The notes: a model not told the origin generated them from the sequence alone. A DNA stretch of 64,000 nucleotides from Fidelibacterota bacterium (GCA_016784605.1 JADHUI010000002.1:1-64000); one strand, 5' to 3'. Shown: positions 1 through 64,000, numbered from the stretch's first letter. Program-made: numbers and translations.

Positions 1-67
1 ATATCAATCGCATGGCTGACACCTTGAAATCTCTATCATATGTCTTTCTTATTCGTCTATTATCCAT
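1..67 (-). CDS. IS3-family transposase OrfA, N-terminal fragment (runs off window start)
   Basis: Hand translation of reverse strand: MDNRRIRKTYDRDFKVSAMRLI; good SD upstream of ATG. Confidence 0.65.
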   Translation of the reverse strand, partial: MDNRRIRKTYDRDFKVSAMRLI

Positions 68-119
68 TTTGCTTCCTTTCAACTTATTCAAGTTAAAAAG
101 TTGCTTAACTACATGTACA
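1..119 (-). mobile_element. Edge of a probable IS3-family insertion sequence (rest lies outside the window)
   Basis: Reverse strand from 67 to 1 reads MDNRRIRKTYDRDFKVSAMRLI, like the N-terminus of IS3/IS911 OrfA (HTH_Tnp_1), preceded by a GAAAGGAAG ribosome-binding site. Proposed tip is 5'-TGTACATGTAG at ~119; the exact boundary is uncertain. Confidence 0.65.
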
Positions 120-746
120 CTTTTTTATACTAGGTCCAGATTCTCCTGTAAATGGTATCAAAAAGGAGAAGATGGATTAGAGTCTGCCGTGGTTGATTCT
201 TACGATTGTATCATTCTAGATAGGCGCCTTCCTGATATGGATGGGTTGATTATTTGTCAAGAAATTCGTAATCAAGGAATTAGTACACCTATTATTATGC
301 TTACTGCTATGGCAGATGTTGATCAAAAAGTTGAAGGATTAAATGCGGGCGCAGACGATTATATGACTAAACCCTTTTCTGCAGATGAATTAATCGCTCG
401 ATTAAATGCAGTTGTGAGGCGAATTACCTTTCAAAGAAAACCAACAATTCAATTATCCAACATTAAACTAAATCCCGTAAAAAGAACCGTGAGAGTTGAT
501 GAACAATTGGTCTCCATGTCCAACCGAGAATTTCTATTATTACAATATTTGATGCACCACGGAGGAAAACCTTTAACTCGGAGTCAAATATTTGATCATG
601 TATGGGATGATTCAACTGGGTCTGAATCCAATGTTGTTGATGTTTATATAAATTATGTTCGCAAAAAAATTGATTTAAATCCAAAGAAGGAATCTCACAT
701 TATCACTGTTAGAGGATATGGGTACCGATTTAATGAAGATGCCTAA
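120..746 (+). pseudogene. OmpR/PhoB-family response regulator, 5'-truncated (receiver missing first strand and acidic pocket)
   Basis: Homology-like sequence begins at KGEDGLESAVVDSYDCIILDRRLPDMDGL; intact phospho-Asp, K of TKPF and trans_reg_C winged helix (VRGYGYRFNEDA). The N-terminal ~36 aa of the ORF at 12 is antisense to the IS. Confidence 0.7.
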
Positions 747-2121
747 ATTAACACTTCACCGAAAAATTGTTTTTTGGTCCACCTTAGTAGTTGCAACTAT
801 TTTAATTGTATATAGTATAGAATCCATTTTGTTAATCAGGAACAAACTTGGGGAAGATATTGATTATCGTTTAGAATCAGAAGCGCATGAAATTGTCCAA
901 ACATTTGGGCTTCAAAATGGACAAGTAAAAATTATACATGAATTTGAGTGGGAAGAGCCCCACCATATTTCAGAAGAAGATGCAATCTATATTGTATATG
1001 TGGATGAAAACCGGAAAGAAATAATAAGATCAAAAAATTATGAGGGAAAAGCGTCTCCAGTTTCATCCCTTTCATTTGATTCCTTAAAAACAACGTTTAA
1101 AACAAACTTAATTAACAATATAAAAATTCGATTTGCAGCTAAGCCTTTTAGGTTAGAAGAAAAACACAGAGGATGGTTGATTACAGGTATGACGTTTGAT
1201 GGTTTGAAACATGTGCAATCCGTTATACTAGGTGTATATGCTTATATTTTCCCTATCGCAATGTTGATTGCTTTCTTAGGGAGTTCAGTTGTGGCTAGAA
1301 AGGCACTGGAACCCGTATTGGATATTTCTGAAACAGTTCGAAATATTCATGCTAGAAATTTAAATCAGGAACTCACCGTTTTAGACTCAAAAGATGAAAT
1401 CGCCCATTTGGCAGAGACGATTAATAATCTTCTAAAAAGGTTGAGGATAAGTTTTCAAACAATTCGTCAATTTACAGCAAATGCGTCTCATGAATTAAAA
1501 ATCCCATTATCGATCGTACAAGCAGAATTAGAACAATTACAAAAAGTTGATCAAGATACTTTAAAGAATGATTCATTAGAAAGAACTAAACTTGAATTAA
1601 ATCGTATGGCGAAACTTATTGATGATTTATCGACACTGGCTAAAGCAGACACAAATCAAATCATGATTCATAAACAATCTGTATGGTTAAATGATATTAT
1701 TCATGATGAAATTGAGCGCTATCGACGTAATGCAAATGAAAAACATATAGCCTTGATTGCAGAACAATTGCCATCTGTTTCTGTCCATGCTGATCCTCAT
1801 TGGATGCAGGTATTGGCATCCAATTTATTGGATAACGCCATTAAATTTTCACCGAATGATTCAACAATTGTCGTTCAAATCATTGAGAAAGATGAACGTT
1901 TTTTTGAATTAAGTGTTACAGATGAAGGCCCGGGGATTCATGAAACAGAAATTGAAGATATAACACGTCGGTTTTATAGATCAGAACCAGCTAATAACAT
2001 ATCTGGTAGTGGACTGGGATTATCGATTGTTGAGTGGGTTGCCGAGTCTCACGGTGGGCAAATTGATTTTAGAAATAATGTCGGAGGCGGATTAACCGTT
2101 ACTTTAACAATCCCCAAATAA
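733..2121 (+). CDS. Sensor histidine kinase (HAMP, HisKA, HATPase_c)
   Basis: FTANASHELKIPLS H-box, NLLDNAIKFS N-box, DEGPGI and GSGLGLSIV G-boxes; two N-terminal TM segments. ORF track start 718, ATG at 733 preferred. Confidence 0.92.
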   Translation: MKMPKLTLHRKIVFWSTLVVATILIVYSIESILLIRNKLGEDIDYRLESEAHEIVQTFGLQNGQVKIIHEFEWEEPHHISEEDAIYIVYVDENRKEIIRSKNYEGKASPVSSLSFDSLKTTFKTNLINNIKIRFAAKPFRLEEKHRGWLITGMTFDGLKHVQSVILGVYAYIFPIAMLIAFLGSSVVARKALEPVLDISETVRNIHARNLNQELTVLDSKDEIAHLAETINNLLKRLRISFQTIRQFTANASHELKIPLSIVQAELEQLQKVDQDTLKNDSLERTKLELNRMAKLIDDLSTLAKADTNQIMIHKQSVWLNDIIHDEIERYRRNANEKHIALIAEQLPSVSVHADPHWMQVLASNLLDNAIKFSPNDSTIVVQIIEKDERFFELSVTDEGPGIHETEIEDITRRFYRSEPANNISGSGLGLSIVEWVAESHGGQIDFRNNVGGGLTVTLTIPK

Positions 2122-2122
2122 T

Positions 2123-2281
2123 TTATTTTAATAAATAATTTTCGATCACCCAGCCACTGCCGAAAATAATACCTCCGGCAAGAAGCAATTTTGGGTCCAT
2201 CAAAGTAGGGAATTTGATAATAAATCCGATTCCAATAACGGTCATGCCTAAAACTTCTAACGCTTTCGCTAAATAATACAT
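2123..2281 (-). CDS. Small membrane protein, 52 aa (not in ORF track)
   Basis: MYYLAKALEVLGMTVIGIGFIIKFPTLMDPKLLLAGGIIFGSGWVIENYLLK; its ATG overlaps the stop of the upstream 157-aa gene (TAATG), implying translational coupling. Confidence 0.7.
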   Translation of the reverse strand: MYYLAKALEVLGMTVIGIGFIIKFPTLMDPKLLLAGGIIFGSGWVIENYLLK

Positions 2282-2754
2282 TATAAAGATTTATCCATGT
2301 CATTTAGGAGAGCCACTTGATCTTGGAATGCAGTATTCTTTATTTTTAAAGCATAGAAATAATATAGAATCCCGACAAGAAATAGTTGTCCATGTAACCA
2401 CCCTATGGAAAAGTTATTATCGGCCGCACCCCCTAATATAAATATAATTCCAAATAGAAGAACCGTTAAACTAACATGCTTATAAATGGGTCCTTTTATT
2501 TTTGCCATTTTAATTTGAAAGACTTGTGCTTGGTCTAAGTGGGCTATAAGCGGTTTATAGGCTTTAGATGTCGCTATAAAAAAGTACATAACCAATGTTT
2601 CGGTTAATGATAAAATGATGATGGTTACGGTAGCGATACGCGGGTGATTAACACCCCATATAAAATTGTGCGTGAAACCAGCATATCCTGTTATTAACAG
2701 TAAAATTGTTGTCATGCCCATCAATACATAACATGAAATTAAAAATGTCCACAT
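2281..2754 (-). CDS. Hypothetical membrane protein (4 TM)
   Basis: 157-aa ORF with multiple hydrophobic segments. Confidence 0.7.
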   Translation of the reverse strand: MWTFLISCYVLMGMTTILLLITGYAGFTHNFIWGVNHPRIATVTIIILSLTETLVMYFFIATSKAYKPLIAHLDQAQVFQIKMAKIKGPIYKHVSLTVLLFGIIFILGGAADNNFSIGWLHGQLFLVGILYYFYALKIKNTAFQDQVALLNDMDKSL

Positions 2755-2861
2755 TTGTTTGTTTTCCTTAAAAAGAGAAGGCGGGAATTTCGATTAAAAT
2801 AATCTTATAATGGAATGAAAAGATCATAAAATATATTCAAAATGTCGTTTTAATATTCCGT

Positions 2862-3716
2862 GTGGAAAAAAAGTTATTATTTAGTAAGTGGCTAAGTATT
2901 GTTCTAGCTATGACCCTTATTGCTTGCACTGATAAAACAACTTATTCAGTTGTTGGGACGGTGGCGGATATTCAATCTGCAGAGAATACAATTATAGTTA
3001 AGCATGATTCCATTCCCGGCTTGATGATGGCAATGACCATGCCATTCCATGTGAAAAATATTAAAGAAATTGAACATATTTCTCCTGGAGATAGTGTCCA
3101 TTTTGACTTTATTTGGATGGATGAAACTACTTATGCACAAAATTTCAGTGTTATGGGGAAAGGAAAAGAGATTGAAAATGAAGATGAATTTTGGGAGGAA
3201 GAATCTTTCAAAAAGAGTTTAGGCGATATCATTGATAATGGCACTTTTCTTAATGACATTGGTGAGCCCGTTCAATTATCTGACTCTGATGGAAAATTTA
3301 GAATTATTTCTTTTATTTTTTCCCGATGTCCTATGCCCAATATGTGCCCCGCAGTTGTATTCAAGAATCAATATCTTGCCAGTGCATTCAAAGAAAATAA
3401 CCGAGTGGACCTAATCATGATCAGCTTTGATTATGAATATGATTCACCCAAAATTTTGATGGATAAATATGGACCAGCTGTTTCGCTATATCCGAATTGG
3501 TATGTTTGGTCTAGCCAAAACTATTCTTCGGATATGATGTGGTTAGCAAAACAAACAGGGTTTGAGTTTTGGGGTGTAGAGCAGAATCAGATTGGTCATA
3601 ATCTCCGAACAATTGTTTTGGACCCGAACAGGCGCTGGCTTAAAACGTATGTGGGGGATCAATGGCGCGGAAAAGATATAAAGGATGAATTAAATCAGAT
3701 AATAAATATTTATTAA
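2862..3716 (+). CDS. SCO1/SenC-family lipoprotein with N-terminal CusF-like copper-binding domain
   Basis: Lipobox-like LIAC; CusF-like 'GLMMAMTMPFHVK'; SCO-like thioredoxin fold with 'FSRCPMPNMCP' and conserved late His (IGHNLRTIVLD). GTG start. Confidence 0.8.
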   Translation: MEKKLLFSKWLSIVLAMTLIACTDKTTYSVVGTVADIQSAENTIIVKHDSIPGLMMAMTMPFHVKNIKEIEHISPGDSVHFDFIWMDETTYAQNFSVMGKGKEIENEDEFWEEESFKKSLGDIIDNGTFLNDIGEPVQLSDSDGKFRIISFIFSRCPMPNMCPAVVFKNQYLASAFKENNRVDLIMISFDYEYDSPKILMDKYGPAVSLYPNWYVWSSQNYSSDMMWLAKQTGFEFWGVEQNQIGHNLRTIVLDPNRRWLKTYVGDQWRGKDIKDELNQIINIY

Positions 3717-3717
3717 T

Positions 3718-3750
3718 AAAAAAGCCCCAGCAATAGCTGAGGCTTTTAAA
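3718..3750. terminator. Bidirectional Rho-independent terminator between convergent genes
   Basis: AAAAAAGCCCCAGCAATAGCTGAGGCTTTT hairpin with A/T tracts on both sides. Confidence 0.75.
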
Positions 3751-3769
3751 CAAAAACTCAATTTAGAAT

Positions 3770-6766
3770 TTACCACTCATCTTCGTCATCCCATTCGTCT
3801 TCATCATCATCGCTTTCTTCTTCTCCGAATTTGTATCCATTTTCATTGAAATAGTTTTTAACAATTCCTGAAATATCTTTTTGGCCTTTCATATCCCAAA
3901 TAAAGTCGCGAATACCTTCCAACATTGCTGTGGTATCTCCATCCAATGCTATTAGATGTTTCCCATAAATATCTGCGGCATAATCATCCTCAAATAAATC
4001 TGGTGTAGGGAGGAAGGGAGCTGGCATTTTAGTTCCGGGCATAATAACCATGGGATCATTTAGCCAATCCACAATCCAATCAGCACGAAGTCGATCTTTT
4101 GCCATGGCTAAATTAGGTGCCCAAGCTTGAGCTCCTTGAATTGGGAATGTCGCACCATAGAAATGGCAATTATTGCATGCGCCAAAATCTGCACTTGCTA
4201 GCTTTTCACCTGCTTTATATTTAGCATCAATAGATACGGAATGGTCTGTCTCATAAGCTAATAATTGATTATCAGAATATTGAAAAGATCGTATAATAGA
4301 ATTCCATTGATCATCTGTCATATTAAAGGAAGGCATCCGAACTTGCAAATTTGGACGAATAGTTGTGGGGCTATTAAAAAATTTGAACAACCAACTTGGT
4401 TGTGTTTTTCTACCTTGTGTATTCAAATTGGGTGGCGAAAGATCTGGCGGGCCAATTACATCGACAATTTGTCCACCAAAATCGTCAATAATATGACACC
4501 CTTGACAATTAAATTCTTTGATAAGTTTACGACCTTCATAAACCAATTCATCACTCACATATTGATCCGCAAGCATTTTAGTGCTTACTTCTTTTTCAGA
4601 GAAACTCAATATAGCTGTTACAAGTGCTTCAACTTCTATGTCACTGAAACCAAAGTTGGGCATTCTCAACTTATCTTCTGCAGGTGATTCTTTTCCATAA
4701 TCGAAGATTCTAGGGTTCTCGAGTTTCCGTTTAAACCAAGCATGATTCACGTGTTCAATATCATGGATATAGCCAAAATCGAGTTTATCAACAGGCTTAG
4801 ATCCTTCAAAAGTTAGTTCAGTACCAATTGGTTTTGCATCTTCATATCCAGGGATATTGTGGCATCCAAAACACCCATAATACCGGAAACTTTTATCAGC
4901 AACATAATCAATTTTTTCATCATGAGACATATTTGCTAATGAAGATTTTGCAAATGCTTCTGTATTCATTTTAGATAACCAACCAAAAGCAATTTTATCT
5001 AATTGATTTTTATCTAACTCAATATTTTCCATTGCTTCAAAGTCCGGATTTGTGAAGGACCTTAAGTAGGCGGTAATATCTTTAGCTTCTTGGTCAGATA
5101 ATCTCAAATCAGGCATGCGGGTGCCCGGCCAATATTCGCTCGGATTTTTAATCCAATTGTAAACCCATTCTGCAGATCCCTTTGATCCAAGTCCAATTAA
5201 GTTAGGCCCATGGTCTTTAAGAATAGACTCAATTGAAATGTCTTCAGAAATCATTTTTTCATCCGGTTCAACAATATGACACCCTCTACAACCAAGCGCA
5301 TTAAAAAGGTCTTCACCATTTACAGCATCTCCCATAAATAGATGATCATTTTTTGTGGATACTTCTTTACCATCAGGAAATAAATATTCTACCATGGCAA
5401 TAATTTCTGTGTCATTGCGTTTAGTCATTTCAGGGCTAGAATTATTATCTTGGCCAAAGAAGTGAGGCATACGTGTATTATGTCTAAATGATCTGGGTGC
5501 CTTTATCCATTTAGCGGTCCAGTTTTTATCTAGTTTTTCCGAGACTTTTGCCAAATCTGGGCCCGCTTTACGTCTTTCTTGATAGCGTTGAATCAAATGG
5601 CAGCCATTACACCCACTTTTTTCAATGAGAGATAATCCAAGGGTTAGTTGATCTGCATCATTGATATAAGCTTCTTTCTGGTGGCATTTAAAACAACTTG
5701 CTTCGGTGTAATTAGTGGGAAGCATTGGTTGTAACCAGTGATGCATTTGTTCCCAATCATATTCTTTTTCCCAACGAACTTTTTCTTCTTCCGAATTTGG
5801 CATATGAACTGCTGAGACAAATGATGTTCCTCGGGCTCGCCCAGAATGACATCCGGTACAACCAAAATCAGACATTGGATGGGGTGATGCTGAACTTAAA
5901 AAGGTATCTAAATTTGGGTGAGTCCGGTATGGTTGTGCTGCATCTACAAAATCCGGGTTTGTAATTCCTAAATGGCAACTTGTACAGCGGTCCACAGAAG
6001 GAACTTGAGTGAAATTCACATTATACTTGATGTCAGGAACCACAATTTGCTTCACTTTATAATATGGATTCATAAAGTCAAGAATAGGCAAATCTCGGAC
6101 TAAATCACCTACTTTATTCATGAAGGACATATGTTTTCTGTCAATTTTTTCTAACTTATTTTGTACAAGTTGAACATCAGCTAATACTTGATTCAAATCT
6201 TCGGTGGAAGCTTTAACGGCACGGTTCATTTCTTTAATGAGTAATTCAGTTTCATCAATGTCAGTTTCTGTAGCTTCTTTTTTTAATTTATAATCATGGA
6301 GCAATATATTTGCATTCTCAAATGTTTGTCTATTTTCAACAGAATGATCATCGCCATGAGTAACGCCGTGCGTATTATCTTTCTCCACTAAATATTTTAA
6401 AGCATCAATTTGTGATTTTTGACCTTGGTAATCCATATTATGTTTATAAAAAATACCTTTTAAAGTCACGAGTCGAGATTCTAAGGAATCTGCCAGATGT
6501 GTTTTTGAGTCTAAAATGTTTTGAGCATCCTGAGCTTTTTCTTCATATGAGACACGTTCAATTTTAACCGCTTCTAATTCTTCGGCTAATTCAGCTTCAG
6601 CCATTTGAATTTCAAGCTGTCTGAAATTGCGTTGATATACTTTGTATTCGTCGTCATTATCATCAAAAAACATCCATACAAATGAAGCCATAAATAAGAT
6701 GCTAGAAATGGCGAACCATTTATTTAGTTGATGAATATTCCAATATCTTTCGTCGTTTTTAAACAT
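3770..6766 (-). CDS. Membrane-anchored octaheme c-type cytochrome of a bc-type complex
   Basis: 998 aa; N-terminal TM and coiled coil; eight CXXCH motifs (CTSCH, CTGCH, CFKCH, CNGCH, CRGCH, CFGCH, CQGCH, CNNCH); strongly acidic C-terminus. Confidence 0.92.
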   Translation of the reverse strand: MFKNDERYWNIHQLNKWFAISSILFMASFVWMFFDDNDDEYKVYQRNFRQLEIQMAEAELAEELEAVKIERVSYEEKAQDAQNILDSKTHLADSLESRLVTLKGIFYKHNMDYQGQKSQIDALKYLVEKDNTHGVTHGDDHSVENRQTFENANILLHDYKLKKEATETDIDETELLIKEMNRAVKASTEDLNQVLADVQLVQNKLEKIDRKHMSFMNKVGDLVRDLPILDFMNPYYKVKQIVVPDIKYNVNFTQVPSVDRCTSCHLGITNPDFVDAAQPYRTHPNLDTFLSSASPHPMSDFGCTGCHSGRARGTSFVSAVHMPNSEEEKVRWEKEYDWEQMHHWLQPMLPTNYTEASCFKCHQKEAYINDADQLTLGLSLIEKSGCNGCHLIQRYQERRKAGPDLAKVSEKLDKNWTAKWIKAPRSFRHNTRMPHFFGQDNNSSPEMTKRNDTEIIAMVEYLFPDGKEVSTKNDHLFMGDAVNGEDLFNALGCRGCHIVEPDEKMISEDISIESILKDHGPNLIGLGSKGSAEWVYNWIKNPSEYWPGTRMPDLRLSDQEAKDITAYLRSFTNPDFEAMENIELDKNQLDKIAFGWLSKMNTEAFAKSSLANMSHDEKIDYVADKSFRYYGCFGCHNIPGYEDAKPIGTELTFEGSKPVDKLDFGYIHDIEHVNHAWFKRKLENPRIFDYGKESPAEDKLRMPNFGFSDIEVEALVTAILSFSEKEVSTKMLADQYVSDELVYEGRKLIKEFNCQGCHIIDDFGGQIVDVIGPPDLSPPNLNTQGRKTQPSWLFKFFNSPTTIRPNLQVRMPSFNMTDDQWNSIIRSFQYSDNQLLAYETDHSVSIDAKYKAGEKLASADFGACNNCHFYGATFPIQGAQAWAPNLAMAKDRLRADWIVDWLNDPMVIMPGTKMPAPFLPTPDLFEDDYAADIYGKHLIALDGDTTAMLEGIRDFIWDMKGQKDISGIVKNYFNENGYKFGEEESDDDEDEWDDEDEW

Positions 6767-6774
6767 ATTTCACT

Positions 6775-7893
6775 CTAAATGTTGAAGAACCATTCTGGAA
6801 TGGCTATGATGTATTTAAGATTAAAAAGCCAGCGCATATACATTTTAATGGGTAGGGCTAACATGGATAAGCCAAACAACATTATAAAAGTATATCGTAC
6901 GGGTCCTATTTCCTGAAAATAATTTTTTAGCCAAGATTTAGCCAGCAAGATTGGGAGAATGCCCATGTAAGCAACTAAGACAAGAAAACCGATACCTTCC
7001 CGAATAAGAATATTAGCAGGTAATCCAGTGCCTAATGTTTTAACCCAAATATATTCAGAAAGATTTACATTATTTAATGGTACAACTTTATGAGCATCCC
7101 AATATTCGAATGGACCAAAAAAGTTCCAATTGGGCCCTCGGAAAAAGGTCCCTATTACAATTAGGAATAGCCATAAAACGAGCCAACCATACATGAAAAT
7201 AAACATGCCAATACGTCGCTCTTTAAATGAATAATATCCGTCACCTTTTTTATTAATGTCCATATATGGGATGGCCATCATGCCAATAATAATAAACATG
7301 GGAAATACAATTCCTGCAATCCAAGGATCGAAATACACAAGCATTTCTTGTAAACCTAAAAAGTACCATGGCGCTTTTGATGGATTTGGTGTTGCTGCTG
7401 GATTAGCAGGTTCTTCTAATGGTGCTGCTACAAGGATAGACCATACAATAAGAAACACCATAAATAATATGAGAGCAATGAATTCAATATATACTAAATC
7501 AGGCCAGACCAATACTTTATCATCTGGATCATTGTACTCGTTTGGTTTTAGTCCATTTTCCAATCGTTCATCATTTAAATATGCCTGATACATACTCCAC
7601 CAAATAGTAATAAACATGGAATAAATCATAAGAATAATTGGAAAATTATCTGCTTTTGTTAATGTTACATGAAAGTTTGGATCAAAATACCCGACAACAA
7701 AGAAAAATGTTATGGCAAACATGCCTCCATAAAATCCAGGTTTCGTCCAAAGACGCCAAATACCAAATTTCCGATGTATTTTTTCAAACCAATCTGTTGG
7801 CGGAAAAACAAACGGAAACGCAACAGTCAAAAATGTGAAACTGACCGTTGGCGCTGATAGAATATCAATTATATCTTTAATTGTTTGAAGCAC
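6775..7893 (-). CDS. Cytochrome b C-terminal domain / subunit IV-like protein
   Basis: PANPAATPNPSKAPWYFLGLQEMLVYFDPWIAG resembles the subunit IV PPAW/E region; multi-TM. Confidence 0.88.
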   Translation of the reverse strand: MLQTIKDIIDILSAPTVSFTFLTVAFPFVFPPTDWFEKIHRKFGIWRLWTKPGFYGGMFAITFFFVVGYFDPNFHVTLTKADNFPIILMIYSMFITIWWSMYQAYLNDERLENGLKPNEYNDPDDKVLVWPDLVYIEFIALILFMVFLIVWSILVAAPLEEPANPAATPNPSKAPWYFLGLQEMLVYFDPWIAGIVFPMFIIIGMMAIPYMDINKKGDGYYSFKERRIGMFIFMYGWLVLWLFLIVIGTFFRGPNWNFFGPFEYWDAHKVVPLNNVNLSEYIWVKTLGTGLPANILIREGIGFLVLVAYMGILPILLAKSWLKNYFQEIGPVRYTFIMLFGLSMLALPIKMYMRWLFNLKYIIAIPEWFFNI

Positions 7894-7914
7894 AAGTAAC
7901 CTCGTAATTTGAGT

Positions 7915-8706
7915 TTAGAGTGGACCTGATATACCGCCATCTTTCCGAATTCTCCAGAAATGGACAGCCATCAAAATCATTGTAATGAATGGAACACCAA
8001 TACAGTGTAAAACATAGAAGCGTAATAATGAAGCTTCCCCAACAAATCGCCCGCCTAATAAGGCAAAACGTACATCCGAACCTGCATGGACTAAATTAAT
8101 ATCACCAATAGCCAATAAGGATGCTCCCGGTCCTTCATGCCCAATAAAAGGATGAGCTCGTGCCATGTTTGTTCCAACGGTAATCGCCCAAATAGCTAAT
8201 TGATCCCAAGGAAGTAAGTATCCTGTGAAGGATAAAAACATGGTTAAAGTCATAAGAAGAACACCGACACCCCAGTTGAATTCACGTGGCGGCTTATAAG
8301 AACCTGTCATGAATACTCGAAGCATATGTAACCAAACGGTTAAAACCATTGCATGTGCACCCCAACGATGTAATTCACGCATTATGCCTAGAGGCACTTG
8401 TTCTGCCATATCAATTATGTCGGTATAAGCATATTCTACTGTGGGCCGATAATAAAACATGAGAAGAAGACCCGTAATAGTTAGTACAATAAACAGAAAG
8501 AAGGACAATCCACCCATACACCATGTATAGCCAATTTTGACAGCATGTTTTGGTATTCGCGCAGGATGAAGATGGAGGAAAACACTCCCCAATATTGCTT
8601 GCATTCGTTGACGTCGAGAACGAGGCACACCAGATCGAATAATAGATTTCCAAACCTGAGATTCTCCCATTCTTTCTAAAAATGATTTTTTATTTTTATT
8701 TTCCAT
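7915..8706 (-). CDS. Cytochrome b6-like N-terminal cytochrome b subunit
   Basis: Heme-ligand helices 'ELHRWGAHAMVLTVWLHMLRVF', 'GYLLPWDQLAIWAITVGTNM', 'LLRFYVLHCIGVPF..VHFWRIRKDGGIS'. Confidence 0.93.
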   Translation of the reverse strand: MENKNKKSFLERMGESQVWKSIIRSGVPRSRRQRMQAILGSVFLHLHPARIPKHAVKIGYTWCMGGLSFFLFIVLTITGLLLMFYYRPTVEYAYTDIIDMAEQVPLGIMRELHRWGAHAMVLTVWLHMLRVFMTGSYKPPREFNWGVGVLLMTLTMFLSFTGYLLPWDQLAIWAITVGTNMARAHPFIGHEGPGASLLAIGDINLVHAGSDVRFALLGGRFVGEASLLRFYVLHCIGVPFITMILMAVHFWRIRKDGGISGPL

Positions 8707-8724
8707 ATTACTTTAAAATTCCTA

Positions 8725-9273
8725 TTAAACTTTTAAGAAGGATTCAGCGTTTTCCCATTCGCCTTTTTCCCATTTGAAACTTTTTGTTTTATCCACCAAA
8801 ATTTGGCCATCTGTTGCAACTGAAATTTTATATCTTTCTAACGGACGAGGGGCAGGACCTTCAAAATTTATGCCGGTCATTCGAAATCCACTTCCATGAC
8901 AAGGGCATTTGAATTTATTTTCTGTTCCAAGCCAATTGGGTGTACATCCTAAATGGGTACATACCGTTGAAAGGGCAAAAATGGATTCTTCATCTCTTAC
9001 CATCCAAACATTGAATTTTTTCTTATATCGTGTATCCACAAAATTCGAAGCATAATCGTTTGGGAATCCCGCTTTAAATGTTTGAGGTGGCTCAAATAAT
9101 ACATTCGGAAAAAGAAAGCGAACTATAACGGTGAAAAATCCACCCGTTGCGGCAGAAAATGCAATCCAACCCACAGTCATCCATCTGAAAAAACCGCGGC
9201 GCCCGAGCGCATTATCATCTTTTTCTGCTGGAGTTACAGAAGCAGGCGGTGTTGTTTTAATGTCTTCAGTCAT
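8725..9273 (-). CDS. Rieske iron-sulfur protein
   Basis: CTHLGC and CPCHGSGF cluster motifs; N-terminal TM. Confidence 0.94.
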   Translation of the reverse strand: MTEDIKTTPPASVTPAEKDDNALGRRGFFRWMTVGWIAFSAATGGFFTVIVRFLFPNVLFEPPQTFKAGFPNDYASNFVDTRYKKKFNVWMVRDEESIFALSTVCTHLGCTPNWLGTENKFKCPCHGSGFRMTGINFEGPAPRPLERYKISVATDGQILVDKTKSFKWEKGEWENAESFLKV

Positions 9274-9276
9274 AAT

Positions 9277-10152
9277 TTAAATAACCCTATTGTATGCTGA
9301 TTTTAATGATTTTATTGCTGCATCGCGTATAGCCAAATTAGGCTCTGATGTGGCAACTTTTGCTAATTGATCTTCAAATTGATTATCTGGAAATTGGGCA
9401 GCGATATATATTGCTACAAGCATTGCTTGATTTTTTTCATTTTCATCTACTTCAGGAAAAGAGTCAAAATACGAGCGATCCATTAAATTCGTAATAATGT
9501 GATTACCAGATTGGTCTCCCATTTTAGCCAATGCTATCGCGGAATCCCAACGAATATTTGGTTCTTCATCTTCTAATAATTTTTTTAATGTTGGAATGGA
9601 TTTTAAATGCCCGATCTTTCCGAGAGCAATTGTCGCAGCCAATCGTTCTTCTACAATTTTAGAATTGAGAGATAATTGGTCCAAGGAAGATACAGCTTCT
9701 TCGTATTGAATCATCCCGATGGCTTGAATAGCCGCCAGCCGAGCAATACGGTCTTCATCAGACAGCCCCTTTAATAGAGTTGGTCCAAAAACAGCTCTTC
9801 GCGTTTGTCCCATAGCGAGAGCAAGATATGTTCGAACTTTAGCATCATCATGAATGGACTTTTTATAAGCTGAAATCATTTGATTGTTGAAATCCATCTC
9901 ATCAGGGATTAAATCGGGTTGTGCTAGAATTTTTGATAATTCATAAGCTGACTGCCAACGTTTAGATGCAGAACCTGCCCGAACATCATTTAAATAATCA
10001 TAAGCATTGTTGGATTCAAAAGTGATGAATTTAAATAAAAGAAAAAATACAGCACCAAAAATAGCAATCATGAATGGAACGAGAAAGAAGGAATAAAACA
10101 GGACATAAATCCTGCTATTTTCTTTTGCATTTAATTTGTCTTTTAAACTCAT
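9277..10152 (-). CDS. Membrane-anchored HEAT-repeat protein
   Basis: N-terminal TM followed by HEAT/PBS-like repeats (AAIQAIGMIQYEEAV, ATIALGKIGHLKSIPTLKKLLEDEEPNIRWDSAIALAKMG). Confidence 0.85.
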   Translation of the reverse strand: MSLKDKLNAKENSRIYVLFYSFFLVPFMIAIFGAVFFLLFKFITFESNNAYDYLNDVRAGSASKRWQSAYELSKILAQPDLIPDEMDFNNQMISAYKKSIHDDAKVRTYLALAMGQTRRAVFGPTLLKGLSDEDRIARLAAIQAIGMIQYEEAVSSLDQLSLNSKIVEERLAATIALGKIGHLKSIPTLKKLLEDEEPNIRWDSAIALAKMGDQSGNHIITNLMDRSYFDSFPEVDENEKNQAMLVAIYIAAQFPDNQFEDQLAKVATSEPNLAIRDAAIKSLKSAYNRVI

Positions 10153-10305
10153 TTATTTCATTTCCGATTTAGATTCAATTTTATCCCAAACAATATTAAG
10201 GCGTTTTTCTAATTTTCTTACTTTTCTCTTCATGGAAAAAAGTTCGCTTACCAAAAGTAGCGCAAATATTAATGTAAGAATTGTTATTAAAGGTAAAATG
10301 TTCAT
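10153..10305 (-). CDS. Tiny membrane protein, 50 aa (not in ORF track)
   Basis: MNILPLITILTLIFALLLVSELFSMKRKVRKLEKRLNIVWDKIESKSEMK: one TM plus charged helix, directly abutting the HEAT gene. Confidence 0.65.
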   Translation of the reverse strand: MNILPLITILTLIFALLLVSELFSMKRKVRKLEKRLNIVWDKIESKSEMK

Positions 10306-10493
10306 TTTTCACCTGTAGCTTGATTTGAATCATTTTTTAACTGTAATCCAAGTAAGATGGGAAAAAAGAATAATATGATCAGTCCTACACCTAGGAACCC
10401 TACAGCCCAATGCATATGATCCATTAACCACGAAAGAGTTAGCCATTTAAAATCCATTTTATAATACCCAATAAACCATGGTAATGTAAACAA
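10302..10493 (-). CDS. Small membrane protein of the bc cluster
   Basis: 63 aa with one strong TM; overlaps the next start. Confidence 0.6.
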   Translation of the reverse strand: MFTLPWFIGYYKMDFKWLTLSWLMDHMHWAVGFLGVGLIILFFFPILLGLQLKNDSNQATGEK

Positions 10494-10569
10494 TGAGCAA
10501 AAGAGTTGTTACCACCATGGATATCCATTGCGATCGACTAATTTTTGGTGTGGAACTATTGGAAGACAT
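10459..10569 (-). CDS. Tiny membrane protein, 36 aa (shorter start than ORF track)
   Basis: MSSNSSTPKISRSQWISMVVTTLLLIVYITMVYWVL; ATG at 10569 abuts the stop of the upstream gene at 10571. Confidence 0.55.
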   Translation of the reverse strand: MSSNSSTPKISRSQWISMVVTTLLLIVYITMVYWVL

Positions 10570-10570
10570 A

Positions 10571-11701
10571 TTATGATTTGGCTCGCTTAGCTTTGACAAT
10601 GGCCGCTTTAATTTTGCCTCGTAGAACTCGACTCTCCAAAGCATTTATTTCATCCATATCCCCAGAAATACCATCAGCGATTAATCTGGCAATCAATTCG
10701 TCTTCAGATTCTGATGAAGATGGTTCTTCAATTGAAGCGGGTGTTGAACTGATTTCTGGCATGGGAGGTACCGCACCCGTTCTCTTTGCCCTGACTAATC
10801 CAGCCTTGGCTAATCCACGAGTTGGTTTTTCTGAAATACTATTAATCACATCCATATTTCCTTGAATGCCCATGTTGATCGCATAAGCAATGTATTCTTC
10901 ACGTGACCCAAATCCGCCCCATTGGGATTCTGTAGAGTCTTGACTTGACTCACTTTCAGTTTGATTGAAATCTACTTTTGGTACAATGGAGTCTAAGGAT
11001 GATAATGTATGAGCTTCACGATCATAAAACCGTCTTATAGATAAGAACGAAAATAAACCTTCACATTTTTTATGATATTTAACAAATACACCCAATTCAT
11101 GCACATCCAATGAAAAAGTAATCACTTCTTTATATAATGGACTAAATCGCATTTCGAGAATCAATTCTTTCTCGGGTTTGAATGACTTAATCGTGCATTT
11201 GAAATAGTTAGATAGGGAAAATGGTCGAATTTTAAATTGTGTGCCTGATTTTAATTCAATTCTATCAAAGGAAAATTGTGACACATACCGATCAACATCC
11301 ACAATGGGTAATGCTCGCTGGACGCGAGGCATCCACACATTTAATAGACTTAATGAAGTAATCGTTTTCCAAAGAATATCTGGTGTCGTTGAAAAAAAGT
11401 GCTGAATGGTACTTTCTGCACAAAAAGGGGAAAACGATGATGTGGCAAAATTCGCATCAGGAGTCGGGAAAACGGATGATTTATATTGGGGTACTGCACG
11501 TGATACGCCTGATATTTCTAAATCATGCGTTGTATAATGTTTCACCCGTCCATCAGCCGTTTCAACTTCAAACCGCGTTGGGTAGTGATATATTTTTTTT
11601 AATGTTCCTTCTTCCCCCGTAGAAAGAACTTTACAGGTTGTCCCTAAATCGACCTGATGTAAACTCATACTTTTTTTACTTTTTTTAAATTGTGACGACA
11701 A
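10571..11701 (-). CDS. Uncharacterised protein: N-terminal beta-rich domain, possible SRPBCC domain, two C-terminal repeats
   Basis: 376 aa; repeats AYAINMGIQGNMDVINSISEKPTRGLAKAGLVRAKRTG and ARLIADGISGDMDEINALESRVLRGKIKAAIVKAKRAK. Confidence 0.7.
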   Translation of the reverse strand: MSSQFKKSKKSMSLHQVDLGTTCKVLSTGEEGTLKKIYHYPTRFEVETADGRVKHYTTHDLEISGVSRAVPQYKSSVFPTPDANFATSSFSPFCAESTIQHFFSTTPDILWKTITSLSLLNVWMPRVQRALPIVDVDRYVSQFSFDRIELKSGTQFKIRPFSLSNYFKCTIKSFKPEKELILEMRFSPLYKEVITFSLDVHELGVFVKYHKKCEGLFSFLSIRRFYDREAHTLSSLDSIVPKVDFNQTESESSQDSTESQWGGFGSREEYIAYAINMGIQGNMDVINSISEKPTRGLAKAGLVRAKRTGAVPPMPEISSTPASIEEPSSSESEDELIARLIADGISGDMDEINALESRVLRGKIKAAIVKAKRAKS

Positions 11702-11836
11702 CTCAATGATTCATACCATTATTGCGTCAAATACAGACACGGAAGATATTAAGATATTTCATTAAATGAAAAAAATATTTCATATTTATGCTTATAGTTT
11801 ATAGATCAAATAAATGATTAAATTAATCATCTCAAA

Positions 11837-12769
11837 ATGAAATATTTTTCACGATTTTCAATCATAACAACCTTATTAACTTACATCCTAATATTTGTAG
11901 GCGGTCTAGTTCGTGTATCAGGCGCAGGAATGGGGTGTCCCGATTGGCCAAAGTGTTTTGGTCGTTGGATTCCACCAACGAGCCTTGACCAATTACCGTC
12001 CCATATTGATCCTGCTCAATTTAATATCGTCTTAGCTTGGATTGAATATTCTAATCGTTTAGTCGGTGTGGTTATAGGACTCATGATAACCGCTACATTG
12101 ATTCTTGCATATAAATATTATAAAAATGAAAAAAAAGTAATAATGCCCATTTTTATTTCTTTCGTTTTAGTTGGGCTCGTTGGATGGCAAGGAAGCCAAG
12201 TTGTTGGGACTGTCCTTAATCCATTTACGGTTTCTCTCCATATGGTTTTAGCTCTTTTTGCAATCTCCTTTCTCATAGCGGGAACTCAGAATGCTTATTA
12301 TTTGGCTTATCCCGATGATGAAAAAAACAGCTATTATCCTTGTAAAATGAAATATGGCTTTTGGGTCATGGGAATCACATTGTTTATAGAAATTATTTTA
12401 GGGACAGAATTAAGAGCTGGATTGGAAATGGTGCGCAGAGATAACCCACTTGTTGAAAGTATATTATTGCTCAAAATGATGGGGCCATTTAAATATATGC
12501 ATACAATATTGGGTATAACACTTGCAGGTGCATCTTGGTGGATTTGGTATTATTTTACACAAAAAAGTGAAAATGCATCACCGACAACAAAACGAGCTAG
12601 TTTAGCCATAATGGGATTAGTGATAATTCAAATCATCGTTGGAGAGCTAATGGTATTCTCAAGTGTGAACCCCATTTATCAATTATTTCATATGTGGAGT
12701 GCAACCTGGGTTTTGGGATTGCTCATTGTAGAATACGGAGCTTGGAAACGGTCCGGAGATTTAAATTGA
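11837..12769 (+). CDS. ctaA: Heme A synthase (COX15/CtaA)
   Basis: GGLVRVSGAGMGCPDWPKCFGRWIPP signature; multi-TM. Confidence 0.94.
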   Translation: MKYFSRFSIITTLLTYILIFVGGLVRVSGAGMGCPDWPKCFGRWIPPTSLDQLPSHIDPAQFNIVLAWIEYSNRLVGVVIGLMITATLILAYKYYKNEKKVIMPIFISFVLVGLVGWQGSQVVGTVLNPFTVSLHMVLALFAISFLIAGTQNAYYLAYPDDEKNSYYPCKMKYGFWVMGITLFIEIILGTELRAGLEMVRRDNPLVESILLLKMMGPFKYMHTILGITLAGASWWIWYYFTQKSENASPTTKRASLAIMGLVIIQIIVGELMVFSSVNPIYQLFHMWSATWVLGLLIVEYGAWKRSGDLN

Positions 12770-13365
12770 AAAAAGAATCCATCATTTTAGCTGTCATTAT
12801 GGTTCTAGGGCTAATGGTTATTGGAGCTACTTGGGTTGTTAAACAAGCATCTCAAGCACAAAAATCTGCCATTCCAACTTTAAATAAGGTACCGTCTTTT
12901 TTAGCCATATCGCATTTGAATCAACCTTTTACTGATAAAGATTTTATAGGAAGAATTACAATATTGGACTTCATGTTTACCCAATGTACAGGTCCTTGCC
13001 CAATCATGTCTTCAAATATGAAAAAGCTTTATGACCAATACGCTAATGTAGAACATGTGCAATTTGTTTCCATTACGGTTGATCCTACAAATGATGATAT
13101 TGAAACGTTGGCGGCTTATGCAGACGCACATGAAGTATTTGATGATCGATGGCACTTTTTACGTGCAGAAAATCCAAAAGTAGCTGAATTAAGTCAAAAT
13201 GGGTTTAAATTATATGCCAAAGAATTGCCTGTGGGACATGCGATTAAATTTGTATTAATTGATGAAAGAGGGAATATTCGTCAATATTATGATGGTTTAG
13301 AAGAAGCCAGTATCGCTATCTTGCGCTCCAATATTAATCAATTAGTGAAAGATTTGAACCCTTAA
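12766..13365 (+). CDS. SCO1/SenC family copper chaperone
   Basis: DFMFTQCTGPCPIMSSNM and VGHAIKFVLID; TTG start overlapping ctaA stop (TTGA). ORF track start 12694 lies inside ctaA. Confidence 0.9.
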   Translation: MKKESIILAVIMVLGLMVIGATWVVKQASQAQKSAIPTLNKVPSFLAISHLNQPFTDKDFIGRITILDFMFTQCTGPCPIMSSNMKKLYDQYANVEHVQFVSITVDPTNDDIETLAAYADAHEVFDDRWHFLRAENPKVAELSQNGFKLYAKELPVGHAIKFVLIDERGNIRQYYDGLEEASIAILRSNINQLVKDLNP

Positions 13366-14246
13366 TGGAAAAAGAATACAAACCAGCCCCAACACGATTT
13401 AGTGCCTTTGTGGAATTAACAAAACCACGTATTACTCTATTAGTTGTGATTACAACAGCTTTTGGATTTTATTTAGGCGGGCGAGGGTTTCAATCTATTT
13501 TCCCCTTGATATCTGTTTTAATGGGGACAGCCCTTGTCTCTTCAGGAGCAGGTGCAATTAATCATTATATGGAACGAGAAACAGATCGGTTAATGATACG
13601 GACCCGCAATAGGCCCATTCCTGCGGGAATTTTGCAACCAGAAGAAGTATTTTGGTTTGGCTTTATTTTAATATTTTCCGGTGTATTTATTTTATTAGCC
13701 TTTGTCAATTTATTAACGTCGTTTATGGCTTTATTAACGGCCTTTTTGTATATATTTATTTATACTCCTTTAAAAAAGGTAACATGGTTAAATACCTCCA
13801 TCGGAGCAATTCCAGGCTCTATTCCCCCTTTAGGTGGATGGGCAGCTGCAACAGGACAATTGGATCAGGCGGCTTGGGTTTTGTTTGCCATTATGTATTT
13901 ATGGCAACATCCACATTTCTATGCGATTGCCCAATTATGTAAACAAGATTATGCACGAGCTGGTTTACAAATGTTACCTGTTTTAGACAATTCTCTGAAA
14001 AGAACAAATAGGCAAATATTATGGCATTCCGCATTATTAATTCCTATTTCGGTGTTACCGTCATTGTTGGGTATTTCTGGTTCACTTTATTTTGTGGGAG
14101 CCGGTATTATGAGTATTGGGTATTTGTTAGCAGGATTACCCATTCTTCGAAAAGATCAAATGGATAGAGCTAAATTTTTATTAAAAGTATCCGTTATTTA
14201 TCTTCCTGCTTTATTTGCCCTTATCATCATTGATTTATCTTATTAG
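13365..14246 (+). CDS. ctaB: Protoheme IX farnesyltransferase
   Basis: UbiA family: ELTKPRITLLVVITTAFGFYLGG, NHYMERETDRLMIRTRNRPIPAG. Confidence 0.95.
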   Translation: MEKEYKPAPTRFSAFVELTKPRITLLVVITTAFGFYLGGRGFQSIFPLISVLMGTALVSSGAGAINHYMERETDRLMIRTRNRPIPAGILQPEEVFWFGFILIFSGVFILLAFVNLLTSFMALLTAFLYIFIYTPLKKVTWLNTSIGAIPGSIPPLGGWAAATGQLDQAAWVLFAIMYLWQHPHFYAIAQLCKQDYARAGLQMLPVLDNSLKRTNRQILWHSALLIPISVLPSLLGISGSLYFVGAGIMSIGYLLAGLPILRKDQMDRAKFLLKVSVIYLPALFALIIIDLSY

Positions 14247-14260
14247 AATATAAAAAAGTA

Positions 14261-14779
14261 ATGCAGAATCAAGATTCATTCTGGCTTAAAATAATCTATA
14301 TTTTTTCCGCAATTCTAGTCATCGCAGTAGCATTTTTAATTCTTGGTCCACGTCCAGAAGGTTTGGATTCTGCAATCGATGTTTCATTTTTGCCCAAAGC
14401 AAATGTTATTACAAATGGATTTACACTTTTCTTTTTATTGAGTGCATTTTATTTTATTCGAAAGAAACAAATTACAAAACATCGAAATAGGATGTTATCA
14501 GCCTTTGCTTCTTCGACAGCTTTTTTAGTTTCTTACGTCATTTACCATTGGTTTAAAAGTGGCCCTAAATTATATACGGGAGATTTTACCACTCTTTATT
14601 ATGTCATTTTATTTTCTCATATTTTGCTTGCTACGGTGATTATCCCCATGGCGCTTATTACTCTGTATCGTGGATGGAATAATCAGTTGACTAAACATAA
14701 ATATATTGCAAAAATAACTCTCCCGATTTGGTTATATGTTTCGGTTACGGGTGTTGTGATTTATTTCATGTTATATTAA
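14261..14779 (+). CDS. DUF420-like membrane protein
   Basis: Four-TM protein following ctaB, with HR..M..A, VSYVIYHWFKSG and HILLA elements. Confidence 0.75.
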   Translation: MQNQDSFWLKIIYIFSAILVIAVAFLILGPRPEGLDSAIDVSFLPKANVITNGFTLFFLLSAFYFIRKKQITKHRNRMLSAFASSTAFLVSYVIYHWFKSGPKLYTGDFTTLYYVILFSHILLATVIIPMALITLYRGWNNQLTKHKYIAKITLPIWLYVSVTGVVIYFMLY

Positions 14780-14786
14780 AAAAATT

Positions 14787-15086
14787 TCACACCAAGCGAC
14801 TAAAAATACCAACAGCGAGTTCTATCCATATGGTGATGAAAATGGCTATAATCAGAATCATCATATAAATGCGCCGGCTACCTGAAATATTTCTATATAC
14901 CAAAACAATCAAGCTTCCTGCGGTAAAAAGCATCAAGCCCATAATAATGAAATCTATGTAATCCCAATTCACTTCATGTGTGAATTGCATTGCAATCAAA
15001 GGAATAAGTAATAGCACACCCGATATAAGAGCAACCCAATTGAAAATGCTGTTCCGCATAATTACTTCATTAATTTTCTTGTTCAA
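14787..15086 (-). CDS. Hypothetical membrane protein
   Basis: 99 aa, three TM-like segments. Confidence 0.5.
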   Translation of the reverse strand: MNKKINEVIMRNSIFNWVALISGVLLLIPLIAMQFTHEVNWDYIDFIIMGLMLFTAGSLIVLVYRNISGSRRIYMMILIIAIFITIWIELAVGIFSRLV

Positions 15087-15122
15087 GAGGATAATCGCTT
15101 GGTGATCTGCCCAATAACGATG

Positions 15123-15830
15123 TTAATAAAATTTCAAGTTTTTATATACTTCGTTTGCCCCATTTGAAATAAAAATAGTGGAGACTACAAATGAAATAAC
15201 GATTATTTTTTGAGAAACAACTTGAAAGGTTAAACCATATAAAGAATCTTTCCCATCTGGGCCAAATTCTAATATTAATACATAGCCAAATAAAATGCAT
15301 GCAAACACAATATATAATAAAGCATATTTGTTTTCCCATTCTTGCGATTTATAAATAGCGACAATATATAAAATAGCCGTAATTAAATAAGATCGAAATG
15401 CCCAATGAACAAAAAACATATGTGCATCTAAATATAAATTGGATGGGGTTAGTGCAATTCCAGAAAATGCAATCCCTGACGTAATGGCGATTATAGATGC
15501 AATGATCGCTATTTTGTATGTTATTGGATTTTGTTTAAATAACATTGGCAAATAAAAATAAAATAAGCATGTAAGAAGCCCAATGATTAATAATCCATTA
15601 TTAAAGAAAAAACTTGCATAAAAATTTGGTGTACCATCCATGGTTTGAGTTTGTCCTAAATCACTAAAATAATTTTGACTAAAAACATATGATTCACACG
15701 CGGGATTTTGGTAAGTGCCTCCAGGATAAATAACCATGGCAATCATATTAAACAAAATAAACCCAATTGCTCCATAAAAGGGTAAACGAAAAGCAAAATA
15801 CTCTATGGATATACCATTATTTTTAAACAT
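15123..15830 (-). CDS. Hypothetical multi-TM protein (DUF998-like)
   Basis: 235 aa with six hydrophobic segments; family suggestion tentative. Confidence 0.65.
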   Translation of the reverse strand: MFKNNGISIEYFAFRLPFYGAIGFILFNMIAMVIYPGGTYQNPACESYVFSQNYFSDLGQTQTMDGTPNFYASFFFNNGLLIIGLLTCLFYFYLPMLFKQNPITYKIAIIASIIAITSGIAFSGIALTPSNLYLDAHMFFVHWAFRSYLITAILYIVAIYKSQEWENKYALLYIVFACILFGYVLILEFGPDGKDSLYGLTFQVVSQKIIVISFVVSTIFISNGANEVYKNLKFY

Positions 15831-15968
15831 ATGTTTTTGAAGTTTGGTTGATATTAATCTTGCAAGTTAATTAATAAATACCGTTTTCGTGAATAGATAT
15901 TAATCCCTTATTTTTGTTATAACTCATATCACACATTGCTGATTCTGAAATACGGATAAATCATTCCA

Positions 15969-17150
15969 TCATTTAAGTAGAAGCATTTTCTTTGTAATGG
16001 ACTTCTTTCCGATTTTGATAGAATAAAAATAGACACCTGAAGGTAAAGCATTTGCATCCCATTGAAAAGAATAAGAGCCGGGTTGCATATTTTGATTAAC
16101 CGGTTGATCAATCAACTGGCCGTTAATACCGTGAATTGAAATATGAACTAAACCGGCTTCTATTATTTCAAAAGAAATAGTTGTCTTAGGATTGAATGGG
16201 TTAGGATAATTCGATAAATAATTATGGGATATAACAAGCCCTTCTTCCAAACTTAAGTTATTCGCTAATTTTAAAGCCACGGGACGATGGTCAGAAATAG
16301 TTTCGTAATATTCATCGAATCCATCATTCATATATTCATCAATGGGAATTGTATAAATAGTTGAACTCGCATTTCCAAAACGATCAAAGAGTTCGTTTGT
16401 GATAAAGATGTGATCAATATGCGACGGCCAATAGGGATAGGACCATTCAGAACTTGTTCCATTTGCAATTTCAATATCGGCGAAAAGAAAATTCAAATCA
16501 TCATCAAGGATTATCTGAAAAACATTGTTTGACGACGGATCTGTAAGGATATCGTTTAAATCACCTAATACAATAACCTTTTCATCAGGCAGATTCAAGT
16601 CGATATACTCTTTTAATAATAGACTGGCATCATATCGGCGTGTTTCTTCATCCCATGGGTCAGACAGATTCATTGACCCATCGCCACAACATTTGAAATG
16701 ATTATTAATGATATAATGTTCCTGGTTTTGATAATTCATTTCCATCACCAAAGGCGAACGAGGAAAGGGGCGCCAATAAGGTTCTTCGATATAAATTTCA
16801 TAAATAGAGTCAATCTCAATCATATTTGTTTTATACACATAGGCTAAACCGCCAAACCAACTTGATTTAAAATAGTAATCATACCCATCTATGTTTTCAA
16901 TCATTTGTTTAAACATATTTGTATCACTTATTTCCTGGAGTGCATATAAATCAATATCAAGAGCTTCAATAATAGTTGAAACAGAGTCAACAGTTGATTG
17001 TCCATTTTTTGGAAACCATTCAATATTCCAAGTCATAATTTCCAATGTATTGTTTGTCCCAAAGGATAAATCGCTCAAATTTTGAGCATATAAGGTTGAA
17101 CAAAAAATAACAATTATAATGTAGTATTTACGCTTCATCTCTAATGCCAC
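15969..17150 (-). CDS. Secreted endonuclease/exonuclease/phosphatase family protein with C-terminal sorting domain
   Basis: MTWNIEWFP, ALQEI, VLGDLND, SDHRPVAL motifs; signal peptide; LSNYPNPFNPKTTISF...SGVYFYSIKIGKKSITKKMLLLK. Confidence 0.88.
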   Translation of the reverse strand: MALEMKRKYYIIIVIFCSTLYAQNLSDLSFGTNNTLEIMTWNIEWFPKNGQSTVDSVSTIIEALDIDLYALQEISDTNMFKQMIENIDGYDYYFKSSWFGGLAYVYKTNMIEIDSIYEIYIEEPYWRPFPRSPLVMEMNYQNQEHYIINNHFKCCGDGSMNLSDPWDEETRRYDASLLLKEYIDLNLPDEKVIVLGDLNDILTDPSSNNVFQIILDDDLNFLFADIEIANGTSSEWSYPYWPSHIDHIFITNELFDRFGNASSTIYTIPIDEYMNDGFDEYYETISDHRPVALKLANNLSLEEGLVISHNYLSNYPNPFNPKTTISFEIIEAGLVHISIHGINGQLIDQPVNQNMQPGSYSFQWDANALPSGVYFYSIKIGKKSITKKMLLLK

Positions 17151-17152
17151 TC

Positions 17153-20100
17153 TTATTGGATGTATTTAACTAATCCACCAAATTCGGGATCAATTTGGAA
17201 ACCCATCTTATAAAAGAATTTTTCATGGAAAAACCCAACGGTTGCATGAGTAATTCCACGGGCATTTAGACGATTAAAACATTCATCCATTAATTTGTGA
17301 CTTAAATTATTTTTTTGGAATGCTTTTTTAATCACGACCCATTCAATATGCACATGTTTAGACGATATATTTTTCCAAAAGACCCCACCGGCTAATTGGT
17401 TTTGTTTATCAAATATGAGTAAAAATTCATGATTAGCCTGGAAGAGTGCATTCAAATCTGCTTCCATTAAAGCAGAATGGAATTTGGCGATTTCTTTCGG
17501 TTTAAACGGAGGGCGAACGCGGTACAACTGATGATTCGAATCTTCTACTTGTACCACAAGATCTAATTTTTCCGTTTCACCCATCTCTAAGGATACAAGT
17601 TGAATATAATCTCCAGATTCAAGGTTTTTAAAGAGCATTTTTGCAAGGAAAAATTCTTCATCTTCTGTCAGTTTAATTTCATTTTTAATATATTGGATGC
17701 GTTGGGCAATGGACATGGGGTCCATTTTTTTATTACGAAGATTTTGTATGATTTCCTTAAAGGCTTCTATTAATTCTTTGGAAGAGTGTTTAAAACAAGA
17801 CATCATAAAAAAGCGCACACGTGTTTCGGGATAATCATCCATGAGCGTATCTAAATGATAATCTTGGTACAATTCTTCCAAAATAGAAGAACGCGCGCTT
17901 CGAGTTGCATCTGTATTAAGTTCAAGCCAACGCTCGTATCGAAGCGATGCAAAAACCACTGGTTTTGTTAAAACACCCATTTCTTTGGTTTCTGTAATAA
18001 ATTGTTGAATTCGATCTGCTGTACAATCCAATTCTTCAAAAGATTTTCGTATAGATTTTTTGTCCAAAGTACGAATTAGTTTTTCAAGCATGGGAATTCC
18101 TTGATTTACGGTAGCAACCCGTAGAGTACATGTGAATATAATTTCCCAATCAGCCATTCTTTTTAATCCGGGAAATTGATTTTCAGTTTCTAAGATAAAT
18201 TGATGAAAGAGTGTTAAATATAGAGTGGCGATTGAATCAACAGGCTCACGATCGGAAATAGATATTAATCGACGTCCGCGAGAATAATCGTGTTCAGGAA
18301 TGATTAAATTGCGTGGCGATGGATTTTTAATATTCAAAGTATAATTGGATCGACCCCAAAATTCTAAATACGTATAAATACCATTCCACATAAAATGGAG
18401 CCAACGCATTTGCCATCGATCTTCCGTACGCCTATTATGAATTTCATTTCGATTTCTTTCTAAATACTGAAATAACGTTTCACCTGGAATATATTCTTCG
18501 GTATAAACGTCAAATCCCGGCCAATATCCGCCAAAATCTTCAACAAGTTTATCATCTTTATATGCGGGCCCCATGAGAATCAACCATCGTGTTTCGTCTT
18601 CTAAAAAGGACCGATCCAATTGTTCATTCACGTTCATGACAAAATTATGAATCCCCAATGTTCGGGTTCGAACTAAAATTCTGAAAACACTTTTTCCATG
18701 CCGCGATCCTAAGTGTGTGACCCAAATTCCTTTTATGGGTATATCATCCAATTGAATCAAACAATGATTTGAAAAGATAAATAAAGCTTCTCGTAATAAT
18801 GTTGTTCCCATAAAAGCATGTAAAATATGTTCTTTATGTTTTTGGCGAACATTTTCATCAAAATCCAATACGTGTTCCCAAGAATATTCATGTCCCGTAT
18901 CTCGATCCACGGACAAGGTAGAAACAGGCCCTAGCCACGACCTAAAACCTTTGATTAAGGCAAAGTGTGACTTTTGAGCGGTAGATCGGATTTGGTTGGG
19001 TACTTTGGCGATTTGCCACCAGGATAATTCTGCCCTAGCCCAAGAAAATCCAGTTGGATGATGAATACCAAAATCAGAAACCATTAGCAATAATGTTTGG
19101 AGAAAACCGAGTCCAATAGAATCTAAATCATTCAGCTGACTTCGATAATGATTTAAAGAATGAATAATACTTTTATAATGGGGTTCCTTCATCCGTTTGG
19201 ATTGAATTGAAAATCCTGTAAAAGCATCTTGTTTTCGGAAGGCATAAAAGGCATCTTTCAATAATTCAAAAAACATATCACCCGATAATAATGGGAGAAG
19301 AACTTCAATCAACTCAATTTTAAAACGGGGGTTTGGATGTTTAAAAAATTGGATACATGTTTCTCGGATTAGTTGTTTCCATTGAGCATTTGACTGATCA
19401 ATTAATTCTCGTAATGGCTTGAAACATGTTTTATCCCCATGAATGTAGGCTTGAATCAAATAGTGGAATTCTTTTAATTGTGTCAATCCTTTGTCTAACG
19501 CATTATGCGGATATTCATTGTGCTCAAATAAAGATTGATTCGCAATAATGTGGATCCCTTGATAATGATCAAATTCTCTCAGTCTAAATAATAAATCACC
19601 ACAAAAGGAGACAAATGATTCATTTCCCAACCATAAGTGTGGACTTTTGATTATAGGTTGAAAATCAAAAAAGGAATCTTCAATTTCATAGCAATAATCC
19701 CCAATTTGAATACGATTCTCTTTCCAAAAAAAAGGTAAATCACCCTGTGTGGATTGAGTGGTAAGAAATTTTCCATCCCATGATATCGTAGTTCTGGGAA
19801 TGCCTAATTCGCGCAAAAACCAAACCGGTATCCTGATTTCATTATTTCCATGATACAGTTTAATATAATTTTTTTGATACATGGGTGAAATGATATCACC
19901 AAAGTTCTCGATTACTTTTTTTCGATTGAATGAATTTTTATTTGTTAACTCTCCTAGCTCTTTACTGAAATCTCTTTGAATTACAGCAAAATTAACAATG
20001 CGTTCAAAAGACGAAAGGAAACTGTTTACAGATAATATTAACGAACTAAAATATTGACGAATTTCATCTTGAGAAGCCTGCTCAAATTTAAAAATTGTAT

Positions 20101-21733
20101 TGGTTGTATCAGGGAAAATGAGAACGGTGTTGAATTCACGCCCATCGCCAACCAAAAATATTGATTTTATTGATTCAAAATCTTGGAACAAGTTTTCAAT
20201 TTTTTGGGGCGCAATCGTTTGCCCTCGACTGTTTTTATAAATATCTTTTTTTCGATCGACAATGAAATAATGTCCATTCCTTTCTTCAAAAATATCACCC
20301 GTATGAAACCAACCGCTTTTTAGTAAGGGTGTTTCATTTTCCCCGTAGTATCCAATAGATATATATTCACCACGCAAGAGAAGTTCATGATCCTCAGCTA
20401 ATTTCATTTCGATGCCTGGTAATGGTTTTCCAACAGAGTCCGGCGCATAATCGTTTGGAGGCGTCATGGATATACCGCCTGATGCTTCTGTCATTCCATA
20501 GCCACTCATTAAATGAATGCCGCGATTTTGGAAAAATGTGAAAATATCTGGGTCCAAATATCCAGCTCCAGCAAGACCCCATTTTAAATGTCCACCTGTG
20601 ATTTCTTTTAATAATTCTTGAATAGCTCCATCATCCAAATCACTCGCAGTCCTTTTGGATTCAATCATGTCATACATTTGAACCCATCTTTTTGGAATAC
20701 TGATAAAAACAGATGGTTTTGCAAGTCTAAATCCCTGGAGAATAGAATTAAATGCAGGCGATTCTGAAAATGTATAAGTGGCGCCCCAATAAATAGATCC
20801 CATTAATTCAAAAAAACGCCCAAATGTATGAAATAATGGTAAATAGCATAAAAACACATCTGTATTCCCAACATCAGGAAGAGCCAACGCTCGGGCAAAC
20901 CGTTTTGAAACCATATTAACGTGAGAAAAAGAAATCCCTTTCGGATAATCCGTTGTGCCAGACGTATATAATACTGTCACTGGATCATCAACGTTAATAT
21001 CATCAAATTGATCATAGGTGCGAATGGGTTCTGAACTATGGACTAAATCCAGAAATGATTCCCAATGGTATTTCGTTTGTATGAATTGATCTTTTTCAGA
21101 TATTGCAATAATATTAACAGATGAATGGTCTTGGTAAATGGCATTCCATTTTTGAGCAGCACTTTCACTGCTAATGAATAAATGTGTAATACCAGAATGA
21201 TTTAGCGTATAAGATAAATGGTTTTGAGTCAAATTTATTGGGAGAGGAACAACCGTTGTATGTGAAATAATGCACGCAAGATCCACAAGGGTAGTTTTAA
21301 CTTGATTTGGCGAGAAAATCCCTACAACAATTGGCTCCTGGGAAAGTGCCTGAATGGATTCACTTATATGGCAGATTTGGCTCCAAACTTGGGAATAAGA
21401 AAGAGAATGTAGTTCATCTTTTTCAATAAACTGTAATAAAGGTTTATTCCCATATTTTAATACCCTTTGGAGAAATAATTTCCCAAAATGAAACTGGCTT
21501 TTTCGAATCAGCTTAACGAGAAGTTTTAGCCATTGATCGCGAATAGTTTCCTCGGAAAAATGATTGGCAATCGTTGAATGATGGCATTGATCCAAGAAAT
21601 CATAAATATCCGAAGAAGAAACATCTTTATTTATGAGATCATTTGCCAAATCAATCAGATGCGAATTATTTTGACCCTTAATATTTGATTGGTTGAATAA
21701 TTTCGAAATTCGGTCTTTCATGAGTAATTCCAT
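17153..21733 (-). CDS. Giant fusion: acyl-CoA synthetase (AMP-binding) + large uncharacterised region + C-terminal GNAT
   Basis: YTSGTTDYPKGISFSH, GYGMTEASGG, WFHTGDIFEERNGHYFIVDRKKDIYKNSRGQTIAP; C-terminus GGVFWKN...HIEWVVIKKAFQKNNLSHKLMDECFNRL...FFYKMGF. Confidence 0.85.
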   Translation of the reverse strand: MELLMKDRISKLFNQSNIKGQNNSHLIDLANDLINKDVSSSDIYDFLDQCHHSTIANHFSEETIRDQWLKLLVKLIRKSQFHFGKLFLQRVLKYGNKPLLQFIEKDELHSLSYSQVWSQICHISESIQALSQEPIVVGIFSPNQVKTTLVDLACIISHTTVVPLPINLTQNHLSYTLNHSGITHLFISSESAAQKWNAIYQDHSSVNIIAISEKDQFIQTKYHWESFLDLVHSSEPIRTYDQFDDINVDDPVTVLYTSGTTDYPKGISFSHVNMVSKRFARALALPDVGNTDVFLCYLPLFHTFGRFFELMGSIYWGATYTFSESPAFNSILQGFRLAKPSVFISIPKRWVQMYDMIESKRTASDLDDGAIQELLKEITGGHLKWGLAGAGYLDPDIFTFFQNRGIHLMSGYGMTEASGGISMTPPNDYAPDSVGKPLPGIEMKLAEDHELLLRGEYISIGYYGENETPLLKSGWFHTGDIFEERNGHYFIVDRKKDIYKNSRGQTIAPQKIENLFQDFESIKSIFLVGDGREFNTVLIFPDTTNTIFKFEQASQDEIRQYFSSLILSVNSFLSSFERIVNFAVIQRDFSKELGELTNKNSFNRKKVIENFGDIISPMYQKNYIKLYHGNNEIRIPVWFLRELGIPRTTISWDGKFLTTQSTQGDLPFFWKENRIQIGDYCYEIEDSFFDFQPIIKSPHLWLGNESFVSFCGDLLFRLREFDHYQGIHIIANQSLFEHNEYPHNALDKGLTQLKEFHYLIQAYIHGDKTCFKPLRELIDQSNAQWKQLIRETCIQFFKHPNPRFKIELIEVLLPLLSGDMFFELLKDAFYAFRKQDAFTGFSIQSKRMKEPHYKSIIHSLNHYRSQLNDLDSIGLGFLQTLLLMVSDFGIHHPTGFSWARAELSWWQIAKVPNQIRSTAQKSHFALIKGFRSWLGPVSTLSVDRDTGHEYSWEHVLDFDENVRQKHKEHILHAFMGTTLLREALFIFSNHCLIQLDDIPIKGIWVTHLGSRHGKSVFRILVRTRTLGIHNFVMNVNEQLDRSFLEDETRWLILMGPAYKDDKLVEDFGGYWPGFDVYTEEYIPGETLFQYLERNRNEIHNRRTEDRWQMRWLHFMWNGIYTYLEFWGRSNYTLNIKNPSPRNLIIPEHDYSRGRRLISISDREPVDSIATLYLTLFHQFILETENQFPGLKRMADWEIIFTCTLRVATVNQGIPMLEKLIRTLDKKSIRKSFEELDCTADRIQQFITETKEMGVLTKPVVFASLRYERWLELNTDATRSARSSILEELYQDYHLDTLMDDYPETRVRFFMMSCFKHSSKELIEAFKEIIQNLRNKKMDPMSIAQRIQYIKNEIKLTEDEEFFLAKMLFKNLESGDYIQLVSLEMGETEKLDLVVQVEDSNHQLYRVRPPFKPKEIAKFHSALMEADLNALFQANHEFLLIFDKQNQLAGGVFWKNISSKHVHIEWVVIKKAFQKNNLSHKLMDECFNRLNARGITHATVGFFHEKFFYKMGFQIDPEFGGLVKYIQ

Positions 21734-21913
21734 CTAATAAAGTTAGATAAAAGTAGTCTCCATTCTCAATGAAACATGAAGGATATACAAAACAAATATT
21801 ATTGTAGAAATATCTGACTTAAAAAAATGCAATTGTCCCATCAATGAACTATACTAAATTTCTACCTGATACATACCATATGAATCAACTGAAAACCATT
21901 AATAATTGTAAAT

Positions 21914-23542
21914 ATGTCTGAGATCAATCAACTCAAGCAACGAATTTCCCATTTACAGGGAAGAATTGCCCATTTAAATGAAATCGGGGTTGCTCTATCT
22001 TCTGAAAAGAATACGGATAAACTTTTTGAAATGATTCTAGATGCAGGACAAAAAATTACAAATGCCGACGGTCGCACTCTTTACATGAAGAATAAAGATG
22101 GTAATTTAGATTTTAAAATATTATTAAATGAATCTATGAAAACACATGTAGGAGGTACATCAGGTGTTGAAATACCTTTCTATCCGGTCAAATTATGGCT
22201 TGACGAACATACACCCAATCATAGTAATGTTTCCGCCTATGTGGCATTAACAGGAAAAACGGTCCACATTGACGATGCTTATAAAGAAGAAGGATTTGAT
22301 TTCTCAGGAACAAAAGGATTTGATCAGAAAACTGGATTTCACTCAAAATCATTTTTAACTGTTCCATTGAAAAATCATGAAGATGATATTATTGGCGTCA
22401 TGCAACTTATCAATGCCAGAGATAAAGATGGGAATGTCATTACCTTTTCAGACGAAATGCAGGATCAGGTTGAATCCATCGCTTCTCAAGGGGCTGTTGC
22501 TTTAACAAATAAAAAACTTGTGGAAGAATTAAAAACTTTATTTGAAGCATTTATTAAATTGATTGCTGTCGCCATTGATAAAAAATCACCTTATACAGGC
22601 GGACATTGTGAAAGAGTTCCAATTATTACAATGATGCTTGCTGACGCTGTAGAAAAAACAGATTACGGGAAGTATAAAGATTTTTCTATGAATGACGATG
22701 AACGATATGAATTATATATAGCTGCTTGGTTGCACGATTGTGGAAAAGTTGCCACACCGCCACATGTTGTGGATAAAGGAACAAAACTTGAAACGATTTA
22801 TGATCGAATTGGTCTCATCAATACACGGTTTGAAGTTTTACGCAGAGACGCGAAGATTGCTTATTTAGAAGAAAGAGCCGGATTGCATGAGGCTTCTCAA
22901 GACATTGTAGAAAAGATTGAAACGGATTATCAAACTCGATTAAAACAAATTGATGAGGATCAAGCTTTCCTTCAACATGTAAACCATGGTGGCGAATTCA
23001 TGGAAAAAGATCTTCAAGATAGAGTTGTGAATATTTCAAAATATCCCTATACCATTAACGGGGTTGAAAAACCTTTCCTTAGTAAGGAAGAAGTCGAAAA
23101 TTTAAATATTCCAAAGGGAACACTTACGGACGAGGAACGCACCATTATAAATGATCATATTGTCATTACGATTGATATGCTTGAAAAATTACCTTATCCA
23201 AAACAATTGAAAAATGTACCAGAATTCGCTGGTGGACATCATGAGAAAATGGATGGAACAGGTTATCCAAAAGGGCTAAAAGGGGATCAAATGTCTCCCC
23301 AAGCTAAAATGATGGCCATTGCAGATATTTATGAAGCATTAACGGCAGCGGATCGTCCATATAAAGATGGGAAAAAAATATCTCAAGCCATGCGCATCAT
23401 GGGGTATATGAAAAATGATTACCATATCGATCCTGATTTATTTGAAATTTTCGTTAAAGAGGGTATCTATAAAAAATATGCAGGGGATTATGTAGATAAT
23501 ATTCAAATAGATCTGGTTGAAGAAGATTTGATTATTTCCTAA
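21914..23542 (+). CDS. GAF-domain HD-GYP phosphodiesterase-like protein
   Basis: N-terminal GAF; AWLHDCGKVATPPHV and GGHHEKMDGTGYPKGLKGDQM, ADIYEALTAADRPYK. Confidence 0.92.
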   Translation: MSEINQLKQRISHLQGRIAHLNEIGVALSSEKNTDKLFEMILDAGQKITNADGRTLYMKNKDGNLDFKILLNESMKTHVGGTSGVEIPFYPVKLWLDEHTPNHSNVSAYVALTGKTVHIDDAYKEEGFDFSGTKGFDQKTGFHSKSFLTVPLKNHEDDIIGVMQLINARDKDGNVITFSDEMQDQVESIASQGAVALTNKKLVEELKTLFEAFIKLIAVAIDKKSPYTGGHCERVPIITMMLADAVEKTDYGKYKDFSMNDDERYELYIAAWLHDCGKVATPPHVVDKGTKLETIYDRIGLINTRFEVLRRDAKIAYLEERAGLHEASQDIVEKIETDYQTRLKQIDEDQAFLQHVNHGGEFMEKDLQDRVVNISKYPYTINGVEKPFLSKEEVENLNIPKGTLTDEERTIINDHIVITIDMLEKLPYPKQLKNVPEFAGGHHEKMDGTGYPKGLKGDQMSPQAKMMAIADIYEALTAADRPYKDGKKISQAMRIMGYMKNDYHIDPDLFEIFVKEGIYKKYAGDYVDNIQIDLVEEDLIIS

Positions 23543-23809
23543 ATGAAAAAGAAATCTATCATTTCAATGTCTCGGAATGAGTTAAAGGTATACATTGAAG
23601 AAATCCAAAATGAAATACAAATCCAACTGTCAGAAGGAAAAAATATAGATGATTTTCTCGATACAACCGATTTATTGGATGAATTTGAAACAATCCTTCT
23701 AGATGAAGAATTCAGTATATTTGTCATTACCATTTTACATAATATTCAAAAAGAAGGGGTTATGAATTCTATCCTGGATGCGATAGGATTGTCACTCAAT
23801 AAATTATGA
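23543..23809 (+). CDS. Hypothetical small acidic protein
   Basis: 88 aa, abuts the HD-GYP stop and overlaps the next ATG. Confidence 0.65.
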   Translation: MKKKSIISMSRNELKVYIEEIQNEIQIQLSEGKNIDDFLDTTDLLDEFETILLDEEFSIFVITILHNIQKEGVMNSILDAIGLSLNKL

Positions 23810-25608
23810 CACTTGAAATAGGCATTGTATTATTTTTGCTTGTGGGGACGTTTACTTTATTCGTCACCGAAGTATTCCAAATTGAAGTCACAGCTTTATT
23901 GACTTTATCGGCAATACTTATATTGGGGTATATTTCACCCATTGAAGCCATTGAAGGGTTTTCTAACCCAGCTGTGATTGTTATTGGCTGTTTATTTATA
24001 TTAAGTCATGCATTACAGAAATCGGGAGTGTTGGAATATTTTGTTGTAAAAATAAATAAATTGGTTTCTCGATCTCTCTCACTTGGGTTGACCGTCTATC
24101 TTCTCTCTATCGCTTTAGCCTCAGCTGTTGTCAATAATACAGCCATTGTTGCTATTTTTATGCCTGTAACAATTCGAATCGCCGGGCGATATAAATTGAG
24201 TCCATCAAAAGTACTTATTCCTTTGAGTTATGCCGCCATTTTCGGTGGCACACTCACATTAGTGGGTACATCAACAAATTTATTGGTAAATGCAATCTAT
24301 ACAGCTTCAGGGAATCATGAACCAATGGGTATGTTTGAATTCGCCAAATTTGGTTGGATAAACCTTGTTGTTGGCCTTGCATATTTAGCATGGATTGCCC
24401 CCAAATTACTCCCATCTAGAACAGTAACATCAAGCTTAACAAAAAATTACCATTTAGGTGGATATTTAACTGAAATGATGGTTGTTGAAGGGTCTCCCAT
24501 GATTGGAAAAACTTGTCTCCAACGGGGAATAAATCAAAACTATGATGTGATGGTTTTGGATATTCAAAGAGATAAGCGATTGATTACAACTAATATTAGA
24601 GATACAGAACTTCAGGCAGGTGATATTCTTTTTGTAAGAGGATCGTTAGATGACTTTTTACGTATGAAAGAAGTGGAAAATATCAATTTATTAACGGATG
24701 AAAAGTTGACTCAGAACGAACTTGAACAAGATGATAATATATTGATTGAATGTATTTTAACCGACCGCTCAGATCTCGTTGGCAGAAGTTTAATGGAATT
24801 GAATTTCCGCAGAAAGTTTGGGACTTTTGTTCTCGCCATTCGCCGAGAAGGTTCTTTAATTAGAAAAAAAATAGCTCATCTGGTTTTACGATCATTTGAT
24901 GCATTATTGGTATATGGACCCAAAGATAAAATTCATGAAATGGGGAAGAAAGGTGATTTTATTGTTTTAGAAGAATACGATACTTCTCTTCTGAAAAAGA
25001 AAAATTGGTGGGTTGCAACGGCGGTAATATTATTGGTTGTATCTTTAGCCGCACTCGGTATGGTGCCCATTCTTAAAGGCGCCATTTTGGGCGTTGTCTT
25101 TTTATTTGCTTTTAGAATTATAACTCCAAATGAAGCTTATCAAGCAATTCATTGGCAAGTGATCGTCATGATTGCCGCACTCATTCCATTGGGAAAAGTA
25201 ATTCAAACAACAGGAACGGCCGATTGGATTGGGAATTCCATTATTTCATTTGTCCACAATGTTCCAAGTGATTATCAGCCAGTATTGTTGCTTGCATTAG
25301 TATATTTAATTACAGTTATTTTAACAGAAGTTTCATCCAATGCAGCTACTGCCATAATCATGGCGCCAATTGCTATAGCCATAACGACCCAATTAGGTTT
25401 GGATGCTAGACCCTATATTTTTGCCGTATCCTTTGCGGCTTCCGCATCGTTTATTACACCGATTGGATATCAAACCAATTTGATGGTGTATGGTCCTGGA
25501 GGGTATAAGTTTTCTGACTATTTGCGAGTAGGCTTTCCGTTAGCCATAACATTTTGGATTTTGGCTACATGGATCATTCCAAAAATATGGCCACTTACTT
25601 CATTGTAA
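23806..25608 (+). CDS. SLC13/DASS-type permease with TrkA-C domain
   Basis: Two hydrophobic halves flanking soluble TrkA_C-like region; SNAATAIIMAPIAIA and NTAIVAIFMPVTIR motifs. Confidence 0.88.
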   Translation: MTLEIGIVLFLLVGTFTLFVTEVFQIEVTALLTLSAILILGYISPIEAIEGFSNPAVIVIGCLFILSHALQKSGVLEYFVVKINKLVSRSLSLGLTVYLLSIALASAVVNNTAIVAIFMPVTIRIAGRYKLSPSKVLIPLSYAAIFGGTLTLVGTSTNLLVNAIYTASGNHEPMGMFEFAKFGWINLVVGLAYLAWIAPKLLPSRTVTSSLTKNYHLGGYLTEMMVVEGSPMIGKTCLQRGINQNYDVMVLDIQRDKRLITTNIRDTELQAGDILFVRGSLDDFLRMKEVENINLLTDEKLTQNELEQDDNILIECILTDRSDLVGRSLMELNFRRKFGTFVLAIRREGSLIRKKIAHLVLRSFDALLVYGPKDKIHEMGKKGDFIVLEEYDTSLLKKKNWWVATAVILLVVSLAALGMVPILKGAILGVVFLFAFRIITPNEAYQAIHWQVIVMIAALIPLGKVIQTTGTADWIGNSIISFVHNVPSDYQPVLLLALVYLITVILTEVSSNAATAIIMAPIAIAITTQLGLDARPYIFAVSFAASASFITPIGYQTNLMVYGPGGYKFSDYLRVGFPLAITFWILATWIIPKIWPLTSL

Positions 25609-25642
25609 TTAATGTGTAACCTTATTGTGAAAATATGATCTA

Positions 25643-26239
25643 ATGGTTAATCAATTGGACGAAAAAACATTGATTGAAAACGCTGTAAATGGCGATCAAA
25701 GTGCCATGGCAACGTTAGTAGATTCTCATTCTGCTCGTATTTATAGTTTAGCGATTAAATTGCTTCAAAACGAAGAAGATGCCGAAGATGTTCTACAAGA
25801 AACTTTTATTATTATGTTGAAAAAATTAAACACTTTCTCGGGAAAATCGAGCTTATACACATGGCTCTATCGAATTGCAACTAATCTTGCATTGGGTAAA
25901 CTAAGAAGTAAGCAAATTGTTAATCCAAATGAAGATATAAATAATTTGAGTGAATCAAGTTATTTAGGAAAAGATATTCGTAAATGGGTGAATCCTGTAG
26001 AAAAAGATCAAGATCAATCCATAATGAAGTCGTGTTTGGAAAAAGCCATTTCAAAGTTGCCAGATTCCTATAGGTCAGTCTTTATTATGAGAGATGTGGA
26101 AAAAAATTCTACGAGGCAAACGGCAGAAATATTGGGTCTTTCGGAAGCAAATGTAAAAGTCAGATTAATGAGAGCCCGACTTTATATGAGAGATAGATTA
26201 GCTGAAAATATGAAATGTGTGGAGGTGATAACAACCTAA
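25643..26239 (+). CDS. ECF RNA polymerase sigma factor
   Basis: Region 2 'NEEDAEDVLQETFIIMLKKLNTFSGKSSLYTWLYRIATNLAL'; region 4 'LPDSYRSVFIMRDVEKNSTRQTAEILGLSEANVKVRLMRARLYMRD'. Confidence 0.94.
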   Translation: MVNQLDEKTLIENAVNGDQSAMATLVDSHSARIYSLAIKLLQNEEDAEDVLQETFIIMLKKLNTFSGKSSLYTWLYRIATNLALGKLRSKQIVNPNEDINNLSESSYLGKDIRKWVNPVEKDQDQSIMKSCLEKAISKLPDSYRSVFIMRDVEKNSTRQTAEILGLSEANVKVRLMRARLYMRDRLAENMKCVEVITT

Positions 26240-26490
26240 TGAATGCACATAATCACAATCATAATGATTCCATCATAGATCTTGTTCAGAAACACTTAGG
26301 GAGAGATCTAGGCGCCAAAGCAAAAGGCGAATTGAAACATCATATTGAAGAATGTCCAGATTGTAAAGTGTATGTTGATAGTGTTGAAGAAACAGTCAAA
26401 TTATATAAAAGCATCGATAGTGCCACAGATATTCCATCGGGTGTATCTGAGCGACTATTTAAAGTACTCCATTTAAAAAAGGATTCATAA
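26239..26490 (+). CDS. Zinc-finger anti-sigma factor (zf-HC2)
   Basis: HIEECPDC (H-x3-C-x2-C); ATG at 26239 overlaps the sigma stop; N-terminus MNAHNHNHNDS. Confidence 0.82.
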   Translation: MNAHNHNHNDSIIDLVQKHLGRDLGAKAKGELKHHIEECPDCKVYVDSVEETVKLYKSIDSATDIPSGVSERLFKVLHLKKDS

Positions 26491-26855
26491 TGGCTAAACA
26501 TATTTTAATTCCATCGGAATATTCTGATCCATCACAAGTAGGAGGAAGCCATTTTGGTCGCGCAAAATGGTATGTGCTATTAAATAAAAAAGGAGAAGTC
26601 GATTTGGCGATTCCTGGAGGACCTGATACAGGTCACGGGTTAATCTTTAAACATTTAAAAGATAATTTACCTGAAGCGGTACTTATTTCTGGAGCAGGTA
26701 CGCATGCATTTAAAGTAATGGAAAAATGGGGCGTGCCTCCCAGTCATTATCCTCAAGGCGTATCCATGAAGGATGCAACTATTGCCTATTTTGATAAAAA
26801 ATTATTACCCTTCAATGAGGACGAAGCACATGCTTGCAAAACACACGTACATTGA
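26490..26855 (+). CDS. Dinitrogenase iron-molybdenum cofactor (NifX/NifB-C-like) family protein
   Basis: SHFGRAKWYVLLN...ISGAGTHAFKVMEKWGV; His/Cys C-terminus EAHACKTHVH. Confidence 0.6.
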   Translation: MAKHILIPSEYSDPSQVGGSHFGRAKWYVLLNKKGEVDLAIPGGPDTGHGLIFKHLKDNLPEAVLISGAGTHAFKVMEKWGVPPSHYPQGVSMKDATIAYFDKKLLPFNEDEAHACKTHVH

Positions 26856-27048
26856 AGATTTAGTTCGTGATTATCCTGAGGTTGTTCGACCATTAGCGGA
26901 AAAAGGATTAATTTGTATTGCCTGTGGGGAGCCAGTTTGGGGTACATTAGGTGAATTGGCAGAGAGTAAAAGTATTTCAAATATTGATACGATTATAGAA
27001 GAATTGAATTTAATTATTTCACAAAAAAGAGAGGGAATCACTTCATGA
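26830..27048 (+). CDS. DUF1858-like protein
   Basis: MLAKHTYIEDLVRDYPEVVRPLAEKGLICIACGEPVWGTLGELAE; CxxC. Internal start preferred over 26773. Confidence 0.75.
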   Translation: MLAKHTYIEDLVRDYPEVVRPLAEKGLICIACGEPVWGTLGELAESKSISNIDTIIEELNLIISQKREGITS

Positions 27049-27461
27049 TAAAATCAATATTAATTGTTTTTTTATTGGTTGGGACCGGTGTTTGGATGTA
27101 CAGTGGCCAAAATTCAGCTATCGCCAATGGACAAAAATATTCAATTGAAAATATTCCAAACATTTCAGTTGATGATGTTTTTGCGAAAATAGAAAAAAAT
27201 GAAAATATCCTTATTTTAGATGTAAGAACAAAAGGAGAATACACGGGTCACCTTGGGCATATTGAAAATTCAATTCTTATCCCTGTTCAAGAATTAGGAA
27301 CAAGAGTTGCAGAGATGACTCCTTATAAAGATAAAGAAATTATTGTTGTGTGTCGAAGTGGGAATCGGAGTAGAACAGGAACAATGATATTAATGAATGC
27401 CGGTTACCGTGCAATTAACATGCTTGGGGGAATGAAAGCTTGGAACAAAAAGAAAAAATAA
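27045..27461 (+). CDS. Rhodanese-domain protein
   Basis: LILDVRTKGEYTGHLGHIENSILIPV; active-site CRSGNRSR; N-terminal TM. Confidence 0.92.
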   Translation: MIKSILIVFLLVGTGVWMYSGQNSAIANGQKYSIENIPNISVDDVFAKIEKNENILILDVRTKGEYTGHLGHIENSILIPVQELGTRVAEMTPYKDKEIIVVCRSGNRSRTGTMILMNAGYRAINMLGGMKAWNKKKK

Positions 27462-27664
27462 AGCAACTCAAGGCTCGACTCCCTAAATTAATTTTAGGAG
27501 GCATTGCCGGGGCAAGTTTAGGTTACTTATATTATCATTTTATTGGATGCAATTCTGGGCATTGCGCTATTACAGGAAATCCAATAAATAGTACGGCTTA
27601 TGGCGCATTCGTAGGATTTCTATGGATGTGGCCCGTCAAAAAGAATGGAGAAAAAAAATCATGA
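27440..27664 (+). CDS. Small membrane protein, DUF6132-like
   Basis: GGIAGASLGYLYYHFIGCNSGHCAITGNPINSTAYGAFVG. Confidence 0.65.
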   Translation: MEQKEKIKQLKARLPKLILGGIAGASLGYLYYHFIGCNSGHCAITGNPINSTAYGAFVGFLWMWPVKKNGEKKS

Positions 27665-28047
27665 AATATGGTTATTCAAAAACAGTTTCTTTATCAATGG
27701 AAGTGACAGAATCGAACATAAGAAAATCATTAATGGATGTTGGATTTGGTGTATTGACTGAAATCGATGTTCAGAATGCCATGAAGGAAAAGTTAGGCGA
27801 AACATTTAGACCGTATAAAATTTTAGGAGCATGTAATCCTCCCATTGCTTTTCAAGCATTATCTGAAGAAATTGAAATTGGTTTATTGCTTCCTTGTAAT
27901 ATCGTATTATGGGAGAATGATAATCAATCCGTTACGGTAGCTGCCATCGATGCAAAGGCAATGTTATCTGTTACAGGACGAAATGATATGGCTGAAATGG
28001 CAGATCATATAAATGGATTGTTACATACAGCAATTGATGCTGTATGA
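27661..28047 (+). CDS. DUF302 family protein
   Basis: MKYGYSKTVSLSMEVTESNIRKSLMDVGFGVLTEIDVQNAMKEKLG...YKILGACNPPIAFQAL. Confidence 0.88.
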   Translation: MKYGYSKTVSLSMEVTESNIRKSLMDVGFGVLTEIDVQNAMKEKLGETFRPYKILGACNPPIAFQALSEEIEIGLLLPCNIVLWENDNQSVTVAAIDAKAMLSVTGRNDMAEMADHINGLLHTAIDAV

Positions 28048-28220
28048 GTGACGCTTTATCAATAATTCTTATTTTTGGTGTTTGGTATTTATTGAATAAA
28101 ATAATTTTACCAAAGCTTGGTGTTCCTACGTGACAAGTGCCATATATTCCGTGTGAAGAAGAAAAATTAGAACAACAAAATAGACCAAGAGAAAGAGAAA
28201 ACCCTCATGCCGATGTTTGA
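28044..28220 (+). other. Mini-ORF interrupted by in-frame TGA (candidate Sec codon, nonsense mutation or true stop)
   Basis: MSDALSIILIFGVWYLLNKIILPKLGVPT-[TGA 28131]-QVPYIPCEEEKLEQQNRPRERENPHADV-TGA; ATG overlaps DUF302 stop. Confidence 0.5.
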
Positions 28221-28416
28221 TTATAAATGTGAAAATTGTAATACAATATTTGACGAATTAGTCCCATCAAGTGATACTCCCGACACTCATATCGTTTGCC
28301 CAAAATGTAAAGAAAAACAAGCAAAAAGATTATTGTCTGCACCTGCGGTTTCTGTGGGTGGCAGCCAATCGGTTTCATCGGGTGGTGGATGTAATCCATC
28401 ATCTGGCTTTTCCTGA
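28207..28416 (+). CDS. FmdB-type zinc ribbon protein
   Basis: MPMFDYKCENCNTIFDELV...HIVCPKCKEKQAKRLLSAPA. Confidence 0.9.
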   Translation: MPMFDYKCENCNTIFDELVPSSDTPDTHIVCPKCKEKQAKRLLSAPAVSVGGSQSVSSGGGCNPSSGFS

Positions 28417-28511
28417 GCCAGCTAAGATCTGCGGTCGCAGATTCCCCAATAGCCATTCATTAATTGAATACAATTATTCCTTAAGGATTAATATGTTTTC
28501 GGTTAAATTTA

Positions 28512-29882
28512 TTGCTTGTGAAAGAACTTAAAAAATCTCGTTTAGACTCCTTTCTAAATAATCCTCCGAAAGCACTTTGGACCTTAGCAATTCCTGTCAT
28601 GGCTGGAATGGGAATCCAATCACTTTACTCTATTGTTGATATGATATTTATTGGCAAGTTAGGCGGTGACTCTATCGCGGCGGTAGCTTTTAATATGCCA
28701 TTATTTTTCTTAGTTCTTGGATTAACAATGGGTTTAGGGTCTGGCGTATCAGCCACTGTCGCTCGGTATATAGGCGCTAAAGATAAAACAAATGCGGATA
28801 ACAGCGCAGAGCATGCCATTTTAATTGGATTGGTGATAAGTGTCGTTTTAACAACTCTTGGGCTCTTATATGGAAAAGTAATGTTATTCAAATTGGGAGC
28901 AACAGAAGCAATAGTCGAATTATCGTGGTTGTATTTAAAAATAATTTGCTATGGTCTTCCATTCATGGTCTTTTCAGCTTTTTTCCGATCAATTTTAGCA
29001 GGTGAAGGTGATATGAAATTCCCTATGATGGTTGCAGGATTAGGAACAATCTTAAATATCATTTTTGATCCCATATTTATTTTTACTTTAAATTATGGTG
29101 TTGCTGGTGCCGCCATGGCTACTGTGATTAGCCAGCTTATTGTCTTTATTGTATTCGTATATATGTTATTTTTCAAAGATCATGCTTATGTTACTTTTAA
29201 ATTAAAAGATTTTACATTTTCACATAAAATTCTTGGTGAAATAATAAAAATCGGATTACCGGCTTCAATGTCGATGGTTATTATGGCGACAGGACAAGCC
29301 GTTTTTAATAAAATATTAATCCACTATAATGCAGAATCTGTTGCCGCATACCAAGTTGCGGGGCGACTAGACATGTTAGTTTTTCTCCCAATAATGGCCA
29401 TTGCTCACGGACTGACAACTTTGGTGGGTATGTTTTTTGGCGCCAAAGAAACAAAAAAATTAAAAGAAATAGTAAAATATGGAATAACGCGTTCTGTATT
29501 GGTGACAATGATAACATCAACAATTGTTTATATTTTAGCACCAACTCTTATTCGATTATTTACCCCAGAACCAGATATTCAGCGTATTGCTATTCAATAT
29601 TTAAGAACAATGGCATTTGCGTATCCATTTGTCGCTGTTGCGATGACGAGTGGCCGAATTATGCAAGGATTAGGGAAAGGATTACCGATGCTAGTCATAA
29701 CCGTCATTCGTGTTTTATTAGTATCATCCCTTTTATCATTATATTTTGCCTTTGTACTCGAAAAACCTGTTGAATATGTATGGTATGCTATGGTGATTTC
29801 AACATTTGTTTCGGCAACAATTAGTGTCACATGGGTACGATCGGTGTTTAAGAAAACTGTTAATCCATTATTGGAAAAATAA
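28512..29882 (+). CDS. MATE family efflux transporter
   Basis: 12-TM; ALWTLAIPVMAGMGIQSLYSIVDMIFIGKLGGDSIAAVA. Start codon uncertain. Confidence 0.93.
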   Translation: MLVKELKKSRLDSFLNNPPKALWTLAIPVMAGMGIQSLYSIVDMIFIGKLGGDSIAAVAFNMPLFFLVLGLTMGLGSGVSATVARYIGAKDKTNADNSAEHAILIGLVISVVLTTLGLLYGKVMLFKLGATEAIVELSWLYLKIICYGLPFMVFSAFFRSILAGEGDMKFPMMVAGLGTILNIIFDPIFIFTLNYGVAGAAMATVISQLIVFIVFVYMLFFKDHAYVTFKLKDFTFSHKILGEIIKIGLPASMSMVIMATGQAVFNKILIHYNAESVAAYQVAGRLDMLVFLPIMAIAHGLTTLVGMFFGAKETKKLKEIVKYGITRSVLVTMITSTIVYILAPTLIRLFTPEPDIQRIAIQYLRTMAFAYPFVAVAMTSGRIMQGLGKGLPMLVITVIRVLLVSSLLSLYFAFVLEKPVEYVWYAMVISTFVSATISVTWVRSVFKKTVNPLLEK

Positions 29883-30167
29883 GTGTCACTTGCAACTAGA
29901 CAGGAAGTTAAATCTGCGTTAAACGAATTAAATGGATGGGTGTATAGTAATGGGAAACTATCAAAAGAACTCACTTTCGACTCTTATATGGAGGGGATAA
30001 AATTTGTAAATTCTCTTGCACAAAAGGCCGAAGAAGTAAATCACCATCCGGACTTAGAAGTGGGTTGGTGTAGAGTAAAAGTGTCGTACACATCTCATGA
30101 TCAGGGTGGGGTTACACCAGAATGTATATCGATGGCTAAATTAGTTGAAAAATTGTTATTAATTTGA
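29883..30167 (+). CDS. phhB: 4a-hydroxytetrahydrobiopterin dehydratase (pterin carbinolamine dehydratase)
   Basis: FVNSLAQKAEEVNHHPDLEVGWCRVKVSYTSHDQGGVT signature; GTG start. Confidence 0.9.
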   Translation: MSLATRQEVKSALNELNGWVYSNGKLSKELTFDSYMEGIKFVNSLAQKAEEVNHHPDLEVGWCRVKVSYTSHDQGGVTPECISMAKLVEKLLLI

Positions 30168-30180
30168 TTGAACGATTAAG

Positions 30181-31107
30181 ATGGAAACATTTATAGGACT
30201 TATTCAAGAAAGTATTAGCGGTATCGCTCTTGGGTCTATTTATGCACTGATCGCATTAGGGTTTACTCTAATATATAAAGCAACTGAAGTGGTTAATTTT
30301 GCGCAAGGTGAATTAATGATGGTAGGCGCTTATGTAAATTTTTATTTTGTTACCACCTTTATGACACAAAATGGCGAACCCACTGTTGGTATATTTTTGA
30401 TAGCCTTTGCGGGTAGTATTATTTTTGCATTCGTATTTGGATGGGTTTTAGATTGGGTTATTAATCGTCCTCTTAAAGATGAACCGATTTTCTCAGTGAT
30501 AATGGCTACAATAAGTTTATCCATTATTCTTCGTGCTCTGGTTGCTATGATTGCTGGACCCATGAGCCTAATTCCATATTCTCCATTTGGAAATAAAATA
30601 TTATCGATAAATGGGATTATTATATCTATGTTGGATTTATCTATTATTATCAGTGCCATAATTCTTGTTATCCTATTTTACTACTTTTTCAATAAAACGA
30701 AGTGGGGTGTTGCCATGCAGGCAACATCAGAAGATCCTGTGGCTGCACAACTTATGGGAATTCCGGTTAAACGCGTCTATGGGCTTGTTTGGATATTTTC
30801 TGCTCTTGTAGCAACTATTAGTGGAATACTTTTAGCTCCCCGGATGTCACTATTAGATACATCAATGGGCTTCTTAGGTTTAAAAGCTTTTCCTGCAGCT
30901 GTTTTGGGAGGCTTCGGCTCAATAACAGGAGCAATTGTGGGTGGCATTATTATGGGAGTTATTGAAACGATAAGTATGGGAACATTATCCTACCATTTTG
31001 GATGGATAAAAGAAATGAATGATATTATCGTTTGGATTGTACTCATTGCTGTTTTAATGGTTAAACCGGACGGTCTATTCGGCGAAGAAAAGGTTAAAAA
31101 GGTCTAA
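30181..31107 (+). CDS. livH: Branched-chain amino-acid-type ABC transporter permease
   Basis: GIALGSIYALIALGFTLIYKATEVVNFAQGELMMVGAY. Confidence 0.92.
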   Translation: METFIGLIQESISGIALGSIYALIALGFTLIYKATEVVNFAQGELMMVGAYVNFYFVTTFMTQNGEPTVGIFLIAFAGSIIFAFVFGWVLDWVINRPLKDEPIFSVIMATISLSIILRALVAMIAGPMSLIPYSPFGNKILSINGIIISMLDLSIIISAIILVILFYYFFNKTKWGVAMQATSEDPVAAQLMGIPVKRVYGLVWIFSALVATISGILLAPRMSLLDTSMGFLGLKAFPAAVLGGFGSITGAIVGGIIMGVIETISMGTLSYHFGWIKEMNDIIVWIVLIAVLMVKPDGLFGEEKVKKV

Positions 31108-32138
31108 TGAAGGGCCGATACGAAGACGAAAACTTAACCTGGATTCCACTATTAATTGTGGGAATCTTTTTACTCCCTTTTATGTTGAAGGGAATAACCT
31201 ATAGTTATAAATATTATTTATTTGTTTTAAATATGGCCGGTATTTATATCATTTTAACGGTAGGGCTTGACTTGTTAAGTGGCTATACAGGATTAATTTC
31301 ATTAGGTCATTCAGCCTTTTTAGCCATTGGTGCTTATACTTCGGCAATCCTAGTAGATCAAGTCGGCATTCCATTTATTTTATCTTTAGTGATTTCACCA
31401 TTAATCGTGGGAATTTTTGGTTTCTTAATTGGGTTTCCTGCATTAAGAATTACTGGAATGTATCTCGGTTTGACAACGATGGGTTTTGGGTTTATAGTTA
31501 AACGACTTATTATTGCATTAAGAGTCTGGACGAAAGGTGCAGGTGGATTAGAAGTATCTCCGCCAGTTATTTTTGGTTTTACATTTAATTCGGATTGGGA
31601 TAATTATTTTCTGATTTTCACATGTGCTATTATTGCCGTTGTCGTAGGGCGTCGCATTGGGAAATCTAAAATAGGACGGGCATTAATGGCAATTCGTGAT
31701 TCTGAGCAGGCAGCGGAAGCAACCGGCGTTCATTTGGCCAAATATAAAATGTTAGCTTTTTTTATTTCGGGATTGTTTGCAGGGTTTGCAGGTGCATTAT
31801 TTGCTCATACAAGTCACTTCATTTCTACCGATCATTTTGATATAATATTATCAATTTATTTTATTATTATGATTCTCGTTGGAGGTGTCAGTTCAATCTA
31901 TGGAGCTGTTTTAGGAACACTTTTTATTGTTTTATTAGACTATTTATTTGTGCCGGAATTAAAAGATTTAATTCATGGGGTTTTTAATATTGAAGGGGGT
32001 GATATACAGTCACTCCTGTTCGGATTAATTATGTTTTTATTTATCATATTTCAGCCAACTGGATTGTATGGAATGTGGATAAAAATGAAAATATATTGGA
32101 AATTATTCCCCTTTAACCCTAAAAAAAGACTTATTTAA
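31107..32138 (+). CDS. livM: Branched-chain amino-acid-type ABC transporter permease
   Basis: LDLLSGYTGLISLGHSAFLAIGAYTSAIL; RDSEQAAEATGVHLAKYKMLAFFISG. Confidence 0.92.
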   Translation: MKGRYEDENLTWIPLLIVGIFLLPFMLKGITYSYKYYLFVLNMAGIYIILTVGLDLLSGYTGLISLGHSAFLAIGAYTSAILVDQVGIPFILSLVISPLIVGIFGFLIGFPALRITGMYLGLTTMGFGFIVKRLIIALRVWTKGAGGLEVSPPVIFGFTFNSDWDNYFLIFTCAIIAVVVGRRIGKSKIGRALMAIRDSEQAAEATGVHLAKYKMLAFFISGLFAGFAGALFAHTSHFISTDHFDIILSIYFIIMILVGGVSSIYGAVLGTLFIVLLDYLFVPELKDLIHGVFNIEGGDIQSLLFGLIMFLFIIFQPTGLYGMWIKMKIYWKLFPFNPKKRLI

Positions 32139-32158
32139 TGAATAACCAAGGAGGTATC

Positions 32159-33325
32159 ATGAAAAAAGCAACTGGATTATTTATCCTTACGGGACTTCTG
32201 GTCATGGGGTGCGGAAATCGCGCATCAGCACCAGGTGTTTCTGAAGATAAAATATTAATTGGAAATGTCCAGGATTTAAGTGGCCCAATGAAAGAATTAG
32301 GCGCGGTTTTACCCGCTGGTTCGAATCTCTATTTTCGTTATGTGAATGAAAATGGAGGTGTTCACGGTCGGCAAATCGAAATGAAAGTGGAGGACCATCA
32401 GTATAATCCACAAAAAGCTGTGGCAGCTGCAAAGAAATTGATTGAGAAAGATCAAGTCTTTTGCCTGTACCAAGTGATTGGAACATCGCCATGCGAAGCT
32501 ATTCGTCCCATATTAGCTGAATCAGGCACGCCTTTGGTAGCGCCTGCGACACAATCTGGTTCAATGTCGGATATGTCTCGCGAAGCTGCAGATCTCATTT
32601 TCCATACAGATACGGGGTATGACAAACAAACTAGGATTCTTGTTGACAATATTCTTGCCGACAATGTGAATGCAAAAATTGGCCTTATTTATCAAGATGA
32701 CGATTATGGCGAAAATGTATTGAAAGGTGCAGCAGTTGCTGAATCGAGTACTGGCGTAGCTATACAAAAAGAAGCTTACCAACGTGGTGCAACAGATTTT
32801 GCAGGCCAAGTAGCAAATTTAATGAAAGGTGGAGCCACTCATGTAATAATTGCTGGTGTTGTGAAAGAACCTATCATTGTAATGAAAACCGCAGCAGCGA
32901 TGGGATATGCTCCTAAGTTTTATGGAACAAGCCCAACAATGGATCATAGAGTTTCATTAGCAGCAGGTCCAGCAGGAGAAGGGTTTACATCAGCTAATTT
33001 TGCTAGTTTGTGGAATTCTGATGCTGTAGCAGCTGTTCTTTATCGTGAACTTTGTTCAAAATATGAAGTGCCTGAAGCATATATGGGTATGTACCATTTT
33101 TATGGTTTCATTACGGCCCAAGTATTAGTGGAAGGATTAGAACGTGCTGGGCAATACCCAACTCGCGAACGATTAGTTAATGGACTTGAAACATTAAACA
33201 ATTGGGACGGTGGAGCATTTCCTCCAATTACATACAGCCAAACGGATCATGCTGGGACAGAATCAGTCATTCTTGTAGAAGTAAAAGAGGGTGTTCAAAC
33301 TGTTATAACGGATTGGATTGACTAG
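32159..33325 (+). CDS. livJ: ABC substrate-binding lipoprotein (LivJ-like)
   Basis: LLVMGCGN lipobox; VSEDKILIGNVQDLSGPMKELG periplasmic-binding fold. Confidence 0.9.
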   Translation: MKKATGLFILTGLLVMGCGNRASAPGVSEDKILIGNVQDLSGPMKELGAVLPAGSNLYFRYVNENGGVHGRQIEMKVEDHQYNPQKAVAAAKKLIEKDQVFCLYQVIGTSPCEAIRPILAESGTPLVAPATQSGSMSDMSREAADLIFHTDTGYDKQTRILVDNILADNVNAKIGLIYQDDDYGENVLKGAAVAESSTGVAIQKEAYQRGATDFAGQVANLMKGGATHVIIAGVVKEPIIVMKTAAAMGYAPKFYGTSPTMDHRVSLAAGPAGEGFTSANFASLWNSDAVAAVLYRELCSKYEVPEAYMGMYHFYGFITAQVLVEGLERAGQYPTRERLVNGLETLNNWDGGAFPPITYSQTDHAGTESVILVEVKEGVQTVITDWID

Positions 33326-33343
33326 AAATAAAATATATCTGAT

Positions 33344-33373
33344 GAAGGCCCTGGGTATCCGGGGCCTTCTTTA
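33344..33373 (+). terminator. Rho-independent terminator/attenuator between livJ and livG
   Basis: GAAGGCCCTGGGTATCCGGGGCCTTCTTT hairpin. Confidence 0.75.
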
Positions 33374-33378
33374 TCATT

Positions 33379-34140
33379 ATGGCTGATCTTCATATAAATA
33401 ATCTTCGAATGCAATTTTCTGGCGTTGTGGCGTTGGATAATGTTTCATTTTCTGTAAGTGGAGGAGAAATATTTTCTCTCATTGGATCAAACGGTTCGGG
33501 AAAATCAACATTGTTTAATTGTATTAATGGATTTAATCGTCCTCAAAAAGGGACTATTGAATTTGATAATATAAATTTGTTGTCAAAACAACCTCATGAA
33601 ATTATTCAAAGCGGTATTGCTCGAACATTTCAGAATATTCAAAATATTCCCTTCATGACTGTATTGGATAATATTTTACTCGGTGCGCATCATCGTATTG
33701 ATTCTAAAGCAACAATAAAAAGATGGTTAAGTCGAAGTCAGAGAGAAGCTGAAGAAGCAATGGGATTAGAGATTTTAGACTTTTTAGGCATCGCGAACTA
33801 TGAACAAAAATATATGACGGGTCAACCTTATGGTATTCAAAAATTAACCGAAATTGCACGTGCGTTAGTGGGAAAACCAAAGTTAATACTTATGGATGAA
33901 CCTGCAGCCGGTATGAATGATCAAGAGACACAAGAGATTGCTAAAATTATTTCTGAAATAAGAGATGAACTCGGTATTACCGTTCTTGTTGTTGAGCATG
34001 ATATGAGTCTCGTTATGAGCATTTCAGATCGAGTGTGCGCTTTAGACTCAGGGAAAATATTAGCCATGGGTAAACCAGATGATGTCAAAAATCACCCAGA
34101 TGTGATTAAAGCATTTTTAGGAGATTCTGACGATGCTTAA
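33379..34140 (+). CDS. livG: ABC transporter ATPase
   Basis: Walker A GSNGSGKST; LivG-type length, VVEHDMSLVMSISDRV. Confidence 0.93.
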   Translation: MADLHINNLRMQFSGVVALDNVSFSVSGGEIFSLIGSNGSGKSTLFNCINGFNRPQKGTIEFDNINLLSKQPHEIIQSGIARTFQNIQNIPFMTVLDNILLGAHHRIDSKATIKRWLSRSQREAEEAMGLEILDFLGIANYEQKYMTGQPYGIQKLTEIARALVGKPKLILMDEPAAGMNDQETQEIAKIISEIRDELGITVLVVEHDMSLVMSISDRVCALDSGKILAMGKPDDVKNHPDVIKAFLGDSDDA

Positions 34141-34876
34141 ACTGGTTGGCGTAGAAACGTATTATGGAAAAGTAAAGGCACTTCATGGTGTTTCTCTTGA
34201 GGTAAAAAAAGGACAGCTAGTAACAATCCTTGGTGCAAATGGCGCTGGGAAAACGACCATTTTGAAAGCCATTAGCGGTTTAGTAGAACCTGAACAAGGG
34301 TCGATTCATTTTGAAGAGAAACGTATTGATAGATTGGATCCAGAAAAAATCGTATCAATGGGGATTGGACACGTACCTGAATGGAGACGAATATTTCCTG
34401 AATTGACGGTTGAAGAAAATTTATTGATGGGTGGATTTCTTATCAAAGAAAAAGACCTTTTACATGATCGAATGCAAGAAGCGTTTCATCATTTTCCGAT
34501 TTTAAGTAAAAGAAAAGAACAAAAAGCAGGAACCATGAGTGGTGGCGAACAGCAAATGTTAGCCATTTCTCGAGCGCTTATGATTAAACCAAAACTCTTG
34601 TTATTGGATGAACCTTCTTTGGGATTATCGCCATTATTGGTTCAAGATATATTTGCCACGATCAAAGAGCTGCATAAATCTGGGGTTACCATATTGCTTG
34701 TAGAACAAAACGTAAATCGAGCTTTATCCATAGCAGATTATGGGTATGTATTAACCACAGGTAAAATATTCTTAAGTGGGACGTATGAAGAATTATTAGA
34801 TGAAGAAAAAGTACGTGAACAATATTTAGGAGAAGGCAAATATGTGAGACGATCAAAATTGTGGAGTGGTGGATAA
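34133..34876 (+). CDS. livF: ABC transporter ATPase
   Basis: GANGAGKTT, SGGEQQMLAISRALM, LLLDEPSLGLSPLLV. Confidence 0.94.
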   Translation: MLKLVGVETYYGKVKALHGVSLEVKKGQLVTILGANGAGKTTILKAISGLVEPEQGSIHFEEKRIDRLDPEKIVSMGIGHVPEWRRIFPELTVEENLLMGGFLIKEKDLLHDRMQEAFHHFPILSKRKEQKAGTMSGGEQQMLAISRALMIKPKLLLLDEPSLGLSPLLVQDIFATIKELHKSGVTILLVEQNVNRALSIADYGYVLTTGKIFLSGTYEELLDEEKVREQYLGEGKYVRRSKLWSGG

Positions 34877-36708
34877 TGATTGATCTCAAGGTTTATAATA
34901 CTGTCCCGAAATTATTTTGGTACCATGTTGAAAATAATGGTGACAAAATATCCATATGGAGAAAAGAAAAAGGATTGTGGGAATCCACAACTTGGGCAGA
35001 ATATGGTAATTATGTAAAAGATATCGCAAATGCATTACTTGATGCGGGTGTTAAACGTGGAGATAAAGTCTCCATCATTAGTTTGACTCGCTATGAATGG
35101 GTTGTTGTTGATTTAGCTATTATGTCTATTGGTGCAGTCACTGCTCCAGTTTATCCATCAAATACGGAAGAACAGGTTGAGTATATTGTTGACCACAGCC
35201 AATCCAAATTTGTTTTTGGGGAAGATCAAGAACAATTAGATAAAATGACAGAAATTTGGCCCAATATACCCGAAGTGGCTCAATTGGTCATTTTTGATAA
35301 ATATGTTCCAAAAGAAATTAATCATGTAATGACTTTGGATACTTTTCGAGAAAAAGGAAAGGCATACGGAGAACAAAATCCAAATGAATTGAAAAATAGA
35401 ATTCAAAATGGGAACCCAGAAGATTTGATTAGTTTTATTTATACTTCGGGAACGACGGGGAATCCCAAAGCTGGAATGATAAACAGTCGTAATGTTTTAG
35501 CTGTTGTAAAACATTTGCCGACAATTTATGGAATTTCAGAAAAGGATACTTCTATAGCCTATTTACCTTTGTCACACATTGCAGAACGTGACTTAGGCCA
35601 TTTTATGAAATTATGTTCTGGGAATATTACAATATTTGCAGAATCCATAGAAGATATGGCGGCCAATTTACGCCAAACAGGTCCCACCATTATGTTTGGG
35701 ACTCCACGCGTATTTGAAAAGTTTTATGCTCGGATTTCTTCTGGTGTAAAGGATGCGACTTGGCTCCAAAAAACGATTTTTAATTGGGCAATAGAAGTCG
35801 GAAAACAATACACACATAATAATGATAAAGAAATAGCACATTCTCTTTTTCTAAAATTGAAACATGCCATAGCGCATTTTCTCATTTTTGAAAAAATACA
35901 TGATATTTTTGGCGGGAATATTCGATTTATGATTTCAGGTGCCGCGCCCATTTCGCCAAATATTGTCCATTTTTTCCATTGGGTTGGGTTGGATATTTAT
36001 GAAGTATATGGTATGACAGAAACAACAGGGTTGATTTCAGCCAATCAAATGGGAAGAGCTAAAATTGGTTCAGTGGGTGAAATATATTTAGATACAGAAG
36101 TCAAGATTGCTGAAGATGGTGAAATCTGTTGTCGTGGTCCACAAAATATTTCTGGTTATTACAGGAATGATGAAGCCACAAAAGAATTACTCATTAAAGA
36201 TGAAAACGGTTTAGAATGGCTACATACCGGAGACGTGGGTCATATTGATGAAGATGGCTATTTGTTTATCACTGATCGGAAAAAAGATTTAATTATAACA
36301 GCGGGTGGAAAAAATGTTGCTCCCCAAAATATAGAGAATCTGATGAAAACAAGTGCCTATATTTCACAAGCCATGGTTTACGGTGACCGTAAACCATATT
36401 TAACGATGCTCCTTACTTTGGATGAAGATGAAATTGCAAAATTTGCGCGAGATAGAAAAATATTATATCAAGATTTAGCCGATTTATCCAAGAAACAGGA
36501 AGTGGTTGATTTATTGCACCATGAAATATCGATGCTAAACAAAGAATTAGCCAGTTATGAATCCATTAAAAAATTCCATATTCTAGAAGAAGAATTAGAC
36601 CAAGATAAGGATGAAGTTACACCAACACTTAAAGTAAAAAGAAAAGTTGTGATTACTAATTATCAATCAATTATTGATCAAATGTATGGTGGGAAAAAAG
36701 CAGACTAA
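34876..36708 (+). CDS. Long-chain fatty-acid-CoA ligase-type AMP-binding protein
   Basis: FIYTSGTTGNPKAGMINSRN, VYGMTETTG, WLHTGDVGHIDEDGYLFITDRKKDLIITAGGKNVAPQNIE. Confidence 0.93.
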   Translation: MIDLKVYNTVPKLFWYHVENNGDKISIWRKEKGLWESTTWAEYGNYVKDIANALLDAGVKRGDKVSIISLTRYEWVVVDLAIMSIGAVTAPVYPSNTEEQVEYIVDHSQSKFVFGEDQEQLDKMTEIWPNIPEVAQLVIFDKYVPKEINHVMTLDTFREKGKAYGEQNPNELKNRIQNGNPEDLISFIYTSGTTGNPKAGMINSRNVLAVVKHLPTIYGISEKDTSIAYLPLSHIAERDLGHFMKLCSGNITIFAESIEDMAANLRQTGPTIMFGTPRVFEKFYARISSGVKDATWLQKTIFNWAIEVGKQYTHNNDKEIAHSLFLKLKHAIAHFLIFEKIHDIFGGNIRFMISGAAPISPNIVHFFHWVGLDIYEVYGMTETTGLISANQMGRAKIGSVGEIYLDTEVKIAEDGEICCRGPQNISGYYRNDEATKELLIKDENGLEWLHTGDVGHIDEDGYLFITDRKKDLIITAGGKNVAPQNIENLMKTSAYISQAMVYGDRKPYLTMLLTLDEDEIAKFARDRKILYQDLADLSKKQEVVDLLHHEISMLNKELASYESIKKFHILEEELDQDKDEVTPTLKVKRKVVITNYQSIIDQMYGGKKAD

Positions 36709-37139
36709 TCGATATCTTTTTTAAAATGTGTCGCACGTCGAGAGATTGAAAATCCTACTTTTTCGTGTGCATGAATACTGAGTGGATAATCTTGAGTTGT
36801 ATCCGAAGCCATTTCGAAACATCCATTTTCTATTGCCCACAACTCAGCCTGATTATATAACGCTAATCCAAAACCGTTCCCTTGATATTCAGGTTTAACA
36901 TACCATCCTTCTACATACCCAATTTTATTTGATTTACATCCTAGAGCTTTATCTTTAATTGATAAATCTAAAAAGCCAATTGGATTTGAATTTTTATAAT
37001 AGATCCAACTTATTTGTTTAGGATCTTGAAGTGCTTTTCTACAATCAGGCAGAAGTTCATCGACAGTGTGCATAGGCCATAATTCGACTTGGAGAGTTAG
37101 AAGAGTATTAATATCAACAATTTGAACTTCTTTAATCAT
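36705..37139 (-). CDS. GNAT acetyltransferase resembling aminoglycoside 6'-N-acetyltransferase
   Basis: VEGWYVKPEYQGNGFGLALYNQAELWAIENGCFEMASDTTQDYPLSIHAHEKVGFSISRRATHFKKD. Confidence 0.78.
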   Translation of the reverse strand: MIKEVQIVDINTLLTLQVELWPMHTVDELLPDCRKALQDPKQISWIYYKNSNPIGFLDLSIKDKALGCKSNKIGYVEGWYVKPEYQGNGFGLALYNQAELWAIENGCFEMASDTTQDYPLSIHAHEKVGFSISRRATHFKKDID

Positions 37140-37142
37140 CGA

Positions 37143-38180
37143 TTAACTATCAGAAATGTTTAATCTATTCTCTAAATCGAGAAATGACTGTTTAAAATGA
37201 TGTATCATTCCCATTTTAGTTTCAATGGGTTGAAGACTAGATTGAATTCCATTTAATACAAGGTGTTTGATTGTTTTTATATCAAAATGAAATGTGTCAA
37301 CAATGTTTAAAAATTCTTTGGTCAAGGTTGTACCAAACATGGGAGGATCATCTGAATTAATGGTGAGACATAATCCTTCTTCTAATAATTGAGGTAATGG
37401 ATGTTTGTCAAATGATTCGAAGACTCCGAGTTTTACATTGCTTGTTGGGCAAACTTCTAATGGGATTTGATGATCTCTCAAATATTGGACTAATTCTGGA
37501 TCTTCAATACAACGAACACCATGACCAATTCGTATGGCATTTAGTGATTGTATAGACCCCCAAATACTTTTCGGCCCTTCCGTTTCTCCTGCATGTGGTA
37601 CACTGGCTAAATCAAATTTTTTTGCTCTCCGAAAAATAGATTCAAATAATTCGGGTGGATGTCCAATTTCTGGGCCGCCTAACCCAAGAGCGACTATTCC
37701 ATTTCCCCTATTACGAATCGCCCAATTGACTAATTCCATTCCATCATCTATTGCTGTTTTCTCACGTGACATATCAGGGATGAGCCGTAATGTTACGCCT
37801 AATTCTTTTTCAGCTTCAAATCGTGCCTTATTTATTGCTTTTAATTGATCGTCTAAGGACACCTTATGTCTATGGTCTAATGGGGTAAAGGTTACTTCAG
37901 AATATTGAATATTTTGATGAGCTTGATTTTTTAAAAAATCGCTACTAATTAATTCAAAATCTTCCGCCGTTTGTAAACATTCACCTAAAATCCTATAAAT
38001 ATCGATAAAATGGTCAAAATCACTAAAAGAATACCATTTCTCAATATCGTCTAATGTTGATACGGGGAGGGATACATTATTTTTATCTGCGAGCTTGAGT
38101 AGCGTCTTTGGTTGAATGGAACCTTCCAAGTGTACATGTAATTCTACCTTTGGCATTTTACGAATAAATGAGTGAAGCAT
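37143..38180 (-). CDS. add: Adenosine deaminase
   Basis: MPKVELHVHLEGSIQPKTL; HAGETEGPKSIW; RIGHGVR; LEVCPTSNVKLG; LTINSDDPPMF. Confidence 0.94.
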   Translation of the reverse strand: MLHSFIRKMPKVELHVHLEGSIQPKTLLKLADKNNVSLPVSTLDDIEKWYSFSDFDHFIDIYRILGECLQTAEDFELISSDFLKNQAHQNIQYSEVTFTPLDHRHKVSLDDQLKAINKARFEAEKELGVTLRLIPDMSREKTAIDDGMELVNWAIRNRGNGIVALGLGGPEIGHPPELFESIFRRAKKFDLASVPHAGETEGPKSIWGSIQSLNAIRIGHGVRCIEDPELVQYLRDHQIPLEVCPTSNVKLGVFESFDKHPLPQLLEEGLCLTINSDDPPMFGTTLTKEFLNIVDTFHFDIKTIKHLVLNGIQSSLQPIETKMGMIHHFKQSFLDLENRLNISDS

Positions 38181-38182
38181 AT

Positions 38183-38635
38183 TTATAATTCTTTTCTGAA
38201 AAAGATTTCGCCTATTCGATTTTCATTTATATTGGATAATAAACCAATTTCTTTAAAGCCCATATGTTTATGCCATTCCTGTGGTTCAGGTTCATTTTCC
38301 ATGGATGAACTAATGTAATAAGAATAGTCCTGCAACTTTAATACATCTTCTAGGAATGATAATAATTCTTTTCCAATCCCTTGTTTTCGGTATCTACTTT
38401 TAACCATAAGTAAAGATAAGAAAGGTAAGTGTCCCCACATAAATTCATATCGTATATGCCCAACATGCTTTCCTTCAAAAAGTGCAACCATAATGTGTCG
38501 GGACCGAATTTGATGCATTAAAACTTCATCTTTTAATGGATGTTGCCAGTGGAGATATTCGAAGTCTGACTCTTCCGAAAATCGAACAGATATATTCATT
38601 AGATTGATTAGACCGATACGAGTTTTATTAACCAA
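38183..38635 (-). CDS. GNAT family N-acetyltransferase
   Basis: LMVKSRYRKQGIGKELLSFLEDV; start likely internal (MNISVRF). Confidence 0.8.
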   Translation of the reverse strand: MVNKTRIGLINLMNISVRFSEESDFEYLHWQHPLKDEVLMHQIRSRHIMVALFEGKHVGHIRYEFMWGHLPFLSLLMVKSRYRKQGIGKELLSFLEDVLKLQDYSYYISSSMENEPEPQEWHKHMGFKEIGLLSNINENRIGEIFFRKEL

Positions 38636-39342
38636 CGTGGAAGGAATCTAAAAATAGGGACAATAATATTCCATTGCCATGGCAGAATATATTTTCGCTT
38701 TCCTTTTTGAATTGCTTTGGCAATTTTTCTAGAAGCTGTTTCAGAATCCATGAGAAATAACATCTTAAACGAATGCCCAGCAGTCATTTCGGTCGCAATC
38801 CAGCCAGGAAAGACGACTGTTGTAGAAATATTGTGACGAGATAAACTATAATCCCAACTATCTCCTAACACACGTACAGCCGCTTTAGACCCAGAATAAC
38901 CCCCATGACCGATTAATCCACGTGTTCCAGCAATTGAACTAATAATACATATTTGACCAGACTTTTGTTCTTTCATGGATGGTATAAATGGAATAACGGT
39001 ATTTGTTACACCTAAAATATTGATAGATAAAATGTTATTAATGGTGGATGCATCTCCAGATGATAATTTATCTGATCCTCCCACACCTGCGTTTGCTATT
39101 ACCGTATCGATACGTCCTGTTTGTTCTAAAAATGCATTAGCTGCATTTTGCACATCATCTTGGTTAGCCACATCCAATATAAAAGAAATGGCATTCCCAC
39201 CTAATTCTTTCACTTTATCTTCCACTGCCTTAAGGCGATCTTCTCGGCGTGCAACGAGTCCAACGGTTGCGCCTTTTTGTGCATAATGGTAAGCTAAAGA
39301 TTCTCCTATCCCACTACTTGCACCTGTAATAAATATGTTCAT
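38608..39342 (-). CDS. Short-chain dehydrogenase/reductase
   Basis: ITGASSGIGESLA; NAGVGG; YSGSK. Confidence 0.93.
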   Translation of the reverse strand: MNIFITGASSGIGESLAYHYAQKGATVGLVARREDRLKAVEDKVKELGGNAISFILDVANQDDVQNAANAFLEQTGRIDTVIANAGVGGSDKLSSGDASTINNILSINILGVTNTVIPFIPSMKEQKSGQICIISSIAGTRGLIGHGGYSGSKAAVRVLGDSWDYSLSRHNISTTVVFPGWIATEMTAGHSFKMLFLMDSETASRKIAKAIQKGKRKYILPWQWNIIVPIFRFLPRWLIKLVSV

Positions 39343-39440
39343 TGTGATTTCTCCGGAAAGTATTATATATAAATTTAAACCAAGAGTTTATTCATTCCGA
39401 GATTTGAAGTGCCATTATAAACAAAATGGTTAATAAAAAA

Positions 39441-39812
39441 TTATTGCAGTTTACTGGGGTTTAGTGCTTTGTACTCTTCATCTGTAAGTATTCTGGATCG
39501 GGTCATAAATCTTAGACCTAAAGGGATTTCAAGTGAAAAACTCGAACCACGCCCTTCTGATACATCAATAGTAATATGAGATCCCTTATAATATTCAAAT
39601 TGATCTTTAGCCATATAAAAGTCACAACCATGTATATGTCCTATACAAATATCTCTAGACCCAACTATAAAATCTCCTTTTTCAAAACACATGGGGGCGG
39701 AGCCATCACAACATCCTCCACTTTGATGGAACATAAGGTTTCCATGCTTTTTTCTAAGCTGGTCAATAACATCCTTTGCTTTATCCGTAACACTTACTCG
39801 TTCTAATATCAT
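39441..39812 (-). CDS. DUF779 protein
   Basis: HQSGGCCDGSAPMCFEKGDF; located downstream of ALDH as commonly seen for this family. Confidence 0.9.
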   Translation of the reverse strand: MILERVSVTDKAKDVIDQLRKKHGNLMFHQSGGCCDGSAPMCFEKGDFIVGSRDICIGHIHGCDFYMAKDQFEYYKGSHITIDVSEGRGSSFSLEIPLGLRFMTRSRILTDEEYKALNPSKLQ

Positions 39813-39824
39813 AATTTTCTCTTA

Positions 39825-39851
39825 GAGCGGGCAGTAAATAACTGCCCGCTC
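39825..39851. promoter_or_regulatory. Perfect 11-bp GC-rich stem-loop between ALDH and DUF779
   Basis: GAGCGGGCAGT-AAATA-ACTGCCCGCTC. Confidence 0.75.
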
Positions 39852-39863
39852 ATGGCTTTTTAT

Positions 39864-41357
39864 TTAAAAGAATCCTAATGGGTTTTTATCGTAGGATGTT
39901 AACACATTTTTAGTATGACGATAATGATCTAACATCATTTTATGTGTTTCTCTCCCAATCCCGGATTTTTTATAACCACCAAATGAAGCATGTGCAGGAT
40001 ATGCATGATAACAGTTGCACCAAACACGACCAGCTTCTATTCCGCGAGACATTGATTGCATCTGATGAATATCTCGAGTCCAAACACCAGCACCCAATCC
40101 ATAGAGTGTATCATTGGCAATTTCCAATGCTTCGGCTTCATCTTTAAAAGTAGTTACACTTAACACGGGACCAAAAATTTCTTCCTGGAAGATACGCATT
40201 TTGTTATTACCTTTAAAAACAGTTGGTTTAATATAGAAACCATTGGGGTATGTTTCATTTTCGTAAGCTTCACCGCCTATGAGAACTTCGGCACCCTCTT
40301 GTTTGCCAATATCAATATAATTTAATATTTTTTGATATTGGTCGTTAGAAGCTTGAGCGCCCATCATCGTACCGCCATCCAAAGTATCACCCATTGTAAT
40401 GGCTTCAATACGTTTTAGGCATCGCTCCATAAAAGCATCATAGATATTTTCTTGAATCAAAGCTCTTGATGGACATGTACAAACTTCACCTTGGTTGAAA
40501 GCAAATAGGACGAGTCCTTCAATGGCTTTATCAAGGAAGTTGTCATATTCTGCCATAACGCTGTCAAAGAAAATATTTGGAGATTTTCCACCTAATTCCA
40601 ATGTGAATGGAATAATATTTTCAGAAGCATACTGCATGATAAGACGTCCAGTTGTCGTTTCACCTGTGAATGCAATTTTCTTTACATCAGGGTGAGTCGC
40701 TAATGGCTTTCCAGCTTCAGGGCCAAATCCATTTACTATATTAATGACACCAGCAGGTAAAATATCTGCAATAGCCTCAATAAGAAATAAAATTGAAACG
40801 GGTGTTTGTTCAGCAGGTTTTAATACAACACAATTTCCAGCGGCCAAAGCAGGAGCCAGTTTCCATGCAGCCATCAAAATAGGAAAATTCCACGGTATTA
40901 TTTGGCCAACAACGCCAAGTGGCTCATGGATTTCCATAGAAACCGTATTCCCATCCAGATCAGATACTTCACCTGATTCTGCACGAATAACACCTGCAAA
41001 ATAGCGGAAATGATCAACAGTCAATGGAATGTCTGCTGCCATTGTTTCACGGATAGCTTTCCCATTGTCCCAGGTTTCTACCAATGCAAGCTTTTCTAAA
41101 TTTGCTTCGATTCTATCCGCAATTTGATTTAGCAATGTGCTCCGCTCAGTTGCTGATGATTTGTTCCAAGTAGCCGCGGCTTTCCAAGCAGCATTAACAG
41201 CCAAATCAATATCATTCTTATTTGATTTTGGAACATTAGAAATTACACTTCCGTCAACCGGTGATTTATTTTCAAAGTATTCACCATCAACAGGAGGTAC
41301 CCATTCTCCACCAATATAATTTTCATATTGGGATTTAAATTCAGGTCTATTTGACAT
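39864..41357 (-). CDS. Aldehyde dehydrogenase
   Basis: [52 protein letters not shown]. Confidence 0.95.
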
Positions 41358-41446
41358 AGTCTTTCTCCTTTTTTTTCTTTTTTATTAAGCCCGCTATTCT
41401 AAACATTAAATCAATTAATTATAATATTATTTTAAGCATATTTCAA

Positions 41447-42559
41447 TCATAACTTGATAAAGATCTTTTTCCGGTACATCCAATATAATACGAGCCACCA
41501 TCCTAACACATGTGTTAAAGCAAAAAGGAGAGATCCATTAATGTCCCCTGCAAAAGGTTGGTAAACTGTTTTATATAAATAACCATATCCAGATGTTAAT
41601 TGTCCATCAATTGTAAATTTTATTTTTAAAATTGTTTTTGCCCAAAGGCCAGATCCAACGAAAATAAATAATGAATTTGTCCCAAATACTTCAAATGCCC
41701 AAAATGGTTTTTTCCAAGATTTTGCATCAATTATATATGTTAATATAGCTAAAACAAGAAAAGCTATTCCACCGGTAAATAGAACATATGTACTTGTCCA
41801 AAGGGCTTTATTGATTGGAAAAACAAATCCCCAAATCCACCCGATTGCAATTAACATAACGCCAAAGAGTGACATGCGTTTTGCGCTGTCTGAATACGAT
41901 TTTGTTGTATGAAGCATACCGCCTGCCAGATAGCCTAATAAAACAGTCCCAATGGATGGTAGTGTGCTTAAAATTCCTTCTGGGTCAAATGGAAGTCCCA
42001 TCCCACGCCATAAATGATTTTCCCCCAAAACCCATATATCAAATGTGCGAATAACATTTGAATCAACACTAAAAGGGTCTCCTGTTCCACCAAACCACAA
42101 AAGAGCCCAGTAAAATAATAATAGGCCCGATATTATTTGAATGATACGTTTAAAATCAAAGTTTATAGCAATTATTGATCCAATGCCATAAGCGAGCGCA
42201 ATGCGTTGTAAAACTCCCATAACTCTGAATGTAGACCAATCCCAATTTTGCCTAATAAAAGGAAATGCACTTAATAATAATCCTGCGACAAATATGGAAA
42301 CAGTTCGCCAAAAAACATGAATATAAAATTCCTTAGATCCGTATTGGTGCCAACGAATGAAAGCAAATCGCATTGAAGTTCCAACGATAAATAAGAAGAA
42401 TGGAAATACAAGATCCGTTAATGTACACCCATGCCATTTCGCATGGAGCAGAGGGGAATAAACATGAGCCCAGCTTCCAGGGTTATTAACCAAAATCATG
42501 AGGGCGATAGTCATGCCACGGAAAACATCAATCGAATAAATGCGCCTAGATTTAGTCAT
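41447..42559 (-). CDS. HGSNAT-like/DUF5009 membrane acyltransferase family protein
   Basis: RIYSIDVFRGMTIALMILVNNPGSWAHVYSPLLHAKWHGCTLTDLVFPFFLFIVGTSM. Confidence 0.9.
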   Translation of the reverse strand: MTKSRRIYSIDVFRGMTIALMILVNNPGSWAHVYSPLLHAKWHGCTLTDLVFPFFLFIVGTSMRFAFIRWHQYGSKEFYIHVFWRTVSIFVAGLLLSAFPFIRQNWDWSTFRVMGVLQRIALAYGIGSIIAINFDFKRIIQIISGLLLFYWALLWFGGTGDPFSVDSNVIRTFDIWVLGENHLWRGMGLPFDPEGILSTLPSIGTVLLGYLAGGMLHTTKSYSDSAKRMSLFGVMLIAIGWIWGFVFPINKALWTSTYVLFTGGIAFLVLAILTYIIDAKSWKKPFWAFEVFGTNSLFIFVGSGLWAKTILKIKFTIDGQLTSGYGYLYKTVYQPFAGDINGSLLFALTHVLGWWLVLYWMYRKKIFIKL

Positions 42560-42571
42560 TCAAATAGCCAT

Positions 42572-44404
42572 TTAGTTCAATTTAGATAAACTTCGATTCC
42601 AAATAAGATAAAATCCAATACCCGCGGCACCAAAAAGAAGAACCGCATAACTATAATTAAGAAAAATTAAATTCCCAATGCCAAATGTAAGACCATAAAT
42701 CATCATGACACCGGCAATCCATTGAACAAAAAAGCCTTCAGTGAGTGGTTGCATAGTATGTTCAAATCCTGATGCTATTGGTTTCCACCAGCCACCGGGT
42801 TGTACACGTTCATAAAATGCTGTTAAAGTTTCTTCTGATTCGGGCTCCGTAATTAATGTTGCTGTTACCCACGCTATAATCGCTAATGGGACTATAATCA
42901 TAAGTTTATGGTGGACTTGCAAAGAAATACCAAAAAGAATAGGCGATGAACCAAATAATTCATATGAATTTCCTGCTGCGATAGTTTGGCTCCAAGCTAA
43001 GACTTCCAAAGAAATTGTAATAATAATGGATGTAGCCAACGCAGTGATTTCACTCCAAGCATTCACTCTCCACCAAAACCAACGAAGGATTAGAACAAGA
43101 CCAATCCCCGCTCCCATGGAAAAAATAAATTCCCATGCTTTTGATATGCTTTGCATTTTCATCGCAGTGAATGCAGCCAGAACCATTAAAATGACCGTAA
43201 ATATTTTACCTACAAGAACATAATGTCTTTCTGATTCGTTAGGCTTAAAGAATCGCTTATAAATATCATTAATCATATAAGATGACCCCCAATTAAGATG
43301 AGTATCGATTGTGGACATAAATGCAGCAAGAAAGGACACAATAAGAATTCCTTTCATTCCAGGACCAAGTAAGGAATTCATAACTAAAGGATACCCCGCT
43401 TTTACTCCCAATTCAGAGTAAGATTCTGGAATGATTGGGAATAGAACAATAGACACAACAGCTACAATAATCCATGGCCAGACACGTAATGCATAATGAG
43501 CTGTATTGAACCAAAGTGTGGCTAATAACGCATGACGTTCATTTTTTGCAGATGACATTCTTTGGATAATATATCCACCGCCATCTGTACTATGATTGCT
43601 CCACCACATGACTGTAATAAAGATCATAAATTTAGAGAAGGGTGATTCCCAAAATGCACTTGTTGTAACACCAACATCAGGAGCCGGTGGAATAAATTTT
43701 AATGTATTATCATGAACAGCATCAGAGCCTAATAATGATGATAATTTTGCGAGTAATGGTTCCATGCCCCCAACAGCACTAACGGCAATGATGGCTAAAG
43801 CGATTGAACCAAACATGGCAATCATAAATTGAACGAGATCAGTAACAACGACACCCCAAAAACCAGATAGAATAGCATAAACCAATGCGATTATAACGCA
43901 AATCCATACAGCTGTCCATTTATCCATATTTAGCATAACTGAAATAATGGATGCCATCGCATTAATGACCCAACCCATGACGATAAAATTATATAATATG
44001 GCAAAATAGCTTGCTTTAAATGCACGTAAAAATGCAGCAGGTTTTCCACTATATCTTATTTCTAATAATTCATTATCTGTCAAAACTTCCGCTCTACGCC
44101 AAAGCCGAGAAAAAAGAAAAATACTTAAAATGGACCCAAGAACCATATTCCACCAAAACCAATTTTGCCAAATTCCCGGTCCTCTTACAAATTCTGTAAT
44201 GGCTAATGGTGTATCGGCGGCAAATGTGGTTGCTACCATGGATGTTCCAACTATCCACCAAGGTAATGATCTTCCAGAAAGAAAATATTCTTCTGTGCTA
44301 GACGATGCTCGTTTTGAAAAATATATTCCAACACCTAGCGAAAAGGCGATGTAAGAAATGATAATGGTCCAGTCAATCCAATGTAAAGCAATTGTGTCAG
44401 TCAT
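42572..44404 (-). CDS. Sodium:solute symporter (SSS family)
   Basis: YFLSGRSLPWWIVGTSMVATTFAADTPLAIT; multi-TM. Confidence 0.93.
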   Translation of the reverse strand: MTDTIALHWIDWTIIISYIAFSLGVGIYFSKRASSSTEEYFLSGRSLPWWIVGTSMVATTFAADTPLAITEFVRGPGIWQNWFWWNMVLGSILSIFLFSRLWRRAEVLTDNELLEIRYSGKPAAFLRAFKASYFAILYNFIVMGWVINAMASIISVMLNMDKWTAVWICVIIALVYAILSGFWGVVVTDLVQFMIAMFGSIALAIIAVSAVGGMEPLLAKLSSLLGSDAVHDNTLKFIPPAPDVGVTTSAFWESPFSKFMIFITVMWWSNHSTDGGGYIIQRMSSAKNERHALLATLWFNTAHYALRVWPWIIVAVVSIVLFPIIPESYSELGVKAGYPLVMNSLLGPGMKGILIVSFLAAFMSTIDTHLNWGSSYMINDIYKRFFKPNESERHYVLVGKIFTVILMVLAAFTAMKMQSISKAWEFIFSMGAGIGLVLILRWFWWRVNAWSEITALATSIIITISLEVLAWSQTIAAGNSYELFGSSPILFGISLQVHHKLMIIVPLAIIAWVTATLITEPESEETLTAFYERVQPGGWWKPIASGFEHTMQPLTEGFFVQWIAGVMMIYGLTFGIGNLIFLNYSYAVLLFGAAGIGFYLIWNRSLSKLN

Positions 44405-45653
44405 AGATTTTTTCTAACTCCGTTGATTTAAAATAATGGTTTAATATTTCTTCAGTTGAATAATGGTTTAATGCCATGCCTAATGCTCCGATTTGGCAAA
44501 GTCCAGCTCCATGTCCCCAACCGGCACCGTAAAATGAGATTTCTTCAATATTTGAATGACGGTCTATAGAATATTTTATGAAAAAAGCAGAACTAAACAT
44601 AAAATTGGGATGAAGCACACGCCGTATTTCGTATTCAGAATCTAATATAATTATTGACTCAATGCCTTTTAATTGTCCTTTTATTTCTAGCTGTATAATT
44701 CGACCTGATAGTCCACGCTTTAATGGTTTTATAGATTGTATTGAATCATAGGGATTATTGGTTTTATTTGAAATGAGTTTTATTAATTCTTCTTGTTTAA
44801 AGGAGACGTCCCATCGAAAATAGGATCCGGATTTATCTACATGGCCTAAATATTGATGTAACTCATTTTCGGGTACTATTCGAGGGCTACAAAAGCAGTC
44901 TGAATCTTGCGAATACCAGTATTCAAAATTTTCATTTGATTGTAAATCAGGAAGAGTTGAGTTAGGACTATCATGTATTGCTCTCAAGTAAGGCTTGGCA
45001 GATTCTTCCCAGACAGATTCATTACTCTCTGATACACCTCCGCAGGATTTTGAATACCGTGTATCACAAATGGCCTCGTGGTGCATAATAACTTTTCCAC
45101 GTGTGGATAGAGATGCTTTTTTGGCTGTTTCCGTTAGGTTTCCCATTCCCTGATATCGTTGACAGCAATCATCATTGCATGCATCTAGTTCTAAGTGCGC
45201 ATGTTTTTGTTCATCTGCCGCGAGCAGCCAAGATCGTGCAGCGATGGTTTGAGATTCCAACAAAGCAGGTGGGCAGTCACCACTCATTTCGGAGGTGGCT
45301 ACACACATAAGATATTGTTCTACCGGAATTTGATTAATAACGAAAAGAGCTCCATCTTTAATTGAAATATTAATGGAACCTAATACTTGGATAGAAATAT
45401 GTTTTTCCCAATGAAACCCGCGTCCAGCTCTAATAGGATGAATTGTAAAGTAGGAATCAGAAGTTGATCGATTAAAATGGATTCTTGGTAGTGGATTTCC
45501 GTCTAATAGTAAAGTATCATTTTGAACTAATATTTGATGCTCACTTTTCGAATCACTGCTTTTAATTGTAACGCTTTTTTGTTGGTCTTCCGGTAAAACT
45601 AACCCAATGGATACATTCGGTTCTTTTGTTGGGATTTGACCTTTAATAAGCAT
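44397..45653 (-). CDS. SpoIID/LytB-domain protein without an evident signal peptide
   Basis: VEQYLMCVATSEMSGDCPPALLESQTIAARSW; TRGKVIMHHEAICDTRYSKSCGGVSES; GAGWGHGAGLCQIGALGMA. Confidence 0.9.
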   Translation of the reverse strand: MLIKGQIPTKEPNVSIGLVLPEDQQKSVTIKSSDSKSEHQILVQNDTLLLDGNPLPRIHFNRSTSDSYFTIHPIRAGRGFHWEKHISIQVLGSINISIKDGALFVINQIPVEQYLMCVATSEMSGDCPPALLESQTIAARSWLLAADEQKHAHLELDACNDDCCQRYQGMGNLTETAKKASLSTRGKVIMHHEAICDTRYSKSCGGVSESNESVWEESAKPYLRAIHDSPNSTLPDLQSNENFEYWYSQDSDCFCSPRIVPENELHQYLGHVDKSGSYFRWDVSFKQEELIKLISNKTNNPYDSIQSIKPLKRGLSGRIIQLEIKGQLKGIESIIILDSEYEIRRVLHPNFMFSSAFFIKYSIDRHSNIEEISFYGAGWGHGAGLCQIGALGMALNHYSTEEILNHYFKSTELEKIYD

Positions 45654-45655
45654 AT

Positions 45656-46834
45656 TTATGAAACGTTAAATTGGTGGAAAGCATCTACACCTGCACCCAA
45701 AGCAGGCGCATCACGCAATTGAGATATATAGACCATTTTTTCTATTCCATTCTTTAAATAATGGTTTTTTGTATGGAAGTCTAATTTATTATTCGAAGAA
45801 ATAAGCATTTCTAAATAGGATAAGAATGGGTGCCATAGATAGATGGATTGTTTGGACTCTTCCATAAGTGTCCCAAGCCGTTGTCCAATGATAAGTTTAT
45901 CAAATACATTTCCCAAGTAAGGATGGGACGATTCTAAAGGTGCTCGGCTTGGATTAACAAAGCTGAATGGAGATTGCCAACCTGCGAATAGAGTTTCAAT
46001 TCGTTCGTAAAGGAGTTTAGCTAATGTCTGACTTACATCTTTTAATGTTTCAATTGCGGTATTTTCTCCAGCAATGGCCCGTTCAAGTATTTGATTTGGG
46101 TATATGGCTTCACGATTAAGTTTTTCAACAGAAATGCCCGATTTCAAACTATAAATGAATTGAATACCGCCAGCAGAAGCAAATCTTTCTAATGATAAAC
46201 CTTCTTTTGTTTTCATTTCCCAAGATTTTGCCAACCATGATTTTGTTTGATCTAAGGGGAGAATTTCACCCTTACATTTTAATGCGTCTGCAGCGCCAGT
46301 CCCGCCACCAAGATAATATCCAAACTGACACTCTTTAAAAGCTCCGCTCGAAGCATATTCTTCGCCTATTCCACAATAATCTGCATCACTCCCTAATTGA
46401 AATATAGGAGCAGCTAATGTAATGTTCATTTGAGATATTTCTTCTTCTAATTGATCGCAAAAATGTGGAATTCTAGGTCCATTAGCCATAGCAACAATTC
46501 CACGCTTATCATTGGTTTTAAGTCCAGGCATTCCTATGCCTAGGAGTACAGGTTTTCCCGAATGAATATGCTGAATTACATTGGCGAATGTTTGTACCAT
46601 TGCTTCGCCTTGATCTTTTTCACTGGAAGTTAACTGAACAGTGTTATCATTCATTTCAGCTAATTGTTTCTGAATGTTTACGGGTAAAAACCCGGAGTTA
46701 AAGAAATTATCATTCACATATTGGCCTGCATAATGTGCTTGACCCAATGAAAACGTATTGCCGCTGTGCTCTACTTCCCAAGCGCTTACTTTAGTTGCAC
46801 CACCATCGATGCCGATAATTTGAATAGAACTCAT
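45656..46834 (-). CDS. Sugar kinase-like protein (actin-like ATPase fold, BadF/ROK type)
   Basis: IIGIDGGATKVSAWEV; GIGMPGLKT; YYLGGGTGAADAL. Confidence 0.78.
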   Translation of the reverse strand: MSSIQIIGIDGGATKVSAWEVEHSGNTFSLGQAHYAGQYVNDNFFNSGFLPVNIQKQLAEMNDNTVQLTSSEKDQGEAMVQTFANVIQHIHSGKPVLLGIGMPGLKTNDKRGIVAMANGPRIPHFCDQLEEEISQMNITLAAPIFQLGSDADYCGIGEEYASSGAFKECQFGYYLGGGTGAADALKCKGEILPLDQTKSWLAKSWEMKTKEGLSLERFASAGGIQFIYSLKSGISVEKLNREAIYPNQILERAIAGENTAIETLKDVSQTLAKLLYERIETLFAGWQSPFSFVNPSRAPLESSHPYLGNVFDKLIIGQRLGTLMEESKQSIYLWHPFLSYLEMLISSNNKLDFHTKNHYLKNGIEKMVYISQLRDAPALGAGVDAFHQFNVS

Positions 46835-46837
46835 GGA

Positions 46838-48349
46838 TTATTGATTCAGCCTTTTTCGTCTTTGTATTGCTTCTAATCGCATATGGTCTTTGGCTTCATC
46901 ATTCCTGTCTATCACTACTTGATCAATAGCATGATCCGTTCCACCAGAGTGACGTATGACTTCATAAATGGGATCATAAATACGCCCAATGCGGTAATTT
47001 TCTGAAATTCGCATTACCATATCATAATCTTCGCCATAATTTCTAGCAAAAGGCATTTCATTCATTTCAAAAAAGCCAATATCTTTAATAATTTGAATAG
47101 GGATTGAGCGTGGAGCCCCTGCGCCATTAATTCGTAATAAATTATTCCGCCCATTATCATTTGTCCATTCATCATGTGTTACAACAGGAATTTCTTCCAT
47201 TCGACTTAATGAACCATCATCAGCCTTTTCCCAAACTTCATACGAACCAATGACCATCCCGATGGTAGAATCTGATTCATACACTCCAATTATCTTTTCC
47301 ACAGCATCAGGTTTGAGTCGATCATCTGAATCAAGCTGAACATAATAGTGTCCATTCGCATTTTGTGCGCCTAAGTTTAGACAGTATCCAATATTATTTA
47401 TATCTGTGACAAGCAATCTTACTTCAGGTTTGGTTGAATCATACTTTGAACCCTTCTCCATATAATCTTCCACGGCTGAAACTGTGGGGTCTTCGGGTCC
47501 ACCATTCACTACAACGATTACTTCAATATTTTGGATAGTTTGAGCGAGAATGCTTTCGATAGCTGTTCCAATAAAATCGGGGCGATCATTGACTGGAATA
47601 ATAATGGATGCAATAAGTTTTGTATCCATATTTGGAAGATGCTTATAATGTGCATCCGGTTTTAAGTAGGCGCCAACTCTATCTAAATGGTTTGAAAGAA
47701 TGGCTTCCGCTTCTTCTTGCTGATCTTTCCCGGCTAGTAAATAATCAAAAACATTTGTGCCATCTGATTGTGCTTCTACTGAATAAAGGCTTCCGGAATA
47801 ACGATTCGCAATATGGGTTAATTGAGAACTTTCAGACAATTTTAATCTTAAATCATATAAATGATTGAATTTAATGGATTCGTCCATTCCCCCAACGGAT
47901 TCCAATTTATTCTTATCAAATAAAAATACTTTCCCATAGTCTTGATTATCTCTGACTCGTCCTTGATGGTGTTTTAATAAGCGAATTTCAGATATTGATT
48001 CATTGTCAATTAAATCATAATCACTATAAAACATCCCTGTATTGGGGAATCTATTTTTACTAATGGTTAGGAGAGATATTATTGATGATGATAAAACAAC
48101 GGGCGCTGTACGATTATCAATGTAGAGAATCATATCTGCATCTGATTGACTCAATGCTTCGTTGAATTGCATTGAGAATTTATTATTGGATGAAGAAATA
48201 CGAATAAAAGAATCAGGAAGATCTGGGGTTGAATTCTCAGAAAAAACAAAAACCCGGTTTGGCATTTTAGTTTGGTTTAGAATGGAATCGATGGTTTCAG
48301 AAATACTGCTACCATCATTTGGCGAGTGAAAATAAACGTCTGTTTTCAT
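46838..48349 (-). CDS. Tandem GT2-fold glycosyltransferase-like protein
   Basis: C-terminal half ASIIIPVNDRPDFIGTAIESILAQT...YYVQLDSDDRLKPDA; N-terminal half MKTDVYFHSPNDGSSISETIDSILNQTK...DMILYIDNRTAPV. Confidence 0.82.
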   Translation of the reverse strand: MKTDVYFHSPNDGSSISETIDSILNQTKMPNRVFVFSENSTPDLPDSFIRISSSNNKFSMQFNEALSQSDADMILYIDNRTAPVVLSSSIISLLTISKNRFPNTGMFYSDYDLIDNESISEIRLLKHHQGRVRDNQDYGKVFLFDKNKLESVGGMDESIKFNHLYDLRLKLSESSQLTHIANRYSGSLYSVEAQSDGTNVFDYLLAGKDQQEEAEAILSNHLDRVGAYLKPDAHYKHLPNMDTKLIASIIIPVNDRPDFIGTAIESILAQTIQNIEVIVVVNGGPEDPTVSAVEDYMEKGSKYDSTKPEVRLLVTDINNIGYCLNLGAQNANGHYYVQLDSDDRLKPDAVEKIIGVYESDSTIGMVIGSYEVWEKADDGSLSRMEEIPVVTHDEWTNDNGRNNLLRINGAGAPRSIPIQIIKDIGFFEMNEMPFARNYGEDYDMVMRISENYRIGRIYDPIYEVIRHSGGTDHAIDQVVIDRNDEAKDHMRLEAIQRRKRLNQ

Positions 48350-48374
48350 AATTATTATTTTTAAGTTTGTATTC

Positions 48375-48400
48375 CTTAGTTAGTTTGTTTTGTTTCCGAA
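48375..48400. promoter_or_regulatory. Candidate ROK operator half-site upstream of the minus-strand operon
   Basis: CTTAGTTAGTTTGTTTTGTTTCCGAA shares CTTAGTTAGTTT with the palindrome at 49760. Confidence 0.4.
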
Positions 48401-48514
48401 TAAATCATTGCAAATGAGACACGTAAGCTAATAACAATGTAGATTACTGAGCAAATAGTTAGATTGATTTTTGTTAGAAACAATAATAAATAATTATATC
48501 ATAAATATTAAATG

Positions 48515-48532
48515 ATTTCTTAACTAAGAAAT
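48515..48532. promoter_or_regulatory. Perfect inverted repeat upstream of the ROK gene (candidate autoregulatory operator)
   Basis: ATTTCTTA-AC-TAAGAAAT, 18 bp before the ATG at 48550. Confidence 0.5.
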
Positions 48533-48549
48533 ATTGAGAGAGATAGTCG

Positions 48550-49764
48550 ATGAATAAAGCCAAATTACAGACAGGAAGCCATCAGTTAGTTAGAAACATT
48601 AACGAAGTGATCGTTCTAAACTTTATTCGCGCAAATAAACATATTTCAGGAGCGGAATTATCAAAAAAAACAGGTATGCGTCCTTCAACGATTTCAAGCC
48701 TGCTTAAGCAGCTTGATCAAAAAGGACTTGTTGCCATTGCTGGGAAAGGGCAATCAACGACGCGAGGCGGAAAAAGACCTACGCTATGGAGATTGAAGTA
48801 CAATTCTAGATATGTGATTGGTGTAGATTTAGAGCTGGGAGAATCCACAGCTGTATGCATGAACCTAAAAGGAGACATTATTGAAAGATTATCTATCTCA
48901 TTTCCGCGAGATTTGACGATTGATCAATTAAATAAAAAAGTAGGTGACCTGATTGAAGATCTTATTACCAAAAGTGGGATTAATTCGAATCAAATCCTAG
49001 GTTTAGGCTTTGCGATCCCGGGGATTATTAATACGATCGAAAATATAATTATAATGTCGTCTTTAGTCTCAGAATGGGATTATTGCTTTAGTGAGTACTA
49101 TAAAGATAGATTCTCATTTCCTTGCTTTGTAGAGAATAATGCTAATGCTGCAGCCATAAGTTCAAAATGGGCATTTAATTTTGAACACCTAAACCACTTC
49201 TTAACCATATTAATTGAAATTAGCCCTAAAGTAGGCGGGCTTGGAGTTGGAATTGTGTTAAATAATGAAATTTATTACGGCACTTCCTTTTGTTCGGGGG
49301 AGCTGGATATTCATTTGCCAACTATCGCGGATGTATTTAGCCAAATGAGATATAAATTAACTTCAGATAGCTATTTTTCAGATTTCAAAAATGATGTAAC
49401 CAAAATTACTCTCGATGATATCATACTCGCAGGGAAAAACCATAATGAAATTGCGCTTCATTATTATGACCGTTTAGGAAATATTGTCGGTAATTCTATT
49501 TCAGATGCAGTTGCATTTTTTAACCCGGATCACATTATTGTTGCTGGAGGGATTGCAGAAGCTGGAGAGAATTTTATTAAAGCATTTAAATCAAGTATTT
49601 CTCCAAATTTACTAGATGTAACCCAAAGAGCTATATCTTATAAATTGCACCCTTTTGGTTTAGATGCAGTTGCTCATGGAGCTGGAGCTTGCTTGCTAGA
49701 TGACTTCTTTAAAATGCCTGTAACCATTCAAAAATCTAAACTTGATCAATTGAGTATTTCTTAG
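48550..49764 (+). CDS. ROK-family transcriptional regulator (NagC/XylR type)
   Basis: N-terminal wHTH 'NKHISGAELSKKTGMRPSTISSLLKQLDQKGLV'; ROK fold 'GVDLELGESTAVCMNLKGDII', 'HIIVAGGIAEAG'. Confidence 0.93.
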   Translation: MNKAKLQTGSHQLVRNINEVIVLNFIRANKHISGAELSKKTGMRPSTISSLLKQLDQKGLVAIAGKGQSTTRGGKRPTLWRLKYNSRYVIGVDLELGESTAVCMNLKGDIIERLSISFPRDLTIDQLNKKVGDLIEDLITKSGINSNQILGLGFAIPGIINTIENIIIMSSLVSEWDYCFSEYYKDRFSFPCFVENNANAAAISSKWAFNFEHLNHFLTILIEISPKVGGLGVGIVLNNEIYYGTSFCSGELDIHLPTIADVFSQMRYKLTSDSYFSDFKNDVTKITLDDIILAGKNHNEIALHYYDRLGNIVGNSISDAVAFFNPDHIIVAGGIAEAGENFIKAFKSSISPNLLDVTQRAISYKLHPFGLDAVAHGAGACLLDDFFKMPVTIQKSKLDQLSIS

Positions 49765-49790
49765 TTAGTTTCGGAACGAAACAAACTAGG
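49760..49790. promoter_or_regulatory. Palindrome upstream of the TonB receptor (candidate ROK operator)
   Basis: CTTAGTTAGTTTCG-GAA-CGAAACAAACTAGG; arms match 12/14; overlaps the ROK stop codon. Confidence 0.5.
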
Positions 49791-49850
49791 CATTATTATG
49801 TTTTGTTTAATAGTTTGATTGGTATAAGTATATATCTTCGTCTAATAAAA

Positions 49851-52800
49851 ATGAAAAAATCTGTCAAAAAATTTAGTTTTATCTATTTATTGCTGTCGGC
49901 GCTATTGATGGGTGGTGCTACAGGTAAAATATCGGGTATTATTACAGATATTGAAACGGGTGATCCTATGATTGGTGCTAATGTGCTCCTAATTGGGACT
50001 TCTCTAGGTGCTGCCACAGATGTCAACGGTCAGTACACAATTGTCAATGTAAGTCCTGGGCTCTATGATATTCGAGTAACTATGATTGGATATGGTATCC
50101 AAAAAATAACGGACATACGAGTTGAAGTCGATTTAACAGCCATTATTGATGCTTCCCTCTCATTAGAAGCACTCCAAGGCGAAATGGTAACTGTAAGAGC
50201 AGAACGTAAACTTGTTCGCGTGGATGTAGCAGCAAGCCAAAAAAGTATTTCAGAAGAAGATTTAGAAAAGTTGCCTGTGAGCAGTGTTGCTTCAGTCTTG
50301 AGTTTGCAAGCGGGAATATCAGGTTTTTCAGTGAGAGGCGGTTCATCAAGTGAAACCAAATTCATGGTTGATGGAATTTCATTAAATGATGAAAGAACGG
50401 GTGAACCAACGACTGGAATTCCATTGAGTGCCATTAAAGATATTAGTATTCAAACAGGTGGTTTTGGTGCTGAATATCATAATGTAAGATCCGGCGTTGT
50501 GAACGTGGTTACAAAAGAAGGGTCTGACTCCTATTCTGGCACTATTATGATTCGAAATAGCCCACCTGGACAAAAACATTTTGGTACATCACCCTACAGC
50601 AGAGATTCTTTTTGGTTGAAACCTTTTTTTGACGATGATGTGGCGTGGGATGGAACATACAATGGTTTATGGGATGAATATACTCAAAGACAGTATCCGT
50701 CTTTTGATGGTTGGAACAGTATCTCCAATCAAACTTTGGCTGATAGTGACCCCACAAATGATTTAACTCCAATGGGTGCGCAAAAATTATTTACCTACGA
50801 ACACAGGAAAAACGGTGCAATCAATGAACCTGATTATAATATTGATGCTGGTTTTGGTGGCCCAGTTCCGTTTATTGGAAAAAAATTGGGAAACCTACGA
50901 TTCTTCGCTTCTTTTAGAAAAGAGGAGAATAAGTATTTATATGAAGTATCTCGTTCGGGTGTTTCAAAATTGTCAACTTTCTTAAGGCTCACCAGTAATT
51001 TGAGTAAAACAAAAAAATTAACGTTCTCTCATCTCGCGGGCAATCTTGAAGCTACAGCATTATCTAGAGGCGGATCCCCAACAATAATGTCAAGTGTTTG
51101 GGATTTAGCGTCTCAGGTTAATTCAAAAGGATTTACGATGCCTTGGCGAATATTCACCAATGATTATTGGGCGCCAACAACAATTGACAATTCTACAACT
51201 GCTATCAAATATATCAATCAATTAAGTTCAAAATCCTTCTACGAAGTATTGATCAAGTCCGACCAGAAAGAATATTATACGTGGCACGGCGCTAGAAGGG
51301 ATTCAACTGAATCACTAATTTTTGGAGACGCTGAGAATGGATGGTATGCAGATAATGCGCCATTTGGGTTTTTGGGCACGCCCAGCTTTAGCATTGATGG
51401 AAGTTTAGCTTTTGGTGGTGCAATTAGCACATCAAGAGATACAAGTAAGATTCAAACATTAACAGCAAAGTTTGATTATCTATCTCAGATAAATCACCAT
51501 AATGAAATTAAAGTAGGGTTCGAATTATTATCAAATAGATTGAATCTAGAATTTGGATCTCAAAATGAATTTTTACCAGAAGGTAACTATTGGAATTCTG
51601 TTAACCAATCTCCATATCGATTTGCGTTCTATGTTCAGGATAAACTTGAATACAATGGATTTGTAACTACGCTTGGTTTTAATATTGATCATGTCAATCC
51701 AAATGGTGAATGGTATTCACTTGATGTGTACGATGAATCATTTTATTCATCGAATTACTCATCTGAGGAAGAAGGAAATATGGTTAAAGAAACCATAAAG
51801 CCTATAAATGCTATATCGCCAAGGTTAGCTATCTCTCACCCAATAACTGAATCATCTAAATTATATTTTAATTATGGTCATTTTTATCAAATGCCTAATG
51901 CGCAAGAATTATATCGTGTCCAGCGTGGAAATAGTAATGATGTTAGAGTTATTGGAGACCCTAGTTTACCATTAGCGAAGACTGTTTCATACGAGCTTGG
52001 GTTTGACCAATCATTGCAAGATAAGTATTTAGTCCATATTTCAGCTTATTACAAGGACATTACTTCTCAACAGGACTACACGCAATATTTAAGCGCAAAT
52101 AGTAAAGTGATATACTATCAACTGACTGCAAACAGTTATGAAGATATTCGAGGATTTGAAGCTGAAATTGCTAAAATAAAAGGCGACTGGGTTACCGGAA
52201 ATGTGAATTATGAATACCGCGTGAATACATCTGGTTATTTCGGTGTTAAAAAATATTATGAAAATCCATCAGATCAGCGAGATTATTTGTTGAAAAACCC
52301 AAAACAATCTAAACCCCTTCCCATACCTAGATTAAAATCTGTAATAGATTTTCACACTCCATTCAAATTTGGACCCAACTTAAGAAACTTTTATTTATTG
52401 GGCGATTGGCATATGAATGTTATATCTACTTGGAATGCAGGAAGTTGGTTTACCTATAACCCAGGCCGAGCTCCTGGTGTTATTAATAATTTCCAATATA
52501 AAAATAATTATAATATTGATATTAAAATTTCAAAATCTCTAAAAATCAACAATATGACATTTAAAATATTTGCTGATGTTTACAATGTTTTGAATGTAAA
52601 AAACTTTTCAGGGTATGGTTTTGAAGATGGATATGATTATAATTATTATATGCAATCTCTTCATTTGCCAGAAGACGATGTAACAGGTTTAGGGTATCAT
52701 AATTTTGATGGTGTTGATCAGCCAGGTGATGTTCGCGATGATGGTGTAGAATTTGTACCTATCGAGTGGGTTTCATCGACGGAAAATATCAGTTCACCGA

Positions 52801-53003
52801 GCGAAAGAGCTATTTATTATAATGCTGAAACAAAAACGTATATGCAATTTGATTCAGATAATGGATGGGCGAATGTTGATTCAACATATTATGAAAATGT
52901 TATTAACACTAAGGCATATATCGATATGCCAAATATTGATCATTTCATTTTCCTGAATCCAAGAGATTATTTTTTCGGAATTAATGTAAGTTATGATTTT
53001 TAA
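49851..53003 (+). CDS. TonB-dependent outer membrane receptor with carboxypeptidase-regulatory-like domain
   Basis: GKISGIITDIETGDPMIGANVLLIGTSLGAATDVNGQYTI; plug SVSSVLSLQAGISGFSVRGGSSSETKFMVDG; C-terminal beta-barrel ending INVSYDF. Confidence 0.92.
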   Translation: MKKSVKKFSFIYLLLSALLMGGATGKISGIITDIETGDPMIGANVLLIGTSLGAATDVNGQYTIVNVSPGLYDIRVTMIGYGIQKITDIRVEVDLTAIIDASLSLEALQGEMVTVRAERKLVRVDVAASQKSISEEDLEKLPVSSVASVLSLQAGISGFSVRGGSSSETKFMVDGISLNDERTGEPTTGIPLSAIKDISIQTGGFGAEYHNVRSGVVNVVTKEGSDSYSGTIMIRNSPPGQKHFGTSPYSRDSFWLKPFFDDDVAWDGTYNGLWDEYTQRQYPSFDGWNSISNQTLADSDPTNDLTPMGAQKLFTYEHRKNGAINEPDYNIDAGFGGPVPFIGKKLGNLRFFASFRKEENKYLYEVSRSGVSKLSTFLRLTSNLSKTKKLTFSHLAGNLEATALSRGGSPTIMSSVWDLASQVNSKGFTMPWRIFTNDYWAPTTIDNSTTAIKYINQLSSKSFYEVLIKSDQKEYYTWHGARRDSTESLIFGDAENGWYADNAPFGFLGTPSFSIDGSLAFGGAISTSRDTSKIQTLTAKFDYLSQINHHNEIKVGFELLSNRLNLEFGSQNEFLPEGNYWNSVNQSPYRFAFYVQDKLEYNGFVTTLGFNIDHVNPNGEWYSLDVYDESFYSSNYSSEEEGNMVKETIKPINAISPRLAISHPITESSKLYFNYGHFYQMPNAQELYRVQRGNSNDVRVIGDPSLPLAKTVSYELGFDQSLQDKYLVHISAYYKDITSQQDYTQYLSANSKVIYYQLTANSYEDIRGFEAEIAKIKGDWVTGNVNYEYRVNTSGYFGVKKYYENPSDQRDYLLKNPKQSKPLPIPRLKSVIDFHTPFKFGPNLRNFYLLGDWHMNVISTWNAGSWFTYNPGRAPGVINNFQYKNNYNIDIKISKSLKINNMTFKIFADVYNVLNVKNFSGYGFEDGYDYNYYMQSLHLPEDDVTGLGYHNFDGVDQPGDVRDDGVEFVPIEWVSSTENISSPSERAIYYNAETKTYMQFDSDNGWANVDSTYYENVINTKAYIDMPNIDHFIFLNPRDYFFGINVSYDF

Positions 53004-53009
53004 AAAAAT

Positions 53010-55181
53010 ATGAATAAAACAATCAATATCATTAAAAGTTATATAACAATTTTGGTTATTCTGTTCTTTTCAGCTTCTTCATTATTAGCTGAAGAAACAA
53101 AATGGATATCAATAGGAAATTTACAAAATTGGTATTCTGCAGCTGGATGTGAAATTGAGCTTGGTCGTACAGGTCAAATATCTGATCAACAAGATGGTTT
53201 AAGATGGCCCAGTTTTTTCCCTGTGCAGGATAATCAAGCTGCAAAAGCAATGTGGCTAGGTGCTACAAATTTTTATGATCCAATTGCTGAAAAAACTTTT
53301 GATAATAAAGTAGTGCACGTTGGGCCACGTTTTATTGACACTGATAATGAAACGATTCCATTGGATTTTAAGTTATACGGAAAATATGACCATTCACGCG
53401 TATTTGTTGATGGCGTTTCTGCTACAAATATGACGTATTTTGACGAAGTTAATATAATTGATGAAAGTATTCCTGGCGAACGGATGTTAGTCAATGAAGT
53501 TCAAACTTCTATGGGAATTAAAATGATCCGGAAAATTCATGCATTTGCAAATCCGGAGCATCAAGATTACCATTTGGTTGAATATGAGTACATAAATAAT
53601 GGATGTTTCAACGCTGATTGCAGTGAATATTATGAACAAACCATTGAAGGCTTTATGGCCTATTTCCAATTTAGATATGCAGTAAGTCGCGAAGGTATGG
53701 TATATGATGGAAATTGGTTGCCGCAAAGTGCAGCGTGGGGTCATAATACTATGAATGAAACTATCGGGCAAAACCCAAATTTGCCCAACACATCTTTAGA
53801 TCAGTATTACGACGACGGAGAAATAATTAGAGCGGTATTCTCTTGGCATGGTTACCATTCTGGAACTGGATTTGATAATATTGGCGGTCCAAACGATCCA
53901 GGTGACGGTCTATTGGGGGCGTCACAATTTGCTGGAGTTGTGACCATTCACGCAGATAAAAGTGCAACTAATCATAGCGATGATATTAATCAACCTAGTA
54001 CTACGTGGTATATGTTATCGGATGATCCGCTGACTGATGCTGGAAGCGATCAATACAATTCGTCTCGAATGATAGAAGAATATGCTTATATGACTCAAGG
54101 GCACCCAGACCAATCGATGGCTCAGCAAGTAGGAACGGGAAATGCAAATCAATTTAGTCCGGGTGGTGCAAGTAATCCCGGAGGAACTTCTCAAGGAATT
54201 GGGTACGGCCCTTATACTTTAGCCATGGGAGATACTATCCGGATAGTTGTAGCTGAAGCAGTTTCTGGGTTAAGTCGAGAAATGGCGTATAAAGTTGGCC
54301 AAAATTGGAAAGCAAATAGTCATACAGATGAATTCCCTACAGGAGCATCAAATATTCAAAAATATCTCATGGATAATTATAGTAGATCGTCCTCGGGTAA
54401 AAATGGTTATAAAAATGAGTGGGTCTTTACAGGTATTGATTCATTAGTCAATGTATTTAAAAATGCGCGAGAAAATTATAAAAGTAATTTTAACATTGTA
54501 GAACCTCCGCGTCCACCTGCGGAATTTGTTGTAAACTCTGGCGGTGATCGAATTGCCTTATCTTGGTCTTCAGATGCTGAAAATTGGCCTAATTTTAGTC
54601 ACTATCAGGTTACAAGACTTAAGTATAGACCTGATACTACTCTTTTTAAATATGATCTTGATGCAGGGTTAATTATACCGATTGACGAATCCATTACATC
54701 TATTTGGACGTTTGACCAGGGAATTATAGAATTTGATGATTTAACAGCCACAAGAGGATTTGATTATTTTTATTATATAGAAGTCTTTGATGATGGGTCT
54801 ACAAATGATGGATATCCATTAGTAAGTAGTCGTTTTCTAACTCGATCAAATTCTGCGGCAAATTTAAAGAGACCGCCAGGAACCCTCGATCAAGTCAGGA
54901 TTGTTCCGAACCCTTTTAATATAGCTGCAAGAGATTTCCAATACGGCGTCTCTGCTGAGGGGCGTTTAATGTTTTATAATATTCCGGGTGAATGCACTAT
55001 TCGTATTTATACGGAAAGAGGGGACTTAATTAAAACAATTACCCATACGGATGGAAGTGGGGATGAAGAGTGGAAATCAATCACATCATCACGACAAGTG
55101 GTAACGAGTGGACTATATATTGCTCAAATTGAAACACCTAGCGGTGAAAGTACAATCCAAAAATTTATGATAATCAGATAA
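53010..55181 (+). CDS. Secreted protein of unknown function with C-terminal sorting domain
   Basis: Signal peptide; C-terminus RIVPNPFNIAARDFQYG...SGLYIAQIETPSGESTIQKFMIIR. Confidence 0.82.
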   Translation: MNKTINIIKSYITILVILFFSASSLLAEETKWISIGNLQNWYSAAGCEIELGRTGQISDQQDGLRWPSFFPVQDNQAAKAMWLGATNFYDPIAEKTFDNKVVHVGPRFIDTDNETIPLDFKLYGKYDHSRVFVDGVSATNMTYFDEVNIIDESIPGERMLVNEVQTSMGIKMIRKIHAFANPEHQDYHLVEYEYINNGCFNADCSEYYEQTIEGFMAYFQFRYAVSREGMVYDGNWLPQSAAWGHNTMNETIGQNPNLPNTSLDQYYDDGEIIRAVFSWHGYHSGTGFDNIGGPNDPGDGLLGASQFAGVVTIHADKSATNHSDDINQPSTTWYMLSDDPLTDAGSDQYNSSRMIEEYAYMTQGHPDQSMAQQVGTGNANQFSPGGASNPGGTSQGIGYGPYTLAMGDTIRIVVAEAVSGLSREMAYKVGQNWKANSHTDEFPTGASNIQKYLMDNYSRSSSGKNGYKNEWVFTGIDSLVNVFKNARENYKSNFNIVEPPRPPAEFVVNSGGDRIALSWSSDAENWPNFSHYQVTRLKYRPDTTLFKYDLDAGLIIPIDESITSIWTFDQGIIEFDDLTATRGFDYFYYIEVFDDGSTNDGYPLVSSRFLTRSNSAANLKRPPGTLDQVRIVPNPFNIAARDFQYGVSAEGRLMFYNIPGECTIRIYTERGDLIKTITHTDGSGDEEWKSITSSRQVVTSGLYIAQIETPSGESTIQKFMIIR

Positions 55182-55726
55182 TGATGAAGGCCTATAAAAT
55201 AAATATTATGACCATTATGGCTTTATTCGTAGTCGGGTGCGGAGATTTATTAAAACCATATGAAAATGAAAATTATAATGCCACATTATCTGTTGAAGTA
55301 GGGTGTAATTTATTAAATACCGATTCCCTTAAAATTGGCAAAACAATCGCAAATATTTCGGATACAACATTGGCCCAATATGCAGATACGCTCAATTTTG
55401 TGCATTCAGATTCGAATAGCGTATTATATACTGATATTGAAAATAACTGGCAGTTTACAGCTGAAACTGATACTGTTCTAATAGGGTTATTTATCTCGTC
55501 AACTCAGAGTTTTTCATTTTACATAGATCAAACAAGCCAGATTAATATATTTAATGAAGGTGGTACTTTAATTGAAAAAATATCAGAGAATATAGAGTTA
55601 GAAACAGTTGCATCTTGCCCAACGATTAGGTCTATTTTTGAATTTCATGATTTAAATGGTTCTTATTTGATTTCATTCATTCCATCGACAATAGGCACAG
55701 TCTCAATGGCTGTTGTTTCGGATTAG
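55181..55726 (+). CDS. Hypothetical lipoprotein
   Basis: Lipobox-like ALFVVGCGD; operon context. Confidence 0.72.
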   Translation: MMKAYKINIMTIMALFVVGCGDLLKPYENENYNATLSVEVGCNLLNTDSLKIGKTIANISDTTLAQYADTLNFVHSDSNSVLYTDIENNWQFTAETDTVLIGLFISSTQSFSFYIDQTSQINIFNEGGTLIEKISENIELETVASCPTIRSIFEFHDLNGSYLISFIPSTIGTVSMAVVSD

Positions 55727-55731
55727 GTAAG

Positions 55732-56718
55732 ATGAAAAAGATTATTTTACCCATCATTCTTCTGTCATGTTTAAGTGCAACTGATTCGAAATTAGCTCAA
55801 ACAGGATTTCAATTTTTAAGTGTATCATCCAATGCTAGCGCAGGCGGGATGGGAGATGCAGTTACAACACAATTCCTTAAATCAAGTTCATTGTTTTATA
55901 ATCCTGCAGGATTAGGCAATCAAAAAGCTTCATTTGATATATCCTTAAACCAAAATAATTGGATCGCAGGAATTACCCATAATGCTATTACAGCCTCTTT
56001 CAGACCCAGCCAAGGGAAATATGGCGTAATTGGATTGAGTTTTTTAAGTGTTGACTATGGGGAAATTCAAGGAACCATGGTTTGGGATAATGATCAAGGA
56101 TTTATTGATACAGAAATAATTAAACCTACTGCATTATCACTTGGTTTAGGTTACGCTAAAGCATTATCAGATCAGTTTTATGTCGGAGGACATATAAAAA
56201 CCGCATATCAATCATTAGGCCGAAATGTTATTCCTACTTCAGATACTACAAGGTCCGTAATAAAAAATACCGCTCAAGGAGTTGCCTTTGATTTTGGTAC
56301 TATTTATCAAACGGGATGGAATGGTTTTGACTTTGGCATGTCAATTCGAAATTTTTCTCAAGAAATAAAATATCAAACAGAAGCCTTTCAACTCCCGCTA
56401 ACCTTTACGATGGGTGCGTCTATTGATCTTTTTCAATTACTCCCAATTGTCACTACAACTCAAGAATTATTATTATCGATTGATGCACTACATCCGCGGT
56501 CTTACAAAGAAAGGGTGAATATCGGGTTGAATTATCGCTTATCGGATTTATTATCTTTAAAGACAGGATATCTATTTAATTATGATGAACAAAGCATAAC
56601 TGCGGGTGCTGGTTTTCAAAAATCTTTAGGTGCTTATACTTTAGGAATTCATTACGCTTACACACCCTTTGGTGTATTTGATCATGTTCAGAGAGTTTCC
56701 TTTCAATTATCCTTTTAA
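55732..56718 (+). CDS. PorV/PorQ-like outer membrane protein
   Basis: GFQFLSVSSNASAGGMGDAVTTQFLKSSSLFYNPAGLGN; barrel C-terminus VQRVSFQLSF. Confidence 0.88.
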   Translation: MKKIILPIILLSCLSATDSKLAQTGFQFLSVSSNASAGGMGDAVTTQFLKSSSLFYNPAGLGNQKASFDISLNQNNWIAGITHNAITASFRPSQGKYGVIGLSFLSVDYGEIQGTMVWDNDQGFIDTEIIKPTALSLGLGYAKALSDQFYVGGHIKTAYQSLGRNVIPTSDTTRSVIKNTAQGVAFDFGTIYQTGWNGFDFGMSIRNFSQEIKYQTEAFQLPLTFTMGASIDLFQLLPIVTTTQELLLSIDALHPRSYKERVNIGLNYRLSDLLSLKTGYLFNYDEQSITAGAGFQKSLGAYTLGIHYAYTPFGVFDHVQRVSFQLSF

Positions 56719-56731
56719 ATAAATAGTTATT

Positions 56732-57949
56732 ATGAAATACATAAAAATAATCCAAACATTCATCATCTTCATTCTTGTTGTCACAGGATGTAATGATTCA
56801 CAGTACCCTGATGATGTTTGGGATCCGAATGAAGTTCCAAATTCTGATCCTGAGATACATAATGTGTTGCCAGCGGACAGTGCCTTCGCAGGTGCAGATG
56901 TTGTTTATATTAATGGAGAGAACTTTGGACAATCAATTGATGATATATTAGTTTATTTCAATTCAGAATTAGGGGATATTATAAGCGCTGATGATACATT
57001 AATTTTAGTCAGCCCTCCTGCCATTATTTCAGATAGTGTTACCATTAAAGTTTCTGTTAAAGGGGCCTTCTTATTTGGTGAATATCATGAATATAAATTA
57101 ATATCAAGAATGGTTCAATATGGAGCATTTGACTCTATTGAAGAAAGTGTTTGGGGTTTGGCAGTTGATACGCTAGAAAATGTATTTGCAGGTTTAACAG
57201 GTTCGGGTACTTCAGAAGGAACGATTGAAAAACTATTACCTCCAAATGGAGAAAGAAGCGAAGAAAACATACAGGCTGCATTAAATACGATGAGAAGTAT
57301 GAGAGTTGGGCCGGATAACTACATCTATTATGTTGATGGAGCAAACCCATACGTTATTAAGAGTGAAATCGGCGGTAGTGGTTTAAGTTATGCTGGATTA
57401 CCCGGTGTTGTGACTGACCTTGATTTTGATTCAAATCACATTTTATATACAGGAGGAGGTGGGCAAGCTATCTATTCTCTTAATAAAGATTTATCCATAT
57501 TATCTACAAGCAATTATACGGACATTTCAATATTGGCAATTAAGACGTTTGAAAATAATTTATATGTAGCTGGATATTATGTTGGTGATGATGAATCAAT
57601 ACCAATCGTTGCAATGTATCGTAATGAAATTTTAGATGAAAATGGAACACTTGGAGAAAAAGAAATAGTATTTGATTGGAGAATATTAAGCGGTACAATC
57701 GGAAATATTACATCTATCGTTTTTGATGAAACCGGTACAATGTATATTGGTTCTGATACGGATTATGGAATTATGACTTATTCAGATGGTATCCTAAACC
57801 CTTACTATGAAAAAGTAATTTTTGCACCTATCTCAAAAATGTCGTGGGGGAATGGACAATATTTATATTTGAATTTTCGAGGAGGAAAACGTATGATTAA
57901 TCGTTTCGATACTCGAATTAATGGTGCTCCCTATGGCGGGAGAGAGTAA
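56732..57949 (+). CDS. IPT/TIG-domain lipoprotein
   Basis: LVVTGCND lipobox; PEIHNVLPADSAFAGADVVYINGENFGQSIDDILVYFN. Confidence 0.8.
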   Translation: MKYIKIIQTFIIFILVVTGCNDSQYPDDVWDPNEVPNSDPEIHNVLPADSAFAGADVVYINGENFGQSIDDILVYFNSELGDIISADDTLILVSPPAIISDSVTIKVSVKGAFLFGEYHEYKLISRMVQYGAFDSIEESVWGLAVDTLENVFAGLTGSGTSEGTIEKLLPPNGERSEENIQAALNTMRSMRVGPDNYIYYVDGANPYVIKSEIGGSGLSYAGLPGVVTDLDFDSNHILYTGGGGQAIYSLNKDLSILSTSNYTDISILAIKTFENNLYVAGYYVGDDESIPIVAMYRNEILDENGTLGEKEIVFDWRILSGTIGNITSIVFDETGTMYIGSDTDYGIMTYSDGILNPYYEKVIFAPISKMSWGNGQYLYLNFRGGKRMINRFDTRINGAPYGGRE

Positions 57950-58002
57950 CCTTCTTGGAAATGGGTTTCAAGAAGATAGAACAAACAAAAAAGGAGTTAA
58001 CA

Positions 58003-59490
58003 ATGACAAAAATGTTAACAAAACTTATGTTGCTGCCACTGTTTTCAGTTTTACTGATTGCGGATGATTGGCAACTAGATGGTATTTTTAAAGATTATGA
58101 AATGCCTCGAAGTAATGGATATGGTATCCATGGCACCGTAGTTGCACCTGATGGAAATGTCTGGGTTGCAATGCACGGTCCATTGGCACAAGATAGTATT
58201 ATTATTAATGATACTTTATCTGTTTATGTTAGACCAATTCATGTATTTACACCAAGTGGTGAGCATGCATCCTTTTCTCCAATTCGCTTTGTTACCAATG
58301 ACGATGGATCCCAGGATACTTTGACATATAGTGGTAAAGGAATGGCATTAGATACGGATGGTAATATTATTTATGCGACAGATCATCTATATCGTTTCAA
58401 CTACCAATCAGGTGAAATGATGGATAAGTTAGCTGTACCATATGATGATGCAGGATCTTTATCATCTTTAACACAACCATCTGTTGATGCAGATGGAAAT
58501 GTTTATGTGAGCTGGGTTGGTGGTGCATCTAGACCTGTTGTTAAAATAAGTTCTGACTTTTTAACACAATCAACTGTTGCAGATGCGGGTGTTAATTATA
58601 ACAGAAGCACAATGGTAACACCAGATGCGGGCCGTATTTTCTTAGGTTCAACTTGGGGTACAGGCGGTATTCGTGTGTTAGAAGCTAATTTCTTAGGGAC
58701 TGCATATGATTCTGTTGATACATACGGTGTTATTGATCATACATGGGATGTATATGATATTGCTTATGATACAACTATTTCTGGAGCTGACACAACTATT
58801 ACAGCTGATACCACAATTACTTCTACAACAGAGCCAATTGATATGTGGGCAGAAGTTTTAGGTTGGAATCTTGGTGTTCTATGGAGTGGTGGAACAGACC
58901 CAGATTGGGGTGTTTACTACGATGAAGGAACTACTTCACCACATATGTATGAAGGAAGCTGGGTAGGACATAATCCTAATACAGGTGAAATTGTTGATAG
59001 TTTTGGTAATGGTGGATCTTTACCTGCAGATGCAGATGCATCCGCGTTTGCCGCTGCTGGAGGTACAAATGCACCACGTGGTTTAGGTGTTAGCGCTGAT
59101 GGTTTAACAATGTATGTTGGCGATTTTAATACAAACTGTATTCAAGTTTGGACAAATTCCGATCCAGTAACTTTATCCATTGAAGATGAATCAGGAAAAT
59201 CCATAACAGCTTTAGGATATAGTTTACATCAAGCATATCCAAATCCATTTAACCCAACTACAACTATTTCTTATGAAGTAGGTCGTACAGGGAATGCAAC
59301 ATTAGAAATATTCAACTTAAAGGGTGAATTAGTTAGAACTCTTGCTACAGGTTGGCATTTCAATGGTAAGCATACTGCAAAATGGAATGGGCAAGATAAT
59401 AATGGACTTAATGTAACATCTGGTACATATATCTATCGCTTATCTTCTTCAGAAGTATCTTTCTCGAAGAAAGTAACATTTATTAAATAG
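58003..59490 (+). CDS. Secreted NHL/beta-propeller-like protein with C-terminal sorting domain
   Basis: Signal peptide from MTKMLTKLML; DADGNVYVSW; LHQAYPNPFNPTTTISYEV...TYIYRLSSSEVSFSKKVTFIK. Confidence 0.82.
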   Translation: MTKMLTKLMLLPLFSVLLIADDWQLDGIFKDYEMPRSNGYGIHGTVVAPDGNVWVAMHGPLAQDSIIINDTLSVYVRPIHVFTPSGEHASFSPIRFVTNDDGSQDTLTYSGKGMALDTDGNIIYATDHLYRFNYQSGEMMDKLAVPYDDAGSLSSLTQPSVDADGNVYVSWVGGASRPVVKISSDFLTQSTVADAGVNYNRSTMVTPDAGRIFLGSTWGTGGIRVLEANFLGTAYDSVDTYGVIDHTWDVYDIAYDTTISGADTTITADTTITSTTEPIDMWAEVLGWNLGVLWSGGTDPDWGVYYDEGTTSPHMYEGSWVGHNPNTGEIVDSFGNGGSLPADADASAFAAAGGTNAPRGLGVSADGLTMYVGDFNTNCIQVWTNSDPVTLSIEDESGKSITALGYSLHQAYPNPFNPTTTISYEVGRTGNATLEIFNLKGELVRTLATGWHFNGKHTAKWNGQDNNGLNVTSGTYIYRLSSSEVSFSKKVTFIK

Positions 59491-59507
59491 TATTACTATT
59501 TAACTCC

Positions 59508-59543
59508 AAAAAAAGCCCCTGATTTATTAGGGGCTTTTTTTTT
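59508..59543. terminator. Bidirectional Rho-independent terminator
   Basis: AAAAAAAGCCCCTGATTTATTAGGGGCTTTTTTTTT between convergent genes. Confidence 0.88.
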
Positions 59544-62500
59544 ATTTCAAATAGATCATTTGATTTGATTTGGCTATACCGTTATAAAATAATTGGTAAT
59601 AATAAACACCGCTGGCTACTTGATTACCAAATGAATCAAAGCCATTCCACTTTTCTTTATAATCCCCAGAATACATTTTCTTATTTAGTAATTCAGCGAT
59701 TAATTCTCCTTTTAAATTATATATAATTAATCGCACATTTGATTCTTTTGGAATTGAAAAAGGAATAATGGTCGATCCATTAAAAGGGTTAGGGTAATTT
59801 TGTGAAAGATAAAAATCTTCAGGTATGGTTGATGCATCTTGCACAATTTCTAATTGTTCTTCCTTTTTAACGATTCTCAATTCATCAATATAAATCACTC
59901 CGGATGTAGAAGGATTATTATTCCCCCTCGTGAGTTGGATGCTATCTATTCTTAATATTCCCTCTAATATTTGATTCCCTAACCATGACCCCACTGGATC
60001 CGAATCCAGATCCCACTCGATGAGCCTCCAGCCAATCCAATCGATTGTTAACCATTCGCTTACTTCATGATATGAACCAGCCGTAGAGGGTAAATTGTCA
60101 TCCAAGCAGAATCTAAATTTATTCTGACCACCATCCCCATAAATATAGGCTTGAAGAATATAGGAGTTATCAAATTCAACATTTCTTGGTGACCCGCCAG
60201 ATAAATATGCACGAATTAAATGATTCGGCGCATCAAGATCCCAAACATATGATAATCTAGCTGAAGATGAAGGTGATGTTGTGGGGATGGTCACTTCATT
60301 ATTCGTATTAAAATTTGTCCCAGATAACACACCGACGGTTGATCCACTTTCTGTTGGTTGCCACCAATTGGATGTAGAACTAAAATGATCAATAATTATA
60401 TTTTCTGAATAATGAAAAGGCGAAACACCGATAGACGATGTAGATGGAGAGTAAGCATTTCCTAAAGCATCTGTTAAACTGCTCGTTAAGAAAAGGTTGT
60501 AATTCTCGATTGGCGTGAATTCACCATTTATAGGCAATATGGCAATGGTAGAATAATCATCAAATAATGCATGATTTAATTCAAAGTCAACTGGATTTCC
60601 GGATATAGTTTTTAGTGAAATGCCAGATTCAATGGTAGCGGGTTCAACCCATTCATCAAACACCATAGAAATAATATTTTTATAATCCCAATTTTCTGTT
60701 GAGCCTGAAACTAAAAAATTGCCATCAATAATGACGGGTCCAAAAATATCTTCATCCGCGACGGTAAAAGTAATATCTAAGGGAGATAATTCTAATGGTC
60801 GACCATTTATATCTTGAGCAAATTGAGAAATTGTCATTGTATATTCCATTCCAAAAGACAAGATTTCATTTAATTCAATTTCTAATATTTTATCATTGGG
60901 AGTCCAGGAAAATTCACCCATTTCAACTTGAGGTGACATAGAAATAGATTGGTGAACTGCAGCAGTATCCATTGATTTAGAAAATGTTAATTGGATTGTT
61001 AAGTCATTAGGAATATTATTATCATTATGAGAAGGGAATGATGAAATTAATTCAGGTGCAAAGGATGGAATTGGATCCGTAATAACTGAATTTGATTCTG
61101 GGGAAGGTTTCCAATACCGATTATACTGCTTTGCAAAATATGTATATTCGCCATTATAATTCTGAATTCCATCAAAAGAATCAGTAAATGAAAAAGGAGA
61201 ATGATCAAATCCAATATAAATAATAGGATCTGTATTTATTGACAATGTTGAATCTTCAGATCTGTAAATTGAAAACCACGACCCAACTTCATCTGTTGGA
61301 TTTACATTTATTTGATATTGTAATGAATCTATTTTCTCAATGACAAGGTTTGGAGGATTTGGTGTTGTACTTTGGGTATTTTCAGTTTCTTTAATGACTG
61401 ATTTCGAAGAGAAGAATGAATTTTTGGCTTCATCCCAATAATCTCTATAACTCCAAGACCCATAACTGAAAAATTGAAAGCCACTCGTCCAATTAACCCC
61501 GCGAATAGCATTAATAATGCTATTATGATTGGACCAAACATTATAATCATCCAAAATATATGAACCGGGTCCAACGGTAAATAAACGACCCTGATTAAGG
61601 CCAGGTTGAATGTATGAATGCCAGCAATCTGGACAGTCATTTTCTAACATTCCAGTAAAGCCTGAAGCATTTGTCCAATGATAATGCATTGGCGTTAATT
61701 GATCAACATAACCTTCATTAAACCATAAAGCACCATCTTGGTATACAGTCCCATATCCTTGCCAACCGGACCAATTATATTTACCTAATACAGCAGTCGA
61801 GAGTCTTACAAATGGTTTAACAGTCTGAATGGAGTCATGTAATGATTGTACAAATGTTGTTACACTTGAACGCCACCAATCTTCCCAGGATGAGAAACCA
61901 TTAGGAACACCACTTGAATAGGGATGACTAGCGTCATATAGATATCTGCCTGTTCTTTGATGAATTGCATTTAACTCTTCATCGGAAATTATTCCATCCA
62001 TTCTTTTTAATTCATCTTCTTGTGATGGTTGATTTTGATTATTGAGTCCATTTGAATGTTCATTCCACCTAACATAATCCAAGTGTAAACCATCTATGTC
62101 ATATCGATTAACAATATCCATAGCAACATTTATGGTATATTCTCGTACTGCAGGAAGTCCGGGAGATAACGCTCGGTAGCTAGTCATTGGATTTCCATTT
62201 TGATCTCTACAAATCCATTCCGGGTGTTCTGCAGATGGAGACCCAGGGTAGGTGCTTGAACATTGAAATGTATTAAACCACGCATGAAGCTCTAATCCAC
62301 GTTCATGAGCTTGCTCGATTGCGTATGCTAATGGATCATAACCTGGATTTGCATATCCTGAATAATATCCCCAAGGTTCAAATGGAGAATCATAATAGGC
62401 TGTTCCTCCTTGTCGAATTTGAAACAGTACAGCATTCATATTTGCAGAAACATGATCATCTAGAATGTTTCTAATACGAGATTTCCCTTCTTCCGGTGTA

Positions 62501-62625
62501 TCAGAAGAAGATATATGCTCCCAAGTAATAACCCATGTTGCTCGAAATTCTTCAGAAATTATTTGCCCAAATGTAAAGCTACAGAATGTTAAAAATATAA
62601 ATAGTCTTTTCATAAAATGATCCAA
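59542..62625 (-). CDS. Glycosyl hydrolase-like 10 (GHL10/DUF187) secreted enzyme with C-terminal sorting domain
   Basis: EEFRATWVITWEHI...MNAVLFQIRQGGTAYYDSPFEPWGYYSG...YDPLAYAIEQAHERGLELHAWFN; IDGLHLDYVRW; YPNPFNGSTIIPFSIP. Confidence 0.92.
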   Translation of the reverse strand: MDHFMKRLFIFLTFCSFTFGQIISEEFRATWVITWEHISSSDTPEEGKSRIRNILDDHVSANMNAVLFQIRQGGTAYYDSPFEPWGYYSGYANPGYDPLAYAIEQAHERGLELHAWFNTFQCSSTYPGSPSAEHPEWICRDQNGNPMTSYRALSPGLPAVREYTINVAMDIVNRYDIDGLHLDYVRWNEHSNGLNNQNQPSQEDELKRMDGIISDEELNAIHQRTGRYLYDASHPYSSGVPNGFSSWEDWWRSSVTTFVQSLHDSIQTVKPFVRLSTAVLGKYNWSGWQGYGTVYQDGALWFNEGYVDQLTPMHYHWTNASGFTGMLENDCPDCWHSYIQPGLNQGRLFTVGPGSYILDDYNVWSNHNSIINAIRGVNWTSGFQFFSYGSWSYRDYWDEAKNSFFSSKSVIKETENTQSTTPNPPNLVIEKIDSLQYQINVNPTDEVGSWFSIYRSEDSTLSINTDPIIYIGFDHSPFSFTDSFDGIQNYNGEYTYFAKQYNRYWKPSPESNSVITDPIPSFAPELISSFPSHNDNNIPNDLTIQLTFSKSMDTAAVHQSISMSPQVEMGEFSWTPNDKILEIELNEILSFGMEYTMTISQFAQDINGRPLELSPLDITFTVADEDIFGPVIIDGNFLVSGSTENWDYKNIISMVFDEWVEPATIESGISLKTISGNPVDFELNHALFDDYSTIAILPINGEFTPIENYNLFLTSSLTDALGNAYSPSTSSIGVSPFHYSENIIIDHFSSTSNWWQPTESGSTVGVLSGTNFNTNNEVTIPTTSPSSSARLSYVWDLDAPNHLIRAYLSGGSPRNVEFDNSYILQAYIYGDGGQNKFRFCLDDNLPSTAGSYHEVSEWLTIDWIGWRLIEWDLDSDPVGSWLGNQILEGILRIDSIQLTRGNNNPSTSGVIYIDELRIVKKEEQLEIVQDASTIPEDFYLSQNYPNPFNGSTIIPFSIPKESNVRLIIYNLKGELIAELLNKKMYSGDYKEKWNGFDSFGNQVASGVYYYQLFYNGIAKSNQMIYLK

Positions 62626-62707
62626 TCGATGTTTGAGAGATAATTCAATTTTACAGCTATAATATTATTGGTTCAACTTTAGTAATTTATATGATGGAAA
62701 ACATATC

Positions 62708-63511
62708 ATGAAAAAGAATAGAATTTTATTGACAGCAGTTTTCATTATTTTGTCCCTCAATGTTATTTATTGTGCATCTTCTGACACAATTTTTGTATAT
62801 AGCCCATCCATGGAAAAGGACATTCCTACAATCGTTATTATACCCGAAAAATATGAATCAACCCCATCTAAATTAAATGCTGTTTTTCTGCTTCATGGTT
62901 ATGGTGGCGATTACTTGAATTGGTCTAATCATACAGATCTAGAAGAAAGAGCAGATCGTTTCTCTATGATACTCATTTGTCCGGATGGAAGCCCGAATAG
63001 TTGGTATATGGATAGTCCGATTGATTCATCCAGCCAATATGAAACATTCATGATTCAAACTTTAATTCCAAGGCTAAAAGAGAAATATCGTATAAATCAA
63101 ATAGGAATTACAGGATTAAGCATGGGTGGACATGGGTCACTTTATTTAGCCATGAGACATCCAGAAGTATTTACCGCTGTCTCTAGTATGAGTGGTGGGG
63201 TAGATTTAACGTATTCAACAGTGAAGTGGGAAATTGCATCCAAAATTGGTTCATTTGAATTATACCCTGAACGATGGGAAAATCATTCAATTGTATATAT
63301 GGTGGACTTAATTCAAGCTGGATTTATGCCTATTTTGATTGATTGCGGTTATGAAGATTTCTTTATTGATATAAATAGAGCATTGCATAATCGATTAATA
63401 GAGCGAAATATTCCGCACACATACATTGAAAAACCCGGTGGTCATAGTTGGGTTTATTGGGTGACTGCTTTAGACGAACATTTGTTGTTTTTTCAAAATC
63501 GTTTCGAGTAA
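62708..63511 (+). CDS. Secreted esterase (esterase D/FrsA-like alpha/beta hydrolase)
   Basis: VFLLHGYGGDYLNWSNHTDLEERADRF; GITGLSMGGHGSLYLAMRHPEVFTAVSSMSG; GGHSWVYW. Confidence 0.92.
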   Translation: MKKNRILLTAVFIILSLNVIYCASSDTIFVYSPSMEKDIPTIVIIPEKYESTPSKLNAVFLLHGYGGDYLNWSNHTDLEERADRFSMILICPDGSPNSWYMDSPIDSSSQYETFMIQTLIPRLKEKYRINQIGITGLSMGGHGSLYLAMRHPEVFTAVSSMSGGVDLTYSTVKWEIASKIGSFELYPERWENHSIVYMVDLIQAGFMPILIDCGYEDFFIDINRALHNRLIERNIPHTYIEKPGGHSWVYWVTALDEHLLFFQNRFE

Positions 63512-63548
63512 TATTTATGTTATATCTTTAACTTTAGTGCTTACAAAA

Positions 63549-64000
63549 ATGAGAAATATATCATTCATGAATAAACCAATTATTTTATCTTTTTTACTCT
63601 CCATAGGACTTATGTTGAATGGGTGCGGTGGAACAATTCCACAACAACCGATTTCTTCTGATTTGGCTTGGGCAGAAGAAACATTATCCATGCTTTCTTT
63701 ACGAGAAAAAATTGCCCAAATGATGATTTATCATATGAATATGCGGTTCAAAGATGTTTCAGAATCAAAGTGGGACGAAATTCAATCACTCATAAAATCG
63801 GATGGTATAGGTGGCATTCATTTATGGTACGGCGATGGAAGTAGCTCTGCGGTAATAATGAATGAAATGCAACAGCAATCCAAAGTACCCATTATTTTTG
63901 ATGCAGATATAGAATATGGGCTTAATCAAAGATTTTCATCTGGAACAGACTTTCCACCTTTAATGGCCATTGCTGCCACCGGGAATCCTGAAAATGCGTA
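63549..64000 (+). CDS. Glycoside hydrolase family 3 lipoprotein, NagZ-like, truncated by window end
   Basis: Hand translation MRNISFMNKPIILSFLLSIGLMLNGCGG...LSLREKIAQMMIYHMN...GGIHLWYGDGSSS...VPIIFDADIEYGLNQRFSSGTDFPPLMAIAATGNPENA. Confidence 0.85.
   Translation, partial: MRNISFMNKPIILSFLLSIGLMLNGCGGTIPQQPISSDLAWAEETLSMLSLREKIAQMMIYHMNMRFKDVSESKWDEIQSLIKSDGIGGIHLWYGDGSSSAVIMNEMQQQSKVPIIFDADIEYGLNQRFSSGTDFPPLMAIAATGNPENA

Follow-up and report, generated by a model that had tools for sequence, protein, structure and literature searches.

A single-chain protein joining an AMP-forming acyl ligase, a middle region of several segments and a GNAT domain is conserved in Neomarinimicrobiota and further phyla

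In this study we describe a protein of 1526 amino acids in which an AMP-forming acyl ligase of the ANL superfamily and a C-terminal GNAT domain are carried on one chain, separated by a long middle region. The architecture is conserved as a unit among the homologues, and the motifs of the ligase are conserved with it. The gene is a minus-strand open reading frame with an ATG start and 1526 codons and fills positions 17153-21733 of the window, that is, the whole 64-kb stretch of DNA analysed, which is part of the 2.17-Mb draft genome of a marine bacterium. The plus strand of this interval has stops throughout and no open frame. The original prediction of a 1526-aa protein at this site was therefore right in naming a real reading frame, and only the strand, which is minus, was missing from it. 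Pfam detected AMP-binding at residues 90-463 (1.9e-52), AMP-binding_C_3 at 502-621 (6.7e-12) and Acetyltransf_10 at 1408-1513 (1.1e-8), which confirms the predicted combination of acyl-CoA synthetase and GNAT on a single chain; NCBIfam agrees with Pfam in placing an AMP-forming acyl-ligase N-terminally and a GNAT C-terminally. The resulting layout is ANL (residues 86-622), Pfam-blank middle (623-1392) and GNAT (1400-1526), with the following features:

17153..21733, minus strand: whole gene, 1526 aa, ANL - beta - HEAT-like - kinase-like - helical - GNAT (reading frame, homologues)
20294..21478, minus strand: ANL large (N) subdomain, residues 86-480 (Pfam AMP-binding, 1.9e-52)
20936..20968, minus strand: A3 P-loop YTSGTTDYPKG, residues 256-266 (core residues near-invariant in 78 members)
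20474..20506, minus strand: A5 motif SGYGMTEASGG, residues 410-420 (near-invariant)
20192..20257, minus strand: A8/hinge motif DRKKDIYKNSRGQTIAPQKIEN, residues 493-514 (near-invariant)
19868..20293, minus strand: ANL C-terminal subdomain of AMP-binding_C_3 type, residues 481-622 (Pfam, 6.7e-12)
19922..19951, minus strand: A10 motif ELTNKNSFNR, residues 595-604 (Lys599 invariant, Ser/Thr at 601)
19568..19867, minus strand: small beta-rich region, residues 623-722 (strands in a low-confidence model; conserved P.W and GN)
18854..19567, minus strand: HEAT-like alpha-solenoid, residues 723-960 (weak HEAT matches, helical low-confidence model)
18029..18811, minus strand: kinase-like region, probable pseudokinase, residues 975-1235 (motif order in distant members, APH profile)
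18455..18508, minus strand: hinge-like VYTEEYIPGETLFQYLER, residues 1076-1093 (from the sequence)
18284..18328, minus strand: catalytic-loop-like KNPSPRNLIIPEHDY, residues 1136-1150 (Asn at the catalytic Asp position)
17558..18016, minus strand: conserved helical linker, residues 1240-1392 (pattern K.v.FA..Ry.RWl.lN..At)
17156..17536, minus strand: GNAT domain, residues 1400-1526 (Pfam Acetyltransf_10, 1.1e-8; GCN5 structures by profile, 9e-9)
17300..17317, minus strand: GNAT motif A (CoA pyrophosphate loop) QKNNLS, residues 1473-1478 (departs from the R/QxxGxG/A consensus)

Searching with the middle region alone, we detected it in 87 of the 245 Neomarinimicrobiota genomes, distributed over 26 of 84 genera. 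Hits not cut by contig ends are located in frames of about 1490-1630 aa, nearly always as a single chain, and 74 members of the phylum (window protein included) were aligned, with homologues at 24-88% identity in the middle alone. The nearest named relatives are two Candidatus Neomarinimicrobiota MAGs, whose best segments are 86% and 73% identical. The listed genomes of a streamlined family (f9, 0.4-1.0 Mb) are without the protein. Short frames were considered as separate or free-standing forms of the complete middle and rejected since they resemble fragments at contig edges, and one further copy (G072) is interrupted by in-frame stops.

Outside the phylum, a profile built from the C-terminal 900 residues identified homologues in every one of the five genomes of a small phylum (G309, G392-G395, where contig ends cut some of the copies), in two of seven genomes of a second (G342, G401), in one of two of a third (G348) and in two of four of a fourth (G250, and G446 with a partial copy). 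Another profile, built around the kinase-like region, added G637, a one-contig genome of 5.0 Mb, and G475; as these two are outside all enumerated phyla, the family by inference spans at least six. The order of parts in these homologues is that of the window protein, and the carriers include draft genomes of 90-100% completeness. No relatives were obtained from the plasmid collection (searched in protein mode) or from viral contigs. The frequency within the phylum, the nearly constant single-chain form and the homologues in further phyla exclude an accidental fusion. Between the ligase, beta, solenoid, kinase-like, linker and GNAT segments, the distance matrices correlate with r 0.89-0.94, as expected for parts that are inherited and work together. 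The simplest reading would be a single fusion of ancient date that has since been inherited whole.

The ligase is the part with the highest mean pairwise identity (48-56%), and its C-terminal subdomain, at 56%, is the best conserved segment of the protein; in the N subdomain, 62 of 395 columns are conserved to at least 97% across the family. The A3, A5, A7 and A8 motifs are near-invariant, as AMP-binding in the ANL superfamily demands. The nearest solved structures found by profile are luciferase-like ligases and the A-domains of carboxylic acid reductases, and ordinary stand-alone ligases are encoded in the same genome as well. The column that usually holds the A10 lysine (EVTPTLKVKR and ELTPTFKIKR in the paralogues of this genome) is Ser or Thr in all family members, and Lys599, two residues upstream, is invariant. 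The A10 lysine is described as fully conserved throughout the superfamily (PMC6122825). A loss of this catalytic lysine was considered and rejected, because 4 of 21 ordinary ligases share the same Lys5/Ser7 register; the usual column is occupied by lysine in 17 of these 21 stand-alone controls (a 22nd sequence was left out as misaligned). For the same reason the register was dropped as a sign of inactivity or of novelty. All 80 family members scored and all 21 controls have exactly one lysine within the A10 position pair. Since this lysine is always present and the shifted register is not unique, the ligase domain is probably active, with a site that looks intact. The adenylation site, on which the original prediction depends, is thus not obviously dead.

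The middle had been described as about 750 residues of one large domain without a recognised family. The latter part of this description holds: between residues 622 and 1400 no credible match was obtained in Pfam, NCBIfam or PHROGs, and the middle regions of 37 members likewise gave no credible Pfam family. Matches to NB-ARC, DUF87, DpnI_C and MgtE_N were rejected, being below the curated cut-offs and differing from member to member. The former part does not, as the middle consists of at least four segments, namely the small beta region, the HEAT-like solenoid, the kinase-like region and the helical linker. In a low-confidence model the initial 100 residues of the middle are mainly strands and the following 240 mainly helices; neither of the two AlphaFold models, one of the middle (mean pLDDT 43) and one of the kinase-like region from three sequences (44), is usable. 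With 23% identity the solenoid is one of the least conserved parts, only the N-terminus being lower, and its matches to HEAT_2 and HEAT_EZ, seen in distant members, are weak and sub-threshold. The family profile also matches designed armadillo and helical-repeat proteins at E-values of 4e-6 and upwards, which may merely reflect repetitive helices. Linker and GNAT, by their mean identity of 40-43% and their 6 and 8 columns, respectively, conserved to at least 97%, are under selection.

A kinase-like stretch had also been predicted, its quoted parts being VYTEEYIPGETLFQYLER, located at residues 1076-1093, and NLIIPEHDY at residues 1142-1150. Residues 975-1235 are suggestive of a kinase fold, short of proof, by the series of motifs found in distant members: glycine-rich loops (e.g. 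LGEGKGRSVF) together with a VLK motif in one outside phylum (L119, L125-L127), a hinge of the TEEYIPGETL type in many members, and a loop of the D-P-x-P-x-N type, or its remnant, which reads PGDLSPMN in L120. A related protein of 1410 aa from another phylum (L123, with a second copy, L167) retains NDVNPYN and NDIGN and has no ligase or GNAT match. The segment was compared by hhalign with a profile of 29 APH-family kinases under four settings, each with 40 column shuffles. Its score was 14.7-19.1, varying with the members included, whereas column shuffles averaged 10.6-11.9 and other segments of the protein scored 10.8-14.4; 0, 0, 2 and 0 of the 40 shuffles equalled or exceeded the segment, so that it lies above the null in three of the four settings (nominal P 0.035-0.16). 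Pfam and PDB contain no significant match to the region, and a fold search with the poor model (pLDDT 44) returned none. The predicted kinase-like stretch thereby gains weak independent support from the APH profile, with scores above the controls in most settings, but its catalytic residues are eroded. The window protein has no VAIK lysine and no DFG aspartate and carries Asn at the catalytic Asp position, for which reason its module, if of kinase fold, is a pseudokinase. Among the fused members examined, a DFG-type Asp is absent from all and the VAIK lysine is missing in most.

Both Pfam and the GCN5 structures identify the GNAT fold by profile at about 1e-8, and the domain is present in every complete copy examined, with a mean identity of 43%. 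Most outside lineages, as well as families f30 and f31, have a motif A that reads RxxGxG or RxxGxS, or nearly so; in many members of the window's order its first glycine is replaced by N, H, A or D. A 73%-identical relative of the window protein reads RKQGLS. In total, the first glycine is absent in 44 of the 80 members tallied, and among scored members few have the strict motif and 23 have RxxGxS. Because the loop of the window copy is QKNNLS, with the first glycine lost, binding of CoA by this GNAT appears doubtful. For the predicted machine of activation and transfer this means that the fusion of ligase and GNAT stands, but the CoA loop of the putative transferase is eroded in the window lineage.

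In the order to which the window belongs, the divergent neighbours are a GAF-HD protein, present at 41 loci, and a transporter of the citrate/sulfate type, present at 40; the convergent ones are genes for cytochrome-oxidase assembly (38-42 loci per cluster), in the window CtaA, SCO, a UbiA-type CtaB and DUF420; the identity of these clusters was inferred from position and from the Pfam matches of the window. Glutamate dehydrogenase and citrate synthase are among the neighbours in families f30 and f31, the gene in L120 is accompanied by a pyruvate dehydrogenase cluster with a lipoyl ligase, and in L119 a second AMP-ligase is located directly downstream. Across lineages, the neighbourhoods seem to lean towards central carbon metabolism. 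The conserved neighbours, which are on the opposite strand and vary by clade, reveal no acceptor or partner.

We tentatively favour a single-chain protein for acyl activation and acyl transfer in which the middle recognises or regulates. Here, the LACS/CAR-like ANL domain, given its intact motifs, would bind ATP together with a carboxylic acid, which is probably a fatty acid or another acyl acid. Acyl-AMP would be formed first and acyl-CoA second, and Lys599 would serve as the A10 lysine in the alternative register. The C-terminal GNAT would then acylate an amine from the CoA thioester, with a protein as the most likely acceptor. A body for recognition and regulation, binding the acceptor, a nucleotide or both, might be formed by the HEAT-like solenoid and by the kinase-like module, whose residues for phosphoryl transfer are lost. 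The architecture kept across phyla, the correlated segment distances (r 0.89-0.94), the ligase as best conserved part and the GNAT kept in every complete copy examined speak for such a transfer from ligase to GNAT. Against it, the QKNNLS loop and the frequent lack of the first glycine (44/80) are odd for a working acyl-CoA transferase, and the conserved neighbours offer no acceptor or partner. An active kinase in the middle, by which the protein would couple phosphorylation to acyl transfer, is very improbable. The glycine-rich loop and VLK lysine of one outside phylum, PGDLSPMN in L120 and the two motifs of L123, a protein without ligase or GNAT, would fit it, but the DFG-type Asp and, mostly, the VAIK lysine are missing from the fused members, Asn takes the catalytic Asp position in the window and no kinase family matches.

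Two further readings are each rather unlikely. The eroded CoA loop and kinase-like residues of the window, together with the poorly conserved solenoid, would suit a long-chain acyl-CoA ligase whose large tail, in this lineage, merely serves as scaffold with non-catalytic GNAT and kinase-like folds; the selection on GNAT and linker argues against this, as do the ordinary stand-alone ligases already present in the genome. Alternatively, the ligase might sense acyl-CoA or acyl-AMP and thereby control a GNAT that acetylates enzymes of central metabolism, similar to Pat/PatZ. Neighbours from central carbon metabolism in several lineages (f30/f31, L120) are consistent with such a sensor, but the ligase is better conserved than the GNAT and its motifs look catalytic, it is the GNAT loop that is degraded in the window's order, and the neighbourhoods vary from clade to clade. 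Still less probable, by analogy with the control of Acs by Pat, is a fused GNAT that acetylates the A10 lysine of its own ligase in cis and so switches it off. The A10 lysine of AMP-forming ligases is a known target of acetylation by GNATs (PMC8388817, PMC4053389), Lys599 is invariant and both domains are always on one chain; however, many members have a degraded CoA loop and yet keep Lys599, as any active ligase would.

If, as we tentatively favour, the ligase feeds the GNAT, the protein would be a self-supplying acylation machine that reaches beyond acetyl-CoA alone. Extended to the whole family, this would amount to a further class of bacterial GNAT acyltransferases in at least six phyla, in which an AMP-forming ligase supplies the donor in cis, pseudokinase and solenoid choose the target and enzymes of central metabolism are possibly acylated; at this point we regard such a class as doubtful. 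A chain kept intact over such a range must have a specific task, and its middle is without a family model.

In the literature searched, neither the fusion nor a mechanism for it was described. LACS/CAR-type ligases (PF00501 + PF23562) share the adenylation domain, the type of C-terminal domain and the A3-A8 motifs with the window protein, which differs by about 900 additional fused residues and by the less common register of the A10 lysine. The kinase-like region has its glycine loop, hinge and remnants of a catalytic loop in the same order as APH kinases (PF01636) and scores above controls in most settings, but there is no significant family match and most catalytic residues are lost here. 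The acyl-[ACP]--phospholipid O-acyltransferase fusions (PRK08633/PRK06814) also combine activation and acyl transfer in one polypeptide; they employ an O-acyltransferase of PlsC type. Only their ligase part was matched, the transferase here is a GNAT, and order and middle differ. Closest in design is Pat/PatZ (type I/II GNATs), where a large domain of the acyl-CoA-synthetase type and a GNAT are likewise on one chain. The Pat synthetase is NDP-forming and dead, according to the available text of a review (PMC8556138), whereas the ligase found here is AMP-forming with intact motifs and is accompanied by solenoid and kinase-like parts. The same text distinguishes five domain types of bacterial GNATs, two of them with a dead NDP-forming synthetase that is thought to be a sensor, and within it none has an AMP-forming ligase or the architecture of the window protein. 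On this basis the fusion is a new domain architecture built of known kinds. Since its ligase is of the AMP-forming type, the protein falls outside the Pat/PatZ class, though it possibly works alike; if the ligase does sense acyl-CoA, the Pat design would have been invented independently using another kind of ligase.

Two kinds of neighbour adjoin the fusion gene in the window:

21914-25608, plus strand: GAF-HD protein, small ORF and CitMHS/TrkA_C transporter, in a block divergent from the fusion gene
15969-17150, minus strand: endonuclease/exonuclease/phosphatase family protein, starting directly after the stop codon of the fusion gene

Both large genes of the divergent block (GAF-HD and CitMHS/TrkA_C) are kept in about 40 loci. 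The endonuclease/exonuclease/phosphatase family protein looks secreted and bears a Por-type C-terminal sorting domain. Elsewhere in the window, a multi-haem electron-transfer complex is likely encoded, judging by the sequences of one protein and the cytochrome b-like and Rieske-like ORFs that it adjoins:

3770-6766, minus strand: 998-aa protein with many CxxCH motifs

Carriers of the fusion gene in other phyla have the following neighbours:

L119:11793-13505, plus strand: second, stand-alone AMP-ligase gene, close downstream of the fusion gene
L120:613-5035, plus strand: pyruvate dehydrogenase E1-beta/E2/E3 and lipoyl-ligase cluster, G250 lineage

The stand-alone ligase gene lies shortly downstream and on the same strand in four loci of the G309 phylum (L119, L125, L126, L127), and in L120 the pyruvate dehydrogenase cluster is no more than a few kb from the fusion gene. 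The copy in genome G072 has either decayed to a pseudogene or been misassembled:

G072:C18:27228-29949: fusion gene with in-frame stops

The kinase-like region is also found in a protein from another phylum, in which no ligase or GNAT match was obtained at either locus:

L123:6837-11066, minus strand: 1390-1410-aa protein
L167:1429-5598, minus strand: 1390-1410-aa protein

The L123 protein retains the D....N and D-I-G motifs, and this protein may link the kinase-like region of the fusion to an active kinase.

Among ordinary long-chain ligases (21 stand-alone proteins; loci L187, L188, L190 and L191), the A10 motif takes either of two registers, T/S-x-K or K-x-S; each of the 21 has exactly one lysine in this pair of positions. 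Published motif tables give the A10 lysine as single and fully conserved (PMC6122825).
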